Shown: piece by piece, positions 1 through 64,000 of the stretch
Layout of the letters: every line of letters begins with the position of its first letter
Position numbering within the stretch: position 1 is the first letter of the stretch
Origin: Lachnospiraceae bacterium KH1T2
GTDB taxonomy: Bacteria > Bacillota > Clostridia > Lachnospirales > Lachnospiraceae
Direction: 5' to 3'
Length of the DNA stretch: 64,000 nt
Assembly: GCA_900114405.1 (NCBI GenBank)
Contig: FOSY01000004.1
Coordinates: 124,001 to 188,000, forward strand
Translations under genes and position numbers: made by a program
Notes under the pieces: generated by a model
What the model saw: the letters and a program-made list of their open reading frames with translations, nothing else
Databases searched by the model: none
Told to the model about the DNA's origin: nothing

Positions 1-733
1 GAAGGTCATTGATTTCCTGTAAAAGATATGGGAAGCCGCTAAGCATAGTCACATTATTTCTTTTGATAAATCCGATAAGCTTCTTAATATCTGCTCTTTC
101 TTCATCCGATGGAATCGCCAAGGCCGCTCCTGATAAAAGAGTTGTAAATACCTCTTCAACAAATATATCAAAGGAACATACAGAATGCTGAAGCATTATA
201 TCGCCACAGTCCGGGTGAAACTCATTGCAAAATGCTCTCACATAATGACATACATTTGCATTCGTTACAGAAACACCCTTAGGTCTCCCTGTAGTTCCTG
301 ATGTATAAAGGATATAAGCCAAATCCCTTTCGTCATATTCAGCATCACCTACAGCTGTTTCCTCTATAGCTAATCCTTTGTCTACAATTATATTTGTTAA
401 TTTGGGAAATCTTTCTGCATACTCTCTGTTCGTGATAAGCACGCTCACCTCAGCCTCTTCCATCATGTATCTGATTCTTTCCTTTGGAAAAAATGGTTCA
501 ACAGGTATATATGCTGCCCCAGCCCGCAATGCTGCAAATATGGATGCTATCATTTCAACTGAATGATTCATCATTATACCTACCCTTTTGCATCCTTTGG
601 GAATTCTTGCAGCTATTGTATCTGCCAGTAAAAGCAGTCCCTTTCTGCTAAGATTTCTTTCATTATCAAAAACTGCTAAAGCATCTTTATTCTCATTTAC
701 CTGTGCCATGAATTTTTCAATTATTGTATTCAT
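1..733 (-). CDS. Adenylation-domain (AMP-binding) protein, N-terminal part, runs off the window
   Basis: The reading frame opens at an ATG ending at 733, six bases after an AGGAG ribosome site, and stays open to base 1, so the C-terminal part lies outside the window. The translation (about 244 residues seen) begins MNTIIEKFMAQ and contains the phosphate-binding core YTSGTTGRPKG of the ANL superfamily near residue 140. An acyl- or amino-acid-adenylating enzyme activates a carboxylate as its AMP ester. The sequence style (AGAAYIPVEPFFPKERI, HSVCSFDIFVEEV) is closest to NRPS adenylation domains or D-alanine-type ligases. Whether carrier or condensation domains follow cannot be told from here. 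The gene is separated from the island genes by about 170 non-coding bases and has its own probable promoter. Confidence 0.85.
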   Translation of the reverse strand, partial: MNTIIEKFMAQVNENKDALAVFDNERNLSRKGLLLLADTIAARIPKGCKRVGIMMNHSVEMIASIFAALRAGAAYIPVEPFFPKERIRYMMEEAEVSVLITNREYAERFPKLTNIIVDKGLAIEETAVGDAEYDERDLAYILYTSGTTGRPKGVSVTNANVCHYVRAFCNEFHPDCGDIMLQHSVCSFDIFVEEVFTTLLSGAALAIPSDEERADIKKLIGFIKRNNVTMLSGFPYLLQEINDL

Positions 734-783
734 CTATTAGTATCTCCTATATTTCACACATATCTCTTCGTTACAATGCATAT

Positions 784-811
784 GATATAGGAAATATACA
801 AAGCTGCACAA
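784..811 (-). promoter_or_regulatory. Probable promoter of the adenylation-domain gene
   Basis: On the minus strand a TTGTGC -35 (806-811) and a TATATC -10 (784-789) are separated by 16 bases. A GTATCA/TGATAC inverted repeat with a four-base loop lies just upstream near 833-848 and could be an operator. Weak consensus, so only moderately supported. Confidence 0.4.
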
Positions 812-906
812 GTACGCAGTTTTTTGAAACATAGTATCACCGATGATACTTTTGTGTGACTATGCGGTGTATCTGGCACAAATTTTTTTTACAAGCGAGT
901 CATATT

Positions 907-1212
907 TTAAATATTTGCTACTGCCTTTATCTGTGCCACCAATATTGCCTTTGCCCTATCATCTGTTATCCGCCTCAGTAAATTCTTCATTTCCATATCA
1001 AAAGCATCCTCTTCCTTCTCCTCAACCCCAAGCAGATAATTCGGTGTAATATCAAGATGCTCTGACAACTCCACAAGCACACTTTCCTTAATATCCACCT
1101 TATCATTCTCATAAGCAGAACTCGTAGATTTAGGGATGCACATAGATACCTGAACCCTGACTCCAAGTTCTCCGTTGGCAGCTCTCCTATTTAAGCTTTT
1201 CATTTCGATCAC
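907..1212 (-). pseudogene. XRE-family regulator with the recognition-helix region deleted
   Basis: The second half (IPKSTSSAYENDKVDIKE then HLDITPNYLLG) is nearly the same as the regulators at 1513-1878 and 4490-4816, and it ends with the same type of helical tail (AILVAQIKAV). Where the other two have LG.RI followed by about 20 residues of helix-turn-helix before M.IPKS, this one jumps from LGVRVQVS straight to MCIPKS, an apparent in-frame loss of about 14 residues. No good ribosome site precedes the candidate starts at 1212 or 1203. I read it as a decayed copy. It could be expressed as a DNA-binding-dead paralogue, but nothing shows that. Confidence 0.6.
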
Positions 1213-1227
1213 ATCAGTAATGATGTC

Positions 1228-1344
1228 TTATCTGTAATCTTTGATGATAGCTTTTAAGACTGCATAATTTTCATATAGAAAATCGAATCTCTGCTCCACA
1301 TCACTGTCTAAATATTCGTCAATGCTAATTGCCTCAGATTCCAT
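1228..1344 (-). CDS. 38-residue acidic hypothetical protein
   Basis: A strong ribosome site (GGAGG, 5 bases before the ATG ending at 1344) opens a 38-codon frame, MESEAISIDEYLDSDVEQ followed by a helical RFDFLYENYAVLKAII segment, ending in TAA at 1228-1230. It lies 15 bases upstream of the decayed XRE gene in the same direction. I do not recognise it. The good ribosome site and acidic helical composition argue for a real small gene, perhaps a relic leader cistron of the regulator unit. Confidence 0.5.
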   Translation of the reverse strand: MESEAISIDEYLDSDVEQRFDFLYENYAVLKAIIKDYR

Positions 1345-1465
1345 GTGTACCTCCTATAGAATTTCTGAAGCATAACCGGTTAGCTTCTTGTATCTCGTTG
1401 ACAAGACTTATTATAGGTTGTCATGCTTTATTATTCGTTTGCCAAAGCTTGTACTTATAGAGAGA

Positions 1466-1494
1466 AAAGTACAATGACGTTGTACTTTTGAGAC
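1466..1494. promoter_or_regulatory. Perfect 10-bp inverted repeat, candidate operator
   Basis: The arms AAAAGTACAA and TTGTACTTTT are separated by five bases. The repeat sits between the small gene at 1228-1344 and the XRE gene at 1513-1878, about 130 bases upstream of the small gene. It is symmetrical like an XRE-type operator. No T-run follows it on the minus strand, so it is less likely a terminator. Confidence 0.4.
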
Positions 1495-1512
1495 AAAAAA
1501 GACGATATATTT

Positions 1513-1878
1513 TTATCCATGTAGTCGTCTTCTTTCTTCGGTATCTTCTAATTTATTTGTGATAGTTTTTATCTGAACAATCAGAATTTCTTGCACTTTT
1601 TCGTCTTTGATAGATTGCAGTAGCTCAAGTGCCTCATTGACGAAACTATTATTCGATGTCTCATAACCGAGCAGATAATTTGGTGTAGTTTCTAAATGCC
1701 TAGAAAGCTCAGTTATAACGCTTCCTTTTATATCCACTTTGTTATTTTCATAAGCCGATATTGTAGATTTTGGAATATACATTTTGTCTGCCAGTTCTTG
1801 TTGAGTTAATCGCTTCCGTTTTCGCTGCTTGTATATTCTTTCACCTATTTTTTCTGTAGTTCCCCCACTTTCTTCCAA
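1513..1878 (-). CDS. XRE-family transcriptional regulator
   Basis: This is a DNA-binding repressor-type protein of 121 residues. The N-terminal helix-turn-helix reads IGERIYKQRKRKRLTQQELA then KMYIPKSTISAYENNKVDI, followed by the linker TPNYLLGY and a helical tail (IKDEKVQEILIVQIKTI) shared with the other XRE proteins of this island. The start is taken as a TTG at 1876-1878 because a GGGGAG site lies about nine bases upstream; no in-frame ATG precedes the helix-turn-helix. It follows the terminator of the GTPase operon in the same direction. Its likely targets are nearby operator repeats, which is inference. Confidence 0.8.
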   Translation of the reverse strand: MEESGGTTEKIGERIYKQRKRKRLTQQELADKMYIPKSTISAYENNKVDIKGSVITELSRHLETTPNYLLGYETSNNSFVNEALELLQSIKDEKVQEILIVQIKTITNKLEDTEERRRLHG

Positions 1879-1905
1879 GCCACAACTCTCCCCTTTACAA
1901 ACAAA

Positions 1906-1943
1906 AAGTGCAGAGAAACAACATAAGTTATCTCTCTACACTT
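1906..1943 (-). terminator. Terminator of the GTPase operon
   Basis: On the minus strand AAGTGTAGAGA pairs with TCTCTGCACTT across a loop of about 16 bases and is followed by TTTG. It lies 30 bases past the stop of the 62-residue gene. Confidence 0.65.
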
Positions 1944-1972
1944 AGGTAGCTATACTCCAGTTCGCAGTAGTG

Positions 1973-2161
1973 TTATTTTCTTAATTTCTTAAGATGACTG
2001 TCAATGCATACCGCATACTTCCGCTTTTCCTTACGAGTTTGCTCCACATCGACAAGATAAATACGTCCATCCGTCCTGAGCTCCAGATCACATATCCTGG
2101 TCTTCTCAGCATCTTCACTTCTGATTATTTCTCTTCGTAACACTTCATCCTCAATTACCAT
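1973..2161 (-). CDS. 62-residue basic protein coupled to the GTPase gene
   Basis: Its start codon overlaps the end of the upstream GTPase gene by 7 bases, the arrangement of translationally coupled partners. The protein (MVIEDEVLRREIIRSEDAEK..., ending HLKKLRK) is charged and has no signal peptide or membrane segment. A central RTDGRIYLVDVEQTRKE stretch suggests a small beta-sheet fold. I recognise no family. The coupling and the terminator right after it make it the second and last cistron of the GTPase operon, so a role as its partner or regulator is the natural guess. Confidence 0.7.
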   Translation of the reverse strand: MVIEDEVLRREIIRSEDAEKTRICDLELRTDGRIYLVDVEQTRKEKRKYAVCIDSHLKKLRK

Positions 2162-4368
2162 TCCTTTACCCCTTCAAGCCTTGAGCCATTTTCTTCAATC
2201 CCCCGTCTTACTATGCCTATTACATTTTGAATGTACTGCCGCTGGTACTCATTCATGTCATATGAATAATCACCTATTTCCGGGGCTGAGTATTCAAAGA
2301 TTTCTTTAATTTTAATTGACCTATCATACGAAGAATATCTTCCTCTATAATCGTAAGCATCCTGCCACCTTTTTAACTGCTGACTGTCTTGCCACATTGT
2401 ATTTTTGATAAAGTCTGCTAACTCTGTGTTTATCTTCAGCTTTATATTATTAATCAGTTCTTTCTTAACCTCTTCTGTTGTAACATTTGGTTCCACATTT
2501 AAAGGTCTGTTCAAAAAAACATTTAATTCAGATCTAATTTGATCACTAAGATCTGCCAATGGCATCAGTTCATAATTGTAATGATCCATCCCAAAATAGC
2601 CCAATCTTCTAGTCAGAGCCTTAATTCTTGACCAAAACTCAGTTTTGCTTGTCTTTACAGGAAGTCCAATCTTCTCTAACCAATTATCACGGTACTTGGC
2701 AATTGCATTCTTTATGTGGTTGTATAATGTTACCTCATCATAATGCAGTACAACATCTTCAACCGACAGGTTAGTTTCAAAAATTTCATATACTCTTTTG
2801 AGCATCCTGTTTAAATTATTATTAGTCAACTTACTCATTTCTTTTTTTTCATCAAGATCAGAGAAGAAGAAGCAATTTTCCAACATGGATGCTATCTCAT
2901 TTTTACCTACTTTATCCGTATTACTATTTTTCATGTCACGCAAAAAAGTTTCAAGTGCTATTCTTACATGATTTTTCTTATCAGCAATACTTACTAAATT
3001 ATCACCATTCATCAGGTCAACATGCGTAAATGCAATTAATACTTTTTGAGCTAACCCCATTTCCACAAATGTTTTCAGTGCCATTTTTGTATTTTCCATT
3101 ACCGGCTGCAATGCATTATCAACAGCTATTATTGCATCTGACATTGCTAATCTATTAACCATATCCGTCGGCATAGATGTCAAAGTCGTCTTATGCCCTA
3201 ATCCCTCGCCATCATATATTACAAGGTTATCTCTAGGCTCTATCCCTTCCGACTTGAAGTTGCCCTTTATTCTGACTGAATCAACAATAGGTGTCAGCAA
3301 TCCTCCCCAATAAGTTTTGGAATTGCTAGTAAACATCTTGATTTTCTTTAAGAAATCCGTCTTACTATCAGACTTAAAATACCATGCATTTATCCATGCA
3401 CCCTGCTGGTTAAGCTTTTTTCCTCCCTGCAAAAGTTGAAAACGATTCCTTATTTCATCAACAATATCTCTTCTTAGAGCCAATACAGAATCATCTTCTT
3501 CAAAGTTGAACTCGTCAACAGTTATATCAACGTCATTTTCTTTATAACTTTTCACAAGTTCTATTATCCTATCCACAAATCCAGAAACACATGCTTTAAG
3601 TCCTTCCAAATCCTGTTCATATTCGTATGACGCTTCTTCTTTCTCTATATCTTCATCGTCTTCATCTTCATCTATTTCCTTTTGCTGTAATAATGATGAA
3701 TCACCCAGGATATATGCAAGTCTTAAAACAAGATCCTTATGTGTAAGAAGCTTTTCTTCTATTCGGTCTCTTTCAGATTCCGGATCACTAACCTCGTATC
3801 CATACAGTAATGCCTCTTCTATGCATTCCTGCACATACATTTCAACAATATGTCTGGACATGAAGGTAATTACTGCTTCATATTCCCCACTCGATGAAGT
3901 TATTATCTCCATATTACAAGTAGTAGTCCGTCCAGATGCTGCTGATGGAAATCTTTCTTTTTTAGTACCTAACAGTGTTCTTAGTATTGATGTTTTTCCA
4001 GCACCACTCGGCCCGATTAGTGATAAATATTCTCCACCTTGCTGCTTAGATGGCAATGGAATCACATCCAGGTATTTACCTTTATCTTCAATTTTGGTTT
4101 CCATAGCATCGTAAAACGCATCAACAATTACACTTTCAAATTGAGCATACGCCTCTTCTTTTTTTGAATAATCCCACCATCTTTCATCATCAACCAGCTC
4201 CTGAAGCTGTTTCACAAGATAAGTTGCTCTTTCTGGATCTGTTGTTCCTAATCCACGATGAATCTTCAAACCATACTTACCATCCCTATCCTTTACAACA
4301 GGATGCCTATAATTGATTGTGTATCCGCTCTTACCTTTTGGTGGCACTGATGTTATCTTTACAGCCAT
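2155..4368 (-). CDS. Large P-loop GTPase with integrase-arm-like N-terminus (unfamiliar family)
   Basis: Start: the ATG at 4366-4368, seven bases after AGGAGG; the GTG two codons earlier is too close to that site. Counting residues from that GTG, 1-65 (ITSVPPKGKSGYTINYRHP, then GLKIHRGLGTTDPERA) resemble the N-terminal arm domain of tyrosine recombinases. G1 is GPSGAGKTS (121-129), a possible G2 is GRTTTC (148-153), G3 is YDGEGLG (387-393), G4 is THVD (450-453) and a possible G5 is FFFSDL (502-507). About 260 residues, including an acidic run near 235-255, separate G1 from G3, far more than in a minimal G domain. The C-terminal 230 residues look helical and charged, with no membrane segment. 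The protein therefore probably binds and hydrolyses GTP; its substrate is unknown. It is transcribed from a promoter bracketed by operator repeats and is coupled to a 62-residue protein. A defence or stress role is inferred only from the neighbours (XRE regulators, AbiE). Confidence 0.8.
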   Translation of the reverse strand: MAVKITSVPPKGKSGYTINYRHPVVKDRDGKYGLKIHRGLGTTDPERATYLVKQLQELVDDERWWDYSKKEEAYAQFESVIVDAFYDAMETKIEDKGKYLDVIPLPSKQQGGEYLSLIGPSGAGKTSILRTLLGTKKERFPSAASGRTTTCNMEIITSSSGEYEAVITFMSRHIVEMYVQECIEEALLYGYEVSDPESERDRIEEKLLTHKDLVLRLAYILGDSSLLQQKEIDEDEDDEDIEKEEASYEYEQDLEGLKACVSGFVDRIIELVKSYKENDVDITVDEFNFEEDDSVLALRRDIVDEIRNRFQLLQGGKKLNQQGAWINAWYFKSDSKTDFLKKIKMFTSNSKTYWGGLLTPIVDSVRIKGNFKSEGIEPRDNLVIYDGEGLGHKTTLTSMPTDMVNRLAMSDAIIAVDNALQPVMENTKMALKTFVEMGLAQKVLIAFTHVDLMNGDNLVSIADKKNHVRIALETFLRDMKNSNTDKVGKNEIASMLENCFFFSDLDEKKEMSKLTNNNLNRMLKRVYEIFETNLSVEDVVLHYDEVTLYNHIKNAIAKYRDNWLEKIGLPVKTSKTEFWSRIKALTRRLGYFGMDHYNYELMPLADLSDQIRSELNVFLNRPLNVEPNVTTEEVKKELINNIKLKINTELADFIKNTMWQDSQQLKRWQDAYDYRGRYSSYDRSIKIKEIFEYSAPEIGDYSYDMNEYQRQYIQNVIGIVRRGIEENGSRLEGVKEW

Positions 4369-4380
4369 TTTCACTCCTCC

Positions 4381-4475
4381 TTGTTGTTCCAGAGTTGTTC
4401 CAAATTTCTCTTATATTATTTATAATCTATTCTCGTTATTCTGTCAAGCCTTTTGGAACACTTTTGGAACAACTT
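4381..4475 (-). promoter_or_regulatory. Promoter of the GTPase operon bracketed by inverted operator repeats
   Basis: On the minus strand a consensus TTGACA is followed after 17 bases by TATAAA. Upstream of the -35 lie GTTGTTCCAAAA and GTGTTCCAAAA in direct repeat. Downstream of the -10, running up to the ribosome site, lie TTTGGAACAAC and TCTGGAACAAC, the same half-site inverted. A dimeric or tetrameric repressor binding all four would shut the promoter. The XRE gene ending at 4490 is the nearest candidate. Confidence 0.7.
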
Positions 4476-4489
4476 ATTTTTTTGAAGCA

Positions 4490-4816
4490 TTACACATCTA
4501 TAAGTGCTCTAATCTGTGTCAAAAGAACCTCCTGTATCTTCTTATCTTTAATCTGCGACAGTATTATTTCTGCTTCAGTAACAAAATCATTTTTGCTATT
4601 TTCACATCCAAGCAAATAATTCGGCGTAGTATCAAGATGCTCTGCCAATTCCACAAGCACGCTCCCCTTTATATCCACCTTGTCATTCTCATATGCAGAT
4701 ACCGTTGACTTCGGAATGTGCATCACTTCTGCAAGTTCCTCCTGGGTATAACCTTTTCTGATCCTTACTGCTTTGATTCTCTGTCCCAGTGTTTCTTCAT
4801 TGATTATGTTCTTCAT
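4490..4816 (-). CDS. XRE-family transcriptional regulator upstream of the GTPase operon
   Basis: This 108-residue protein has a complete helix-turn-helix (LGQRIKAVRIRKGYTQEEL then VMHIPKSTVSAYENDKVDI), the linker TPNYLLGC and a helical tail QEVLLTQIRALI. The ATG at 4814-4816 follows GAGGGAGAAG. It lies 121 bases upstream of the GTPase start in the same direction, with the operator-bracketed promoter in between, so it is the best candidate repressor of that operon. It is very close in sequence to the XRE genes at 1513 and 907, so recent duplication is likely. Confidence 0.85.
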   Translation of the reverse strand: MKNIINEETLGQRIKAVRIRKGYTQEELAEVMHIPKSTVSAYENDKVDIKGSVLVELAEHLDTTPNYLLGCENSKNDFVTEAEIILSQIKDKKIQEVLLTQIRALIDV

Positions 4817-4874
4817 CTTCTCCCTCTTTCCGGGCTGAAACCAGAAAAAGGAACAAAAAAAGGACGCACAATAA

Positions 4875-4937
4875 TGATATGATCCCCCTTAAGTAGACAA
4901 GGTAAATAACCAAATCTACTTAAGGGGGATCATATCA
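4875..4937. repeat. Perfect 23-bp inverted repeat, IS-end-like or MITE remnant
   Basis: The arms at 4875-4897 and 4915-4937 are exact reverse complements (TGATATGATCCCCC... at the left), separated by 17 bases. The TTAAGTAGACA inner part recalls the terminal repeats of some IS3-type elements of Firmicutes, though I cannot match it to a named element. No transposase is present and I see no clear target duplication. As RNA it would be a very long stem, but no T-run follows on either strand. Confidence 0.7.
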
Positions 4938-4999
4938 ATCAAGCCACTCCTCTTATCCAATTAGTCAGACGCTGTCAGACCAATTATTCCATTCTTTAC

Positions 5000-5800
5000 C
5001 TAAATACTTTTTAGAAAATCCACATCTTCTTTTAGCACCGTATCTGTCGACACTCCAAGCCAATTTTTACCAGACTTTTCAAGATCACTTATATATTTCT
5101 TATTAGCAAATACTCGCTCAACCCTCTTTACCACTTCATCCATCGAGGTGACATTTCGCAGAGTATTATCGGCGAAAATGTATTTTTCAATACATCCCCT
5201 AAGTTTATCAACATCAACCTCTTCCTTCAGATAATAAATATCAAACACATCTTTATATCTTGTAGAACGGCTTCCGAATCTTACAAGTGATTTCAATTTC
5301 TCAGTAATCATCTGATGTCTGGAATTAATCAAAAGGCTGACTGCATCATCCTGAAAGCCTACATCAAAAGCATATTCTTCCTGTTCAAGGGTAAGATCAG
5401 CATGAACACCTATATCCATCTTAAGGGAAAGCATTGTTCCTTCTGTATCTTCAACGGTTAGTGTAATCCTTTTCCCCTTGTAGTCCTGATGATTAAGCTC
5501 TGTGATGTTGCCTGCAATACCAATCTTTAAGCCATCAAGACAGTTCAGCTTTCCTATAAATCTTTTAATAGAATCATCCGAAATTGAATATCTTATAAAA
5601 TCAAGGTCAAGATCCTGCGTAGCACGTCTGGCATTCTTAGAAATACTGCGCATTACAACACCGCCCTTAATCGTGGCATTTCTCCCCATTCCACTCTCTG
5701 CAATTGCTTTAAGCACTATATCCTGGCATAGCTTAGCTTCAGCATTTGCTTCACTATACCCTTCACCTTTAATCTTTTCTACTTCATCATGTAAATTCAT
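5000..5800 (-). CDS. abiEii: AbiEii-type nucleotidyltransferase toxin
   Basis: This 266-residue protein belongs to the nucleotidyl transferase AbiEii/AbiGii toxin family. Visible features are the GG...R motif region IKGGVVMRSISKN, the RATQDLDLDF metal-binding aspartates near residue 65 and the C-terminal RYKDVFDIYYL typical of the family. Known relatives transfer nucleotides to RNA and stop growth, giving abortive-infection immunity as part of a type IV toxin-antitoxin system. It starts five bases after the stop of the antitoxin gene, with AGGAGG inside the upstream cistron. All key residues seem present, so it may be active. Confidence 0.85.
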   Translation of the reverse strand: MNLHDEVEKIKGEGYSEANAEAKLCQDIVLKAIAESGMGRNATIKGGVVMRSISKNARRATQDLDLDFIRYSISDDSIKRFIGKLNCLDGLKIGIAGNITELNHQDYKGKRITLTVEDTEGTMLSLKMDIGVHADLTLEQEEYAFDVGFQDDAVSLLINSRHQMITEKLKSLVRFGSRSTRYKDVFDIYYLKEEVDVDKLRGCIEKYIFADNTLRNVTSMDEVVKRVERVFANKKYISDLEKSGKNWLGVSTDTVLKEDVDFLKSI

Positions 5801-5805
5801 TTATA

Positions 5806-6348
5806 TCAAAGAACCTCCATCTGTATCTGATTCATAATAATTTCGCCTTTATGGAACATGTAGGCATAATCTTCTACAAGACCAAAATCCATTTCTTCGG
5901 TGATACGTCGATAATTTTGAATGATTTCTTTATAATAGTCAAAAGGTATTTTGGACCTAAATCTCATCAATTCTACCAGCATGCGTTCCCTATTATATAT
6001 CCTGATGGATATATTATTGTATTGCATCTCTTCAATGCCAGCCTCAAAAAATTCATCTTTTAAAAAAGATTGTTTTACGCGACTATCTTTAATCCGACTA
6101 TCTTCCCTCTTTGTAGCAAGATGAAAATAATCGGGAATGACATCTGTAAGAGAGTGATAATAATATGCACTCTTATCAGTAAATACAGTTTTAGGATATT
6201 TACTCATTATTACTTCAATATCTGATATATTGCGTCTAGTAGAATATATTCCCTTTTCTTTCATGAAGATATTTCCACTAAGGATCTCTTTTTTGAGTCT
6301 ATAGTCGCTTCCATATTTATCTATACATTCATTATATGTAAGAAGCAT
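5806..6348 (-). CDS. abiEi: AbiEi-type antitoxin and autorepressor
   Basis: This 180-residue protein sits immediately upstream of the AbiEii toxin gene. It has the usual AbiEi pattern: a short N-terminal DNA-binding part (YRLKKEILSGNIFMKEKGIYS), a central YPKTVFTDKSAYYYHSL segment and a helical C-terminus. The ATG at 6346-6348 has AGGAGG six bases ahead. Known relatives repress their own operon by binding inverted repeats and neutralise the toxin without forming a stable complex. The operator repeats upstream (6363-6491) fit this exactly. Confidence 0.85.
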   Translation of the reverse strand: MLLTYNECIDKYGSDYRLKKEILSGNIFMKEKGIYSTRRNISDIEVIMSKYPKTVFTDKSAYYYHSLTDVIPDYFHLATKREDSRIKDSRVKQSFLKDEFFEAGIEEMQYNNISIRIYNRERMLVELMRFRSKIPFDYYKEIIQNYRRITEEMDFGLVEDYAYMFHKGEIIMNQIQMEVL

Positions 6349-6362
6349 ATCTACCCTCCTTT

Positions 6363-6408
6363 AAAGTAAATATACACACTATATCGCCCTTGTGTGTATG
6401 TTTACTTT
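6363..6408. promoter_or_regulatory. AbiE operator 1 (inverted repeat)
   Basis: The 19-base arms AAAGTAAATATACACACTA (6363-6381) and TTGTGTGTATGTTTACTTT (6390-6408) are inverted copies with 17 of 19 matches. The site lies just downstream of the -10 of the toxin-antitoxin promoter, where a bound repressor would block transcription. Confidence 0.75.
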
Positions 6409-6409
6409 A

Positions 6410-6438
6410 ATTATAGGATATCTTCCGCTCAATCGCAA
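6410..6438 (-). promoter_or_regulatory. Promoter of the abiEi-abiEii operon
   Basis: A TTGCGA -35 (6433-6438) and TATAAT -10 (6410-6415) are spaced by 17 bases. The promoter lies between the two inverted repeats. Confidence 0.7.
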
Positions 6439-6447
6439 CATAAATTT

Positions 6448-6491
6448 GAGTAAACATACACACAATACACCTCTAGTGTGTATATTTACTC
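6448..6491. promoter_or_regulatory. AbiE operator 2 (inverted repeat)
   Basis: The 18-base arms at 6448-6465 (GAGTAAACATACACACAA) and 6474-6491 carry the same half-site as operator 1. It lies upstream of the -35. The two operators give four half-sites around one promoter, 85 bases apart from start to start. Confidence 0.75.
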
Positions 6492-6504
6492 CACTTACAC
6501 ACCT

Positions 6505-6741
6505 TTAAAATTCAGCTAAAACTCTTAGCTGCGCCAAGGCCACCTGTTGCATCTGGGAATCCTTAATCCGTGAATACACCTCAATCACATCTTCATATCC
6601 AAACGCTTTATACAACTCTCTCGACTCTACAAACGCTGGTGCTAAAACACCTCTAAGAATCCAGTCTGTTGTCACATTAAACCTATTGGAATACTCCAGT
6701 AGTGCATAAGCTTTTACAATAATTCTTAACTTCCTAAGAAA
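6505..6741 (-). pseudogene. C-terminal remnant of an XRE-type regulator
   Basis: A frame without any start codon reads VKAYALLEYSNRFNVTTDWI..., then YSRIKDSQMQQVALAQLRVL and stops at 6505-6507. This matches the end of an XRE protein: the last helix-turn-helix helices, the linker, and the same kind of QIKDxxxQ helical tail as the other regulators here. The helix-turn-helix itself is gone. It directly follows, in the same frame, the stop of the next gene upstream. Confidence 0.6.
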
Positions 6742-7098
6742 TTAACACTCGTCGCCTAAAAAATCTTCGTCATCCTCGTCCCATTCATCATAATCCGGAT
6801 ACTGTTCTAACACACCGACAGATTTAATCAACTCTGGTGCCGATTTGCTAAGTTCATCCTCAACTTTTTGTACATGTATGGTGAACATCCAGCCATCACC
6901 ATAATCATAATGTAATGAAAAATTCTGGCCTTTAACAAGTCCTATCCTATCTATAGCTATATCAGTTGATGGAGCATCATCTTCTGGATCATACTGATAA
7001 CTATCTTCACTATACATTCTGTTATCCATGCAGAATTCATAGAGATGTTCATGTATAAAGTCAAAAGATACTATAATAAACTCACATAATCTATCCAA
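6742..7098 (-). pseudogene. PRiA4b ORF-3-like protein, apparently truncated at its N-terminus
   Basis: The 118 residues show the family pattern: SFDFIHEHLYEFCMDN, then FSLHYDYGDGWMFTIHV, then a C-terminal DYDEWDEDDEDFLGD. Intact relatives (plasmid pRiA4b ORF-3 family) start with another 40 or so residues. Here the only possible start is a TTG at 7096-7098, while homology-like sequence (KISGKETLDRL) continues a few codons further upstream before running into a terminator hairpin at 7126-7150. The N-terminus therefore seems to have been cut off by a rearrangement. Function of the family is unknown. Confidence 0.55.
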
Positions 7099-7125
7099 TG
7101 TCTCTTTACCAGATATCTTTGTATT

Positions 7126-7150
7126 AAAAAAGGACCTCCGAAAAGATCCT
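7126..7150 (-). terminator. Terminator of the AAA-ATPase/nuclease gene
   Basis: AGGATC pairs with GGTCCT around a TTTTCGGA loop and is followed by five or more T on the minus strand, 15 bases after the stop at 7165. Confidence 0.75.
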
Positions 7151-7164
7151 TAAAACATATGTTT

Positions 7165-9048
7165 TTATTCAGTTCTTATCTTTACTTTTTTTCCTGAGAA
7201 TGCTATCCCAAATTTAATGATATCCGCTACACCCTCCTCACGCATTTCTGTGTCATACCCTTTTTTATTGATCTGATCAAGAGCTTCTGCAGATAAGGCA
7301 TCCAGTTCCTCATCGTTCAGATCTTTATCCCATTTTAATTCCATGATCATTCCCGGATATTTATTTTCCCTGGGGAACAGGCTGATATCATATCGTCCGT
7401 CGCCGGACTCTCTGTTTGACCTGATCTGATACTGATTATCCATCAAAGCAATAAGCCCAAGAACCAGCCCATGATAAAACCCTTCTGCTCCGGCATCATA
7501 GAAGCTGATACTCTTCTTTAAGTATTCTCCTATTCCGTCCTGCAGTTTCTTTGTATCTTGTGAAAAAAGACTCTCAGCGATCTTATTGGCTGTAGTTCTT
7601 CCCATTGCACCGATCTGCATCAGATGCGATAGGATCTCACTCTTATATACTGCCGCTATCTCACGGTTCGGTATCGAAACCTCGCAGAGCCACGCTCCAT
7701 CACCTTGCAATTCTTTCTTCGGAGTTTTCAGATATCCGGCCACCAGAAGCAAACTGTAGATATTTGCAGGATCTTCCGCAAGTGATCTGTACACCACGTT
7801 CTGATCGATCCTCGCAATGACACGATCTCCTTGAAGAAGAGAATACAGTTTCTCAGTGATATCATCCGTTGCTGTCTTCAGTACATCTTCCAGTACCTTG
7901 TTTTTTCCGGTGTTCACCCAGTATGCCTGCGGCAAGCATCCTCTTGACAAGTAATTGATCACTGACCACGGGTTATAAATTTCCTTGTTCCCGAAGAAAT
8001 ATCCATCATACCAGCTCCGAAGTTCCTTCTCCTTGTCGGATGCTCCGTAATAAGCAAGCATTTCACCCACTTCGGATTCAGTGAAGCCAAAGAAACCATC
8101 GTACTCCTCGTCCATCACTGAATTAACAGTAAGATTATTTAAACCGCTGAAAATGCTCTCCTGCGCTATCCGAAGTATTCCAGTCAGGAATCCATATGAC
8201 AGGTTGCTGTTATCCTTGAACGCCCCGGAAAAAAAGTTCCTCATGAATCCGATGATCTCATCATAGAACTCCTTCGAATACCCTTCCTGGATCGGAGTAT
8301 CGTACTCATCAATGATGATGATCGGAGCTTTTTTGTAATGAGCTGCAAGCATTTTGGAAAGCTTTTGAAGAGAAGCCGAAAGCTCTACTTCATTCGCCTG
8401 TCCGTTTAATACTTTCTCAAAATAGTCTTTCTCATACTTTTCGAGTTTATCACTGTTTTGTAGTTCAGAATGTCTTCCGAATTCTTCCTGTAGCAACCCG
8501 GAGATCTTTGCAAAGGTTGCTTCCCAGGAATCATATTTTACATCTTTAAATGTCAGAAATATCACAGGATACTTCCCCTGATGCTTTCTGTATTCATCCC
8601 CGCACTTCCAGATTGCTTTGTCCGTAAAATACCTGCTTGTATCTTCATCGGATATTTCAAAGAAAACCCGAAGCATATCCATATTCAGGGTCTTTCCGAA
8701 ACGTCTTGGTCTTGTAAATAATGAGACAAAAGCTTTACGATCAAGAAACTCTTTGATCAGAAGAGTTTTGTCCACATAATAGTATTCTGACTGTGTACGG
8801 ATATAATCCGATATTCCTACCGGAAGTGGTCTTTTTTTATTCTCTACTCCCGACTTGATATATCGTCCTGTAACGATACGCTTATCAGCCGGACGCTTTG
8901 CATCATCCGGTATCTGCCATCTCTTACCTACCTTAACAGCTCCGGGAATCATACCTTCCTTGCAGAATTCCGTTACTCTACGCTCCGATATTCCCCATAC
9001 CACAGCCATTTGCTTGCAGGATTTCATATGGACATACCCCCTTTTCAT
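7165..9048 (-). CDS. AAA-ATPase-like / PD-(D/E)XK nuclease-like protein with N-terminal helix-turn-helix
   Basis: This 627-residue protein has three parts. Residues 1-55 form a MerR/excisionase-like helix-turn-helix (VVWGISERRVTEFCKEGMIP then VKVGKRWQIP). From about residue 75 comes the AAA-ATPase-like domain found in many gut and rumen bacteria: LPVGISDYIR, YVDKTLLIKEFL, TRPRRFGKTLNMDML as nucleotide-binding loop, and IIIIDEYDTPIQ as Walker B. The C-terminal part has a PD-(D/E)XK core, GDGRYDISL followed by MIMELKW. Role unknown; family members are often scattered in multiple copies and suspected to act on DNA. Two starts are possible, 9048 (AGGAGATGATAG ahead) and 9027 (AGGGGGT ahead). Confidence 0.85.
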   Translation of the reverse strand: MKRGYVHMKSCKQMAVVWGISERRVTEFCKEGMIPGAVKVGKRWQIPDDAKRPADKRIVTGRYIKSGVENKKRPLPVGISDYIRTQSEYYYVDKTLLIKEFLDRKAFVSLFTRPRRFGKTLNMDMLRVFFEISDEDTSRYFTDKAIWKCGDEYRKHQGKYPVIFLTFKDVKYDSWEATFAKISGLLQEEFGRHSELQNSDKLEKYEKDYFEKVLNGQANEVELSASLQKLSKMLAAHYKKAPIIIIDEYDTPIQEGYSKEFYDEIIGFMRNFFSGAFKDNSNLSYGFLTGILRIAQESIFSGLNNLTVNSVMDEEYDGFFGFTESEVGEMLAYYGASDKEKELRSWYDGYFFGNKEIYNPWSVINYLSRGCLPQAYWVNTGKNKVLEDVLKTATDDITEKLYSLLQGDRVIARIDQNVVYRSLAEDPANIYSLLLVAGYLKTPKKELQGDGAWLCEVSIPNREIAAVYKSEILSHLMQIGAMGRTTANKIAESLFSQDTKKLQDGIGEYLKKSISFYDAGAEGFYHGLVLGLIALMDNQYQIRSNRESGDGRYDISLFPRENKYPGMIMELKWDKDLNDEELDALSAEALDQINKKGYDTEMREEGVADIIKFGIAFSGKKVKIRTE

Positions 9049-9062
9049 CTATCATCTCCTAC

Positions 9063-9126
9063 AGTTTAAACATTATTCGGAAAGATGTCAATTTGTATTT
9101 GATATCATTCCGAATATATTTCCGAA
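9063..9126 (-). promoter_or_regulatory. Promoter and TTCGGAA repeats ahead of the AAA-ATPase/nuclease gene
   Basis: A consensus TTGACA -35 (9086-9091) and TAAACT -10 (9063-9068) are spaced 17 bases. The heptamer TTCCGAA occurs at 9108-9114 and 9120-9126, twelve bases apart, and inverted (TTCGGAA) at 9076-9082 inside the promoter spacer. These look like operator half-sites. The gene's own helix-turn-helix could bind them, which would be autoregulation. Confidence 0.55.
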
Positions 9127-9205
9127 CAAAGTCATCTTTATTTGGTTGATCTATATATTAACTTTCTTTAAAAATTAACCCTCAAGCAACGAAGCCACTA
9201 ACACA

Positions 9206-9342
9206 TCATTTCCAGCTCATGAGCAATTTCCTATCACTATCCGATATATCCTTGACCACATTCAAATAATCATCTATGAGCCCGACATCTGTCCACAAAA
9301 CATCAGATACTTCCTTGACCTCGTTAGGATCCAGATAAAATG
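9206..9342 (-). pseudogene. Remnant of an unrecognised gene after the lysS terminator
   Basis: A frame with no start codon, beginning at the lysS terminator, reads SFYLDPNEVKEVSDVLWTD then VGLIDDYLNVVKDISDSDRK and ends LLMSWK-stop at 9206-9208. It has protein-like composition and looks like an internal piece of an acidic protein, cut at the front. The rest of the 9049-9528 interval holds the promoter above, the terminator below and about 140 bases in which I see nothing further. Confidence 0.4.
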
Positions 9343-9384
9343 AAAAAAGGCACCCTTTTAGAAAAAATATTCTAAACGGATGCC
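9343..9384 (-). terminator. Terminator of the greA-lysS unit
   Basis: A stem of about 15 pairs (GGCATCCGTTTAGAA with TTCTAAAAGGGTGCC) is followed by TTTTTTC on the minus strand, about 145 bases after the lysS stop. Confidence 0.8.
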
Positions 9385-9528
9385 TCTTGGCAATCTAGTT
9401 ATTATTTACTTTGTAGCCCGTCTCTTCTTATCCGCTCTTATCTGAAAATGCGAATTCGTTACATATTTGTTGTAATTTTTGTCCGAGACTTTATCTATGC
9501 CTGCAATTTGCTACAGAATACACACAAA

Positions 9529-11436
9529 TTAGTAAAGCTTAGCACCAGCCGGGATGTGGTTATCAACCATAAGAAGGTGAAGTTCCTCATCCTCTGAATC
9601 CTTGAGGTTATTTACTGCAGAAAGCAGCATACCGCAAGACTCGATACCCATCATCTTTCTAGGCGGCAGGTTTGTGATTGCGATCAATGTCTTTCCAACA
9701 AGTTCTTCCGGCTCATAGAAAGCGTGGATACCTGAAAGGATAGTTCTGTCTGTGCCTGTTCCGTCATCAAGTGTGAACTGAAGGAGCTTCTTGCTCTTCG
9801 GAACTGCCTCACATGCCTTTACCTTAACTGCACGGAAGTCTGACTTAGAGAATGTCTCGAAATCAACATCTTCCTCAAACAGAGGCTCGATCTTTACATT
9901 GCTGAAGTTGATCTTGCTGTTTGGAGTAAAAAATCCGTTATCATCTGATGCTGCAGAAACACTTGACTTCTCAGGGTTAAGGCTCTTGAGAGTCGGGAAT
10001 GCAATTACATCTCTGATAGCAGCACTGTTTGTCAAAAGCATGCAAAGTCTGTCGATACCATATCCGATACCACCCGTTGGAGGCATACCGAATTCCATAG
10101 CATGAAGGAAGTCCTCATCTGTGTGGTTAGCTTCTTCATCACCAGCTGCAGCAAGTGCATCCTGTGCTGCGAAACGCTCTCTCTGGTCGATAGGATCGTT
10201 AAGCTCAGAGTAAGCATTACACATTTCCCAACCATTGATATAAAGCTCGAAACGCTCAACCTTTGAAGGGTCTTCCGGCTTCTTCTTTGTAAGTGGGCTG
10301 ATCTCGATCGGGTGATCCATGATGAATGTAGGCTGGATCATCTTGTCCTCACAGAACTCATCAAAGAAGAGGTTAACGATATCACCCTTCTTGTGGTGAG
10401 CTTCATATGCGATATTCTTCTCATCCGCAATTTTCTTAGCTTCTTCATCAGATGTAACTGTGTCGAAGTCGATACCTGTCTGCTCCTTGATAGCATCTAC
10501 CATTGTAAGACGACGGAATGGCTTAGAAAGGTCGATCTCCTTATCACCATATGTGATAACAGCGCTTCCGCATACATTTTCAGCAAGATAACGGAACATT
10601 TCCTCTGTAAGATCCATCATTCCGTTGTAGTCTGTGTATGCCTGATAAAGCTCCATAAGAGTGAACTCAGGATTGTGCTTTGTATCTGTTCCCTCGTTAC
10701 GGAATACACGACCGATCTCATATACTCTCTCAAGTCCGCCGATGATAAGTCTCTTGAGGTAAAGCTCAAGTGAGATACGAAGCTTTCTCTCTTCATCAAG
10801 AGCATTGTAATATGTTGTGAATGGACGAGCTGAAGCACCACCTGCGTTCTCAACGAGCATAGGTGTCTCAACTTCCATGAAATCCTTATTGTCAAGGAAG
10901 TTACGGATAAGCTTGATGATCTTTGAACGCTTGATCATTGTATCCTTAACGTCCTCATTCATGATAAGATCAAGATATCTCTGTCTGTAACGAGTATCTG
11001 TATCTGTAAGACCGTGGAACTTCTCCGGAAGCGGAAGAAGTGCCTTTGAAAGAAGTGTGAGCTTCTTTGCATGAACTGATACTTCGCCTGTCTTAGTCTT
11101 GAAAACAGTACCTTCAACACCGAAGATATCACCTACGTCCATGAGCTTCTTGAACTCTTCGTAAGCTTCTTCACCGATCTCATCACGTGCAACATAAACC
11201 TGAAGACGGCCTGTCTTATCCATTACGTTGCAGAATGAAGCCTTACCCATCTTACGCTTAAACATCATACGTCCTGCAAGCGTAACATCTTTATTCTCAA
11301 GTGCTTCAAAGTTATCTTTAATATCCTGTGTGTGATGTGTTACATCAAACTTTGTTATAAGGAAAGGGTTCTTTCCTGCTTCTGTAAGCTGCTGGAGCTT
11401 ATCTCTCTTAATCTGCAGTATATCCTGCTCAGGCAT
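9529..11436 (-). CDS. lysS: Lysyl-tRNA synthetase (class II) with C-terminal tRNA-binding domain
   Basis: The enzyme charges tRNA-Lys. The first 500 or so residues are a standard class II LysRS: an OB-fold anticodon domain, motif 1 region RYRQRYLDLI, motif 2 YEIGRVFRNEGTD...HNPEFT and motif 3 GGIGYGIDRLCML. Bacterial LysRS usually ends about there. This protein has 635 residues, and from about residue 525 a second OB-fold follows (FSKSDFRAVKVKACEAVPKS, LLQFTLDDGTG, TNLPPRKMMGIES, GMLLSAV), which is the EMAPII/MetG-C-type tRNA-binding domain. It is expected to raise tRNA affinity or dimer stability. The gene lies 20 bases after greA in the same direction. Confidence 0.93.
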   Translation of the reverse strand: MPEQDILQIKRDKLQQLTEAGKNPFLITKFDVTHHTQDIKDNFEALENKDVTLAGRMMFKRKMGKASFCNVMDKTGRLQVYVARDEIGEEAYEEFKKLMDVGDIFGVEGTVFKTKTGEVSVHAKKLTLLSKALLPLPEKFHGLTDTDTRYRQRYLDLIMNEDVKDTMIKRSKIIKLIRNFLDNKDFMEVETPMLVENAGGASARPFTTYYNALDEERKLRISLELYLKRLIIGGLERVYEIGRVFRNEGTDTKHNPEFTLMELYQAYTDYNGMMDLTEEMFRYLAENVCGSAVITYGDKEIDLSKPFRRLTMVDAIKEQTGIDFDTVTSDEEAKKIADEKNIAYEAHHKKGDIVNLFFDEFCEDKMIQPTFIMDHPIEISPLTKKKPEDPSKVERFELYINGWEMCNAYSELNDPIDQRERFAAQDALAAAGDEEANHTDEDFLHAMEFGMPPTGGIGYGIDRLCMLLTNSAAIRDVIAFPTLKSLNPEKSSVSAASDDNGFFTPNSKINFSNVKIEPLFEEDVDFETFSKSDFRAVKVKACEAVPKSKKLLQFTLDDGTGTDRTILSGIHAFYEPEELVGKTLIAITNLPPRKMMGIESCGMLLSAVNNLKDSEDEELHLLMVDNHIPAGAKLY

Positions 11437-11456
11437 TTTTCTGATCTCCTATTCTA

Positions 11457-11954
11457 TTAGTCTTCGACTCTTGCAATCTCAAGAACCTTGTACTTGATTT
11501 CTCCGGCCTTAGTCTCAACCTTTACAACATCACCTTCATGGTGTCCGAGAAGAGCCTTACCTACCGGAGACTCGTTAGAAATCTTACCTTTAAGGCTGTT
11601 TGCTTCTGTAGAACCAACGATACGGTAATCCATCTCTTCGTTAAATTCCATATCAAGGATCTTAACTCTGCAGCCGATTCTTACGCTATTATCTGTAACG
11701 TCGTCATCTGTAACAACCTCAGCATGCTTAAGGATAGCCTCGATCTCCTCGATACGTCCTTCGTACTGACTCTGCTCATCCTTAGCTGCATCATATTCAG
11801 CATTCTCGGAAAGGTCACCCTGCTCACGAGCCTCAGAAATCTTCTTAGCGACTTCCTTTCGTTTGACTGTCTTAAGCTCCTCAAGCTCTGCCTCAAGCTT
11901 CTTCAGTCCTGAATAAGTAAGAATGTTCTTTTTAATTGGCTGATGTCCTTCCAT
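11457..11954 (-). CDS. greA: Transcription elongation factor GreA
   Basis: GreA inserts its coiled coil into the RNA polymerase channel and stimulates cleavage of backtracked RNA. The protein (165 residues) has the N-terminal coiled coil ([19 protein letters not shown]), the tip region [15 protein letters not shown] with the acidic residues, and the C-terminal FKBP-like domain ([15 protein letters not shown]). I start it at the ATG 11952-11954 because AAAGGA lies eight bases upstream; the frame is open further but without a site. It leads lysS. Confidence 0.93.
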
Positions 11955-12044
11955 AGTTTGCGTCCTTTCATAAATAAATATATCTGTTTCCAAATATTGG
12001 TTTAAAGCTAATTTAATCCGCAGCGTACACCGCGGACGCGTTGT

Positions 12045-12073
12045 ATTATAGTGATAAAAATCGCATCTGTCAA
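12045..12073 (-). promoter_or_regulatory. Promoter of greA-lysS
   Basis: A perfect TTGACA (12068-12073) and a perfect TATAAT (12045-12050) are spaced 17 bases, immediately past the end of dusB. The leader is about 80 bases long. Confidence 0.8.
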
Positions 12074-12075
12074 GC

Positions 12076-13017
12076 TCAAATCAGTATTTCATCGAGAATT
12101 TCATACAGTCTTTCCACGCTTTCTATAGTAGAAAGAGAAGTTCGTAATTTTGCTGAGTTTGGAAGCCCTGTCGTATACCAGCATATATGCTTTCTCATCT
12201 CTCTTACTGCTGTGAATTCACCCTTTGTTTTAAGCTCCAGATCTATATGCCTGCGAATTACACTCTTTCGCTCCTCCATTGTAGGAACATATTTCCTGCC
12301 CTCGGCAAGCTCTTTGAAGAGCCACGGTGCGCCTTTAGCACCTCGCGCTACCGAAACAGCATCACATCCTGTCTCTTCAAACATTCTCTTTGCATCTTCA
12401 TATGAAGTAACGTCGCCATTTCCTATTACCGGAATCTTCACAGCATCCTTTACAGCTTTGATTATGCTCCAGTCTGCTTTTCCTTCATAGTACTGGGTTC
12501 TTGTCCTTCCATGCACATGTACCGCTGCTGCACCATTAGCCTCTGCGATCTTTGCGACCTCTACAGCATTTACATGGTCAGCGTCCACGCCCTTACGAAA
12601 CTTGATCGTTACCGGCTTTCCCGCTGTCTTCACTACAGCCTTTACTATCTCCCCGATAAGCTTGGGATCTTTCATAAGTGCCGAACCATCTCCATTATTA
12701 AAGATCTTCGGCATCGGGCAGCCCATATTTATATCAAGTATGTCAAAAGGAAGCTCTGCACATGCTGCAGCCTGTTCTGCCATAATATCGGGTTCTGAGC
12801 CGAAAATCTGAAGAGCTACAGGTCTTTCTTCAGGTACAGTCAGCATCAGATCATGCGTATTTTTATTCTTATAATGGAGAGCCTTTGCACTCACCATCTC
12901 AGTACATACAAGACCTGCGCCATATTCTGCACAAAGTAAACGAAATGGCAGGTCAGAAACCCCTGCCATTGGCGCAAGTATAAAATTATTCTTAAGTGTT
13001 ACATTTCCTATCTTCAA
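12076..13017 (-). CDS. dusB: tRNA-dihydrouridine synthase
   Basis: This FMN enzyme reduces uridines in the D-loop of tRNA. The 313 residues show the family start [12 protein letters not shown], the catalytic cysteine motif [17 protein letters not shown], the [17 protein letters not shown] segment and GNGDV near the FMN phosphate site. The start is a TTG at 13015-13017 ([10 protein letters not shown] follows); its ribosome site is weak. It lies 23 bases after the small unknown gene in a chain with birA and argF. Confidence 0.9.
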
Positions 13018-13040
13018 ATCAGAACTACTTTCTATTTAAG

Positions 13041-13391
13041 TTAATCGAGATCCAGTTTCTCTCCTAAAAATACTATTCTATAGAAGAGCGTAAGCTCTTC
13101 AAAGAGCTCTGCTTTCTCTTTACGAAGCTCTTTAACCAGAAGTCCGGCGCCGATCTCATCATAGTTGATATCCATCGCTTCGCCATTTGTCTGGATCAGC
13201 ATTTCACCGTCCTCATCAAAAAGTATCTCTATAGTACCGCCTGCCTGCTCTGTGAATACTACACAGGCTATCTGCAGCTGATCCTTTACTGCCTGAGGAA
13301 GCTTGCCAAATGCAGGGTTAAGATAATACTTCCTGTCATACTGACTAGCTGCGCAAAGAACTACTAAATCTTTATTATCACGTGTATCCAT
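13041..13391 (-). CDS. Conserved hypothetical protein between birA and dusB
   Basis: This 116-residue protein (MDTRDNKDLVVLCAASQYDRK...) overlaps the end of birA by about 14 bases and is preceded by AGAGG within birA. It looks like a small soluble alpha/beta protein, with a FTEQAGGTIEILFDEDGEM strand pair and a helical end (LVKELRKEKAELFEELTLF). I believe it matches a Lachnospiraceae family of unknown function (a DUF6145-type protein), but I cannot confirm that. Its fixed place in the operon suggests a housekeeping role. Confidence 0.7.
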   Translation of the reverse strand: MDTRDNKDLVVLCAASQYDRKYYLNPAFGKLPQAVKDQLQIACVVFTEQAGGTIEILFDEDGEMLIQTNGEAMDINYDEIGAGLLVKELRKEKAELFEELTLFYRIVFLGEKLDLD

Positions 13392-14367
13392 AAACACCTC
13401 TTACTGATACTTCTCCGGCATAAACATTTACAGATGTGCCGTCATCTTTTGTTACCATAAGCTCACCCTTGGAATTGATGCCCTTTGAATCAGCTTCATA
13501 TTCCCCCTTAGGGTCAAGCACTCTGACGCGTCTTCCGACATTTACGCATATCGCATTATACTCATCTTCAAGCGCTGAGAGATCCTCGGTTTCCTGAAAT
13601 TTCGCATAATACTCTTCAAACGCCAGCGCCGAAGCTGCTGCGATCTTCGCTCTTGAGATCTTTTTATTTCCAGCTTCAATATAAAGCGATGTGGCTGTCT
13701 TACTGATTTCCTCCGGAAATTCCGTAGTATTCACGTTTATGCCAGTGCCTATGATAACGTAGCTTATCGTATCCTCTTCCAGAGCCATCTCTGTGAGGAT
13801 ACCAACTACTTTTTTTCCATTTATGACTATATCATTCGGCCACTTTATCTTAACGTCAAGACCTGTGACCTCAGCTATACCCTTCGCTGCCGCCATAGCC
13901 ATCACAAGTGTGAGCATCGGCGCAATATCCGGTATGAAATCAGGCTTCAGAAGATAGCTCATCGCAACGTTCGTACCTTCCGGAGTCTTCCATTCTCTTC
14001 CACGACGGCCTTTACCGGAAGTCTGAGAGTCCGTAATTACCAAAAGACCGTTGCCTGCACCATTTTCTGAACGTCGCTTGCATTCCGTATTCGTCGAATC
14101 GACAGTTTTCATGAACACAAGATTGTCTCCGGCACCGAGCCATTTCGTCTTCATCACATCGCGAAGCTCTTCTTCACAAAAAACATCTTCACGGCTGACA
14201 ACTCTATAGCCTCTGTTCGGTACCGCCTCGATTTCAAAGCCAGACTTTCGCGCCTTATTCACAGCCTTCCAGACTGAATTCCTTGAAATCCCAAGCTTAT
14301 CTGCGATTTCCTGGCCGGAAACAAAGCCGTCCGCCTCTGTTAAAAATTTGATAAGATTATTTGCCAT
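13378..14367 (-). CDS. birA: Biotin-protein ligase / biotin repressor
   Basis: The protein attaches biotin to carboxylases through biotinyl-AMP, and the form with a helix-turn-helix also represses biotin genes. The 329 residues have the winged helix at the front (SGQEIADKLGISRNSVWKAV), the adenylation loop SGKGRRGREW, the KWPNDIVINGKKVVGIL core and a C-terminal SH3-like domain (VRVLDPKGEYEADSKGINS). It is thus the bifunctional type. It ends inside the next gene and starts two bases after the small membrane protein gene. Confidence 0.93.
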   Translation of the reverse strand: MANNLIKFLTEADGFVSGQEIADKLGISRNSVWKAVNKARKSGFEIEAVPNRGYRVVSREDVFCEEELRDVMKTKWLGAGDNLVFMKTVDSTNTECKRRSENGAGNGLLVITDSQTSGKGRRGREWKTPEGTNVAMSYLLKPDFIPDIAPMLTLVMAMAAAKGIAEVTGLDVKIKWPNDIVINGKKVVGILTEMALEEDTISYVIIGTGINVNTTEFPEEISKTATSLYIEAGNKKISRAKIAAASALAFEEYYAKFQETEDLSALEDEYNAICVNVGRRVRVLDPKGEYEADSKGINSKGELMVTKDDGTSVNVYAGEVSVRGVYGYT

Positions 14368-14368
14368 T

Positions 14369-14659
14369 TTATATGATTCCAGTATAATGATGCACGATCA
14401 ACACCGCCAAAGCAGCAAATGTAAATAGAAAGAAAACCGAAAGGACTTTTCTTTCACGTACAAATCTAAATATATTCAGAAAGCACATCGCTGCACATCC
14501 AACGTATGTTATCGTATCCGAAACTTCATTAGGACCGTACTCACTCAATGATATGCATGCAGCTATTATGACTGTTATACACACCAGCATATTTATCGTG
14601 TCGATAAATATATAAGTGTCACGTTCTTCATTTGTTATTCGTCTTTCACTTTTCTTCAT
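14369..14659 (-). CDS. Small membrane protein with three predicted helices
   Basis: The 96 residues begin with a charged stretch ([20 protein letters not shown]), followed by three hydrophobic segments ([49 protein letters not shown]). It overlaps the end of argF by about 14 bases. No family is recognised. The tight packing between argF and birA means it is cotranscribed with them. Confidence 0.65.
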
Positions 14660-15647
14660 ACCCAAGTGTAGCAGCCATAACTGCCTTTATTGTATGCATA
14701 CGATTTTCAGCTTCATTAAATATTATCTCGGCATTCTGCTGGAATACTTCATCAGTAACTTCCATATCTTTAATGCCGAAGCGCTCACCCATTTCTGCCC
14801 CGATCTTTGTTTCAAGGTCATGGAAAGCAGGGAGACAGTGCATAAATATTGCCTCGTCAGAAGCCTTAGCCATAAGCTCCTTAGTAACCTTATATGGTGT
14901 AAGTTCCTTGATTCTCTCTGCCCATATCTCATCAGGCTCACCCATTGAAACCCATACATCCGTATAGATAACATCAGCACCTTCTACAGCCTTTTCCGGG
15001 TCTGTCTCAAGAGTTACACTTCCTCCAGAGGTTTCAGCCCATTCCTTACATTCCTCTACAAGTTCAGCATTCGGGAAGTACTTTTCCGGTGCGCATGCAG
15101 TGAAATGAAGTCCGAGTTTTGAGCAGCCTATCATGAGCGAATTGCCCATATTATAGCGGGCATCACCTATATAAACAAACTTTCTTCCTTTAAGATTTCC
15201 AAAATGCTCACGGATAGTAAGCATATCTGCAAGGATCTGTGTCGGATGATACTCATTCGTGAGTCCATTCCACACAGGAACTCCTGCATAATTAGCAAGA
15301 GTTTCGACTCTCTTCTGTGCAAATCCGCGGTACTCTATACCGTCAAACATGCGTCCCAAAACCTGAGCCGTATCAGCGATGGATTCCTTCTTACCTATCT
15401 GTGAACCTGACGGATCAAGATAAGTTGAGCCCATTCCGAGATCATGCGCTGCAACCTCGAATGCACAGCGTGTTCTTGTGCTAGTCTTTTCAAAAATAAG
15501 CGCAACGTTCTTTGTCTTAAAAACGTCGTGAGGTATCCCTCTTCGCTTCATATCTTTGAATTTTGCTGCAAGATCTATAAGATATGTGATCTCTTCCGGT
15601 GTAAAGTCTCTCAGTGTCAGAAAATGTCTGCCTTTTAATGAACCCAT
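14646..15647 (-). CDS. argF: Ornithine carbamoyltransferase
   Basis: It makes citrulline from ornithine and carbamoyl phosphate in arginine synthesis. The 333 residues include the carbamoyl-phosphate loop [15 protein letters not shown], the HPTQILAD segment, the ornithine-side DVWVSMGE and the signature MHCLPAFHD. The start ATG at 15645-15647 follows a GGAGAT site. No other arginine gene lies nearby, so the catabolic use (deiminase route) cannot be excluded, though the sequence resembles biosynthetic enzymes. Confidence 0.93.
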
Positions 15648-15683
15648 CGTTGTATCTCCTTTTTCTTAACTTGTACCTGTATT

Positions 15684-16439
15684 TTAAAAATGTATTTCAG
15701 CGTACTTATACATCAAGATTGAAGCCGAAACTGCCGCATTTAACGACTCGACCTGACCCTTCATAGGAATGATCAGCTTTTCGTCTGCAAGTTCTGTTAT
15801 CTCGGCGCTGAGCCCATTTCCCTCATTGCCTATCATAAATGCAGTCTTCGGCGCATAATCGATTTCACTATAGCTCTTTTTTCCATCAAGATGAGCTGCA
15901 TAAAAACGTACACCTGCGTTTTTCATCTCGTGGATTGTTTCTGAAAGATTTTCTGTATATACGAATGGAACTCTAAAAATTGCGCCCATTGTAGAGCGTA
16001 CAACCTTTGGGGAATAGATGTCAACAGTTTTGCGATCCATAATTATTCCGGAAAGCCCCGCTGCCTCACCTGTCCTGACCATAGTGCCAAGGTTCCCCGG
16101 GTCCTGAATTCCCTCTAATATTAAAAAAAGACCGTGCCCTGAGTCTGCCAGATCAGAAACACTATACTGCTTCTGACGCACAACTGCGAGTACGCCCTGT
16201 GGATTCGTCGTATCACTTAACTTCTTAAAAACTTCGTCTTTAACTATCTCACCCTGTATATCAGGATTTTTTTGATGAAAACTCTCGGATAAATAAGTTT
16301 CAACAAGACGGTCCCTGGGGATCTCACGGAACATACGGATTCCCTCAACGACAAACGCCTTCTCTTCACGTCTTGCCCTTGACCTATCTAAAAGAGAGCG
16401 CACGGCTCTAAGCCGTGCGTTCGAAATTGACGTTATCAT
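15684..16439 (-). CDS. TrmH/SpoU-family RNA 2'-O-methyltransferase
   Basis: The 251 residues contain an N-terminal substrate-binding part (RAVRSLLDRSRARREEKAFVV fits the SpoU_sub_bind pattern) and a SPOUT knot with ILEGIQDPGNLGTMVRTGEA, FMIGNEGNGLS and a C-terminal IPMKGQVESLNAAVSASI. It methylates a ribose in rRNA or tRNA; the exact site cannot be read from sequence. Its start overlaps the pfkA stop by four bases (ATGA), so the two are coupled. Confidence 0.88.
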   Translation of the reverse strand: MITSISNARLRAVRSLLDRSRARREEKAFVVEGIRMFREIPRDRLVETYLSESFHQKNPDIQGEIVKDEVFKKLSDTTNPQGVLAVVRQKQYSVSDLADSGHGLFLILEGIQDPGNLGTMVRTGEAAGLSGIIMDRKTVDIYSPKVVRSTMGAIFRVPFVYTENLSETIHEMKNAGVRFYAAHLDGKKSYSEIDYAPKTAFMIGNEGNGLSAEITELADEKLIIPMKGQVESLNAAVSASILMYKYAEIHF

Positions 16440-17413
16440 CTTGACATTGCTCTTGCAATCTCTACCCAGTACTCAGGTACTGTCTTCTTCATTGCAAGTG
16501 CCTCATCGATATCGTAATCACAGAAGTCACCGTTCATATGGCATACAACTCTGTTTGTCTTACCCTGCTTAAGAAGGTCAGCTGCGTAAGCGCCCATGAT
16601 TGTAGCATAGAAACGATCCTTACATGTTGGTGAACCACCACGCTGCATGTAACCAAGAATTGTAGCTCTTGTCTCCATACCTGTAGCAGCTTCGATTCTT
16701 CTTGCCATTGATGTTGAGTGGCCAATACCCTCAGCATTAACGATAAGGAAGTGTGTCTTACCGATCTTTCTAGCCTGGATGATGTGGTTGATGATTCTCT
16801 GCTCATCGAAATCATAGTTCTCAGGAAGAAGGATTTCTTCAGCACCTGAAGCAACACCACACCAAAGAGCGATGTAACCAGCGCCACGTCCCATAACTTC
16901 GATAATAGAACATCTCTCATGTGAGCTTGATGTATCACGAACCTTGTCGATAGCTTCCATTGCTGTATTAACAGCTGTATCAAAACCGATAGTATAATCT
17001 GTACAAGCGATATCAAGGTCGATTGTTCCAGGAAGACCTACTACAGCGATTCCGTGCTTTGAAAGTCCAAGTGCTCCCTTATAAGAACCATCACCACCGA
17101 TAACAACTACTGCATCGATACCAAGATCTTTAAGGATCTTAGCACCCTTTGCCTTACCTTCGTCTGTTCCAAACTCTTCGCTTCGAGCTGTTCTGAGGAT
17201 TGTACCACCCTTCTGAATAGAATCGGAAACATCCTTAGATGTCATCTCGTGGATTTCTCCATTAAGAAGTCCCTGGTATCCTTTTTCAATACCATAAACT
17301 TTCATTCCGTTTGAAAGAGCTTTTCTGACAACGGCACGAATTGCAGCATTCATTCCCGGTGCATCGCCACCGCTTGTAAGTACTGCGATTGTTTTAATTT
17401 CTTTTTCAGCCAT
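16436..17413 (-). CDS. pfkA: ATP-type 6-phosphofructokinase
   Basis: The enzyme phosphorylates fructose 6-phosphate in glycolysis. The 325 residues (from the ATG at 17411-17413, with GAGG ahead) start MAEKEIKTIAVLTSGGDAPGM. The GGDGSYKGA loop has glycine where PPi-dependent enzymes carry aspartate, so ATP is the likely donor. The catalytic motif usually read as TIDND is TIDLD here, with IACTDYTIGFDTA following. Both aspartates are kept. Substrate residues MGRGAGYIAL and RGGSPTCKDR are normal. Confidence 0.92.
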   Translation of the reverse strand: MAEKEIKTIAVLTSGGDAPGMNAAIRAVVRKALSNGMKVYGIEKGYQGLLNGEIHEMTSKDVSDSIQKGGTILRTARSEEFGTDEGKAKGAKILKDLGIDAVVVIGGDGSYKGALGLSKHGIAVVGLPGTIDLDIACTDYTIGFDTAVNTAMEAIDKVRDTSSSHERCSIIEVMGRGAGYIALWCGVASGAEEILLPENYDFDEQRIINHIIQARKIGKTHFLIVNAEGIGHSTSMARRIEAATGMETRATILGYMQRGGSPTCKDRFYATIMGAYAADLLKQGKTNRVVCHMNGDFCDYDIDEALAMKKTVPEYWVEIARAMSR

Positions 17414-17475
17414 AATAGGTACCTCACTTCTATAACATAACAATTAGGATAAACTTTATAAGATTTCGTCAAATC

Positions 17476-17504
17476 ATTATAATAAACTTTTTCTCACTTT
17501 TCAA
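17476..17504 (-). promoter_or_regulatory. Promoter of pfkA and the methyltransferase gene
   Basis: A TTGAAA -35 (17499-17504) and a TATAAT -10 (17476-17481) are spaced 17 bases, just after the dnaE stop. pfkA can therefore be transcribed without dnaE. Confidence 0.65.
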
Positions 17505-17519
17505 CAACCATCGTTACAT

Positions 17520-20500
17520 TTATAACAATTTAACATTTTTGTCTCCGAATTCATTCAATAATAAATCCATCAAAGTTTGATCACATTTAACATTTTGTGA
17601 TCTTGGCAGCACTTTCTGCTGCTTTTCTTCCCTGAGATATATGATAACCGTATCATTTCCCTCTGAAGGTCTTAAAATGTCCATGAGCCTCTGCTCTTTT
17701 TCATCGTACTCTGCTCTCGAAGCAAACTGTATGTAAAGCTTCCTCGGCATTTCTTCAAATGTCATCACTTTGTTTGCGATGAGCTGTCCATCCTTCTCAT
17801 CATCAGCCTTGACCGTTCCTGTGATGAAAACCTTCCTGTCCGGTGTAAGATATGGCGCATAAGCCGCATATTTATCAGGCCATACCACAACTTCTACCGT
17901 TCCTATGAGATCCTCAAGCATCAATATCGCCATAGTATCGCCTTTTTTGGTGTGTCTGATATTGATGTCGCTTATAAGACCGCCGATAGTCTGGCTTGAT
18001 CTTTCTTTAAGTCCGATCACATTCGTTTCAGGATCAAGTGCAAACTGACCTGCATCTGCAGTGATATATTTTCGCCAAAGCTTTTCATACTCTCTAAGTG
18101 GATGCCCAGTGACATATACACCAAGCATTTCTTTCTCAAATGCAAGCTTAACATCGTCAGGGAATTCTCCAACATTAGGAAGTTTCTCGATCTTTGACTC
18201 CTGAGCCGCCTTGCTGCCCATCATATCAAATATCGACATCTGTCCGGCAATGTTATTTTTCCTGTCATCCGCCGCAGTGTCCATCAATACATTAAAGACT
18301 GACATATATTGCTTACGCGTTCCGCCAAGAGAATCCATAGCGCCGGCTTTTATCAGTGCCTCGACTGTCCTTTTATTAACCTCAGTTCCCGTCATCCTGT
18401 CTACAAAATCCTTAAGACTTACGAACGGTCCGTTTGCCTCACGCTCTCTCTCGACAGATTCAATAACAGATATACCTACAGATTTTATAGCAGAAAGTCC
18501 ATAACGTATCGACTTCTCTCCTGACGGTGCGAAACCCTTAAATGCCTCGTTAATATCAGGCGGAAGGATTTCAAGCCCCATACTCCTGCATGAAAGCAGA
18601 TAACCTGACATCTTTCCCGGATTATCTATAACACTTGTAAGCAATGATGCCATAAATTCCACCGGATAATAGTATTTAAGCCACGCTGTCTGCATTGTCA
18701 CATATGCGTAACATGCCGCATGAGACTTATTAAATGCATACTTTGCGAAGTCCATCATGTCGCCGTATATCTTTCTTGCGACGTCCTCATTGATTCCTTT
18801 CGCGATACATCCCGGAACTCCCTGCTCCTTATTACCATAGACGAAGTTATTTCTCTCTTCTTCCATGACATGCTGCTTCTTCTTACTCATGGCACGTCGT
18901 ACAAGGTCAGCTCGTCCCAACGTATATCCGCCGAGCTGCTGTACTATCTGCATTACCTGCTCCTGATATACGATACAGCCATAAGTAGGCTTAAGTATAG
19001 GCTCAAGCTCAGGGCAGTCATATATGACATTCGCAGCGTTCTTCTTACCCGCGATGTACTTTGGAATGAAATCCATCGGTCCCGGTCTGTAAAGTGCAAT
19101 TCCGGCAATGATATCTTCAAGCGACTCCGGCTTAAGATTCTTCATGAAACTCTGCATTCCGCCTGATTCGAGCTGGAATACACCGTCCGTTTCACCTGTT
19201 CCGATATATTCAAGAACCTTTTTATCATCATAATCTATATCATTGATGTCAAGGTTCACTCCCGGATGTCTTTCATTGACAAAATTAACGGCATTCTGGA
19301 TAACGGTAAGAGTCCTGAGTCCGAGGAAGTCCATCTTCAAAAGTCCAAGTTCTTCCAGGGTTGTCATAGTGAACTGTGTCGTGATCTCACCATTTGAGCC
19401 TCGCGAAAGCGGCACATAGTTATCAGCACTTTCCGGTGTGATGAGGATTCCGGCAGCATGCATAGAGGTATGTCTTGGCAGGCCTTCAAGTCGCATACTC
19501 ATATCAATGACTGTGCGCACCATATCATCTGTCTCATAGAGCTTTCTTAAGTCATTATTTTCCTTAAGTGCCTTTTCGAGCGTGATATTAAGTTCATTCG
19601 GGATCATCTTTGAAAGATTATCCCCAAAAGAATATGGCAGATCCATTACACGTGCCACATCTCTGATAACGCCCTTTGCCGCCAGTGTACCAAAGGTCAC
19701 GATCTGCACGCACTTGTCACGCCCATACTTACGCACTACATAATCTATGACTTCCTGCCTTCGCTCAAAGCCGAAGTCCACGTCAATATCAGGCATGGAA
19801 ACTCGTTCCGGGTTAAGGAAACGCTCAAAGAGAAGATCATATTTAACCGGATCGATATCCGTTATCTTAAGCGCATATGAAACTATCGCACCTGCGGCAG
19901 AGCCTCGTCCCGGGCCCACAGGGATATCATGCTCTTTAGCATAATTTATGTAATCCCATACTATAAGGAAGTAATCCACGTATCCCATCTTTTGAATAAC
20001 GCCAAGCTCATACTGCATCTGCTTATACAGGCTTCCGTCATCATCAGGATATCTTTCCTTAAAGCCTTCGTCACATAAATGATTTAAATACCCCCACGAA
20101 TCAAAGCCTTCCGGCACATCAAAATGCGGAAGCTTTGTATTATGGAACTCTATCTCTACATGACATCTATCGGCAATCTTCTGCGTATTATCAAGTGCCT
20201 CCGGCGCATACGGAAAGAGCTCATGCATTTCCTCTTCGCTCTTTACAAAGTACTGTCCGCCTGTATAGCGCATTCTGTCTTCATCAGCAAGTCTTTTACC
20301 CGTCTGCAGGCAGAGAAGGATGTCATGCGGCTTCGCATCGTCTGCATATGTATAATGAATATCATTTGTACATACGAGTGGAATATCAAGTTTTTTCGAC
20401 ATAGCCACAAGCTGCTGGTCAACCAGCCTTTGCTCAGAGATTCCGTGATCCTGCAGTTCAAGGAAGAAATTACCTTTTCCAAAAATGTCAAGGTACTCAA

Positions 20501-20978
20501 GTGCTGCCTTCTCTGCCTCTGCTGTGAAGCCTCTTACTATATCTCTTGGTATTTCTCCTGCAAGACATGCCGAAAGCGCTATTATTCCTTCGTGATACTG
20601 CCTTAAAACCTCTTTATCTACTCTCGGCTTATAGTAATAGCCCTCTGTAAAACCTATTGATACAATTTTCATCAGGTTCTCGTAGCCCTGATTATTTTCC
20701 GCCAGAAGAACCAGATGATAATATCTGTCATCATCTCCACTCCCTGACTTTTCGTGCCGTGAGCCGGGCGCCACGTATACTTCGCAGCCAAGTATCGGCT
20801 TTATCCCGGAAGCATTACATTCCTTATAAAAATCGATCACACCATACATAACACCGTGGTCGGTTATTGCCGCAGAATTCATTCCAAGTTCTTTTACCCT
20901 TGAAACGTATTCTTTTATTTTATTTGATCCATCCAGCAGTGAATATTCTGTATGTGTATGTAAATGAACAAAAGACAT
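17520..20978 (-). CDS. dnaE: DNA polymerase III alpha subunit (DnaE type)
   Basis: The 1152 residues have an N-terminal PHP domain (FVHLHTHTEYSLLDG, ITDHGVMYG), a polymerase core with GPGRGSAAGAIVSY and the catalytic MPDIDVDF, the helix-hairpin-helix thumb region and a C-terminal OB domain (IGGLISDINIRHTKKGDTM). No proofreading exonuclease is present, as expected for DnaE; Firmicutes also have PolC for the bulk of synthesis. I take the ATG at 20976-20978, with AAAGG ahead, because the sequence before it does not belong to the PHP fold. Confidence 0.93.
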   Translation of the reverse strand: MSFVHLHTHTEYSLLDGSNKIKEYVSRVKELGMNSAAITDHGVMYGVIDFYKECNASGIKPILGCEVYVAPGSRHEKSGSGDDDRYYHLVLLAENNQGYENLMKIVSIGFTEGYYYKPRVDKEVLRQYHEGIIALSACLAGEIPRDIVRGFTAEAEKAALEYLDIFGKGNFFLELQDHGISEQRLVDQQLVAMSKKLDIPLVCTNDIHYTYADDAKPHDILLCLQTGKRLADEDRMRYTGGQYFVKSEEEMHELFPYAPEALDNTQKIADRCHVEIEFHNTKLPHFDVPEGFDSWGYLNHLCDEGFKERYPDDDGSLYKQMQYELGVIQKMGYVDYFLIVWDYINYAKEHDIPVGPGRGSAAGAIVSYALKITDIDPVKYDLLFERFLNPERVSMPDIDVDFGFERRQEVIDYVVRKYGRDKCVQIVTFGTLAAKGVIRDVARVMDLPYSFGDNLSKMIPNELNITLEKALKENNDLRKLYETDDMVRTVIDMSMRLEGLPRHTSMHAAGILITPESADNYVPLSRGSNGEITTQFTMTTLEELGLLKMDFLGLRTLTVIQNAVNFVNERHPGVNLDINDIDYDDKKVLEYIGTGETDGVFQLESGGMQSFMKNLKPESLEDIIAGIALYRPGPMDFIPKYIAGKKNAANVIYDCPELEPILKPTYGCIVYQEQVMQIVQQLGGYTLGRADLVRRAMSKKKQHVMEEERNNFVYGNKEQGVPGCIAKGINEDVARKIYGDMMDFAKYAFNKSHAACYAYVTMQTAWLKYYYPVEFMASLLTSVIDNPGKMSGYLLSCRSMGLEILPPDINEAFKGFAPSGEKSIRYGLSAIKSVGISVIESVEREREANGPFVSLKDFVDRMTGTEVNKRTVEALIKAGAMDSLGGTRKQYMSVFNVLMDTAADDRKNNIAGQMSIFDMMGSKAAQESKIEKLPNVGEFPDDVKLAFEKEMLGVYVTGHPLREYEKLWRKYITADAGQFALDPETNVIGLKERSSQTIGGLISDINIRHTKKGDTMAILMLEDLIGTVEVVVWPDKYAAYAPYLTPDRKVFITGTVKADDEKDGQLIANKVMTFEEMPRKLYIQFASRAEYDEKEQRLMDILRPSEGNDTVIIYLREEKQQKVLPRSQNVKCDQTLMDLLLNEFGDKNVKLL

Positions 20979-21045
20979 ATATTTACCTTTCACAAACTCA
21001 TCTTTTCGTTCGAATTCTACCACAAATGCAGCAAAATTCACAGTC

Positions 21046-21070
21046 AAAAGGGACGGATCAACTCCGTCCC
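21046..21070 (-). terminator. Terminator of the small membrane gene upstream of dnaE
   Basis: GGGACGGA pairs with TCCGTCCC across five bases and is followed by TTTT on the minus strand. Confidence 0.7.
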
Positions 21071-21101
21071 CCAAAAGCAAATATAAAACTACCGCATGCG
21101 A

Positions 21102-21338
21102 TTAGGATTTATCTATAAAATGTTTCCTCAAATCACTAAGCAGCGAATTTCCAAGTATGATCAACACCGCAAGCAAAAAAAGCTGAAAGGCGAGCATATG
21201 ATACATGCAAAGAAAACTTTCCTCATCGAACCCATCATAATTAAAGTTCATAAGGAAAAATACTATATCCGGTGAGCGCAATAATGCTGCACAACATGCC
21301 AAAAATGCCAGTATTCTTGCTACTATAAATTCAAACAT
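21102..21338 (-). CDS. Small membrane protein with two predicted helices
   Basis: The ATG at 21336-21338 has a strong GGAGGAG site. The 78 residues hold two hydrophobic segments (IVARILAFLACCAALL and MLAFQLFLLAVLIILGNSLL) with an acidic stretch between (NYDGFDEESF). I recognise no family. It stands alone between its own terminator and the metK leader region. Confidence 0.6.
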   Translation of the reverse strand: MFEFIVARILAFLACCAALLRSPDIVFFLMNFNYDGFDEESFLCMYHMLAFQLFLLAVLIILGNSLLSDLRKHFIDKS

Positions 21339-21523
21339 CTCGCTCCTCCTCGTGTTATCAGGCGCTAACATTTTCTATTAATTTTACATATAGCACCGCA
21401 TCTAAAAAAACGCAATCTCATTAATGAAAATTAAATCATATCCTTACCAAAACTTAAGGTTTCGCCCATTAATGTATACTCAATACCATTTTTTCACAAA
21501 ATCCAAAACATTTTAACATTCTA

Positions 21524-21552
21524 TTGACGGAATGTTGATTTAGTGTTATCGT
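21524..21552 (+). promoter_or_regulatory. Promoter of metK
   Basis: TTGACG (21524-21529) is followed after 17 bases by TATCGT, or after 16 by TTATCG. It lies about 30 bases ahead of the SAM riboswitch. Confidence 0.55.
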
Positions 21553-21582
21553 CAAAGAACAAAACTAATTAAATATTAGCTA

Positions 21583-21688
21583 TTCTCTTATTAAGAGTGG
21601 TGGAGACCCAAAGGATCTATGAAGCCACGACAACCTCCGTTTAGCGGAAGGTGCCAACCTTGAGCGAGAAATTCGAACAATGAGAGGA
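21583..21688 (+). ncRNA. SAM-I (S-box) riboswitch aptamer
   Basis: The S-box landmarks appear in order: CTCTTAT of P1, AAGAGTGGTGGAGA, GGATCTATGAAGCCACGACAA, GGAAGGTGCCAACCTTGAG and the closing ATGAGAG of P1. It senses S-adenosylmethionine. Its downstream terminator makes it a transcriptional off switch. Confidence 0.95.
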
Positions 21689-21707
21689 TTTGATTATCAG
21701 TTTGTCG

Positions 21708-21740
21708 AGTCCACTGTTGTTTACAGCGGGCTATTTTTTT
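21708..21740 (+). terminator. Riboswitch-controlled terminator of metK
   Basis: AGTCCACTG pairs with CAGCGGGCT across a short loop, with one mismatch, and is followed by ATTTTTTT. It lies 30 bases before the metK start. Confidence 0.85.
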
Positions 21741-21770
21741 ACCGATTTTTAAATCGGAGAATGGAGTTAT

Positions 21771-22976
21771 ATGGAAAAAAGATTATTTACTTCAGAGTCA
21801 GTTACAGAAGGACATCCTGACAAAGTCTGTGATGCGATTTCTGACGCTATCCTTGACGAGTGCATCAAGCAGGACCCTATGAGCCGTGTAGCATGTGAGA
21901 CAATGGCATGCACAGGTTTCGTAGTAGTTACAGGTGAGATCACAACAAAGGCTTATGTTGATATCCAGAAGACTGTACGTGAGACAGTTCGTGAGATCGG
22001 CTACACAAAGTCTGACTACGGTTTCGACGCTGAGACATGCGCTGTTTTCACAGCTATCGACGAGCAGTCTCCTGACATCGCTATGGGTGTTGATAACGCT
22101 CTTGAAACAAAGGCTGAGCTTAAGGCTCTCGAAAAGAACATGTCTGACGCTGAAATCGGTGCTGTAGGTGCCGGAGATCAGGGTATGATGTTCGGTTATG
22201 CTACAAATGAAACACCTGAATATATGCCTTACCCTATCAACCTTGCTCAGAAGCTTACAAGACAGCTTACAAAGGTTAGAAAAGACGGTACACTTGGCTA
22301 CCTTCGTCCTGATGGAAAATCTCAGGTTTCTGTAGAGTACGATGAAAACGGCAAGCCTTCAAGACTTGAAGCTGTTGTTATCTCTACTCAGCATGACCCT
22401 GATGTAACTCAGGAGCAGATCCACAACGACATCAAGAAGTATGTATTTGATCCGGTTGTTCCTGCAGGAATGATCGACGATAAGACAAAGATCTACATCA
22501 ATCCTACAGGCCGTTTCGTAATCGGTGGTCCTCACGGTGATGCAGGTCTTACAGGACGTAAGATCATCGTAGACACCTACGGCGGATACGCTCGTCACGG
22601 CGGCGGAGCTTTCTCTGGTAAGGACTGCACAAAGGTTGACCGTTCAGGCGCTTATGCAGCTCGTTATGTCGCAAAGAACATCGTTGCTGCCGGTCTTGCT
22701 GACCAGGCTGAGATCCAGCTTTCATACGCTATCGGTGTTGCTGAGCCTACATCTATCATGATCGATACTTTCGGCACAGGCAAGCTTTCTAACGAAAAGC
22801 TTACAGATATCATCCGCGAGAACTTTGACCTTCGTCCGGCAGGAATCATCAAGATGCTTGATCTCCGTCGTCCTATCTACAAGCAGACAGCTGCTTATGG
22901 TCACTTTGGCCGCACAGATGTTGATCTTCCTTGGGAAGCATTAGATAAGGTTGACGTACTTAAAAAATACCTCTAA
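21771..22976 (+). CDS. metK: S-adenosylmethionine synthetase
   Basis: It makes SAM from methionine and ATP. The 401 residues are close to the standard length and carry [16 protein letters not shown], the [12 protein letters not shown] loop and the GGGAFSGKD phosphate-binding loop, all intact. It is under the SAM-I riboswitch, so its own product shuts it down. Codon use (GAC, ATC, CTT, GGT rich) suggests high expression. The HD-GYP gene follows after 58 bases and may be cotranscribed. Confidence 0.97.
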
Positions 22977-23034
22977 AATAATATATAGATCGGCTGAATT
23001 TGGGGAAGTTAAGCCGCAATAAGGGGGATTTAAT

Positions 23035-24123
23035 ATGTCCAGAATTCTCACTCAGAATCTGGTTCCGGGGATGGTCACAGCTGAAGATGTTTATTCTTAT
23101 AACAATCAACTGATCATATCCAAGGACACGCCGCTTACAGACAAGGTAATTACAAAATTAGAATTTTATTCTGTTCTATCAATACGCATCAAAGACGACT
23201 CCGGCAGTGAGCTTTCCGAAGAGGAGATCATTTCCAGACTTAGTGAAGATGCGCCTTATTCAGCCAAGGTCAAGGCTACTCCTGAATATAAAAAGTTCCG
23301 GAAGGATTTCAATGAATCATTGAAGTCCTTCCGTACAAATATCAATGATGTCGTTGTCAAACATTCAATTGACGCCGACTCTCTGCTTTCTAATGCATAT
23401 ACATTATTAAAGGGAAATCCTTCCGGCATTCATATCTTTGATATGCTGCACAATATGAGGGAATTTGATGATCCCACATATGCACACAGTCTTAATGTTG
23501 CGCTTATCTGCAACGTTTTCGGAAAATGGCTAGACATGCCGAGACAGGATCTTCATATGCTTACGCTCTGTGGAATGCTCCACGACATAGGTAAGATGAA
23601 AATTCCGGAAAACATAATCAGTAAACCCGCAAAGCTTTCAAATGAAGAATATTCCATCATTAAAACTCATACTGTAGAGGGCTTTAATATCCTCAAAGCC
23701 GTGGACATTGATGACCACGTAAGGAATGCAGCTCTGATGCATCACGAGCGCTGTGACGGCTCAGGCTACCCCTTTGGGCTCACTACTGAAAGGATAGACC
23801 GCTTTGCGCGCATAATCGCCATAGCTGACGTCTACGACGCTATGACAAGTCCTCGTGTCTACCGAGGTCCTATGTGTCCATTCAAGGTAATTGAGATTTT
23901 CGAAAGCGAAGGTCTCCAAAAATATGATCCAGAATATATCCTTGTATTCTTAGAATACATAGTCAATACATACATGAACAACCGTGTACGCCTCACAAAC
24001 GGCATGGAAGGCGATGTTATCCTAATCAATAAGCTAAGCCTTGCTAAGCCTATGGTACGATGCGGAAATCACTATATTGACTTGTCACGCGAAAAGGGAA
24101 TTTCCATAGAAGCGATAATTTAA
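23035..24123 (+). CDS. HD-GYP domain protein (probable cyclic-dinucleotide phosphodiesterase)
   Basis: The 362 residues have an N-terminal DUF3391-like region (VPGMVTAEDVYSYNNQLI) and an HD-GYP domain from about residue 130: HSLNVAL (151), HDIGKMKIP (183-191), HHERCDGSGYPFG near 237. All metal-binding histidines and aspartates and the GYP motif are present, so c-di-GMP hydrolysis is likely. There is no membrane segment or receiver domain. An AAGGGGG site lies ahead of the ATG. The cyclic dinucleotide used cannot be told from sequence. Confidence 0.88.
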   Translation: MSRILTQNLVPGMVTAEDVYSYNNQLIISKDTPLTDKVITKLEFYSVLSIRIKDDSGSELSEEEIISRLSEDAPYSAKVKATPEYKKFRKDFNESLKSFRTNINDVVVKHSIDADSLLSNAYTLLKGNPSGIHIFDMLHNMREFDDPTYAHSLNVALICNVFGKWLDMPRQDLHMLTLCGMLHDIGKMKIPENIISKPAKLSNEEYSIIKTHTVEGFNILKAVDIDDHVRNAALMHHERCDGSGYPFGLTTERIDRFARIIAIADVYDAMTSPRVYRGPMCPFKVIEIFESEGLQKYDPEYILVFLEYIVNTYMNNRVRLTNGMEGDVILINKLSLAKPMVRCGNHYIDLSREKGISIEAII

Positions 24124-24130
24124 ACTACAA

Positions 24131-24158
24131 AACCTCTCACCGCAGTCGGTGAGAGGTT
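24131..24158. terminator. Bidirectional terminator between the HD-GYP gene and murA
   Basis: AACCTCTCACCG pairs perfectly with CGGTGAGAGGTT across four bases, followed by ATTTTT on the plus strand and TTTTGTAG on the minus strand. Confidence 0.85.
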
Positions 24159-24162
24159 ATTT

Positions 24163-25485
24163 TTATACCACTGATGTTTTCAGTGTGAATTTCTGTATAT
24201 CAACGTCGCAGCCACATTTCTCGATAATTCCGCCAAGCTTACGGATCTTTACTTCAAAGTCTTCATAACCACGCTCAATAAAATGAATATCGTCGATTAT
24301 TGAAACTCCATCAGCTGCTAATGCTGCCATTACAAGCGCTGCACCGGCTCTAAGGTCAGGAGAAGAAACTCTTGCACCTGTGTATCCCTTGACACCTGTG
24401 ATAATAGCAGTATTTCCTTCAACTTTAACATCAGCGCCCATGCGGATGATCTCGTCTACATACTTAAAACGATTCTCAAATATGCTCTCTGTGACAAGGC
24501 TTGTGCCCTCTGAAAGAGCAAGCGCCACGCCTGCCTGCGGCTGCATATCTGTCGGGAATCCCGGATATGGAAGAGTCTTGATATTAGTAGGTTTAAGATG
24601 CTCTGTTCCTCTTACACGAACTGTATCATCAAACTCTTCTACTGTGCATCCCATCTCGATAAGCTTAGCCGAAATAGACTCAAGATGCTTAGGAATAACA
24701 TTCTTTACAGTAATGTCACCATTTGTGACAGCAGCTGCAAACATAAATGTTCCTGCCTCAATCTGGTCCGGAATGATAGAGTATGTTGTTCCATGAAGCT
24801 TCTCAACGCCATGAATCCTGATAATATCAGTACCTGCGCCCTTGATATCTGCACCCATACTATTAAGGAAGTTGGCAACGTCTACAACATGAGGCTCCTT
24901 AGCCGCATTTTCAATAGTTGTCTTTCCCTCAGCCATACAAGCTGCCATCATTACGTTTATAGTAGCTCCTACCGTAACGACATCCATGTAAATATGAGCA
25001 CCTACAAGCTTATCAGCATGAGTAGTGATCTGGCCGCGTTCTACTGTAGCCTCTGCTCCGATTGCTCTAAAGCCCTTAAGATGCTGGTCGATAGGACGAC
25101 TTCCGATATTACAGCCACCCGGAAGCGGAACTTCAGCTTCCTTATATTTACCGAGAAGAGCACCGATAAGATAGTAAGAAGCTCTTATCTTCTTAATAAG
25201 CTCATACTCAATATTCACATTACGGACATTAGCTCCATTGATCTTAACTGTGTGACGTGAAACTCTATCGATCATAACGCCGATCTCGCTCATAGCATCG
25301 AGCATTACGTTTGTATCACGTACATCAGGAAGGTTTTCAATAGTTACTGTCTCATCACTCATCAAAGCTGCTGCAAGAATAGCAAGAGCTGCATTCTTTG
25401 CACCGCCGATTACAACTTCACCCTTAAGCGGATTTCCTCCGCGGACCATATAACGGTCCATTTCTACTATATTACCCACACTCAT
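24163..25485 (-). CDS. murA: UDP-N-acetylglucosamine 1-carboxyvinyltransferase
   Basis: First committed step of peptidoglycan synthesis: phosphoenolpyruvate is joined to UDP-GlcNAc. The 440 residues have GGNPLKGEVVIGGAKNAAL at the front and the catalytic loop PGGCNIGSRPIDQH with the cysteine that fosfomycin alkylates. The ribosome site lies in the preceding flavin reductase gene, whose stop overlaps the murA start by four bases. Confidence 0.95.
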   Translation of the reverse strand: MSVGNIVEMDRYMVRGGNPLKGEVVIGGAKNAALAILAAALMSDETVTIENLPDVRDTNVMLDAMSEIGVMIDRVSRHTVKINGANVRNVNIEYELIKKIRASYYLIGALLGKYKEAEVPLPGGCNIGSRPIDQHLKGFRAIGAEATVERGQITTHADKLVGAHIYMDVVTVGATINVMMAACMAEGKTTIENAAKEPHVVDVANFLNSMGADIKGAGTDIIRIHGVEKLHGTTYSIIPDQIEAGTFMFAAAVTNGDITVKNVIPKHLESISAKLIEMGCTVEEFDDTVRVRGTEHLKPTNIKTLPYPGFPTDMQPQAGVALALSEGTSLVTESIFENRFKYVDEIIRMGADVKVEGNTAIITGVKGYTGARVSSPDLRAGAALVMAALAADGVSIIDDIHFIERGYEDFEVKIRKLGGIIEKCGCDVDIQKFTLKTSVV

Positions 25486-26060
25486 TTTCTGCGTGTCTTC
25501 CTTTTTTGAACAGAATAACCAAATTTACCTATCTTTTTCCCAAGCGTTACATATTCGCCATGAGAGTAAACGATTAGCCCCGCTCTCATGAGATCAAGTT
25601 TTCCTTTAGGATCAAGCAGAGACTCATCAACATTTACGCCTGTCACCTCTGCAATAAACATATCATGACTGCCAAGCGGCATTATATTTTTAACCTTACA
25701 TTCAATATTAACAGGACTTTCCGCAATTCCCGGCGCAGAAACCGTTTTCGACTTCTGTGCTGTAAGGTTACATTTCTTAAATTTATCTGTATCACGACCG
25801 CTTCTTACCCCGCAGAAATCTGCTGAACGTGTAAGCTTATCTGTCGTGAGATTTATCACAAACTCTTTTGTTTCTTTAATAATATCATACGAAAATCTGG
25901 AAGGTCTCACAGATATTGAAACCATCACAGGATCTGAACAAACCGTACCAACCCATGCTACAGTAAAGATATTAGCCTTTTCTCCAGGTCTCTGGCAGGA
26001 TATCATCGCTGCCGGCACCGGATAAAGCATGTTGCCCGGTTTCCAAAATGCTTTCGACAT
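25482..26060 (-). CDS. Flavin reductase-like / flavoredoxin-type protein
   Basis: The 192 residues match the FMN-binding flavin_reduct fold: a start with YPVPAAMISCQRPGEKANIFTVAW typed residues (WKPGNMLYPVP), then VSISVRPSRFSYDIIKETKEFVINL and DFCGVRSGRDTDKF. Such proteins bind FMN and reduce flavins or act as electron carriers in anaerobes. It is the first gene of a unit with murA, overlapping it by four bases; no functional link is obvious. Confidence 0.85.
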   Translation of the reverse strand: MSKAFWKPGNMLYPVPAAMISCQRPGEKANIFTVAWVGTVCSDPVMVSISVRPSRFSYDIIKETKEFVINLTTDKLTRSADFCGVRSGRDTDKFKKCNLTAQKSKTVSAPGIAESPVNIECKVKNIMPLGSHDMFIAEVTGVNVDESLLDPKGKLDLMRAGLIVYSHGEYVTLGKKIGKFGYSVQKRKTRRK

Positions 26061-26318
26061 AATTTTACCTCATAAATAATTACCTAGTGAGGAGCATGTA
26101 TTCTGTATTATAAAACATGCACTTATGACCATAGTCAAAATATTTTAACATTATTTTTGATTCTTATCAATCATTCTATTTCAAACTGTCAAAAATGTTC
26201 TATTTGTACACTTTCATCAAATTTCTCAAAAGTTAATTCCGTCATTTTAAACTATTATGTTTGTCTTTTTGAATTTTTATTGTGCATGTTTAATATATTG
26301 TTACATGCAGTTCATAAT

Positions 26319-26440
26319 TTGTTCATAAATAATTGCTATATTATAAGTGTCTTAAGAAAGACAAACAACTAAGCGATGTAGATGATTTTTTCATAATAAG
26401 CCTCGGGATCGTAAGGTTCCGGGGCACTCCTCTTTTAAAT
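26319..26440 (+). ncRNA. Possible orphan small RNA with its own promoter
   Basis: In the 447-base gap 26061-26507, otherwise AT-rich and empty, a promoter TTGTTC (26319-26324), 17 bases, TATAAG (26342-26347) points to the right. It would yield a transcript of about 85 bases. It would hold a small stem TGTCTT/AAGACA, a T-run, and a nine-pair hairpin (GCCTCGGGA with TTCCGGGGC, 26400-26425), then ACTCCTCTTTT. The converging relQ gene is on the other strand, so no plus-strand gene follows. I do not recognise the RNA; it could instead be a stray terminator. Confidence 0.35.
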
Positions 26441-26463
26441 ACGCACAAAACACAAACACACAA

Positions 26464-26498
26464 AAAAGAAGCTGCAATTCAACTTTGCAGCTTCTTTT
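26464..26498. terminator. Bidirectional terminator downstream of the alarmone synthetase
   Basis: AAAAGAAGCTGCAA and TTGCAGCTTCTTTT are perfect inverted arms, with T-runs on both strands, directly after the stop of the gene at 26508. Confidence 0.85.
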
Positions 26499-26507
26499 AA
26501 TCTGTCA

Positions 26508-27233
26508 TTATTCAGCTTCGCCATACATTCTCTCTTTAAGAAGAGTTCTTTCAGCAGCAAGTTTTTGCTGCTCGATCTGCTCCTGCATCCCAGATTCCTT
26601 TGCCGTTGCAAAATCTCTGACCTCATCATTAAGCGACATCATCTTCGCATCAAGGTCTGAAACCATCTCGGCACATTCAAAAAGTTCTCTCTTAATATGT
26701 TCAGGCGCTTCGCCTTCAAATTTGTAATTGATCTTATGTTCAAGGCTTGCCCAAAAATCCATCGCTACTGTACGTATCTGGATCTCAACCTTCGTATCTA
26801 CGCAGCCATCAGAAAGAAAGATAGGAACTGTCACTATCATATGATAGCTCTTGTATCCGCTTTCTTTTGGATTTTTAATATAATCTTTGATTGAAAGAAC
26901 CTTGATATCGTTCTGATTAGCAAGCATCTCTGCTATATCATAGATATCAGAAGTAAATGAGCAGATAACTCTGATTCCTGCTATATCATTTACATACTTG
27001 ACCATATTCTCGATCGTCGATTCGTAGCCACGTCTTCTGAGCTTTTTAACAATACTCTCAGGCGTCTTGATCCTGGATTTGATATGTTCTATCGGGTTGT
27101 ACCTATGAACATGCTGAAATTCGTCATTGAGAATCTCAAGCTTTGTGTTAATCTCCTTTAATGCTGAATTATACAGCAAGATTATAGTCTTCCAGCTGTC
27201 AACACTATCATATGTCGCTTCTGTGTAATCCAT
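26508..27233 (-). CDS. relQ: Small alarmone synthetase (RelQ/YjbM type)
   Basis: The 241 residues contain only the RelA/SpoT synthetase domain: HIKSRIKTPESIVKKLRRRG, NDIAGIRVICSF, DYIKNPKESGYKSYHMIV and VEIQIRTVAMDFWASLEHKINYK, followed by a coiled C-terminal helix with many E and Q. It makes (p)ppGpp from ATP and GTP or GDP, with no hydrolase domain. Length and layout fit RelQ rather than RelP. The start is the ATG at 27231-27233 with GAGGG ahead. Confidence 0.9.
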   Translation of the reverse strand: MDYTEATYDSVDSWKTIILLYNSALKEINTKLEILNDEFQHVHRYNPIEHIKSRIKTPESIVKKLRRRGYESTIENMVKYVNDIAGIRVICSFTSDIYDIAEMLANQNDIKVLSIKDYIKNPKESGYKSYHMIVTVPIFLSDGCVDTKVEIQIRTVAMDFWASLEHKINYKFEGEAPEHIKRELFECAEMVSDLDAKMMSLNDEVRDFATAKESGMQEQIEQQKLAAERTLLKERMYGEAE

Positions 27234-27372
27234 ATGTCCCTCTTAAATATTCGGCGATCCCCATCGCCTTTATTTGGCTATCCCACAGCCTCCATGCATT
27301 GTATACAATAAGTTTATCACAAATATTTATACATTTCTATTATACCTATGAAGTTTTACAAACGTTTAATAA

Positions 27373-28899
27373 TCACTCAAAGGTAACCTTGAAACGTCTA
27401 TTTTTAATCTCGTCTATTTTTCCATGCCTTTTCAGAAATTCTATGATAAGATCCGGCATTTCTTCTGTACTGCTTAACTTAGTTTCGCTTTCTCCGATGG
27501 CATAGTATCCTCCGGTTCCGGTCGCTCTGTAATTGTTAGCTGCAAGGGTATACACCTTATCCATTATAACAGGTTCACCTTTCATTGTCAAAAGTTTAAC
27601 AACCCTTTCACCTACCGGCTTTCTGATGTCAAACTCATAGTCAAGGCCTGCCCAGAAGTCATAATTGTAATGCTCGATCTTTGGCTTAAGAAATGTGTCT
27701 GAAATAGCCGGCTTGCCATCTCTGATCTCAAGGTACTCCGCAGAGCGCTCAAGCGAGTCTTTGATAGTCTGGCCTGTAACAAACTTAATTGTCACCGTAT
27801 TCGCAAAAGGATAAATGTGAGCCACATCTCTGATGCTGATATACTTAGGAATTCCAAGAGCTTCATTTCCGAGACTCGCACAGGCAAAATCCGCTTTGCT
27901 GTACTCAAGCTCAACCTGATTAAAAAGATCAGCTACTTTACTGCCGTTCAAAGCGCACTCAAGTTTATCTTCCGGCTTGATCTCCTCCGCAAGCTCGCCA
28001 ATAGTCTGGTCAAGCCACTTCTGGATTTCTGCCTGCATAGGCTGAAGTCTTTCGAAAAGCCCCTCTCCATGAACGCTTCCGACCTTTACAAGCTTAGATT
28101 CAATGTCAAATCCATCTTCCTCTTCAAAAGCTTCAAGCTCGATATACTCTTTCGCCTGATCTGCCGGCTGAGCCGCATGCGTTCCGCTTATTTCCACTGA
28201 AGGGATCGACATATGCTGATGCCCTGTGAGAAGTATGTCAAACCCGAGCTTTTCGCACATTTCACACGCTACATTTTCTCTTGTGTCTGCAAGCGGCTTA
28301 CCTGTTTCAAGATCTTTCTCAAAACCACCGTGGTAAATGCAGACAGTTATATCTGACTCTTCCTTAAGCTTTGCAAGCTCAGCTCCGGCAGCTGCTATTG
28401 GCTCTGTAACTTCAAGTTCTGTAAGGTTTTCTTCTCTTTCCCAAAGATTTACATAATCAGTTACCACACCCGTTATGCCTACTCGAAGTCCATTTGAAAG
28501 AGTGTGTACTGTAGATTTTTCGATCTTTAATTCTCCACGCTTATCGACCACATTTGCGCAGAGGCAGCGTGCATTCATAGCATTCAGATAATTCTTTATT
28601 TCATCATATCCAAAGTTGAAATCATGATTACCAAGTGTGAAGTAGTCACACTTCATTTCATTGAAGCCCTCTGCGATAGGATGAAAATCATACTTGTCTT
28701 CATTGCTCAAAAAATACTGTGAAAGCGGTGTTCCCTGAAGGCTGTCGCCGCCATCGATGACCAACGTTTCTCCATCTTTCTCAATCTGTCCTGCAATATT
28801 CAAAAGACCTGAGTTTTCAGGCGAATTTGTCGGATAGTTAAACGGAAGTACATGACCATGTGTATCTGATGTAAATATTATTTTAAGTTTTCTGTTCAT
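27373..28899 (-). CDS. Metallophosphoesterase / 5'-nucleotidase, cytoplasmic
   Basis: The 508 residues match the UshA/YfkN family: metallophosphatase motifs FTSDTHGH, GGDSLQG, LGNHDFNFG, and GHQHM, then the C-terminal 5'-nucleotidase domain with NTVTIKFVTGQ and TGTGGYYAIG. There is no signal peptide, unlike the secreted relatives. It hydrolyses nucleotide 5'-phosphates or related phosphate esters. It follows the phosphonate-type transporter genes but a terminator separates them, so a shared role in phosphate supply is only suggested. Confidence 0.88.
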   Translation of the reverse strand: MNRKLKIIFTSDTHGHVLPFNYPTNSPENSGLLNIAGQIEKDGETLVIDGGDSLQGTPLSQYFLSNEDKYDFHPIAEGFNEMKCDYFTLGNHDFNFGYDEIKNYLNAMNARCLCANVVDKRGELKIEKSTVHTLSNGLRVGITGVVTDYVNLWEREENLTELEVTEPIAAAGAELAKLKEESDITVCIYHGGFEKDLETGKPLADTRENVACEMCEKLGFDILLTGHQHMSIPSVEISGTHAAQPADQAKEYIELEAFEEEDGFDIESKLVKVGSVHGEGLFERLQPMQAEIQKWLDQTIGELAEEIKPEDKLECALNGSKVADLFNQVELEYSKADFACASLGNEALGIPKYISIRDVAHIYPFANTVTIKFVTGQTIKDSLERSAEYLEIRDGKPAISDTFLKPKIEHYNYDFWAGLDYEFDIRKPVGERVVKLLTMKGEPVIMDKVYTLAANNYRATGTGGYYAIGESETKLSSTEEMPDLIIEFLKRHGKIDEIKNRRFKVTFE

Positions 28900-28926
28900 T
28901 ATTTTCTCACTATTTTTATAATTACA

Positions 28927-28955
28927 AAAGCGAAGCGTATTATCCGCTTCGCTTT
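28927..28955 (-). terminator. Terminator of the phn-type transporter operon
   Basis: AAAGCGAAGCG and CGCTTCGCTTT are perfect inverted arms across seven bases, ending with TTTTG on the minus strand, ten bases after the stop at 28965. Confidence 0.8.
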
Positions 28956-28964
28956 CTAAATTTT

Positions 28965-29774
28965 TCAGCCTCTTGCGAGCTTTACTCTGATCTTAGTTGA
29001 TATATACTCGATGATCAATACTAACACGATGAGTCCGGCAAGTATAGAACCTGTCTCATTCCAACGATATGAATTCATCGCAAAGATAAGCGGTGCACCT
29101 ATACCACCGGCTCCAACGATACCAAGTACTGTAGCATCTCTAAGGTTGATGTCAAATCTATAAATTGCAGTTGATGCAAAATTAGGCATAAGCTGCGGAA
29201 GGATTCCATATCTTATCTTCTGCCATGTTGTACATCCTGCCGCGTCGAGAGATTCAAGGATTCTTGTATCAAGATCCTCAATTGCCTCGATATACATCTT
29301 AGTTACCATTCCGACTGAGCAAAGAGACATTGTAAGAAGTCCCGCAAATGCGCCTGGTCCTGTAACTCGGATGAACATAAGTCCATAAACAAGTGATGGA
29401 ACTGTACGGATTGCCATTATAAGCATTCTTCCTATAAATGCAACCGGCTTAGGTGAAAGGTTTGATGCTGTAATAAAAGCAAGCGGTATAGAAATTATAG
29501 CACCAACTACTGTACCCATGAAAGCAATACACATTGTTTCCAGAAGAAGGTATGGCACACCATTCTTTGTAAAGTTCCACAGAAGCTTTGTATCCGGATG
29601 GAAAATTCCTGAAAGGATATTCAATGCAATCTTGGCACCATTCTGATTTGTTCCGCTGGTTTCCACAGCTGTTGCACTCCAGACCATAAGGCCAACTACT
29701 ATAACTGCCAATATAAGCTCAAATACCCAATTTTTCGGACGGGCTTCGTAAGCTTTTTTAATTCTTTCGTTCAT
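28965..29774 (-). CDS. phnE: Phosphonate/phosphate-type ABC transporter permease
   Basis: The 269 residues have about six hydrophobic segments and the permease loop GCTTWQKIRYGILPQLMP (EAA-type motif) that contacts the ATPase, as well as GIVGAGGIGAPL, typical of PhnE. It is the second of two adjacent permease genes and likely pairs with the first as a heterodimer. Substrate could be phosphonate, phosphite or phosphate; no C-P lyase gene is in the window. Confidence 0.9.
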   Translation of the reverse strand: MNERIKKAYEARPKNWVFELILAVIVVGLMVWSATAVETSGTNQNGAKIALNILSGIFHPDTKLLWNFTKNGVPYLLLETMCIAFMGTVVGAIISIPLAFITASNLSPKPVAFIGRMLIMAIRTVPSLVYGLMFIRVTGPGAFAGLLTMSLCSVGMVTKMYIEAIEDLDTRILESLDAAGCTTWQKIRYGILPQLMPNFASTAIYRFDINLRDATVLGIVGAGGIGAPLIFAMNSYRWNETGSILAGLIVLVLIIEYISTKIRVKLARG

Positions 29775-29786
29775 TTTGCTTCTCCC

Positions 29787-30608
29787 TTATACAAGCTTCT
29801 TTCGAGCCGCACGGCTTATCGATTCAATGATAAATACTGTTACAAAGAGCGCTACAAGTATCATTCCTACAGATGAGTACTCTTTCCAGCCGATTTTTTC
29901 ATTAAGGATAAGTCCGATACCACCAGCGCCTACATAACCGAGGATAGCTGCATAACGCACGTTTCCTTCAAAGTTGAAGAGGCAGTTTGAAAGGTACATA
30001 GGAAGAACCTGAGGTATGATCGCGCTGATGAATGCTCTTGTCTTAGTCGCACCCATAGCTTCCATAGCTTCGAAAGCTCCCATATCTACTGTCTCGATTT
30101 CCTCATATGTAAGCTTGCCGATATACGCAAACGAGAAAATCGCGATAGCTGTTGTACCTGCAAGTGTTCCAAGTCCAAAAATATATGTAGCGATAAGTGC
30201 AGAAACAAGTGTCGGAAGTGTACGAACGATTCCAAGGAAAAGACGTACTACTGCAACAACCGCTTTATTAGGAATTACGTTTGTAGACGCAAGCATTGCA
30301 AACGGAACTGCTGCAAGTGAACCGATGACAGAGCCAAGAAGTGACATCTTGATCGTGTCAAAAAGCGGTCCCCACACCTGAGAAAGATACTCAATTTTTG
30401 GCGGGAACATTTCACCTAAAATTACAAAGAACTGATTTATTCTCTTTACGAGAACTGCCATATCAAATCCTGTAATTTTAATTGAAAGGATAAGCATAGC
30501 CAAAACTACAATTACAACGATCGGTGTTCTGGATGCCTTCTGCTCTACACTTTTTCCATTCGGAAGAGTATAAGTCTTCGGGCGAAAAATCTTATCATAA
30601 ATACTCAT
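29787..30608 (-). CDS. phnE: Phosphonate/phosphate-type ABC transporter permease
   Basis: The 273 residues are a paralogue of the next gene, with the coupling motif MGATKTRAFISAIIPQVLP and the ending ILGYVGAGGIGLILNEKIGW. About six membrane helices follow a short cytoplasmic start. The start codon overlaps the phnC stop by a single base and the gap to the second permease is 12 bases, so the three are one unit. Confidence 0.9.
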   Translation of the reverse strand: MSIYDKIFRPKTYTLPNGKSVEQKASRTPIVVIVVLAMLILSIKITGFDMAVLVKRINQFFVILGEMFPPKIEYLSQVWGPLFDTIKMSLLGSVIGSLAAVPFAMLASTNVIPNKAVVAVVRLFLGIVRTLPTLVSALIATYIFGLGTLAGTTAIAIFSFAYIGKLTYEEIETVDMGAFEAMEAMGATKTRAFISAIIPQVLPMYLSNCLFNFEGNVRYAAILGYVGAGGIGLILNEKIGWKEYSSVGMILVALFVTVFIIESISRAARKKLV

Positions 30609-31363
30609 TAAGCTTTCACTCCTTCACTCTTGCCCTTGTAGATTCTGTCGAGAACTTCATCAGTAACATTCGCTGAAGGACCATCATATACGATCTCACC
30701 TGCGCGGATACCGATCACACGATCTGCATATTTAAGAGCAAGGTCAACGTGATGGATGTTGATAAGAACTGAAATATTCATATCCTTATTGATTCGCTTG
30801 AAGTCGTCCATTACCTGAGTTGCAGTTACAGGGTCAAGTGCAGCTACAGGCTCATCTGCAAGGATTATCTGCGGGTTCTGTGCAAGTGTTCTTGCAAGTG
30901 CTATTCTCTGCTGCTGACCACCTGAAAGCTGATCTGTTCTTACGAATGACTTATCAAGGATTCCAACTTTATCAAGACATTCCATAGCTTTGAGCTTTTC
31001 TTCTTTTGTGAAGATACCAAAAGCTGCACGATACCATGGAATCTCAGGAACGAATGCTGTAAGTACGTTCTTTATAACTGTAGTTCTTGTAATAAGGTTG
31101 AATGACTGGAAGATCATACCTATCTTACGTCTGAACTGACGGAGTGCTTTACCCTGAAGTGACATTACATCAACGTCATCAACTGTGAGCTTACCGCCTG
31201 TTACATCATGCATACGGTTGATAGTACGGATAAGTGTTGACTTACCTGCACCTGAAAGACCGATGATCGCAACGAACTCGCCCTGCTCGATCTCGAGATT
31301 GATATTCTTCAATCCAACAAATCCATTAGGATATTTCTTTGTGACATTCTCAAATTTAATCAT
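30608..31363 (-). CDS. phnC: Phosphonate/phosphate-type ABC transporter ATPase
   Basis: The 251 residues carry Walker A GLSGAGKST, the Q-loop MIFQSFNLI, the signature LSGGQQQR, Walker B IILADEPVAALDP and the switch HHVD. The PhnC subfamily is supported by ITRTTVIKNVLTAFVPEIPW. It drives import by the two permeases beside it and the lipoprotein encoded upstream. Confidence 0.93.
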   Translation of the reverse strand: MIKFENVTKKYPNGFVGLKNINLEIEQGEFVAIIGLSGAGKSTLIRTINRMHDVTGGKLTVDDVDVMSLQGKALRQFRRKIGMIFQSFNLITRTTVIKNVLTAFVPEIPWYRAAFGIFTKEEKLKAMECLDKVGILDKSFVRTDQLSGGQQQRIALARTLAQNPQIILADEPVAALDPVTATQVMDDFKRINKDMNISVLINIHHVDLALKYADRVIGIRAGEIVYDGPSANVTDEVLDRIYKGKSEGVKA

Positions 31364-31403
31364 TTTTTCCTCACTGCTTCGTATTACTTATTTTTATGCA
31401 GTA

Positions 31404-31436
31404 AAAGAGGAGGCGATGAAACCTTGCCTCCTCTTT
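31404..31436 (-). terminator. Hairpin between phnD and phnC
   Basis: AAAGAGGAGGC and GCCTCCTCTTT form an 11-pair stem across 11 bases, ending with TTTTAC on the minus strand. Placed inside the operon, it should limit transporter mRNA relative to the binding protein, which is often needed in excess. Confidence 0.7.
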
Positions 31437-31464
31437 GAAACGGCACTTCTAAATTATTTAAAGA

Positions 31465-32535
31465 TTACTGAGCTGAAAGACTCTGAAGGAACTTCTGAGC
31501 CTCACGCTCTGAATCGTAGTCGCTGTCATTTGCTGCTACATAGCCCTGGTGGCTGTAGATAGCGATAACTTCCTTACCTTCGTCTGTATTACCAATGTTG
31601 ATCAATGCCTGCTGAAGAGCACTCTTGAAGCCTGCATCCTGCATAACTTCTGATGACTTGCTGACAGAGATAGTGTCGTTGTAAATTCCGTCAGTAACAC
31701 CGATTACATTAGTATCATCCCAAATGCTGTTTGACATTGCGTAGTCGCCTGTCCACTTATCCTCATAGTCGCGGCGAGCGTCTGCATAACAGCAAAGTAC
31801 GTCGATCTGACCTGAAGCAAGTCTTGCAAATGCGCTGCCGTAAGAATCAGACTGTACAGCATGAGAAAGATCTAAAACGCTCTTTCCATACTTATCCTTA
31901 AGCCAGAGTGAAGGATAGATGTAACCTGCTGATGAAGAAGAGTTCATAACGCTCCAGTTAGCGCTGTCGATGTCTTCCCATGTAAGCTCTTCACCTGCAT
32001 TTACCTTTGCAGCAAGCTCCTGACCCTTTTCAGAAGGTCCTGCTATCATAAGTGCTCTGTAGTATGTAACCTGCTTATCAGTTGCCTGTGTTGGCTTCTG
32101 ATCATTCCAGTCCTTAGCACTATCGGAATCAATTGAAAGTCCATCTCTTGTAGCTGTAAGAAGAACTTCTGCTCCATCGTCATAAAGAACATAAGTACCA
32201 CCTGGAATAAATCCCATATCAGTAGTTCCTGCTGTAAGTGCTTCACCTACTGCTTCGAAGCTTGTACCAACTGTGATATTGACATTGTTGATATCATATC
32301 CAAGCTTACTCATCTCAGACTTGAGCATGTCCTTAAGCGGCTCAGTTGCTGTAACGATCTCGTCAGGCTCACGTGAAGGTACGAATGCAATGTTAAGGTC
32401 TTCTACTACCTTATTTCCATTAGCAGCTTCAGTTGATCCTGCAGAAGATGACGCAGATGATGATCCTGATCCACAACCTGTAAGCATTCCAGTAACCATT
32501 GCGCCTGTAAGCAGCATAGCCATTAATTTTTTCAT
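31465..32535 (-). CDS. phnD: Phosphonate/phosphate-type substrate-binding lipoprotein
   Basis: The 356 residues begin MKKLMAMLLTGAMVTGMLTG then the lipobox cysteine, so the mature protein is anchored to the membrane by lipid. The PhnD pattern follows: LNIAFVPSREPDEIVTATEPL, VGTSFEAVGEALTAGTTDMGF and a STSAGY-like segment MNSSSSAGYIYPSLWL. The ATG at 32533-32535 has AGGAGG ahead. It is the first gene of the transporter operon. Confidence 0.9.
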   Translation of the reverse strand: MKKLMAMLLTGAMVTGMLTGCGSGSSSASSSAGSTEAANGNKVVEDLNIAFVPSREPDEIVTATEPLKDMLKSEMSKLGYDINNVNITVGTSFEAVGEALTAGTTDMGFIPGGTYVLYDDGAEVLLTATRDGLSIDSDSAKDWNDQKPTQATDKQVTYYRALMIAGPSEKGQELAAKVNAGEELTWEDIDSANWSVMNSSSSAGYIYPSLWLKDKYGKSVLDLSHAVQSDSYGSAFARLASGQIDVLCCYADARRDYEDKWTGDYAMSNSIWDDTNVIGVTDGIYNDTISVSKSSEVMQDAGFKSALQQALINIGNTDEGKEVIAIYSHQGYVAANDSDYDSEREAQKFLQSLSAQ

Positions 32536-32586
32536 AATTCCGATTTTCCTCCTAAGAATACAGAATACACACAAATTTCCTAAGAT

Positions 32587-32632
32587 ATAATAAGGTCTTT
32601 AAGCATAAATTACAAGTTTAAATTTGTAATTT
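32587..32632 (-). promoter_or_regulatory. Promoter of the phnD operon with a palindrome over the -35
   Basis: TTGTAA (32610-32615) and TATTAT (32587-32592) are spaced 17 bases. The -35 lies inside a palindrome with nine-base arms AAATTACAA (32607-32615) and TTGTAATTT (32624-32632), a good candidate operator. The regulator is not next to it. Confidence 0.6.
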
Positions 32633-32753
32633 ATTTATAAAACTCGCTAAATATCAAGCTCTTTTGCCTCATACTTTTAAAAAGTTTATTAACAATAACT
32701 TTGTCAAGTAGAAAATTTGATAATATCATGTTATTATTTTATTGTTTGCTATG

Positions 32754-32781
32754 TTTACACAGAAGTACAAAATCGTATAAT
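32754..32781 (+). promoter_or_regulatory. Promoter of the plus-strand lipoprotein gene
   Basis: TTTACA (32754-32759) and TATAAT (32776-32781) are spaced 16 bases, 25 bases before the lipoprotein start. A second possible promoter (TTGTCA at 32701) lies further upstream. Confidence 0.6.
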
Positions 32782-32805
32782 TTGTACATTTATATGGAGG
32801 CTATT

Positions 32806-33591
32806 ATGAGAAAAATTAATGTATCAAAGACTGTTGCCGCTGTTATCAGCGCAAGCATTCTTGCTATGAGCCTTACAGCTTGTGGTTCTACAACACCTAC
32901 TGCTTCTACAGCCGCTTCTACTGAGGCTGCATCTACTGAAGCTGCATCTACCGAAGCTGCTTCTACTGAGGCTGCTTCTACTGAGACAGAAGAAGAGACA
33001 GAGGCTGAGAGCGAGGAAGCAAGCGAGGAAGCTTCTACTGAGGAAGTTTCAGCTGACGAAGTTTCAGCTGACGAAGTATCTTCTAATGAAGCTGAAGTCA
33101 GCGATGATGAGTCTAATACAGATATCACAGCAGGTACAACAGACGCTGACGGAAACTACTACTGCTCAGCTGTTCTCGGAAAGGGCGCTGTTGATGCTAC
33201 AGTTACAGCAACAGGTTCTTCAATCGTAAATAACGATTCTTCATCTGCATCAGCTATCGGCGATACAGGTTCTACAGCTCTTAAGGATGCAAGACTTAAG
33301 TATCTTACAGAGGAAAACGACGGCGATAAGGATGCTGCAAAGGATGATCTCGAAGATTACGAAGCAGATGCACCAAGCGAAGATGTAAAGAAGGCTATCA
33401 AGGTTTATGCTGATGACCTCGGAAAGCTTTTCAATCAGTTTGGTATAACTGCATATGATCTTTCATCTCCATATGACAGTGATTCTGATTACGTTGAATA
33501 TGATGTTTACACAAACGAAGGCAAGCTCTTCTACCTTGACATCACACTCACAAACGGCGCTGTTGACAGCATCGATTTCAACGAAGAATAA
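32806..33591 (+). CDS. Lipoprotein with STEAA repeats and an acidic spacer
   Basis: The 261 residues start MRKINVSKTVAAVISASIL and reach a lipobox LTAC at about residues 23-26. Then come five or so copies of the five-residue repeat AASTE, followed by an acidic E/S run and EVSADEVSADEVS repeats, a disordered spacer that would hold the globular part off the membrane. The C-terminal 150 residues (YYCSAVLGKGAVDATVTATG onwards) form a small folded domain I do not recognise, with an FMN-binding-like or PepSY-like feel that is not strong enough to name. Start chosen at ATG 32806 with GGAGG ahead. Confidence 0.75.
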   Translation: MRKINVSKTVAAVISASILAMSLTACGSTTPTASTAASTEAASTEAASTEAASTEAASTETEEETEAESEEASEEASTEEVSADEVSADEVSSNEAEVSDDESNTDITAGTTDADGNYYCSAVLGKGAVDATVTATGSSIVNNDSSSASAIGDTGSTALKDARLKYLTEENDGDKDAAKDDLEDYEADAPSEDVKKAIKVYADDLGKLFNQFGITAYDLSSPYDSDSDYVEYDVYTNEGKLFYLDITLTNGAVDSIDFNEE

Positions 33592-33616
33592 TTTTTTATA
33601 CGAGCTTCAAATATAA

Positions 33617-33647
33617 AATTCCGGCAGCCGAAAAGCTGCCGGAATTT
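33617..33647. terminator. Bidirectional terminator between the lipoprotein gene and the hydratase gene
   Basis: ATTCCGGCAGC and GCTGCCGGAAT are perfect arms across six bases, followed by TTTTTT on the plus strand and TTTTAT on the minus strand. Confidence 0.85.
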
Positions 33648-33649
33648 TT

Positions 33650-35932
33650 TTAGCCTATTTTATTATAATTTATCAGGCATCCGTCAAGGATGATCTGTCT
33701 TTCATCGTCTGTAAGTGCTCCAAGCGTAAGATCAAATCCTACCAACTCACTGCCCTTTACAGCATATGCTTTAATAAGTTCAGCCTTTTCCTCAACAAGT
33801 TTGCGGACTCCCGGAACATAAATATAGTCAAGATTCTTAAATGGAAGTTCACCCTCCTTGATGATGAATGGAAGCATTCCCCAGTTGATGAGATTGCTTC
33901 GGTAACGCTTAGTTGCGTACTCATTTGCAATATTTGCCCAGCCTCCAAGTACCTTCTGACAAGAAGCAGCCTGCTCACGCGCGGAGCCATCACCCGGTTT
34001 TACTGCAAAGATCGTAGAACCTACGCCTGTATTTTCCCATGACATATCTGCAAATTTAGAGCGGATAGTCTCCAAAACCTTAGGGATCTCAGCAGAGGCT
34101 TCTACTGCCTTCTCCATCGCTGTCACGCCTTCTTCTCTTGCCTTTTCGTAAGCCTGCACTTCCTTCGCACGTCCTACATACTCAGGATCTTTCCTTGAAA
34201 GTGTGAACTCTGCAAGTCCGAGCGGATTCGAACGATATGAAGAAGTTTCGCCTGAAGGGATAAGCTCATCTGTAGTAGTTACCGGATCGTGAATCTCTGA
34301 AACCACTTTAAGAAGGAGATTATCTGTAAGCGGTACCATTTCAGGCCAATCCTTGATGTTTGGTCCGAGGATCAGCTGCTCATCTGCGTTTGCACTTCCT
34401 TTAGAGTCAAAAACTCTTCTTTCGTAGATCTTGCTGTCGTAGAAATACTTATATTTTCCGATTTCAACATCCATATCAGCCGCAGATGTAAGGATTCCCT
34501 TATTTGCTGCAGTAGCTGCGATAGAACGTGCATCCATAAGTGCAACTGAAGAGATCTGACCGTTCTGAACCTTAGAACCTTCACGGTTAGGGAAGTTTCT
34601 TGTTGAATGACGGATAGAGAATGCGTTGTTTGAAGGAGTATCTCCCGCACCAAAGCAAGGTCCGCAGAAGCATGTCTTAACAACTACTCCGGCATCAACA
34701 AATTTACTTACAGCACCATTCTTTACAAGCTCAGCATATATCGGCATTGACGCAGGATATACACTCATCGTGAAGGCATCACTTCCAATGTCTGCACCAT
34801 TGAGGATATCAGCTGCCGCACAGAGATTTTCGAATCCACCGCCGGCACAGCCTGCGATAACTCCCTGATCTACAAGGAATTTACCGTTACGGATCTTGCT
34901 GTGAAGGTCAAACTTCACTTTATCGCCGAATGATACCTTAGCTCTCTTTTCAACATCAATGAGGATGTCTGAAAGATTCGCGTTTACCTCATCGATCGTA
35001 TAAGCATTTGAAGGATGGAACGGCATAGCGATCATCGGACGTATCGCAGAAAGATCAACCTTTACAAGCTCATCATAATATGCGATATCAGCAGGATTCA
35101 GCTCTTTATACTCACTTTCTCTGCCGTGGATCGCATAGAATTCGCGGATGTTCTCATCAGTTCTCCATATTGATGAAAGACATGTAGTCTCTGTGGTCAT
35201 TACGTCGATTCCTATACGGAAATCAGCCGAAAGCTTCGAAACTCCCGGTCCAACGAACTCCATGACTTTATTCTTTACGATACCGTCCTTGAACAGATTT
35301 CCAATAAGGGCAAGTGCCACGTCCTGAGGTCCTACTCCATAGACCGGCTCACCTTCAAGGTATATCGCAACAACATCCGGATAATTGATGTCATAGGTCT
35401 GAGAAAGAAGCTGCTTAACAAGCTCCGGCCCACCTTCGCCCATAGCCATTGTTCCCAGCGCACCATATCTTGTGTGAGAATCAGAGCCAAGTATCATCTT
35501 TCCGCAGCCTGAGAGCATCTCACGCGCATACTGATGAATTACAGCCTGATGAGGAGGTACGTAAGTTCCACCGTATTTCTTTGCTGCTGAAAGCCCGAAA
35601 ACATGGTCATCCTCGTTAATAGTTCCTCCAACTGCACAAAGGGAGTTGTGACAGTTCGTAAGAACATAAGGAATCGGGAATTTTTCAAGTCCCGATGCTC
35701 TTGCTGTCTGTATAATTCCGACATAGGTTATATCATGAGAAGTTATACAGTCAAACTTGATCTTGAGCTCTTCCATTGATTCCGAGGTATTATGATCTTT
35801 CAATATTCCATAGGCAATCGTGCCTTTTTTGGCCTCTTCCTTTGAAACACCGACATTTTCAGACGCCTGCAGGATTTCCACACCATTCTTTAAGAAAACT
35901 CCGCCGCCATTAACCTTTATTGCGTCAACCAT
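33650..35932 (-). CDS. Aconitase-family hydratase
   Basis: The 760 residues keep the aconitase architecture with the [4Fe-4S] ligands visible as GCAGGGFEN and [15 protein letters not shown], substrate residues [20 protein letters not shown] and [14 protein letters not shown], and a C-terminal swivel domain ([14 protein letters not shown]). It resembles the YbhJ/aconitase-A-like hydratases of clostridia. Citrate/isocitrate isomerisation is likely, but other hydroxyacid dehydrations cannot be ruled out. It is a single-gene unit with an AGGAG site. Confidence 0.85.
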
Positions 35933-36065
35933 TCACACCTCTCCTTTTATCTTCTAAACTTTTCTGCAAGAGTGCCAATTCTGACGACTCTTTTACTTTT
36001 ATCCACTATTTTACTCTATTACGTTAAAGAAATAAAGTCCTTTATCAAAAAGCTTTTTATACACA

Positions 36066-36098
36066 AAATGCCCACAGAGCTTTGCTCCATGGGCATTT
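36066..36098 (-). terminator. Terminator of glgP
   Basis: AAATGCCCA with TGGGCATTT plus an inner GAGC/GCTC pair, ending with TTTTGTG on the minus strand, 13 bases after the stop. Confidence 0.75.
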
Positions 36099-36110
36099 AT
36101 TAACAGTTAT

Positions 36111-38579
36111 TTATTTCTTTTTTGGAAGCTCCACATGATCAAGGTGCCATATCTCATCAACGTACTGCCTGATGGTTCTGTCTGATGAGAACTTACCGGT
36201 AGAAGCTGTATTTAATATTGCCTTTCTTGCCCAAAGCTCCTTATCCTTATACTGCTTTTCAACCTCTTCCTGTGCATCTGCATAAGAGCGGAAATCCTTC
36301 AAAATGAAGTATGTATCTGCCTTTTCAGTACACTGTGTATTAAGCAGTGAATTATAAAGATCACGGAATCTGTCAGGATCATCCTTTGAATAATATCCAT
36401 TGATAAGCTGCGTGAGCACATCACGGATATCCTGATCTGCATTGAAAATGTCCATAGGATTATAGTCACGATTCTTCTCATGCTCGATAACTTCGTCAGC
36501 TGACATACCGAAAATAAACATATTCTCTTTGCCAACTTCCTCTGCCATTTCTACGTTTGCACCATCCATTGTGCCGATGGTAAGCGCACCGTTGAGCATG
36601 AACTTCATGTTTCCTGTTCCTGAAGCCTCTTTTGATGCAGTCGAGATCTGCTCTGAAACATCAGCTGCCGCGATGATTATCTCATTGTTTGAAACCTTAT
36701 AATCTTCGATAAATACAACCTTTATAAGACCATGTATCGACTCATCGTTATTAATGACTTCTGCTACAGAGTTGATGAGCTTGATCGTAAGCTTTGCTGT
36801 ACGATAGCCCGCTGCAGCTTTAGCTCCGAAGATAAATGTTCTCGGAACATAGTCACCATTTGGATTAGCCTTGATCTTATTATAGAGATACATAACATGC
36901 AGAATATTCAAGAGCTGTCTCTTATACTCATGAAGTCTCTTTACCTGCACATCAAAGATTGATCTCGGATCAACATCAATGCCGTTATGCTCATGGATAT
37001 ACTTAGCCAGACGCTCCTTATTCTTGAACTTGATGTTCATAAATTCGCTCTGAGCCTTTTTATCATCTGCATAGACCTTAAGCCCGGCAATAACAGGAAG
37101 ATCAGTAACCCACTCAGGTCCCACATGATCTGTTATCCAGTCAGCAAGCAGCGGATTTGCATGCTTCAGGAAACGTCTCTGTGTTATACCATTAGTCTTG
37201 TTATTGAACTTCTGCGGCATCATCTCATAGAAATCATGCAGCTCACGCTTCTTCAAAATCTCTGTATGAAGCTTTGCAACACCATTAACAGAGAATCCTG
37301 CGCAGATTGCAAGGTAAGCCATTCTGATCTGTCCATCGTAGATGATAGCCATGTTTCTGATCTTATCAGGCTGATTTGGATATTTCTCCTGAATGTGCAG
37401 ACAGAAACGACGGTTGATCTCTTCTATGATCTGGTAAATTCTAGGAAGAAGTCTTGAGAACAGCTCAATAGGCCACTTCTCAAGTGCTTCAGCCATGATC
37501 GTATGGTTAGTATATGCACAGGTATGTGTAGTAACTTCCCATGCATCCTCCCATGAAAGCTCATAATCATCCATAAGGATTCTCATAAGCTCTGGAATAG
37601 CAACTGTCGGGTGTGTATCATTCAGCTGGAAAATATTTTTCTCTGCAAAATGACGGATGTCATCATGCTTTCTCATATATTTTTCTACAGCTTCCTGTAC
37701 AGATGCAGAAATAAAGAAATACTGCTGCTTAAGTCTGAGTTCCTTTCCTGCATAGTGGTTATCGTTAGGATAAAGTACCTCAACGATATTTCTTGCAAGG
37801 TTTTCCTGCTCGACTGCCTTACGGTAGTCACCCTTATCGAAAGAGTTAAGCTGGAAAGCCTCTACAGGCTCGGCATCCCATACACGAAGTGTATTAACGA
37901 TACCGTTGCCATAGCCAACTATCGGCATGTCGTAAGGGACAGCCATTACTGACTGGTAGCCTTCCTGAACGAACTTATTATGTCCTTTTTCATCTGTAAC
38001 TACCTTTACAAAACCGCCGAATTTGACTTCTTTCTTGTACTCACGACGGCGGAGCTCAAATGGATTTCCATCTCTGAGCCAGTCATCCGGGACTTCAATC
38101 TGATATCCATCACGTATCATCTGCTTGAACATTCCGTATCTATAACGGATTCCGCAGCCATAAGCACTATATCCAAGCGTAGCGAGGGAATCAAGGAAGC
38201 AGGCAGCAAGTCTGCCGAGACCTCCATTACCAAGAGCCGCATCAGGCTCCTGATCTTCAATCACATTAAGATCGATTCCCATTTCATCAAGTGCCTCTTT
38301 TACTTCCTTATACTCACAGAGATTGATCAGGTTATTACCCAATGCACGTCCCATGAGAAATTCCATCGAAAGGTAATAAACCGTCTTAGGATCTTTCTCT
38401 TCGTAAACCTGCTGGGTATCCATCCAGTTCTCGATTATGTCGTCTTTGACAGCAACGCATACAGCCTGAAATAACTGCTGCTGATCTGCCTCGTCAACAT
38501 TTTTTCTGAAGAGGACTTTAACATTGTCCTCCACATCCTTCTTAAACTTTGCCTTGTCAAACTTGTGTGTACTGACCAT
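36111..38579 (-). CDS. glgP: Glycogen/alpha-glucan phosphorylase
   Basis: It releases glucose 1-phosphate from glycogen. The 822 residues are full length, with GNGGLGRLAACFLDSLATLG near residue 120, the NDTHPTVAIPELMR segment and the pyridoxal-phosphate site EASGTGNMKFMLNGA. It stands 32 bases downstream of ileS and has a strong GGAAAGGAAG site; no other promoter is clear in that gap, so it may be partly cotranscribed with ileS. Works with the glgC/glgD genes 12 kb away. Confidence 0.95.
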   Translation of the reverse strand: MVSTHKFDKAKFKKDVEDNVKVLFRKNVDEADQQQLFQAVCVAVKDDIIENWMDTQQVYEEKDPKTVYYLSMEFLMGRALGNNLINLCEYKEVKEALDEMGIDLNVIEDQEPDAALGNGGLGRLAACFLDSLATLGYSAYGCGIRYRYGMFKQMIRDGYQIEVPDDWLRDGNPFELRRREYKKEVKFGGFVKVVTDEKGHNKFVQEGYQSVMAVPYDMPIVGYGNGIVNTLRVWDAEPVEAFQLNSFDKGDYRKAVEQENLARNIVEVLYPNDNHYAGKELRLKQQYFFISASVQEAVEKYMRKHDDIRHFAEKNIFQLNDTHPTVAIPELMRILMDDYELSWEDAWEVTTHTCAYTNHTIMAEALEKWPIELFSRLLPRIYQIIEEINRRFCLHIQEKYPNQPDKIRNMAIIYDGQIRMAYLAICAGFSVNGVAKLHTEILKKRELHDFYEMMPQKFNNKTNGITQRRFLKHANPLLADWITDHVGPEWVTDLPVIAGLKVYADDKKAQSEFMNIKFKNKERLAKYIHEHNGIDVDPRSIFDVQVKRLHEYKRQLLNILHVMYLYNKIKANPNGDYVPRTFIFGAKAAAGYRTAKLTIKLINSVAEVINNDESIHGLIKVVFIEDYKVSNNEIIIAAADVSEQISTASKEASGTGNMKFMLNGALTIGTMDGANVEMAEEVGKENMFIFGMSADEVIEHEKNRDYNPMDIFNADQDIRDVLTQLINGYYSKDDPDRFRDLYNSLLNTQCTEKADTYFILKDFRSYADAQEEVEKQYKDKELWARKAILNTASTGKFSSDRTIRQYVDEIWHLDHVELPKKK

Positions 38580-38611
38580 CGCTACTTCCTTTCCCCCTCT
38601 AAGGGTTTAAG

Positions 38612-41600
38612 TCAATGTTTCTCAACTCCAAGTGTTACATGCTCGCCATTAATATCCCATTCTTTTGTAAATCCGGCAACACTGCCAACAGATACTGTAT
38701 CTGCCATAGTTTCTTTCATTACATAATCCTGATTATCTGTAAGATATTTAGCAAGGACATCATTTCCTTCAAGATAGATTGCGATCTTGTCCATAACTTC
38801 AAATCCGGCATCTTTACGCATAGTCTGGATCTTTGAAATAAGCTCACGAACCATACCTTCCTCAACAAGCTCCGGTGTAAGGTTTGTATCAAATACAACT
38901 GTGATCTTATTATCACTCTGCTCTACATAGCCTTCCTTCTGGCTCATCTCGATAAGAAGGTCTTCCTCTGAGAGAACTACTTCTGTTCCGTCAAAGTCAA
39001 ACTTAAGTGCACCTTCAGACTTAAGTGTATCCATAGCTGCATTTCCATCGAGACCTGCAAGAGCTTCCTTGATCTTTCCGAGAACCTTACCATACTTAGG
39101 ACCAACTGTTCTAAGCTGAGGCTTAAAGTTGTATGTTGTGAACTCACGGACATCGTCTGTGAAATCTACATTCTTGACATTTAATTCATCCTCAATAATA
39201 TTTCGGTAAAAATCAGAAAGTTCTGCACCCTTTACAAACATTTTTGCCATAGGCTGACGGTTTTTAATGTTGCAGGCATTTCTTGCTGCACGTCCGAGCA
39301 CTACGATATCAAGTACTTTCTCCATGTCATCTTCAAGCTGCTTGTCGATGTACTTAGGATCAGCAACAGGGAAGTCGCAGAGGTGGATTGACTCCGGTGC
39401 GCTGCTGTCAGATGTTCTGACAAGGTTCTGGTAGATCTGCTCTGTCATGAACGGAATCATCGGAGCAGCAGCCTTACAGATCTCAACAAGTGTTGTGTAA
39501 AGAGTCATGTATGCATTGATCTTATCCTGCTCCATGCCCTTTGCCCAATATCTCTTTCTGCAGCGACGAACATACCAGTTAGAAAGCTCATCAACAAACT
39601 GCTGAAGTGACTTTGCAGCTTCTGTGATCTTATAATTTTCAAGGTACTTATCGACATCTGTGATCGTGCTTCCCATTCTTGAAAGAATCCACTTATCCAT
39701 TACAGAAAGCTTGTCATAATCAAGCGAATACTCTGAAGCATCGAAATTGTCGATATTTGCATACAATACATAGAATGCGTAAGTATTCCAAAGAGTTCCC
39801 ATGAACTTTCTCTGGCCTTCGAGTACAGCCTTGTCATGGAATCTGTTAGGAAGCCATGGTGCTGAGTTGATGTAGAAGTACCAGCGGATAGCGTCTGCAC
39901 CAAACTTATCAAGGGCTTCAAACGGATCTACAGCATTACCCTTTGACTTACTCATCTTATTTCCATCTTCATCAAGCACAAGACCAAGAACGATAACATT
40001 CTTATATGCAGGTGCATGGAAAAGAAGTGTTGACTCTGCATGAAGTGAGTAGAACCATCCACGAGTCTGGTCAACAGCCTCAGAAATGAATGAAGCAGGG
40101 AACTGTCTCTTAAATACTTCCTCATTTTCAAATGGATAGTGGTGCTGTGCGTAAGGCATAGCTCCTGAGTCGAACCAGCAGTCGATAACTTCCGGTACTC
40201 TCTTCATTGTGTGGTGGCACTCAGGACAGTCGATAGTGATCTCGTCGATATATGGACGGTGGAACTCAACTGTCTTAGCCTTTTCATTACCTGAAAGCTT
40301 ATAGAGCTCTTCTCTTGAACCGATGGACATTCTCTTTCCGCAGTCCGGACACTCCCAGATATTAAGCGGTGTTCCCCAATAACGGTTACGAGAAACAGCC
40401 CAGTCCTGAATATTTCTGAGCCACTCACCGAAACGTCCTGTTCCGATAGTCTCAGGAATCCAGTTGATCTCTTCATTGTTTTTGATAAGTTCATCCTGAA
40501 CTTCAGTAACCTTGATGAACCATGACTCTCTTGCATAGTAGATAAGCGGTGTATCACATCTCCAACAGAATGGATAATCATGCTCAAACTTAGGTGCGCT
40601 GAAGAGAAGTCCCCTCTCCTTGAGGTCCTTAAGAACTTCAGGGTCAGCATCCTTAACGAAGAGACCTGCGAAAGGTGTTTCCTCTGTCATCTCACCCTTG
40701 CCGTCTACGAACTGAACGAGCGGAAGCTCATATTTACGGCCTACACGTGCATCGTCTTCACCGAATGCAGGAGCGATATGAACAACACCTGTACCATCTT
40801 CCATAGTTACATAGCTGTCGCATACAACATAGTGTGCCTTCTTGTGCTGCTTTTCAGCTTCCTTAGCAGTGCACTCAAAGAGCGGAACGTACTCTGTATG
40901 CTCAAGATCTGTACCCTTGAACTCTTCAACGATCTCATAAGGTGCGCAAGGATTTTCCTCACCGCCGAGGACCTTCTCTGTAAGAGCCTTAGCCATGATA
41001 TATGTATAGCCGTCAGCAGTCTTTACCTTAACGTATGTTTCCTCAGGATTTACGCAAAGTGCAGTATTTGAAGGAAGTGTCCATGGTGTTGTTGTCCATG
41101 CAAGGATGTATTCGTCCTTGTCAACCACCTTGAAACGTGCGATTGCTGAGCGCTCTTTAACAGCCTTATAACCCTGAGCAACCTCATGGCTTGAAAGCGG
41201 TGTACCGCAGCGAGGGCAGTAAGGTACGATCTTGAAGCCCTTGTAAAGAAGACCTCTGTCGTAGATATTCTTGAGCGCCCACCACTCAGACTCGATATAG
41301 TTATCTTCATATGTTACATATGGGTGCTCCATATCTGCCCAGAAACCAACCTGATCAGAGAACTTCTCCCACATGCCCTTATATTTCCAAACTGACTCCT
41401 TACATTCCTTGATAAATGGCTCAAGACCATACTTTTCAATCTGATCTTTTCCGTCAAGTCCAAGCTTCTTCTCTACTTCAAGCTCAACAGGAAGACCATG
41501 TGTGTCCCAGCCTGCCTTTCTTGGTACATAGTAGCCCTTCATTGTACGATATCTTGGAATCATATCCTTGATAACACGAGTAAGAACATGTCCGATATGC

Positions 41601-41761
41601 GGCTTACCGTTTGCTGTCGGCGGTCCATCATAGAAGGTATATGTCTCACCCTTTTCTCTTGATTCCATTGACTTCTTGAATACGTCGTGATCTTTCCAGA
41701 ACTTCTCGATCACCTTTTCTCTGGTGACAAAGTCCATGTCTGTACTAACTTTTTCGTACAT
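38612..41761 (-). CDS. ileS: Isoleucyl-tRNA synthetase
   Basis: The 1049 residues include the class I HIGH-type motif PPTANGKPHIGHVLTR, the editing domain (TWTTTPWTLPSNTAL), the DGNKMSKSKGNAVDP loop and a long C-terminal anticodon-binding region. The C-terminal extension is of the type seen in IleRS2 (eukaryote-like) enzymes, which are often mupirocin-resistant; length fits this group more than the 920-residue IleRS1. A T-box leader controls the gene. Confidence 0.95.
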   Translation of the reverse strand: MYEKVSTDMDFVTREKVIEKFWKDHDVFKKSMESREKGETYTFYDGPPTANGKPHIGHVLTRVIKDMIPRYRTMKGYYVPRKAGWDTHGLPVELEVEKKLGLDGKDQIEKYGLEPFIKECKESVWKYKGMWEKFSDQVGFWADMEHPYVTYEDNYIESEWWALKNIYDRGLLYKGFKIVPYCPRCGTPLSSHEVAQGYKAVKERSAIARFKVVDKDEYILAWTTTPWTLPSNTALCVNPEETYVKVKTADGYTYIMAKALTEKVLGGEENPCAPYEIVEEFKGTDLEHTEYVPLFECTAKEAEKQHKKAHYVVCDSYVTMEDGTGVVHIAPAFGEDDARVGRKYELPLVQFVDGKGEMTEETPFAGLFVKDADPEVLKDLKERGLLFSAPKFEHDYPFCWRCDTPLIYYARESWFIKVTEVQDELIKNNEEINWIPETIGTGRFGEWLRNIQDWAVSRNRYWGTPLNIWECPDCGKRMSIGSREELYKLSGNEKAKTVEFHRPYIDEITIDCPECHHTMKRVPEVIDCWFDSGAMPYAQHHYPFENEEVFKRQFPASFISEAVDQTRGWFYSLHAESTLLFHAPAYKNVIVLGLVLDEDGNKMSKSKGNAVDPFEALDKFGADAIRWYFYINSAPWLPNRFHDKAVLEGQRKFMGTLWNTYAFYVLYANIDNFDASEYSLDYDKLSVMDKWILSRMGSTITDVDKYLENYKITEAAKSLQQFVDELSNWYVRRCRKRYWAKGMEQDKINAYMTLYTTLVEICKAAAPMIPFMTEQIYQNLVRTSDSSAPESIHLCDFPVADPKYIDKQLEDDMEKVLDIVVLGRAARNACNIKNRQPMAKMFVKGAELSDFYRNIIEDELNVKNVDFTDDVREFTTYNFKPQLRTVGPKYGKVLGKIKEALAGLDGNAAMDTLKSEGALKFDFDGTEVVLSEEDLLIEMSQKEGYVEQSDNKITVVFDTNLTPELVEEGMVRELISKIQTMRKDAGFEVMDKIAIYLEGNDVLAKYLTDNQDYVMKETMADTVSVGSVAGFTKEWDINGEHVTLGVEKH

Positions 41762-41814
41762 TTTTGTGGTTCCTTTCTCAAAAAAATAATTTTGGGATGT
41801 AAGGGTTTAGGTAT

Positions 41815-41861
41815 AAAAAAGAGGCCCCTCTCCCTATATTGTCTATAGGGCGGAGCCTCTT
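41815..41861 (-). terminator. T-box-controlled terminator of ileS
   Basis: On the minus strand AAGAGGCTCC...CCCTATA pairs with TATAGGG...GGCCTCTT, followed by TTTTTT, about 55 bases before the ileS start. Confidence 0.85.
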
Positions 41862-41865
41862 GATT

Positions 41866-41998
41866 TTCCGTTGTACCACCTATACACACCATCATGTGCC
41901 ATTTCTGTAACGTGAAATGATTACGGATCAACTTAATTAGCGCAGATACGCTGTTCAGTGTCACAGCTCGGGAGTGATATTCCGTCATCGCCTTTAAC
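41866..41998 (-). ncRNA. T-box leader of ileS
   Basis: The T-box sequence reads AGGTGGTACAACGG (41866-41881 region), a variant of the usual AGGGTGGTACCGCG that keeps the TGGT bulge, complementary to the ACCA end of an uncharged tRNA. Upstream, a stem closed by TGACGGA/TCCGTAATCA encloses nested stems with possible isoleucine specifier triplets ATC or ATT. Uncharged tRNA-Ile should favour readthrough into ileS. Confidence 0.85.
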
Positions 41999-42050
41999 CA
42001 TATAAAATAATGCAATATAAAGTCTAAAGTTTGACCTTAGACATTTTCAT

Positions 42051-42080
42051 ATTATACTCAATCACCTTAACGAATGTCAA
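42051..42080 (-). promoter_or_regulatory. Promoter of ileS
   Basis: A perfect TTGACA (42075-42080) and TATAAT (42051-42056) are spaced 18 bases. The leader from here to the ileS start is about 280 bases and contains the T-box. Confidence 0.75.
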
Positions 42081-42120
42081 CTATGTCTATCGTGAGTTTT
42101 TTGTTTTATGCAAAACAACA

Positions 42121-42149
42121 TTGCCTGTTTTTTTATTTCTTGATATACT
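42121..42149 (+). promoter_or_regulatory. Promoter of the Lrp-type regulator gene
   Basis: TTGCCT (42121-42126) and TATACT (42144-42149) are spaced 17 bases. It diverges from the ileS promoter. Confidence 0.6.
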
Positions 42150-42172
42150 TTATAGGAATAAACGAGCTATGC

Positions 42173-42211
42173 AAAGAGGCATCTCCCCAAGGGAAGATTG
42201 TCTCTTTTTTT
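42173..42211 (+). terminator. Attenuator-like hairpin in the Lrp gene leader
   Basis: AAAGAG and CTCTTT, with inner ATCTCCC and GGGAAGAT, form a two-part stem followed by a run of T. It lies between the promoter and the ribosome site of the regulator gene, so transcripts should end here unless something interferes. Short in-frame codons (MQRGISPRED...) run through it. Confidence 0.6.
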
Positions 42212-42228
42212 ATTTAAGAGGTGAAAAA

Positions 42229-42684
42229 ATGAAAAACGAACAGCCTGACGCTATTGATGAAAAAATCCTGAAATTGCTAATGAATGATGCCCGAATGTCA
42301 GTAAAAGATATCGCATCCGAAGTATTTCTTTCATCCCCTGCCGTAGCTTCAAGGATAAAGAAACTCGAAGAAAAAGGAATAATCAAGGGGTATCAGCCCG
42401 TTATAAACTACAGCGAATTTGGCTACAATATCAAAGCTTTTATCAATCTCGAAGTATCTCCGGCAGACAAACAGGACTTCTATCCTTTTATAAAGCAGAT
42501 TCCTAACGTTATCGAATGCAGCTGCGTCACTGGTGACTATTCCATGCTCATCGAAGTCATTTTCCGTTATACAGAAGAGCTCGACCACCTGGTGAACGAG
42601 CTTCAGCGCTTTGGACGAACTAAAACACTCATAGCCTTTTCTACCGCAGTTGAGCACAGAGATATCCCGCTGCTCATCGAATAA
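42229..42684 (+). CDS. Lrp/AsnC-family transcriptional regulator
   Basis: The 151 residues have the N-terminal helix-turn-helix (AIDEKILKLLMNDARMSVKD then LSSPAVASRIKKLEEKGIIKG) and the C-terminal RAM ligand-binding domain (FINLEVSPADKQDFYPFIKQ, CSCVTGDYSMLIEV). Such proteins respond to amino acids. AAGAGGTG ahead of ATG 42229 decides the start; the frame is open further upstream through the hairpin. Targets are unknown; the neighbouring promoters of ileS and the surface protein are possible. Confidence 0.9.
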   Translation: MKNEQPDAIDEKILKLLMNDARMSVKDIASEVFLSSPAVASRIKKLEEKGIIKGYQPVINYSEFGYNIKAFINLEVSPADKQDFYPFIKQIPNVIECSCVTGDYSMLIEVIFRYTEELDHLVNELQRFGRTKTLIAFSTAVEHRDIPLLIE

Positions 42685-42774
42685 AATCCTTTTCAACAAG
42701 CCCCCTTTTACCGATATACTTATTAGTTTAAGTTATCATTTATTCGCAATAAGCGGATGAAAAAGGGGGTTTCA

Positions 42775-44787
42775 ATGAACAAAAGAATCAATCACTTAAA
42801 ACCGCTATCGGTTCTGACAGCAGCAGCTATCATAACAACATCGCTTTTCCCTGCAAATGCACTGGCCGCTGAGCCTAGCGACACTTCCGAAGAAGGGTAT
42901 CTTTCAGAATACTCTTCATATCGCATGGATGACAGCGAAGTCGATCCCATGTGGACTCCTGTATACGGTCATTGGGAACTTGACGATGATACGCTCTACT
43001 ACATGCCGGGTGAAGGCACTTCTGTCGATGTTCCTTCTATCGCTGATAAAGTTGAGGAGATCGTCTTCAAGTCAGGTCCTACATCCGTAACCCGTGATTT
43101 CTACCTTTCAGACTGCTATTTCCCCAATCTCGAAGAGGTTGAATTTGAAGCACCTGTCACACTTTACAATGGAGACTGCACTATCGAAACAAGTGCTTTT
43201 GCAAATTCTCCAAAGCTTAAAAAGTTAACCGTCGGAAACTATGATAAAGAAGGTATTGAATTCAATAAAAAGGCCTTTATGAACTGCCCATCCCTTACAG
43301 ATGTATCACTTGGGCTTGGAACATGGCATTTTGGATACATGACTTTTGGAAACTGTACAGGGCTTACAAAATTTGAATTCCCGGATGATATGCACAATGT
43401 ACGCGGTGACTCATTTATCGGCTGCGAAAATCTCTCAACGCTTAAACTTGCAGATACAAACTCTTATATGAAAGCGATCGACAATGCGATATATGAGTTT
43501 CTTGATCCATATTCAAAGACACGCGGCGACTGCTATATCACACCTTGCCTTATGTTCGTTCCGGAAGGGCTCGTAAAAAAGGCAGGCGGAAGCTATACGA
43601 TACGTTACGGCACAAAGGATGTACAATATTGGGCATTTATGGGCAATAAATCCCTAAAAGAGCTCACAGTTGCAAGCACCGTGGAGTCGATCCAGCACGA
43701 AGCCTTTTATGACTGCCAGAGCCTTAATACTATAAGACTTCCGAAGAGTCTTAAGCGAATCGGTCAGAACGCATTTGGCCCAATATACAATAGCTACTAT
43801 GATAGCTACACGGCATCAGACATGGAAAGTGAAGATACTGTAGACATTATGCACCATGATCACGACTATGACTATAATGTAGCAAAGAGCAGCTTAAAAA
43901 CCATTTACTATGAAGGAAGTGAAAGTGACTGGCAAAAGATCAAGCTTGCTGAATATGATCTCGACTATGGTCATTTAAGAAATATGCATATCGAATCTGA
44001 AACGACTCTTTATGACCATCTTTCAGATGCCGGTATTCCTGATGATGTTAAGATCATTTACAATACACCGATAACCGATACCACAGATAGCCTTGACGAC
44101 CTTATAAATAAAAAAGTAACTATGAGTTTTAACAGCAAAGACAGTGCTGATCTCAAAACTCTCGGCATAGACCTTTCTATCGAATACACTTCAGCAGTTA
44201 AATACAATGGTCGCAAGCATATAGCTTCTTTCTCAAAAGCAAAAGGAAATACCGCTAACGATATCGATATAAACGTCAAGATCACTGATATCAACACTGG
44301 AAAAGAATCCGGCAGTATCGCAGTGAAAAAGATAATTTACAAAAATAACAAGGACGTTGCCGCTGCAGACTCAAAGAAAGCGCCATACTTTATACTTCAA
44401 TTAAAGGCTGTCGGTGAGCTAAGTAAAGAGCAGAAAAAAGCTCTTAAGAACGTAAATAAGATACTTAAGAAGAGTAACGAGTCCGGAACGAAGTTCTACT
44501 TTGACATCACACCGTTAAGTATTTCTTCGATGACTTCTGAAAATTACAAAGGTCTTAAACTTACTGAAAAGAAAGGCATTACAACAGCCAAGTTCAAAGT
44601 TCTTGCGCTTGAATTCAAGTACACCAAGGATGGCGAGCAAAAAACTACATGGATAAAACTTAAACCATGCAAGAAAAATAACAGTTCAAATAAAGGCGAC
44701 TATACTTACGTGATCAACAGTGATAAAACGATAACCGTAACAGGTCAGCACAACTTCAAAGGAAGTGCAACATTTAAAATAAACTAA
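42775..44787 (+). CDS. BspA-like leucine-rich-repeat surface protein
   Basis: The 670 residues start with a Sec signal peptide (MNKRINHLKPLSVLTAAA...ANALAAEPS) and carry LRR_5/BspA-type repeats: SAFANSPKLKKLTVG, KAFMNCPSLTDVSLG, TFGNCTGLTKFEFP, SFIGCENLSTLKL, AFYDCQSLNTIRLPKSLKRIG. The C-terminal 250 residues look like a beta-rich domain with no LPXTG and no membrane anchor, so the protein is probably secreted or held non-covalently. Role in adhesion or host interaction is typical of the family. GGGGG ahead of ATG 42775 decides the start. Confidence 0.85.
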   Translation: MNKRINHLKPLSVLTAAAIITTSLFPANALAAEPSDTSEEGYLSEYSSYRMDDSEVDPMWTPVYGHWELDDDTLYYMPGEGTSVDVPSIADKVEEIVFKSGPTSVTRDFYLSDCYFPNLEEVEFEAPVTLYNGDCTIETSAFANSPKLKKLTVGNYDKEGIEFNKKAFMNCPSLTDVSLGLGTWHFGYMTFGNCTGLTKFEFPDDMHNVRGDSFIGCENLSTLKLADTNSYMKAIDNAIYEFLDPYSKTRGDCYITPCLMFVPEGLVKKAGGSYTIRYGTKDVQYWAFMGNKSLKELTVASTVESIQHEAFYDCQSLNTIRLPKSLKRIGQNAFGPIYNSYYDSYTASDMESEDTVDIMHHDHDYDYNVAKSSLKTIYYEGSESDWQKIKLAEYDLDYGHLRNMHIESETTLYDHLSDAGIPDDVKIIYNTPITDTTDSLDDLINKKVTMSFNSKDSADLKTLGIDLSIEYTSAVKYNGRKHIASFSKAKGNTANDIDINVKITDINTGKESGSIAVKKIIYKNNKDVAAADSKKAPYFILQLKAVGELSKEQKKALKNVNKILKKSNESGTKFYFDITPLSISSMTSENYKGLKLTEKKGITTAKFKVLALEFKYTKDGEQKTTWIKLKPCKKNNSSNKGDYTYVINSDKTITVTGQHNFKGSATFKIN

Positions 44788-44801
44788 TCAAATATACCAG
44801 C

Positions 44802-44834
44802 AAAGCTCCGGTGATCTCACTTCACCGGAGCTTT
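44802..44834. terminator. Terminator between the surface protein and hemerythrin genes
   Basis: AAAGCTCCGGTGA and TCACCGGAGCTTT are perfect arms across seven bases, followed by GGTTTT on the plus strand. It also serves, more weakly, the converging minus-strand gene. Confidence 0.8.
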
Positions 44835-44838
44835 GGTT

Positions 44839-45660
44839 TTATGTCTTGGGGATTTTCTTATCCTCATTTACGATGTGTACGGATAATAAATTCGATATAT
44901 AAAGCACAAATTCTTCCATATATTCTTTTCTGTCCTCTTTTATATGCTCTACATCGATACGTGATATCTTTTTCAGAAAAAGCTGATGCGCTCTTCTTTG
45001 TACATCTATCCCGCTGTAGCCGATACGTTCCATATAACTTTCTTTAGCAGAAACAAGCGTAGTTGCCGCATCCAAAAGTTTCGTAAAAAGCTTCATTACA
45101 TCATCAAAAGAGTCCTGTTCTTCCTTACTGTTTATGAGTTCTTTTACCTCATAAAGAATTCCGAAAAGTTCTTTATTTCCATCATCCATAAATGTGATAC
45201 CTGTTATAAACTCATTTCTATATACGAATGGATCAGCGCTTTGATCGATATCGCTCTTTCGAAATGCGCCTATCATATTATCAGAACCCATAATGTGATA
45301 ATAGAGCCAGCTTGCCCCAAAGGCTATTATCTCCTTTATCCTTTCTGCGGCATTTTCTTCCGAAATCTCTTTCTCAGACTCTTCCTCGACATAATTTACA
45401 AACGCCATATGCTCTTTCTTTTGCAGAGAAAGCTCCGGGTCATCGATCTGCTCCATATACTGCTCTTCATGTATGAAATGGTTCGTAGCATAATAATCAA
45501 GTTGCTTTAACATGCTTTCAAGCAGTTCAGTTTTAGGGATCTCATTCTTTTCATCAGCTTCGACTACCGTATTTATAAGCTCGAACAAGGATCTATGCTC
45601 ATCATCGATCACTTCATTACCTATAAGCAGATCATCCGTAAATTCATACTTTTCTATCAA
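44839..45660 (-). CDS. Tandem hemerythrin-like protein with a degenerate second domain
   Basis: Two hemerythrin-like four-helix bundles lie in a row. The first keeps the di-iron ligands: IDDEHRSLFELI, HFIHEEQYM, KKEHMAFV and YYHIMGSD. The second has the same outline but lacks ligands: FMDDGNKELFGI instead of a histidine, KESYMERIGYSG, then RRAHQLFLKK and SVHIVNEDK, so it may not hold iron. No membrane or signalling domain is attached. The start is likely the TTG at 45658-45660, because GGGAGGTG stands six bases before it. A cytosolic O2 or NO binding role is the family norm. Confidence 0.8.
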   Translation of the reverse strand: MIEKYEFTDDLLIGNEVIDDEHRSLFELINTVVEADEKNEIPKTELLESMLKQLDYYATNHFIHEEQYMEQIDDPELSLQKKEHMAFVNYVEEESEKEISEENAAERIKEIIAFGASWLYYHIMGSDNMIGAFRKSDIDQSADPFVYRNEFITGITFMDDGNKELFGILYEVKELINSKEEQDSFDDVMKLFTKLLDAATTLVSAKESYMERIGYSGIDVQRRAHQLFLKKISRIDVEHIKEDRKEYMEEFVLYISNLLSVHIVNEDKKIPKT

Positions 45661-45779
45661 CGGCAGCACCTCCCGACTTAAGCATTTGGTAAAAATGCGC
45701 AATAACCCACTACTTCTCCATTATGGTTATCGGCTCATCAGTACTGCAAATTTATATAATTTATTGTTTTTTATTACGG

Positions 45780-48700
45780 TCAGCCAGACACATCTTCATC
45801 ATCCGTAAGAAGTATCTTCATCTTTTCAAGCACCTGCTCGGATATATCGATAAACCCTGTTGTTTCACTCTTTCCTCGCTTATACCTAAATGATGGCTTG
45901 CCCGCTGCATGGAATGTAAGTGCCCCATCAAATTCATCTAAAAACGGCTCGATCTTTACCGGATTAAGTTCTGCCTTTCCAAAAATTTCAAAGCTCACTA
46001 TATCATTCTTTGCGGCAAGTCTCTCCACAAATACCTTGTGCGCCATATCCCTGATAAGCGATACCCTGATAAGATTTTCAACCTCTCCCGGAAGGTCTCC
46101 GAATCGGTCTCTGAGCTCATCTCTCATGTCCTCAGCCTCTTCTTCATTGGAAATGACCGCGATACGCCTGTAAAGATCAAGCTTCTGCGCTTCATTTCCC
46201 ACGTAGCTGTTTGGAAGATATGCATCTTCATCGATATCGATAGTAGTATTAAATTCAGGAAGTACTTTCTCACCCTTTTCATGCTTTACCGCCATATCAA
46301 GCATCTTACAGTAAAGGTCGTACCCTACCGCTTCCATGTGTCCATGCTGCTCAGCACCTAGCACATTTCCGGCACCTCGGATTTCTAAGTCTTTCATCGC
46401 GATCCTGAAACCGCTTCCAAGCTCTGTAAATTCCCTTATAGCCGCCAGTCGCTTTTCCGCTGTTTCTTTAAGCATTCTGTCTTTTTTATACAGCAGGAAG
46501 GCATAAGCAGTCCTGTTTGAACGCCCTACCCTGCCTCGAAGCTGGTAGAGCTGAGAAAGTCCAAGCCTGTCCGCATCAGCGATTATCATCGTATTTACAT
46601 TTGAAATATCGATACCTGTTTCGATGATCGTAGTTGATACAAGTACATCTATCTCACCATTTATGAAATCGCTCATAATATCTTCAAGCTGTCGCTCATT
46701 CATCTGACCATGCGCATACTCAACATTGGCATCAGGCACAAGCTTCTGTATCCTGTCTGCCACTTCATCGATGTCATTTACACGATTGTAGACATAATAT
46801 ACCTGACCGCCTCTTGCAAGTTCTCTCCTGATACCTTCCCTGACCATTTCATCGCTATACTCCATGATGAACGTCTGGATAGGCATCCTCTCCTGCGGCG
46901 CTTCTTCAAGTACGCTCATATCCCTGATTCCTACAAGGCTCATATGCAGAGTTCTTGGGATCGGTGTCGCACTGAGCGCAAGTACATCTACATTTTTACG
47001 CAATTCCTTGATTCTCTCTTTGTGAGTGACGCCGAAACGCTGCTCCTCGTCTATGACCAGAAGTCCCAGGTCTTTGAAAGCCACATCCTTAGAGAGAAGT
47101 CTGTGTGTTCCGACTACTATATCTATAAGACCTTTCTTTAGATCCTGTATCGTCTTTTTATTTTCTGCCGAACTTCTAAATCTGCTCAAAAGCGCTATAT
47201 TTACAGGATAATCCTTCATTCTCTGTACAAGCGTATGATAATGCTGCTCTGCAAGTATAGTTGTCGGCACAAGGAATGCCGCCTGCTTATTTTCCTGCAC
47301 AGCCTTAAATGCAGCTCTTATAGCGACTTCCGTCTTTCCAAAACCTACATCACCGCATATAAGCCGATCCATGATCTTAGTGCTCTCCATATCGCGCTTT
47401 ACAGCATCTATCGCCAAAATCTGATCGTCCGTTTCTTCATATGGAAAAAGCTCTTCAAACTCTTTCTGCCATACGGTATCCTTCCCGTAAACATAGCCCT
47501 TCGCTTGCTGCCGCTCCGCATAAAGCGCCACAAGCTTTTTCGCCACTCCTTCAACAGAGCCCTTGACCTTCTGCTTTGTCCGGCTCCACTCCTGAGTTCC
47601 GAGCTTATTAAGCTTAGGCTTCTTCTCTGCATCTTTCGAAGCATACTTCTGAAGCACATCAAGGTTAGAGGCTATCACATATACTGACGAATCATCCTTA
47701 TACGAAATCTTCACATAATCTCTGGTAGTTCCGTCAATCTCTATATGCTCTATGCCCTGATATATGCCGATACCGTAGTTTTCATGTATCACGTAGTCCC
47801 CGACCGTAAGGTCATTGAAGCTTGAAATATGCTCACCATCAAGGCTTCTGTGCTTCTTTTTCTTCTTCCTTCTGACTCCGCCAAATATATCCGTCTCGGA
47901 AATGACCGCAAACCTTAAGTCAGGGTACTCAAAGCCCTTGCTTAAGTTCCCATTAGCAGTCATTATCTCGCCTTCTTTAAGAACCCTTTCAAAATTCTCT
48001 GAGAAAAATGCCGGTATATCATTCTGCCTGATGTCTTCTGCAAGTCTCTTTGCCCTTGTAGTCGACGCAGAAAGAAGTATTACTGAGTACTTTTCTCTCC
48101 GGTACTTTTCAAGATCATCCAAGAGAGAGTTAAAACTTCCATTATAAGAATTTACAGACCTCACATGCATCCTCACATGCTTAGATGCCTTATATTTATC
48201 CTGCTTCTGAACTATCGTCGAAAACGCGGCTGTTCTGTAACCTGCTACACGGGCAAATATTTCCTGCGTGCTATAAAGCACATCCGCCTGCTTAGGAAGA
48301 ATATAGCCGTTTTCAAGGCGCGACTTCATGCTCTCTTCAAATTCCTGTGCGACAGTATCACCTCTGCTTATAAGATGAATTGGCTCGTCCAGCAGTATAA
48401 CCGTGTTTTCCGGATCGAAATAATCCAGAATCGAATACATCTTTTCAAAGAAATATCCCGCATAGCTTATCGCATTCGCAGCAGTCGCAAAGTCAGTCAT
48501 TTCATCGATAAATTCTGAAACTGTCTGCTTTAGACGATAAGCCTGCTCCGTCTTCATCTCTTTTCTAAAGATCTTGTAATTTTTCTCAAGTTCTTCCTTT
48601 ATACGTTCAAGTCCCTCGGCCTTTTCCTTATCAGAAAGCACCATATCGGTTGCAGGAAATATCTCAACCCGCTCAAGCTCTTCTATCGAGCGCTGACTTC

Positions 48701-49316
48701 CTGCATCGAAATAGCGCAAGGACTCTATCTCGTCTCCCCAGAGCTCGATTCTCACAGGGTTATCCTCTGTCAGCGGATAAATATCAATGATTCCGCCCCT
48801 TACAGCGAACTGCCCTTCACCCTCAACTTCTGCAGTACGTTCATAGCCTATCTTTATAAGCTGTGTCGTAAGTGCCTTCTCGTCAACCGGCTCATTCTTA
48901 TCGATAAGTATTCTGTTTTCCGTGATAAGCGAAATCCCCGGTTCATGCTCCATAAGCGCATCAATGGTAGTGATCATCAGTGTGGCAGCATTCTCACTAA
49001 GCGCCTTTATCGCTGAGACTCTCTCCCTTATCAGCTGATTACCATTCAGGTCTGACTGGTAAAAGATAAGATCTCTCGGCGGATAATATACGACTTCCGG
49101 CTCGAATGTCCTTATCTCAGAATATAAGGCTCTTGCCTTTATATCATCTTCCACCACAACTATCTTCACACGCGCATCTCTGCCGAGCGAAGCATAAATA
49201 TGCGGTTTCGCAGCATCTACGACACCCTCTGCTTCTGTTATCCCCTTATTTTTAAGTGCATTGACGAGCTGCTCATAATGAGCAGAATTATTCAAAGGCT
49301 CTAAAAATGACTTCAT
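45780..49316 (-). CDS. mfd: Transcription-repair coupling factor
   Basis: Mfd pushes stalled RNA polymerase off DNA lesions and calls in UvrA. The 1178 residues have the N-terminal UvrB-like module, the RNA-polymerase-interacting CarD-like domain ([21 protein letters not shown]), the RecG-like translocase with [32 protein letters not shown] and [13 protein letters not shown], and the C-terminal TRCF domain ([12 protein letters not shown] then [11 protein letters not shown]). All motifs look intact. It follows pth by 46 bases in the same direction. Confidence 0.95.
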
Positions 49317-49362
49317 AGTTAAATCCTATTCTTCTGTCGTTTTCAGGTGAAAATATTTCATC

Positions 49363-49923
49363 TTAGTTAAATTGATTCATTGCCCGATCTGTTCCGTCAT
49401 TCATTATGCAGACAACAGCCTCAGCTGCTCTTGTCTTTGAATCACGGATAGTATCCTGATCTTCTTTCTCAAAGTGACCAAGTACCCAGTCAGCAAGGTC
49501 CCAGCCCTTCGGCTTCGCTCCTACGCCGATCTTTACTCGCGCAAAGCCGTCTGTTCCAAGAAGAGCAATTATATTTTTAAGTCCGTTGTGGCCGCCTGCG
49601 CTTCCCTTAGGACGCACCCTTATCCTTCCCACATCAAGGTCGATATCGTCCGAAAGTACTATAAGCTCCTCATTCGGGTCTACTTTATAGTAGGAAACAA
49701 TCTGCTGAATTGACTCACCACTTAAATTCATGAAGGTCTGCGGCTTAACCAAAAGCACTTTATTACCTTCTATCACACCTTTGCCGCATACTGCCTTATG
49801 CTTTTCAAAATCAAGCGCTATACCATATTTATCGGCAAGAATGTCGATCGTATCAAAGCCAACGTTATGTCTTGTTCCTGCATACTTAGCACCGGGATTA
49901 CCCAAACCTGCAATTATGTACAT
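49363..49923 (-). CDS. pth: Peptidyl-tRNA hydrolase
   Basis: It frees tRNA from peptidyl-tRNA that drops off ribosomes. The 186 residues hold the catalytic histidine in GLGNPGAKYAGTRHNVGFD, KPQTFMNLSGES and the GSAGGHNGLKNI segment. A strong ribosome site lies ahead of the ATG at 49921-49923. pth followed by mfd is a common pairing in Firmicutes. Confidence 0.95.
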   Translation of the reverse strand: MYIIAGLGNPGAKYAGTRHNVGFDTIDILADKYGIALDFEKHKAVCGKGVIEGNKVLLVKPQTFMNLSGESIQQIVSYYKVDPNEELIVLSDDIDLDVGRIRVRPKGSAGGHNGLKNIIALLGTDGFARVKIGVGAKPKGWDLADWVLGHFEKEDQDTIRDSKTRAAEAVVCIMNDGTDRAMNQFN

Positions 49924-49951
49924 AAAAATTCCCTTCGTTATTTAAACCTCG

Positions 49952-49990
49952 TAAAGCCGCATCAGCGGACAGACCACCGATACGGCTTTA
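49952..49990. terminator. Possible terminator after spoVG
   Basis: TAAAGCCG and CGGCTTTA with inner ATC/GAT pair across an imperfect loop. The T-run on the minus strand is poor, so its strength as a terminator is uncertain. Confidence 0.45.
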
Positions 49991-50050
49991 TCATTTTATT
50001 CAACTTTAGCTAATCATATCAGATTTGGCATAAAGTTAAAAGTGATTTAA

Positions 50051-50365
50051 TTATACGAGAACTTCAACCTTCTCAGCTTCCTTTGAAGATGTCACAACAT
50101 CATCAGGCTCATCAAGAGACTTGATATAGCTGTCAAGTATCAATTTCTGCATAATATTTCTTGTTTCTGTATTAATGGGATGCGCAATGTCACGGAAAAT
50201 GCCATCAGAAGCTTTACGGCTCGGCATTGCAATGAAAAGACCCTTCTCCCCTTCGATAACCTTAATATCATGAACTACAAAAGCATCATCAAGTGTTACA
50301 GACACCAGTGCACGCATTTTACCGGTGTTGGTAAGTTTTCTCACTCTTACATCAGTAATTTCCAT
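50051..50365 (-). CDS. spoVG: SpoVG-family nucleic-acid-binding regulator
   Basis: The 104 residues give the typical start [20 protein letters not shown], the [19 protein letters not shown] strand pair, then [24 protein letters not shown]. SpoVG binds DNA and RNA and affects sporulation, envelope and virulence genes; it is present in non-sporulating Firmicutes too. The C-terminal tail ([17 protein letters not shown]) is short and acidic. It lies 30 bases after glgD in the same direction and may be cotranscribed with it. Confidence 0.93.
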
Positions 50366-50395
50366 AATTCTTTTATCCCCATTCCCCTCTGTTAT

Positions 50396-51514
50396 TTACA
50401 GAACATACCTGTCATTTTTTTCAACTACGATCTGGATTCCATCTTCACCCTTATAATAAGAGTTTGCGCGAATCGTTCCATGGCTTTCGACGATACAATT
50501 CTCGATATGTGTATTGTCGCCGATGTAAACGTCGTTAAGAATGATAGAATTCTTGATCACACAATTGTTTCCAACAAATACCTTCTTGAAAAGAACTGAA
50601 TCACTAACTTCACCATTAATGATACAACCTGATGAAACCAAGCTGTTTGAAAGCTTTGCACCAACATTGTATTTAGCCGGTGGAAGATCATCAACCTTTG
50701 AATAAACATTAGGATATTCCTTAAAGAAATAGTTTCTTACCTCAGGCTTAAGGAAATCTGTATTCGCATTGAAGTAATCTTCGATAGTTGCGATATTCTT
50801 CCAATAAGTATTCATCTTATAGCCGAAGATTCTCTTCTGACTTCTGTAACGGATAAGGATATCGCTTACAAAGTCATGTCTGTCCTCTTCAGCACATTTC
50901 TCGATCAGCTCGATAAGCTGACGACGTCTGATAATATAGATTCCGCATGAAACAGTGCTTGTCTTAGCTACTACAGGCTTCTCCTCGAAGTCGATGATAC
51001 GGTTTTCCTCATTCATACGAACAACACCGAATCTGTCAACATTTTCGCCTGCGCCCATATCCTTGCAGACTACAGTGATATCTGCCTTTTTCTGGATATG
51101 ATACTCAAGAACCTTATTAAAGTCGAGCTTATAAACGCCATCACCTGAAGCGATGATAACATATGGCTCATGACTATCCTTCAAATATGAAAGGTTCTGG
51201 TAGATCGCATCTGCTGTTCCACGGTACCATGCATTATTGTCCTGAGTGATAGACGGTGTAAATACAAATAATCCGCCCTGTTTACGTCCGAAGTCCCACC
51301 ATTTTGAAGAACTCAAATGCTGATTCAGGCTCTTTGCATTGTACTGAGTGAATACTGCAACTTTCTGAACATGAGAGTTTGTCATGTTGCTCAATGCAAA
51401 GTCAATACTTCTATAGCTTCCGGCTATAGGCATTGCTGAAATTGCCCTCTTCTTGGAAAGCTCCTTCATTCTGTGGTTATTGCCGCCTGCAAGTATAATT
51501 CCTATTGCCCTCAT
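50396..51514 (-). CDS. glgD: ADP-glucose pyrophosphorylase regulatory subunit GlgD
   Basis: The 372 residues are a GlgC paralogue with a nucleotidyltransferase domain and C-terminal left-handed beta-helix hexapeptides ([20 protein letters not shown]). The phosphate loop, GGxGTRL in catalytic subunits, reads [15 protein letters not shown] here, which fits a non-catalytic role. In Firmicutes GlgD joins GlgC in a heterotetramer and raises activity. It overlaps the glgC stop by four bases. Confidence 0.92.
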
Positions 51515-52785
51515 CGTCTTTCACCTGCCTTGATCAGAGTTTTCCCGGATGGAACAGTTGAACCTTCGAATTCTCCAAGTTCAAATGATCCCACAAGAAC
51601 AGAGTTCTTGCCTACAGTGAGTCCTGACGGAATTTCAGATTTCTCACCGATGGTCACAAGACCATGATTGTAAATGTTCGGTTTTGTATCATTATCAACT
51701 TCATCGCCTACACCAAGACGAACATTGTTTCCAATTGTTACATCTTCTGCGATTATTGCCTTATTGATCTCACAGCCTGCACCGATATGAGTATTACTCA
51801 TAATGATGGAATCACGTACTACTGCGCCCTTTTCTATGGTTACACCATAGCCGATAACAGAATTATGTACTTCTCCAAAAACTTCAGTGCCTTCTGCAAT
51901 GATACTCTTCTCAATGAAAGCTCCATCTCCGATATACTGTGGAGGAAGGTCTTCACTCTTTGTAAAGATTCTCCAATATTCTTCATAGAGATTAAACTCA
52001 GGAATGATGTCCACGAGCTCCATGTTTGCTTCCCAATAAGAATTAAGTGTTCCTACGTCTTTCCAGTATCCATTGAACTCAAAGGCGTACATCTTTTCGC
52101 CTTTATCATGCAGATACGGGATGACATGCTTACCAAAGTCAAGCCCCGGCTGATCCTGATTTGCGATGAGAGCTTCCTTTAATACCTTCCATGAGAAGAT
52201 ATAGATACCCATTGAAGCAAGATTGCTTCTCGGATGCTCCGGTTTCTCTTCAAATTCAGTGATCCTTCGCTGCTCATCGGTAATAACAATACCGAATCGA
52301 CTCGCCTCTTCAATAGGAACAGGCATTGCTGCTATAGTAACTGCAGCTCCATTCTGCTTGTGAAAGTCAAGCATTACCTCGTAATCCATCTTGTAGATGT
52401 GGTCTCCGGATAAGATGAGTACATAATCCGGGTTGTACTGCTCCATGTACTCAAGATTCTGGTAAATTGCATTAGCCGTTCCAGAATACCATTCGCTGCC
52501 CTTGTTTCCCTCATACGGCGGAAGAACAGATACACCACCGATATTCCGGTCGAGATCCCACGGAATACCTATACCGATATGAGAATTCAACTTCAGCGGC
52601 TGATACTGCGTCAGTACGCCGACTGTATCAACTCCCGAATTGATACAGTTGCTCAGCGGGAAATCAATGATTCTGTACTTTCCGCCAAACGATACGGCCG
52701 GTTTTGCCATGTGTGTCGTCAGAACGCCCAGTCTGCTGCCTTGCCCTCCTGCAAGAAGCATAGCGATCATCTCTTTTTTGATCAT
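51511..52785 (-). CDS. glgC: Glucose-1-phosphate adenylyltransferase
   Basis: It makes ADP-glucose, the glucosyl donor for glycogen. The 424 residues carry the catalytic loop [32 protein letters not shown], the [14 protein letters not shown] metal-binding region and a beta-helix end. AGGTG ahead of the ATG at 52783-52785 fixes the start. Glycogen synthase and branching enzyme are not in the window. Confidence 0.95.
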
Positions 52786-52841
52786 TTCGCATCACCTCAT
52801 AAAAGTAATATTTAAGCCGTTATAACCCCTGCTATTCGTTA

Positions 52842-52870
52842 ATTATAGCACCTACGTACGAATATGTGAA
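52842..52870 (-). promoter_or_regulatory. Promoter of glgC-glgD
   Basis: TTCACA (52865-52870) and TATAAT (52842-52847) are spaced 17 bases on the minus strand, in the 314-base gap between glgC and murC. The rest of this gap (52871-53030) is AT-rich with no repeat or gene that I can see. Confidence 0.6.
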
Positions 52871-53033
52871 CAAATTTTACAAGAAACAATAAAATATATC
52901 ATAACTTTTTATATATTCTGCGATTTTTCTCGTTATATTTCTAAGATTTTTTTAAGAATTTTCTCCATATTGCACAAATTTTGCATACATTATTCTGTAT
53001 TAATTTAAAAACAAAATGCACGCTTCTCTGAGA

Positions 53034-53061
53034 TTGATTTTTAACTCAGGCAAAGTATAAT
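53034..53061 (+). promoter_or_regulatory. Promoter of murC
   Basis: TTGATT (53034-53039) and TATAAT (53056-53061) are spaced 16 bases, 38 bases ahead of the murC start. Confidence 0.65.
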
Positions 53062-53099
53062 GTAAGTAACTATGTCTACATATATGAAAGGCTTTAACA

Positions 53100-54479
53100 A
53101 TGGAAAAATTTGATTTTAATAAGAAGATACATATTCATTTTATAGGAATCGGCGGAATCAGCATGAGTGGAATCGCTGAACTTTTACTTTCTAAAGGTTT
53201 CATCGTAAGCGGCTCTGACAGCAAAGAAAGCGATACAACTCGTATGCTTGCAGGACTCGGCGCAAAGATCTCATATCCTCAGGCTGCTGCAAATATCACT
53301 GACGATATCGACCTTGTCGTTTACACCGCTGCTATCCACCCGGATAATCCGGAGCTTAAAGCCGTTCGTGAAAAGAATATCCCGGCTGAAACCCGCGCAG
53401 AAATGCTCGGTGCGATCATGAAGAACTACGACCTTCCTGTATCTGTTGCAGGAACGCATGGAAAAACTACCACAACTTCAATGGTTTCCGAAGCACTTCT
53501 GCGTGCAGAGAAGAACCCTACTATCTCTGTAGGCGGTATCCTTCCTTCTATCAACGGAAACTTCCGTGTAGGCGGAGACCATTTCTTCGTTACAGAAGCA
53601 TGTGAATACACCAATAGTTTCCTTTCTTTCTTCCAGAAGATCGGAATCATCCTCAATGTGGATGCAGACCATCTCGATTTCTTCAAAGATATCGACGACA
53701 TCAGAAACTCCTTCCACAAGTTTGCAGCGTCTATCCCGGCTGACGGAAATCTCATCATCAACGGTGAAACAGAAGGAATCGAAAAGATCACAAACTCACT
53801 TTCATGCAATGTCATCAGATACGGTCTTAAAGATGAGTTTGACTACTATGCGACTAACATTACATATGATGAATTTGCGCACGCTTCCTACGACCTGAAC
53901 CACGACGGCAAGGTACTCGGCCGCATCACTCTTGCAGTTCCGGGACAGCATAATGTTTACAATTCAATGGCAGCTTTCATCGCCTGCTCTCTCCTCGGTC
54001 TCAGCTTCGATGAGATCGCAGGTGCGCTCAGCGAATACCACGGAACTGACCGTCGTTTCCAGAAGAAAGGTGTCATAAACGGAATCACAGTTGTTGATGA
54101 CTACGCACATCACCCAACTGAGATCAGCGCTACTATCGAAGCTGCAAAGCATTGTCCACACCGTACTATGTGGCTTGTTTTCCAGCCCCATACATATACC
54201 AGAACAAAGGCACTCTTCAATGAATTTGCTGAAGCTCTCTCAGCCGCAGACAAAGTTATCCTTGCTGATATCTATGCAGCTCGTGAAACTGATACTCTCG
54301 GCATGAGTTCAAAGCTTCTCATGGACGCTATCCGCGAAAAGGGTACAGATGCTTTCTATTTCCCAAGTTTTGCAGAGATTGAAAAATTTTTAGAAGAAAA
54401 TTGTATCAACGGTGACCTGTTGATAACTATGGGCGCCGGAGACGTTTATAAAATTGGAGAGGACTTCCTCAAGAAATAA
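53100..54479 (+). CDS. murC: UDP-N-acetylmuramate-L-alanine ligase
   Basis: It adds the first amino acid to UDP-MurNAc in peptidoglycan synthesis. The 459 residues have the Rossmann start IHFIGIGGISMSGIAELL, the ATP loop VAGTHGKTTTTSMV, the EACEYTNSFLSF metal/ATP region and DDYAHHPTEISATIEA. AAAGG lies eight bases ahead of the ATG. Codon use and length are normal. Confidence 0.95.
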   Translation: MEKFDFNKKIHIHFIGIGGISMSGIAELLLSKGFIVSGSDSKESDTTRMLAGLGAKISYPQAAANITDDIDLVVYTAAIHPDNPELKAVREKNIPAETRAEMLGAIMKNYDLPVSVAGTHGKTTTTSMVSEALLRAEKNPTISVGGILPSINGNFRVGGDHFFVTEACEYTNSFLSFFQKIGIILNVDADHLDFFKDIDDIRNSFHKFAASIPADGNLIINGETEGIEKITNSLSCNVIRYGLKDEFDYYATNITYDEFAHASYDLNHDGKVLGRITLAVPGQHNVYNSMAAFIACSLLGLSFDEIAGALSEYHGTDRRFQKKGVINGITVVDDYAHHPTEISATIEAAKHCPHRTMWLVFQPHTYTRTKALFNEFAEALSAADKVILADIYAARETDTLGMSSKLLMDAIREKGTDAFYFPSFAEIEKFLEENCINGDLLITMGAGDVYKIGEDFLKK

Positions 54480-54480
54480 C

Positions 54481-54540
54481 TTATCCACATTATCCACATT
54501 TCGATGTGAAAAACTTTTCACATCGGGCTGTGGATTTTTT
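54481..54540 (+). terminator. murC terminator whose stem contains DnaA-box sequence
   Basis: ATCCACA (54492-54498) pairs with TGTGGAT, and inside it CGATGTGAAAA pairs with TTTTCACATCG, followed by TTTTTT. The outer stem is formed by the second DnaA box and an inverted partial box. Confidence 0.7.
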
Positions 54541-54595
54541 ATGTCTTGAATACAATGCTTTGAGATAGTTATGCACATTATCCACATTATCCACA
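54481..54595 (+). promoter_or_regulatory. Array of five end-to-end DnaA boxes
   Basis: Exact TTATNCACA boxes lie at 54481-54489 and 54490-54498, then at 54569-54577 (TTATGCACA), 54578-54586 and 54587-54595. Within each group they abut with a strict nine-base period. A further near-match in reverse (TGTGCATAT, 54650-54658) sits in the promoter of the DnaD-type gene. DnaA binding here could repress that operon or titrate DnaA. Confidence 0.8.
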
Positions 54596-54642
54596 TTTTC
54601 TGTAAAGTGCCTAATTTACGGGCTTTGGAGGCATTTTTCAGA

Positions 54643-54672
54643 TTGTAATTGTGCATATCTGTGTGCTATAAT
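54643..54672 (+). promoter_or_regulatory. Promoter of the primosome genes
   Basis: TTGTAA (54643-54648) and TATAAT (54667-54672) are spaced 18 bases. The reverse DnaA near-box (54650-54658) falls in the spacer. Confidence 0.55.
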
Positions 54673-54721
54673 TCGTTTCGGTTAATAAAAGTTTCTGATT
54701 TCTGAAAGACAGGTGCAGGAT

Positions 54722-55798
54722 TTGAAAAGTATTACTTTATATCAAAAAAACAACTCAGGAATAACATCTATTTCAAATTACTTTATTGACGTATACATGA
54801 AAGATGCCAATGAAGCTCAGATAAAGGTCTATATTTATCTGCTGCGCTGCTCTGGCAATGCTGAACCGGTCTCTGTTTCCACTATCGCTGATCTTTTCAA
54901 TTACACAGAGCGTGATATCATCCGTGCTCTTGAGTACTGGGATCGCGTCGGGATAATCACTATCGACCGTGATGAGGACAAGTCTATCCGCGGCATATGC
55001 CTTAACCCGATCGGCGGCACAGCTCCTAAAACAGCTCAGCAGCCTGCAGCACCGGCTCCGGTCAAAGCAGTTGCTCCTGCACAAGAAGACGCAGCCCCTT
55101 CAAAGGAAGTTATACACAAGGATACGAAGCCTTTCTATCCGCGTGAGCGTCTCGAAAAGTTTAAAGCGCGCGAAGATGTCAGCGAAATGATCTATATTGC
55201 TGAAAAATATCTTGGCAAACCATTAAATTATTCTGATGTAAACACTGTCCTCTTTATTTATGATAAACTTGGATTTAAGATAGACTTGATCGAGTATCTT
55301 ATCGACTACTGTGTAAACGGTGGTCACTTAAGCATGCACTACATAGAATCTACTGCCATCGCATGGCACGAGCAGGGCATCGACAATGTCGCAACTGCCA
55401 AGGCTCAGACAGGTGCATTCAATAAAGACTATTTCTCCGTTCTCCATGCCTTTGGACTCAACGGAAGAAATCCTGTAAAGAACGAGATCGACTATATCCG
55501 TCGTTGGAAAGACGAATTCGGCTTCGATATGGAGATCATCCTTGAAGCTGTAAACCGCACTATGCGAACCATTGCCCGTCCAAGCTTCCGCTATGCAGAC
55601 AGCATTCTTTCCGACTGGAAGAAAAAGAATGTAAAGGGCAAGAACGACATTGCAAAGCTCGATGCAGACCACGATAAACTCCGTGATGCCAAGGCTGCAC
55701 ATCCGAATGCTCAGGCGCCGCAGCCTCGCAAAGTCAGCAACTTTGACGAACGCACTTACGACTACAGTGCGCTTGAAGAAAAATATTTCAAAAATTAA
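54722..55798 (+). CDS. DnaD-domain primosomal protein
   Basis: The protein has about 358 residues. The N-terminal part is a winged helix (SVSTIADLFNYTERDIIRALEYWDRVGII pattern), then a proline/alanine-rich linker (AAPAPVKAVAPAQEDAA) and two DnaB_2/DnaD C-terminal-type repeats, the second with YADSILSDWKKKNV near the end. DnaD-type proteins help DnaA and the loader place the replicative helicase. The likely start is the TTG at 54722-54724, six bases after AGGTG; a GTG at 54713 is possible. It sits 14 bases before the loader gene. Confidence 0.85.
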   Translation: MKSITLYQKNNSGITSISNYFIDVYMKDANEAQIKVYIYLLRCSGNAEPVSVSTIADLFNYTERDIIRALEYWDRVGIITIDRDEDKSIRGICLNPIGGTAPKTAQQPAAPAPVKAVAPAQEDAAPSKEVIHKDTKPFYPRERLEKFKAREDVSEMIYIAEKYLGKPLNYSDVNTVLFIYDKLGFKIDLIEYLIDYCVNGGHLSMHYIESTAIAWHEQGIDNVATAKAQTGAFNKDYFSVLHAFGLNGRNPVKNEIDYIRRWKDEFGFDMEIILEAVNRTMRTIARPSFRYADSILSDWKKKNVKGKNDIAKLDADHDKLRDAKAAHPNAQAPQPRKVSNFDERTYDYSALEEKYFKN

Positions 55799-55812
55799 CA
55801 GGATAGATAATT

Positions 55813-56769
55813 ATGCCTATCACAGATAGAGAATTCAAAAAGATCCTAGATGATTACGATCATCGAAGGATGGTCCATACTGAGGAAGCTCGTAAGAGAC
55901 TTCTGGAATTATATGCAAAAATTCCGCCGCTGAAGGCGATCGACGATAAGATTGCCGATATTTCAGCAGAATCCGCCGCCAAATTCATTCAGGGTGACAG
56001 GAAGGCTTTCGAGGGCTTAAAGGAAAAGATCAACAGTCTTTCAACTACGAAGTACAGCCTGATCGAAGAGAATGGATTTCCGCGAGACTATGCGCAGGTT
56101 CGATACGACTGTCCTGACTGTCAGGACACAGGCTACATCAACAACGAGCGCTGTCACTGCCTGCGTCAGCACATAATCAACGATCTTTACGCTCAGTCAA
56201 ATATCATCGCTTCCCTTGATGAGCAGAATTTTGCTCACTTCAATTTCGATGTATATTCTGAAGAAGCTAAAGAAAATATGAAAAAGGTATATATGGCAGC
56301 CCGGGATTTTACCGATAAATTTGCCATTAAGTATACAAATATGTTATTCTTAGGAAATGTTGGGAGTGGTAAGACTTTTATGTCTAACTGCATTGCAAAA
56401 GAGCTCCTCGATAGAGGTTTTTCAGTTCTTTATTTCTCATCATTTAACCTGTTTGATACATTGGCGAAAGTCACTTTCAACAGGGACAGAGATAACGAAG
56501 TACCGCCCGATACATATCGGAACGTATATGAAGCTGATCTATTGATCATCGATGATCTCGGTACAGAGACACCGAATTCTTTTGTTCGGTCCCAACTCTT
56601 TCTTATCTTAAATGAGAGAAACCTTCGTCAAAAGTCCACGGTTATCTCATCGAACCTTTCGATCGAGCAGCTGAAAGACAATTACACGGAGCGAGTATTC
56701 TCAAGACTGTTGAGTGGGTACGATATGTTTAGGTTCCGAAGTTCAGATATACGACTGAGCTCGGTTTAA
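55813..56769 (+). CDS. DnaI/DnaC-type helicase loader ATPase
   Basis: The 318 residues start with a helical part, then a zinc-binding motif CPDCQDTGYINNERCHC around residue 100, and an AAA+ domain with LGNVGSGKTFMSN (Walker A), LLIIDDLGTE (Walker B) and an arginine-rich C-terminus (RVFSRLLSGYDMFRF). This matches the DnaC/DnaI helicase loaders. It forms an operon with the DnaD-type gene, and its position after a DnaA-box array fits a replication initiation role. Confidence 0.9.
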   Translation: MPITDREFKKILDDYDHRRMVHTEEARKRLLELYAKIPPLKAIDDKIADISAESAAKFIQGDRKAFEGLKEKINSLSTTKYSLIEENGFPRDYAQVRYDCPDCQDTGYINNERCHCLRQHIINDLYAQSNIIASLDEQNFAHFNFDVYSEEAKENMKKVYMAARDFTDKFAIKYTNMLFLGNVGSGKTFMSNCIAKELLDRGFSVLYFSSFNLFDTLAKVTFNRDRDNEVPPDTYRNVYEADLLIIDDLGTETPNSFVRSQLFLILNERNLRQKSTVISSNLSIEQLKDNYTERVFSRLLSGYDMFRFRSSDIRLSSV

Positions 56770-56800
56770 TATTTTTTTCTTTAAGAGGAAAGGAAATTTC

Positions 56801-57985
56801 ATGACAATTCACGAAGGAAAACGTAAGCTTGACAGCATTCCGGTAGGTAAACTTGGTGTTATCCCTCTTTCCGGATGTACAGAACTGGGTTCTAAGGTTG
56901 ACAAATACCTTGTTGATTGGAGAACTGAACGTGAGAATGAGCACAAGAATTCTCTTGCATTCGCTGGTTATCAGAGAGATTCTTATGTGATCAAAACAAC
57001 TCTTTCAAGATTCGGTTCAGGTGAAGCTAAGGCTGCAATCAATGAATCCATCCGCGGAATGGATCTGTTCCTTCTTGTCGACGTTTGCAACTATTCAAAG
57101 ACTTACAAACTTTGTGGCAAGGTTAATCACATGTCTCCTGACGATCACTATCAGGATCTTAAGCGTATCATCGGTGCCATTGGCGGTAAGGCTAGACGTA
57201 TCAACGTTATCATGCCATTCCTTTATGAAGGACGTCAGCACAAAAGAACATCAAGAGAGTCACTTGACTGTGCTATCGCACTTCAGGAGCTTATCAAGAT
57301 GGGCGTTGATAACATCATCACTTTTGATGCTCACGATGCCCGTGTACAGAACGCCATCCCACTTCACGGATTTGAGACAATTCAGCCAGCTTACCAGTTT
57401 ATGAAGGGACTTCTTAATAATGTTAAGGATCTCAACATCGACTCTGAGCACATGATGGTCATCAGCCCTGATGAAGGCGGAATGAACCGTGCGATCTACC
57501 TTGCAAACGTGCTTGGTCTTGATATGGGTATGTTCTACAAGAGACGTGATTATACTACTGTAGTAGACGGTAAGAATCCTATCGTTGCACACGAATTCCT
57601 CGGTGCAAATATCGAAGGAAAAGACGTGATCGTAATCGATGACATGATCTCATCAGGCGAAAGCATCCTTGATGTTGCTAAGGAGCTTAAGGCTCGTAAG
57701 GCTAACCGAATCTTCGTTATGGCTACATTCGGTCTTTTCACAAGTGGTCTTAAGGATTTTGATGAAGCTTATGATAAGGGGCTCATCAACAAAGTTCTTA
57801 CTACAAACTGTATTTATCAGACACCTGAGCTTCTCCAGAGAGAGTACTATATCTCATGTGATATGAGTAAATACATCGCATTCATCATCGATACACTAAA
57901 CCACGATTCCTCTATCAGCGATCTTCTCAATCCAAACGGAAGAATCCAGAAACTCGTGGCAAGATACAAAAACGGTGAACTTTGA
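56801..57985 (+). CDS. prs: Ribose-phosphate pyrophosphokinase, long divergent type
   Basis: It makes PRPP from ribose 5-phosphate and ATP. At 394 residues it is about 75 longer than the usual enzyme. The PRPP loop is VIVIDDMISSGESI, where most have DDMIDTAGT, and the FDAHDARVQNAIP segment replaces the common DLHAGQIQGFF. The RRDY and MPFLYEGRQHKR segments fit the family's ATP and ribose-phosphate sites. GAGGAAAGG ahead of the ATG fixes the start. It follows the loader gene after 31 bases. Confidence 0.88.
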   Translation: MTIHEGKRKLDSIPVGKLGVIPLSGCTELGSKVDKYLVDWRTERENEHKNSLAFAGYQRDSYVIKTTLSRFGSGEAKAAINESIRGMDLFLLVDVCNYSKTYKLCGKVNHMSPDDHYQDLKRIIGAIGGKARRINVIMPFLYEGRQHKRTSRESLDCAIALQELIKMGVDNIITFDAHDARVQNAIPLHGFETIQPAYQFMKGLLNNVKDLNIDSEHMMVISPDEGGMNRAIYLANVLGLDMGMFYKRRDYTTVVDGKNPIVAHEFLGANIEGKDVIVIDDMISSGESILDVAKELKARKANRIFVMATFGLFTSGLKDFDEAYDKGLINKVLTTNCIYQTPELLQREYYISCDMSKYIAFIIDTLNHDSSISDLLNPNGRIQKLVARYKNGEL

Positions 57986-58013
57986 ACCTAACATAATTTA
58001 TTAGATTTAGCGT

Positions 58014-58051
58014 AAAGGGACATTAGCATCATTAAGAGCTAGTGTCCTTTT
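58014..58051 (+). terminator. Terminator of the prs unit
   Basis: AAAGGGACATTAGC pairs with GCTAGTGTCCTTTT (two G-U pairs) across ten bases, followed by CTTTT. Confidence 0.75.
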
Positions 58052-58143
58052 CTTTTAATATTTCACTTTTTAGTATTGATTTTCAAAATTAATTCGGGAC
58101 AAGAGTACCGAATATCTTTACTGCCAAATTTACATCTCCTTTT

Positions 58144-58458
58144 TCAAATCTTCCACTGGTATCTTGACAGATCCACCTTCCCATTTACTACGTGTATTTT
58201 CTCCGCTTCAAGAAGTCTGGCCTGTGCTCCGACTCCGCCAAAGGCAAATTTTCCGGCAAGTTCTCCCTTTGAATTTACTACTCTGAAACATGGGATTGTT
58301 TTAGGATCAGGATTTTTATGAAGGGCATTGCCAACTGCTCTTGCCATCTTCCTATTCCCTGCGATTTCAGCTATCTGTCCATAGGTTGCAACACAGCCAT
58401 AAGGAATCTTTTTTACAGCTTCATAAATTCGCTTTGATGGGCTGTTGTCTTTGTCCAT
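58144..58458 (-). CDS. MGMT-like DNA alkyl-repair protein with PCFR active site
   Basis: The 104 residues (ATG at 58456-58458) match the DNA-binding C-terminal domain of O6-alkylguanine alkyltransferases: IPYGCVATYGQIAEIAG, ARAVGNALHKNP and IPCFRVVNSKGELAG. The acceptor cysteine is present but the next residue is F where active enzymes have H (PCHR). It lacks the N-terminal domain of Ada/Ogt. It may be a weak methyltransferase or an alkyltransferase-like damage sensor. Confidence 0.82.
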   Translation of the reverse strand: MDKDNSPSKRIYEAVKKIPYGCVATYGQIAEIAGNRKMARAVGNALHKNPDPKTIPCFRVVNSKGELAGKFAFGGVGAQARLLEAEKIHVVNGKVDLSRYQWKI

Positions 58459-58460
58459 GC

Positions 58461-59213
58461 CTACCACTCCATTTTGGAAAAATCTCTTATTAGTCCAAAG
58501 CATTCTCTGACCATGTTATTAGGAAGATACCACGGAAAAGTATATGCAGCAATTCCGCATACCTCATCATCAGTAAGCTTCTTTGCCAGATGCACTCCAC
58601 GGAATACGTGGAAATTGTTGGTCACAATGCCGATTTTAAGTTGTTTATCGGAACCTGCTGCCTGCCTCATGATATCAAGCGAATACCGGACATTCTCGTT
58701 TGTATCCAAAGCCTTGGTCTCAGCAATTATCCTATCTGAGGCTATACCTCTTGAAACGAGGTATTCTTTTCCACCATCACCTTCACTGATAGATTCATTT
58801 GCTCCCTGTCCTCCGGAAACAATGCATAGGGTGTCCGGATTCTCTGAAAGATATGTGTAAGCTGCATCCAGTCTGTACTTAAAAATGATACTCGGGCCAT
58901 AATCCCTCATTTGGGCACCAAGCACTACAATATAATCAAGGTCCTTTTCACCTTTATCCCAAAAGTGGCTTGCCATGGCAGCGAAGCATGTTATCAAGAT
59001 TACCAGTACCACCGTCATAAGACAGTAACTTGTTTTTCTTAACGCCACCGGTACTTTCAGCCATCTGCCATTCCCGGAAAAGAAAAATGCCAGCCCGAAA
59101 AAGGCTGCAGCTGCAATCCATATCATAAAAGAAAATGTTCCACTTCCCACCATGTAGATGCTTACCGAATAGATCAGACATCCTATCAAGAGTATAAAGA
59201 ATACAATTTTCAT
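58461..59213 (-). CDS. YdcF/SanA-like (DUF218) membrane protein
   Basis: Starting from ATG 59211-59213 there are about 250 residues with three hydrophobic segments in the first 85 (IVFFILLIGCLIYSVSIYMV, FMIWIAAAAFFGLAFFF, CLMTVVLVILITCFAAMA), then a DUF218 domain: DYIVVLGAQMRDYGPSII, RLDAAYTYLSENPDTLCIVSGG, ISEGDGGKEYLVSRGI, ESKALDTNENV-like TKALDTNENVRYSL and VTNNFHVFRGVHLA. Such proteins are linked to envelope integrity; the active domain would face outward. It begins five bases after the ArsC-like gene stop. Confidence 0.8.
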   Translation of the reverse strand: MKIVFFILLIGCLIYSVSIYMVGSGTFSFMIWIAAAAFFGLAFFFSGNGRWLKVPVALRKTSYCLMTVVLVILITCFAAMASHFWDKGEKDLDYIVVLGAQMRDYGPSIIFKYRLDAAYTYLSENPDTLCIVSGGQGANESISEGDGGKEYLVSRGIASDRIIAETKALDTNENVRYSLDIMRQAAGSDKQLKIGIVTNNFHVFRGVHLAKKLTDDEVCGIAAYTFPWYLPNNMVRECFGLIRDFSKMEW

Positions 59214-59218
59214 ATATT

Positions 59219-59575
59219 TCACAGCAAAGCATCCTTCCACTCATCTTCTTTAAAGCCGATAAGAACTCTGTCACTACTTACAAGCAATGGCCTTTTCACA
59301 AGCATCCCGTCCGATGCAAGGTGTCTGAACTGTTCATCCTCGCTCATATCCGGCAGTTTTTTTGACAGCTCCAGATCTTTATATATTTTTCCACTTGTGT
59401 TAAAGAACTTCTTAAGAGGCAGTCCGCTCTTCTTGTGATACTCCCTGAGAGTCGTCTCATCCGGATGCTGCTCTTTAATATCAACCTGCTCATAGCTCAC
59501 ACCATTATCATCAAGCCATTTGAGGGCTTTCTTACATGTAGAGCACTTGGAATAACAATATACCGTGTTGTTCAT
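59219..59575 (-). CDS. ArsC/Spx-family thioredoxin-fold protein
   Basis: The 118 residues have YSKCSTCKKALKWLDDNG with a CxxC, DIKEQHPDETTL, and the C-terminal LVKRPLLVSSDRVLIGFKED seen in the YffB/Spx/ArsC group. Spx-type members contact RNA polymerase alpha; arsenate-reductase types use a CX5R active site. Here CSTCKK with K residues fits the Spx/MgsR-YffB side better than arsenate reductase. AGGAG precedes the ATG. Confidence 0.82.
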   Translation of the reverse strand: MNNTVYCYSKCSTCKKALKWLDDNGVSYEQVDIKEQHPDETTLREYHKKSGLPLKKFFNTSGKIYKDLELSKKLPDMSEDEQFRHLASDGMLVKRPLLVSSDRVLIGFKEDEWKDALL

Positions 59576-59615
59576 TTCATTCTCCTGTCTTCTTTACTCT
59601 TCACCAATCGCAATC

Positions 59616-59837
59616 TTAATATCCACAACAAATTTCTTCATAAATATACGGAAACGCTGCCTGTACATCATATTTTTCTTGAATAATCGGCATAAGTGGA
59701 AGCCCTGTCTCAATCGTCTTAAGTCTCCTGCTGCCATCTACGATAAAGAATTTCTTTTTCACTTTAGCACTTATTTTTAGTTTTGTGTGCAAAACCTGAC
59801 GAATGGTAGCTGACAGCTGACGAAATACAGTTTTCAT
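59616..59837 (-). CDS. Unrecognised 73-residue protein, possibly a remnant
   Basis: A basic N-terminal half (MKTVFRQLSATIRQVLHTKLK) is followed by KKFFIVDGSRRLKTIETGLP and a YDVQAAFPYIYEE stretch. I see no family. The ribosome site is weak (GAAGCTGC), base composition is low in GC, and shifted frames across the end also read like protein (MKKFVVDIKIAIGEE), so it may be a decayed gene. Confidence 0.35.
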   Translation of the reverse strand: MKTVFRQLSATIRQVLHTKLKISAKVKKKFFIVDGSRRLKTIETGLPLMPIIQEKYDVQAAFPYIYEEICCGY

Positions 59838-59878
59838 GCAGCTTCATTTTTGCTTATGAGCAAAATTGAAATTTATTA

Positions 59879-59907
59879 TTGTCATATTTTTTTGAAAGAC
59901 TTATAAT
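59879..59907 (+). promoter_or_regulatory. Promoter of the TraX-like gene
   Basis: TTGTCA (59879-59884) and TATAAT (59902-59907) are spaced 17 bases, 53 bases ahead of the ATG. Confidence 0.7.
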
Positions 59908-59960
59908 TCGGTTGTTCTAATTATTGGAATTTTTTTATAAAAAATGGGCAAGGTAATAAA

Positions 59961-60779
59961 ATGAATACTAAGAAAATACTTAGCGGTAGTACATTGAAAC
60001 TGTTGGCAGTAATATCCATGTTATTTGATCATTTTGGACGAATCGTATTAGAAAATGGTTATTTAATGAATACCAGATCAATGATTTCAGATGAGCAGTA
60101 TGCGCGCATTTCAGCAATGTCTGATGTTTGCGGGTGGATAGGGAGAATGGCATTTCCTATATTTTGTTTCCTTCTGGTTGAAGGGTTCGTACATACAAAA
60201 AATCTGAAAAAATATATGAGAAATCTTTTGTTGTTTGCCATATTGACAGAAACAATCTATGATTGGAGTTTTACAGGAATACTTTTCAATATTTATCAGC
60301 AAAATGTGCTGTTTGAACTGCTTTTGGGAATTATTGCTCTTTATATGATACGGCGGGAGAAAAAATTTGTTAAAGAGAAAATAAGAGTAGTAAATGAAAA
60401 AGAAGCAGAATCAATATCCATCATTATTGCAATTTTAATAATAATAATTTTAGGAAAAGCTGCCGAAAAATTGTATTTTGATGGCGGTCTATATGGAATA
60501 TCTCTCATTGGAATGTTTTACTTATTGCGAAAGCAGAAAATAGCTAAATTTTTTGCAGGAATTGGAATATTGCTATTTTATAATTATTATTTGGTTGGAG
60601 GCGGTTTTGACTTTTCTCCGGAGAATTTTCTTGATATTTCCCTTTTAGCCGGAGTCAGTGCATTGCTGCTAATTTTCGGATACAACGGACAACGTGGACG
60701 GAGGGTAAAATATTTTTTCTATGTTTTTTACCCTATGCATCTTTTGATATTAAAAATCCTATCAGTATTATATACATAA
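59961..60779 (+). CDS. TraX-family membrane protein
   Basis: The 272 residues have about seven or eight membrane segments and the TraX signature start (TLKLLAVISMLFDHFGRIV, then WIGRMAFPIFCFLLVEGFVHT). TraX acetylates pilin in F-type conjugation, but many Firmicutes carry chromosomal copies in which the true acyl acceptor is unknown. The AT-rich base use stands out against the neighbouring pentose operon and suggests acquisition. No conjugation gene is near. Confidence 0.85.
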   Translation: MNTKKILSGSTLKLLAVISMLFDHFGRIVLENGYLMNTRSMISDEQYARISAMSDVCGWIGRMAFPIFCFLLVEGFVHTKNLKKYMRNLLLFAILTETIYDWSFTGILFNIYQQNVLFELLLGIIALYMIRREKKFVKEKIRVVNEKEAESISIIIAILIIIILGKAAEKLYFDGGLYGISLIGMFYLLRKQKIAKFFAGIGILLFYNYYLVGGGFDFSPENFLDISLLAGVSALLLIFGYNGQRGRRVKYFFYVFYPMHLLILKILSVLYT

Positions 60780-60787
60780 CTGAAAAA

Positions 60788-60817
60788 ACTGCGAAAGAGT
60801 TCTCACTCTTTCGCAGT
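60788..60817. terminator. Bidirectional terminator between the TraX-like gene and rpe
   Basis: ACTGCGAAAGAGT and ACTCTTTCGCAGT are perfect arms with a four-base loop. TTTTTTC follows on the minus strand and CTTATC on the plus strand. Confidence 0.8.
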
Positions 60818-60824
60818 CTTATCG

Positions 60825-61490
60825 TTACTGCACTCTTTCATTAAATATTTTCATGAAATCTGCAGTATTTTTATAGATATCATTTTTGTAAACGGCCGAT
60901 CCCGCTACGATCACGTTAGCGCCAGCATCCAGAACAACGTCCACGTTGTCAAGCTTGATGCCGCCATCAACTTCAATGTCAACCTCGAGTCCAGCTTTGC
61001 TGATGCACTCTCTGGCTTCTCTTATCTTCTCTGTCGATGCCGGAATATAGCTCTGACCGCCGAGTCCCGGTTCAACTGTCATGATCAAAAGCATGTCTAT
61101 ATCTCTAAGAAATGGCTTTATCTCATCTATCGACGTGTTTGGCTTGATTGCCAAGCCTGCCTTCTTCCCACAAGCATGAATCTTGCTGATTACCCCTAAT
61201 ACATGATCTGTCGCTTCATAATGAAATGTGATAATATCAGCGCCGCAATCAGCGACATCCTTAATAAATCTCTCCGGTCTGTCAACCATCATATGAACAT
61301 CAAAGATTTGCTTGCTGCATTTTCTAATGCTCTTTATAACGGGCATACCAAATGAAATATTCGGAACAAAAATACCATCCATTACATCTATGTGCACGAG
61401 CTGAGCGCCTGCGCGCTCAGTCTCTGCAATATTCTCGCCTAACTTTGTAAAGTCAGCGGAAAGGATCGAAGGTGCAAAAAGAAATCTCAC
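60825..61490 (-). CDS. rpe: Ribulose-phosphate 3-epimerase
   Basis: It interconverts ribulose 5-phosphate and xylulose 5-phosphate. The 221 residues hold the metal-binding histidines and aspartates in LVHIDVMDGIFVPNISFG, FDVHMMVDRP, TFHYEA and EVDGGIKLDN. Its start overlaps the transketolase C-subunit stop by four bases. It ends the araD-tktN-tktC-rpe operon. Confidence 0.95.
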   Translation of the reverse strand: MRFLFAPSILSADFTKLGENIAETERAGAQLVHIDVMDGIFVPNISFGMPVIKSIRKCSKQIFDVHMMVDRPERFIKDVADCGADIITFHYEATDHVLGVISKIHACGKKAGLAIKPNTSIDEIKPFLRDIDMLLIMTVEPGLGGQSYIPASTEKIREARECISKAGLEVDIEVDGGIKLDNVDVVLDAGANVIVAGSAVYKNDIYKNTADFMKIFNERVQ

Positions 61491-62428
61491 TTAACAAACT
61501 CCTTAATCTTTGCATAAATACCGTTTGCATTAAGACCAAATTTATCAAGAAGCTCTACAGCTGGTCCTGACTCACCGAAACGGTCCTCAACACCGATTCT
61601 CTTCATCTTTGTAGGGCAGTGCTCAGCAAGTGCCTCTGCTACTGCTCCGCCAAGACCACCGATGATAGAGTGCTCTTCAACTGTAACTACCTTGCCTGTC
61701 TTTGCAGCAGACTTAACAACAAGGTCAACATCAAGAGGCTTGATAGTGTGGATGTTGATAACCTCAGCATCGATACCGTCATTAGCAAGAAGCTTTGCAG
61801 CCTCAAGTGACTCATTTACCTCAAGACCTGTTGCGATGATAGTAAGATCCTTGCCTTCCTTAAGAACGATACCCTTACCGATCTCAAACTTATAATCAGG
61901 TCTGTCATTGATAACAGGAACTGCAAGACGACCAAATCTGAGATATACAGGGCCATCCATCTCATAAGCAGCCTTAACTGCTGCACGTGCTTCAACATCA
62001 TCTGAAGGGTTGATGATAGTCATTCCAGGGATAGTTCTCATAAGAGCGATATCCTCGTTACACTGGTGTGTAGCACCATCTTCACCTACAGAGATACCTG
62101 CATGTGTAGCACCGATCTTTACGTTAAGGTGCGGATAACCAACAGAGTTTCTAACCTGCTCGAAAGCACGGCCTGCTGCAAACATAGCGAATGTTGAGCA
62201 GAATGGAACCTTGCCTGTTGTAGCGATACCTGCAGCGATACCAACCATGTTTGACTCAGCAATACCACAGTCGAAGAAACGCTCAGGGAAAGCCTTCTTA
62301 AATGTACCTGTCTTTGTAGCTGCTGCAAGGTCAGCATCAAGTACTACAAGATTGTCGTGTTCCTTACCAAGTTCAACGAGAGCGTTACCGTAGCTGTCTC
62401 GTGTTGCAATCTTCTTTACATCGCTCAT
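61487..62428 (-). CDS. Transketolase C-terminal subunit
   Basis: The 313 residues hold the transketolase pyrimidine-binding and C-terminal domains (GIAESNMVGIAAGIATTGKVP, GATHQCNEDIALMRTIPGMT, VTVEEHSIIGGLGGAVAEAL). It pairs with the N-terminal subunit encoded just upstream, with a four-base overlap, to form the two-chain type of transketolase common in Firmicutes and archaea. Confidence 0.94.
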   Translation of the reverse strand: MSDVKKIATRDSYGNALVELGKEHDNLVVLDADLAAATKTGTFKKAFPERFFDCGIAESNMVGIAAGIATTGKVPFCSTFAMFAAGRAFEQVRNSVGYPHLNVKIGATHAGISVGEDGATHQCNEDIALMRTIPGMTIINPSDDVEARAAVKAAYEMDGPVYLRFGRLAVPVINDRPDYKFEIGKGIVLKEGKDLTIIATGLEVNESLEAAKLLANDGIDAEVINIHTIKPLDVDLVVKSAAKTGKVVTVEEHSIIGGLGGAVAEALAEHCPTKMKRIGVEDRFGESGPAVELLDKFGLNANGIYAKIKEFVK

Positions 62429-63255
62429 AATGCTTCACCTGCTTTCTTAAGATCTTCCATTGCAATTGCGTACTCTTCATCGTTAGGAGCCTTACCATGC
62501 CAGCCGACCTGATTCTCCATGAATGAAACGCCCTTGCCCTTAACTGTCTTCATGATGATAGCAGAAGGAACACCCTTTGTTTCACGAGCTTCCTTGAAAG
62601 CTGCACGAAGCTGAGCCATATCATTTCCGTTCTCAACATTGATAACATGGAAATTGAAAGCTTCAAACTTCTTATCGATAGGATAAGGAGAGTTAACATC
62701 TTCGATTGAGCCATCGATCTGAAGGTTGTTGTTATCAACGATAACACAGAGATTATCAAGCTTCTTTGCTCCTGCGAACATAGATGCTTCCCAAACCTGA
62801 CCTTCACCGATCTCACCATCACCAAGGAGGGTGTAAACGCGGTATGTATCATTGCTGAGCTTAGCAGAAAGAGCCATACCTACTGCAGCTGAGATACCCT
62901 GTCCAAGAGAACCAGAAGACATATCAACACCAGGAGTGTCCTGCTTGCAAGGATGTCCCTGAAGCATAGCACCAACGTGACGAAGGTTCTTTAACTCTTC
63001 CTTAGGGAAATATCCTCTCTCTGCAAGTGCAGAATAAAGACCCGGAGCTGTATGACCCTTAGACAATACAAATCTGTCTCTGTCTGCCTTTTCAGGGTTC
63101 TTTGGATCAATGTTCATCTCTTCAAAATAGAGATAAGTAAATACATCTGCTGCTGAAAGTGATCCACCCGGATGTCCGGATTTTGCTGCGTGAACGCCTT
63201 CGATAATGCCCTTGCGGACTTCTACGGCGATCTTCTGAAGTTCAAGATCTGTCAT
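62425..63255 (-). CDS. Transketolase N-terminal subunit
   Basis: The 276 residues carry the thiamine-diphosphate domain: SGHPGGSLSAADV, GDGEIGEGQVWEASMFAGA and DNNNLQIDGSI. The ATG at 63253-63255 has AAGGAGA ahead; the frame is open further but without support. It overlaps the C-subunit start by four bases. Together they transfer two-carbon units between sugar phosphates. Confidence 0.94.
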   Translation of the reverse strand: MTDLELQKIAVEVRKGIIEGVHAAKSGHPGGSLSAADVFTYLYFEEMNIDPKNPEKADRDRFVLSKGHTAPGLYSALAERGYFPKEELKNLRHVGAMLQGHPCKQDTPGVDMSSGSLGQGISAAVGMALSAKLSNDTYRVYTLLGDGEIGEGQVWEASMFAGAKKLDNLCVIVDNNNLQIDGSIEDVNSPYPIDKKFEAFNFHVINVENGNDMAQLRAAFKEARETKGVPSAIIMKTVKGKGVSFMENQVGWHGKAPNDEEYAIAMEDLKKAGEAL

Positions 63256-63333
63256 AAGATTTCGTCTCCTTATATTTAATCGTGACACATGTATTGTTTA
63301 GCGCAACTTTTTGCGCACACAATTCTTATTATA

Positions 63334-64000
63334 TCATTTATTTTGTCCATAGTAAGCATTTGCACCATGTTTTCTGTAATAATGTTTATCCTGAAGTTCC
63401 TGAGGCGCCTCCTGAACCTTAGGATTGATGAGTTCTGTGCGGTATGCCATCTTTGCAACTTCCTCAAGTACTACTGAACCATGTACTGCTTCTTCTGCAT
63501 TCTTACCCCATGCAAAAGGACCATGATTCTTGCAGAGAGCTGCCGGAACAGCTTCAGGATCAAGCCCCATACGCTTAAACTCATTAACGATCAGATGACC
63601 TGTATTTTCCTCATATGCCTCGTCGATCTCTTCCTTAGTAAGACATCTGAGACATGGAATATCTCCATAAAAATAATCTGCGTGTGTTGTTCCATAGCAA
63701 GGAATGCTTCTGCCTGACTGTGCCCAGCTTGTTGCATATGATGAATGTGTATGAACTACACCGCCAATAGTAGGAAAAGCCTTATAAAGCTCAACATGTG
63801 TTGCAGTATCAGATGAAGGATTATAATTACCCTCTACAACCTTTCCATTGAGGTCTACGACTACCATATCTTCCGGCTTGAGTTCTTCGTAAGGAACTCC
63901 GCTTGGCTTGATGACAAATAAGCCTGACTCACGGTCGATACCACTCACATTACCCCATGTAAATGTGACAAGACCATATTTCGGAAGCAACATGTTTGCT
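63334..64000 (-). CDS. araD: L-ribulose-5-phosphate 4-epimerase, start outside the window
   Basis: The frame is open through base 64000; about 222 residues are seen and perhaps ten are missing. Class II aldolase/epimerase features are present: [20 protein letters not shown], zinc histidines in [14 protein letters not shown], the catalytic region [12 protein letters not shown] and [10 protein letters not shown]. It turns L-ribulose 5-phosphate into D-xylulose 5-phosphate for the transketolase and rpe encoded downstream, so the operon handles arabinose-type pentoses. Confidence 0.93.

Follow-up and report, generated by a model that had tools for sequence, protein, structure and literature searches.

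A dynamin-like GTPase with an integrase-arm-like N-terminal domain and a putative operator array, a candidate mobile phage-defence gene in a Lachnospiraceae genome

The window analysed here, a stretch of 64,000 nucleotides from Lachnospiraceae bacterium KH1T2, carries an intact gene (2155..4368, minus strand) for a 737-residue GTPase, in which an integrase-arm-like domain (residues 1-100) is fused to a predicted dynamin-like GTPase (residues ~107-730). The protein is read from the ATG at 4368, and would have 739 residues from a GTG two codons upstream (ORF 2155-4374). Our leading reading, to which we give even chances, is of an autoregulated, single-gene phage-defence module that is self-contained, moves horizontally and encodes a dynamin with an integrase-arm-like DNA-binding domain. 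We infer the defence role from the neighbourhood of the gene and its position as prophage cargo, and likewise infer DNA binding, repression and membrane action. The flanks are as the preliminary description of this DNA had them, with XRE genes at 1513-1878 and 4490-4816 (HTH_3) and an AbiE pair at 5000-5800 and 5806-6348 (PADLOC AbiEii, E 3e-129, and AbiEi, E 6.5e-87). The range 1973-4816, to which that description referred, contains the second XRE gene and also a promoter array (4383-4473) that it did not mention.

The G1, G3 and G4 motifs read there are all present, with GPSGAGKTS starting at residue 119 (G1/P-loop, residues 119-126, 3991..4014), DGEGLG at 386 (G3, DGEG, residues 386-389, 3202..3213) and THVD at 448 (G4, residues 448-451, 3016..3027; all minus strand). 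Their positions agree with the spacing of about 260 residues between G1 and G3 proposed at the time, and the acidic run described in this interval begins at residue 231; predicted secondary structure places a helical insert with an acidic linker at residues 172-347 (3328..3855, minus strand), after switch I and before G3, about 175 residues long in the predicted structure. Since G1, G3 and G4 are conserved in relatives, they are not chance motifs; G119, G122, G124, K125, T148, T149, D386 and G389 are invariant in both alignments. In line with the dynamin superfamily, the G1 signature GxxxxGK[ST], the switch-I threonine and the G3 DxxG are found. G4 departs, conservatively, from the superfamily pattern [TN]KxD, reading THxD in 12 of the 13 rows of one alignment and 8/8 of the other (L035 has TKMD), and we therefore say that the protein folds and works like dynamins, not that it is a member of their superfamily.

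The structure model (pLDDT 75.9) points the same way. Its top fold match is the mitofusin 5gnt (Z 17.7, rmsd 3.5, 232 aligned), and it also matches 5owv_B of a bacterial dynamin pair (Z 17.0, rmsd 3.9, 257 aligned) and SynDLP 9em9_A (Z 16.2, rmsd 4.8, 326 aligned over residues 109-729). The margin is modest, as generic GTPases reach Z of about 14-15; LeoA (PDB 4aur) is matched at Z 14.4, and identity in the listed structural alignments is 11-18%. With the E-value limit set at 1, Pfam Dynamin_N matches 7/13 members (lowest E 0.00082). The C-terminal helical region (residues 545-725, 2194..2736, minus strand) is stalk-like by fold comparison of the model. From the model we predict a dynamin-superfamily type of G domain, as in mitofusin, BDLP and SynDLP, followed by a helical bundle. 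The GTPase had been called unfamiliar, which holds insofar as it falls within no curated family (the libraries yielded nothing closer than P-loop-level matches to ABC, RsgA and AAA) and is narrowed by the predicted fold to dynamin-like. No convincing model was found in the 2023 PADLOC library, where the only matches were P-loop-level ones to mad3, mad8 and AriA, consistent with the preliminary description, which knew of no named defence system with this set of genes.

The N-terminal domain (4069..4368, minus strand) is predicted to form a β-β-β-α unit followed by further helices. Its proposed resemblance to the DNA-binding arm of tyrosine recombinases gains support from a matching DNA-site signature in the promoter region. 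The domain also aligns to DUF6538 N-termini at P 1.4e-4, though with an hhalign probability of only 52.7. The two share the pattern R-x-P ... LGT-x-D ... A, two of ten integrase sequences outscored all 300 shuffles in a profile comparison, and four of the six DUF6538 proteins scanned also contain an integrase catalytic or SAM-like domain. Pfam DUF6538 itself matches 5/10 N-domains, the window's own not included, at no more than 16.0 bits, below the curated cut-off of 27 bits, and the isolated domain had no credible fold match, with no solved arm-domain fold among the matches listed (best Foldseek E 0.7). Enolase-superfamily matches to the isolated domain (Z 6 or less) were treated as a common arrangement. 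The domain is missing from four Rhodococcus members, and a search for it in viral contigs returned 15 loci, every one on a contig that carries the GTPase.

The array has two parts: tandem GTTGTTCC sites, 10-11 bp apart, which lie 5' of the -35 box, and GGAACAAC sites in inverted orientation ahead of the start codon. In the window, putative operator copies on the minus strand lie upstream at 4466..4473 (GTTGTTCC) and 4455..4462 (imperfect, AGTGTTCC, two mismatches), followed by a predicted -35 box TTGACA (4442..4447), a predicted -10 box TATAAA 17 nt from it (4419..4424) and two further GGAACAAC copies at 4394..4401 and 4383..4390, which begin 33 and 22 nt before the ATG. The -10 box was read by eye; a consensus scan, which carries no weight with 23 promoter-like sites against 19.9 expected, missed this predicted promoter because it demands that the -10 hexamer end in T.

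Counting members many of which are close relatives, and so not independent of one another, and with the choice of promoter for L022 and the two-mismatch rule both set after the data had been seen, we find the array in 18 of the 20 members that have the N-domain, in none of the four that lack it (Rhodococcus) and in 0/10,000 shuffles. The 20 leave out L040 and L051, whose upstream regions are the same as those of L039 and L041, as well as L044 (like L043) and L049 (partial); the domain-less Rhodococcus members were counted apart, and a fifth Rhodococcus plasmid (H8, at the record start) falls outside these four. L025 has the domain and no array, and L099 has the domain and the upstream triple only. 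In Azospirillum the array precedes the first gene of a presumed two-gene operon instead of the GTPase directly. At L022, which has no promoter immediately ahead of its GTPase, the promoter of the operon was scored. Under a stricter one-mismatch rule, among 21 listed members, two of them domain-less and L022 taken at its own start, 16 have at least three sites. In a sliding scan over 12 fetched sequences, the only matches were 33 of 26,630 positions, and every one lay at one of six GTPase promoters.

The genome of the window has a single copy of the exact tandem, at the GTPase locus. A survey of 295 genomes of its order gave five places in four genomes, where a reversed-pattern control was commoner (22 places in 8 genomes by table count), so that the half-array alone is not specific; by eye, no GTPase relative was seen at L121-L123, in the other three of these genomes, and L122 resembles a coding repeat. 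Viral contigs hold 46 matches to the exact array, 21 of which adjoin neither the GTPase nor an integrase (five integrase queries); some of these 21 are simple or coding repeats. Overall, the GTPase is probably autoregulated through the array by its N-domain, judging from sequence. The XRE protein is unlikely to be the binder, as the array is kept at L041 and L050, neither of which showed an XRE gene next to the GTPase, though at L021 an XRE gene lies 0.6 kb upstream and at L035 the next gene has an HTH_26 match. XRE genes do not accompany the GTPase throughout.

In the mechanism we propose, the N-domain would, in the uninfected cell, occupy GTTGTTCC sites on both sides of its own sigma-70 promoter and repress it, probably by cooperative binding or looping. 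Upon infection, the protein would be released from DNA through GTP-dependent assembly on the membrane or through titration, which would derepress the promoter, and its G domain and helical stalk could then act as in membrane dynamins to delay or block productive lysis. Two studies offer precedents: in KplE1 the integrase gene intS, with a promoter that overlaps attL, is negatively autoregulated, although repression there survived every single arm-site mutation and a clean test of the arm site that covers the -10 box was not feasible (PMC2951348), and the bacterial dynamin DynA delays phage lysis (PMC8844932). A bolder version, which we hold only tentatively and at well under even chances, would make this an immune dynamin of a new, DNA-anchored class, uniting an integrase arm, its cognate arm-site array and a dynamin GTPase, that sits on its own promoter as a GTP-sensitive repressor and sensor until infection, or an incoming element with the same arm sites, frees it to the membrane, so that one polypeptide would be sensor, transcription switch and effector.

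The GTPase gene is rare, mobile and often beside antivirus genes. Relatives (~28-36% identity) are carried by plasmids of proteobacteria and by prophages, and two further genomes of the window's phylum also contain relatives; the N-domain-less form resides on Rhodococcus plasmids, and one copy is carried by an element with serine recombinases. Among the matches listed by a genome-contig search, which a P-loop pattern dominated, one of eight loci is a useful distant relative (L027), so that named chromosomal hosts are under-sampled. Searches of phage records were empty, as was one of 246 genomes from the order to which G863 belongs, which, without a positive control, carries no weight. This patchy cargo on plasmids and prophages would also suit a dynamin for membrane maintenance or plasmid or prophage housekeeping, which owes its defence neighbours to shared mobile islands, and so would the absence of a defence gene among three scanned neighbours at L048 and in the annotation of L021, L025 being outside the scan; we regard this as a possible but doubtful explanation. 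Against it, a defence-type gene lies within ~10 kb, at several loci adjacent, in 8/14 loci outside phage late operons, a count without a background rate. The preliminary description had proposed to test for such neighbours in other genomes, and at many loci the GTPase does lie beside defence genes. Moreover, on three contigs scanned the gene is opposed to phage head or tail genes, a placement typical of lysogenic cargo.

The same mobility, and the fact that 10 of the 31 viral-contig matches outside this family place an array of this kind no more than 63 bp from a tyrosine-integrase match, could instead indicate an anti-integration or mobile-element control factor, whose arm-like domain would sit on integrase arm-type sites while the GTPase blocks or remodels rival intasomes, the promoter sites serving feedback only. 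We consider this unlikely: the ten integrase-side arrays reduce by eye to two or three lineages, the one such integrase scanned (L090) has Arm-DNA-bind_3, a different arm subfamily, and the five integrase queries, run on the window and 23 family loci (24 sequences), matched in one, L045, ~3 kb from the array. Far less probable still is a two-gene toxin-antitoxin-like unit of the 737-residue protein and the 62-residue ORF (1973..2161, minus strand), as suggested by the pairing in the preliminary description. In its favour, the ORFs overlap by 7 bp at the 3' end of the GTPase gene, and a terminator-like hairpin of 17 pairs follows (1906..1943, minus strand; the scan gave 2 such sites per 5.1 kb against 1.5 expected by shuffling). 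Membership in a system did not hold: no credible relative of the small protein was found in 145 related genomes, of which two matched, its own and one at E 0.0046 across a stop, and the genes downstream of the GTPase vary among annotated relatives. We therefore dropped the ORF as a component. Failure of the pair to be conserved across genomes had been named beforehand as telling against the idea of a new system, and the pair, though not the GTPase itself, did fail in this respect.

If our leading reading is true, membrane remodelling, GTP switching and transcription would be linked within one immune protein, and the arm of an integrase, together with its DNA site, would have been re-employed as a regulatory module. 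Animals have antiviral relatives of dynamin (Mx, GBP), and in bacteria a few dynamin relatives act against phage; none that we know of is fused to a domain that binds specific DNA sequences and has an operator conserved across distant hosts. AbiE, a neighbour of the GTPase in this window and, inside BREX, of its relative on a Rhodococcus opacus plasmid, is a type IV toxin-antitoxin in its own right, and its proteins are unrelated to the GTPase. Dynamins of the LeoA/Eleos type share the dynamin-superfamily fold in a bacterial setting; to our knowledge, they have no arm domain or operator array, and no Eleos-named match to the GTPase came from the 2023 PADLOC library, which may lack such a model. 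Tyrosine-recombinase arms (DUF6538, Arm-DNA-bind_3) resemble the N-domain in R-x-P ... LGT-x-D ... A and in gene-side tandem repeats, and the autoregulation reported for KplE1 intS (PMC2951348) is probable for the GTPase likewise, whereas the GTPase has no recombinase catalytic domain, scores below the DUF6538 cut-off and gave no arm-fold match. With bacterial dynamin-like proteins (BDLP, the pair 5owv/5oxf, SynDLP, DynA) and mitofusins, it shares the predicted G-domain fold and the helices that follow, and differs from them in its N-terminal DNA-binding-like domain, the pre-G3 helical insert, a G4 that is mostly THxD and a putative operator array of its own.

The gene encoding the 737-residue GTPase lies on the reverse strand of the window (2155-4368) and has an intact reading frame. 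The preliminary description of this gene, the 62-codon frame downstream and their surroundings proved accurate on re-examination. The GTPase falls into no curated family: sequence searches of Pfam, PADLOC, PHROGs, NCBIfam and the PDB returned P-loop-level matches only. Searching Pfam with the 13 members of our family alignment again gave generic P-loop classes, together with Dynamin_N in seven of them (best E-value 0.00082). With the AlphaFold2 model built from this alignment (mean pLDDT 75.9, pTM 0.56), the 20 Foldseek matches at E-values ≤0.001 comprise SynDLP, a bacterial dynamin pair, mitofusins, BDLP, IniA and OPA1. In VIA-align, the model superposes on 5gnt (Z 17.7, rmsd 3.5, 232 aligned), 5owv_B (Z 17.0, rmsd 3.9, 257 aligned) and 9em9_A (Z 16.2, rmsd 4.8, 326 aligned, residues 109-729), with generic GTPases scoring lower (EngB and Era at Z of about 14, EF-Tu at Z 15). 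Judged from the model, a dynamin-like fold is very probable for the GTPase domain, and switch I and G3 are separated in it by a helical insert of roughly residues 172-347, which would account for the long distance between the G1 and G3 motifs.

Members of the family are few and scattered, a distribution to be expected of mobile cargo. Among 145 related genomes, 17 contain matches, mostly short and in the P-loop region; beyond these, and besides the window's own, there are relatives in G090 (36% identity over residues 11-732) and in G126 (partial and containing a stop). Across 392 genomes of the order (E-value 1e-6) four matches were found, namely that of the window, those in G090 and G126, and one at P-loop level, and across 398 genomes of the phylum (E-value 1e-10) two, the window's own and one in G860. 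Matches also occur in 11 of 72,556 plasmid records, every one below 60% identity, from Caballeronia, Agrobacterium, Rhizobium (two), Bradyrhizobium, Azospirillum and Rhodococcus (five), and in none of 50,697 phage records; the 2.9 million contigs of IMG/VR hold at least 17 loci, other search patterns leading to the same 17 contigs. A distant 975-codon open frame from Aureivirga (L027, 161-3088), with 26% identity over residues 117-683, possibly represents a sister family.

Residues 1-100 form an arm-like N-terminal domain, found in the window, G090 and G860 members, in those of proteobacterial plasmids and in the aligned viral-contig members; four Rhodococcus proteins do not have it, and their P-loop begins at residue 31 or 44. 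Modelled alone, it adopts a beta-beta-beta-alpha arrangement plus helices (pLDDT 81.6), for which fold searches gave nothing informative. A scan of viral contigs located the domain at 15 loci, all on GTPase-bearing contigs. DUF6538 matches five of ten N-terminal domains, every one below the cut-off and the window's own not among them, and profile comparison of the two gives a P of 1.4e-4 and a probability of 52.7. Four of six DUF6538 proteins scanned also carry a Phage_integrase or integrase SAM-like domain, and by eye the other two look like recombinases. At the sequence level, these matches are suggestive of an integrase arm.

The principal new finding is a repeat array at promoters of the family, called as a fixed arrangement with at most two mismatches per site. 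Two tandem copies of GTTGTTCC, spaced by 10-11 bp, lie upstream of the -35 element TTGAC at a gap of 1-10 nt, and two inverted copies of GGAACAAC, beginning 21-46 nt past the -35, stand immediately 5' of the start codon. The full array is present in 18 of the 20 members with the N-terminal domain and in none of 10,000 dinucleotide-shuffled sequences. As these 18 members are related, they do not count as independent cases and amount to about ten lineages when counted by eye. L099 has just an upstream triple, the region upstream of L025 has no array by this rule, and the same is true of the four Rhodococcus members lacking the domain (0/4). In sliding windows over 12 fetched sequences, 33 of 26,630 match, all at six GTPase promoters. 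The window's array occupies 4383-4473; the 64 kb contain its exact pattern at this one place, and the exact tandem is likewise unique in the 3.87 Mb genome of the strain. In Azospirillum (L022), the array precedes a small DUF4258 gene that in turn precedes the GTPase gene, the position expected of an operon operator; at this locus (9641-12307), a different small partner, on the upstream side, thus stands under the same operator.

In viral contigs, the exact array pattern occurs in 46 stretches, 15 of them with the GTPase; in ten of the other 31 (L066, L087, L090, L057, L071, L074, L080, L092, L052 and L068), which by eye represent two or three lineages, a tyrosine-integrase match lies within 63 bp of the GTTGTTCC array. 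These are probably arm-type sites of att regions. The integrase of L090 has an Arm-DNA-bind_3 domain, and the proximity of the repeat unit to arm-domain integrases supports its reading as an arm-type site. Separately, GGAACAAC-type repeats are seen upstream of small phage genes (L069, L078, L083, L086 and L059), which by eye we take to be VRR-NUC-like.

Outside phage late operons, a defence-type gene lies within about 10 kb in 8 of 14 loci, judged from neighbours chosen by hand or from annotation at all of them but L025. The eight have AbiE in the window, a CBASS cyclase and phospholipase (L019), BREX with AbiE by annotation (L023), type I restriction (L024 and L035), Pbe with PDC-S11 and PDC-M26A (L099), an N6-methylase, alone no proof of restriction (L119), and Abi_2 (L120). 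Three further loci have weak candidates, a DpdB-like protein (L020), a ZorD/DpdE-like helicase (L022) and a PLD domain (L038); no defence-type gene was found among the three neighbours scanned in L048 or in the annotation of L021. Among the viral contigs, the gene points the opposite way to tail or head genes in L041, L043 and L050, adjoins a head gene in L037 and is followed by an integrase in L045, which we read as the placement of prophage cargo, or morons.

The 62-residue protein, proposed earlier as a coupled partner, overlaps the 3' end of the GTPase gene by 7 bp and is followed by a terminator-like hairpin of 17 pairs (1906-1943). It has no credible relative in the 145 related genomes, and downstream genes vary among annotated relatives of the GTPase; it is outside the core of the family. 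A 116-nt repeat occurs in three copies (1028-1143, 1667-1782 and 4608-4723; 72-83% identity to the first), inside three XRE-like genes flanking the GTPase; the cassette possibly inserted between regulators that had been duplicated. Further along are another XRE-tail-like frame, recognised by eye (6505-6675), and, on the reverse strand, a plasmid pRiA4b ORF-3-like protein (PF07929; 6742-7098) and a 627-residue protein with AAA-ATPase_like and PDDEXK_9 domains (7165-9048), with a sub-threshold HTH_17 match at its N-terminal front.

We propose that the GTPase would repress its own promoter through the N-terminal domain bound at the flanking sites, and that the dynamin part would be the effector, acting at membranes. 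Autoregulation through the array is likely and a role in defence somewhat less so, while the whole chain of dynamin-like fold, array autoregulation and defence stands at about even chances. Literature searches on dynamins (anti-phage, integrase, operator, defence-island) and on DUF6538, with subscription papers, preprints and supplements outside the scope, listed nothing that we recognised as a description of the family. In KplE1, intS is reported to be negatively autoregulated from a promoter overlapping attL (PMC2951348); no single arm-site mutation relieves repression, the arm site over the -10 box did not itself allow a clean test, and the authors implicate sites near the -35 and -10. In the family, THxD mostly takes the place of TKxD as the G4 motif. 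For the effector role, the bacterial dynamin DynA offers a model, as it is reported to delay phage lysis (PMC8844932).
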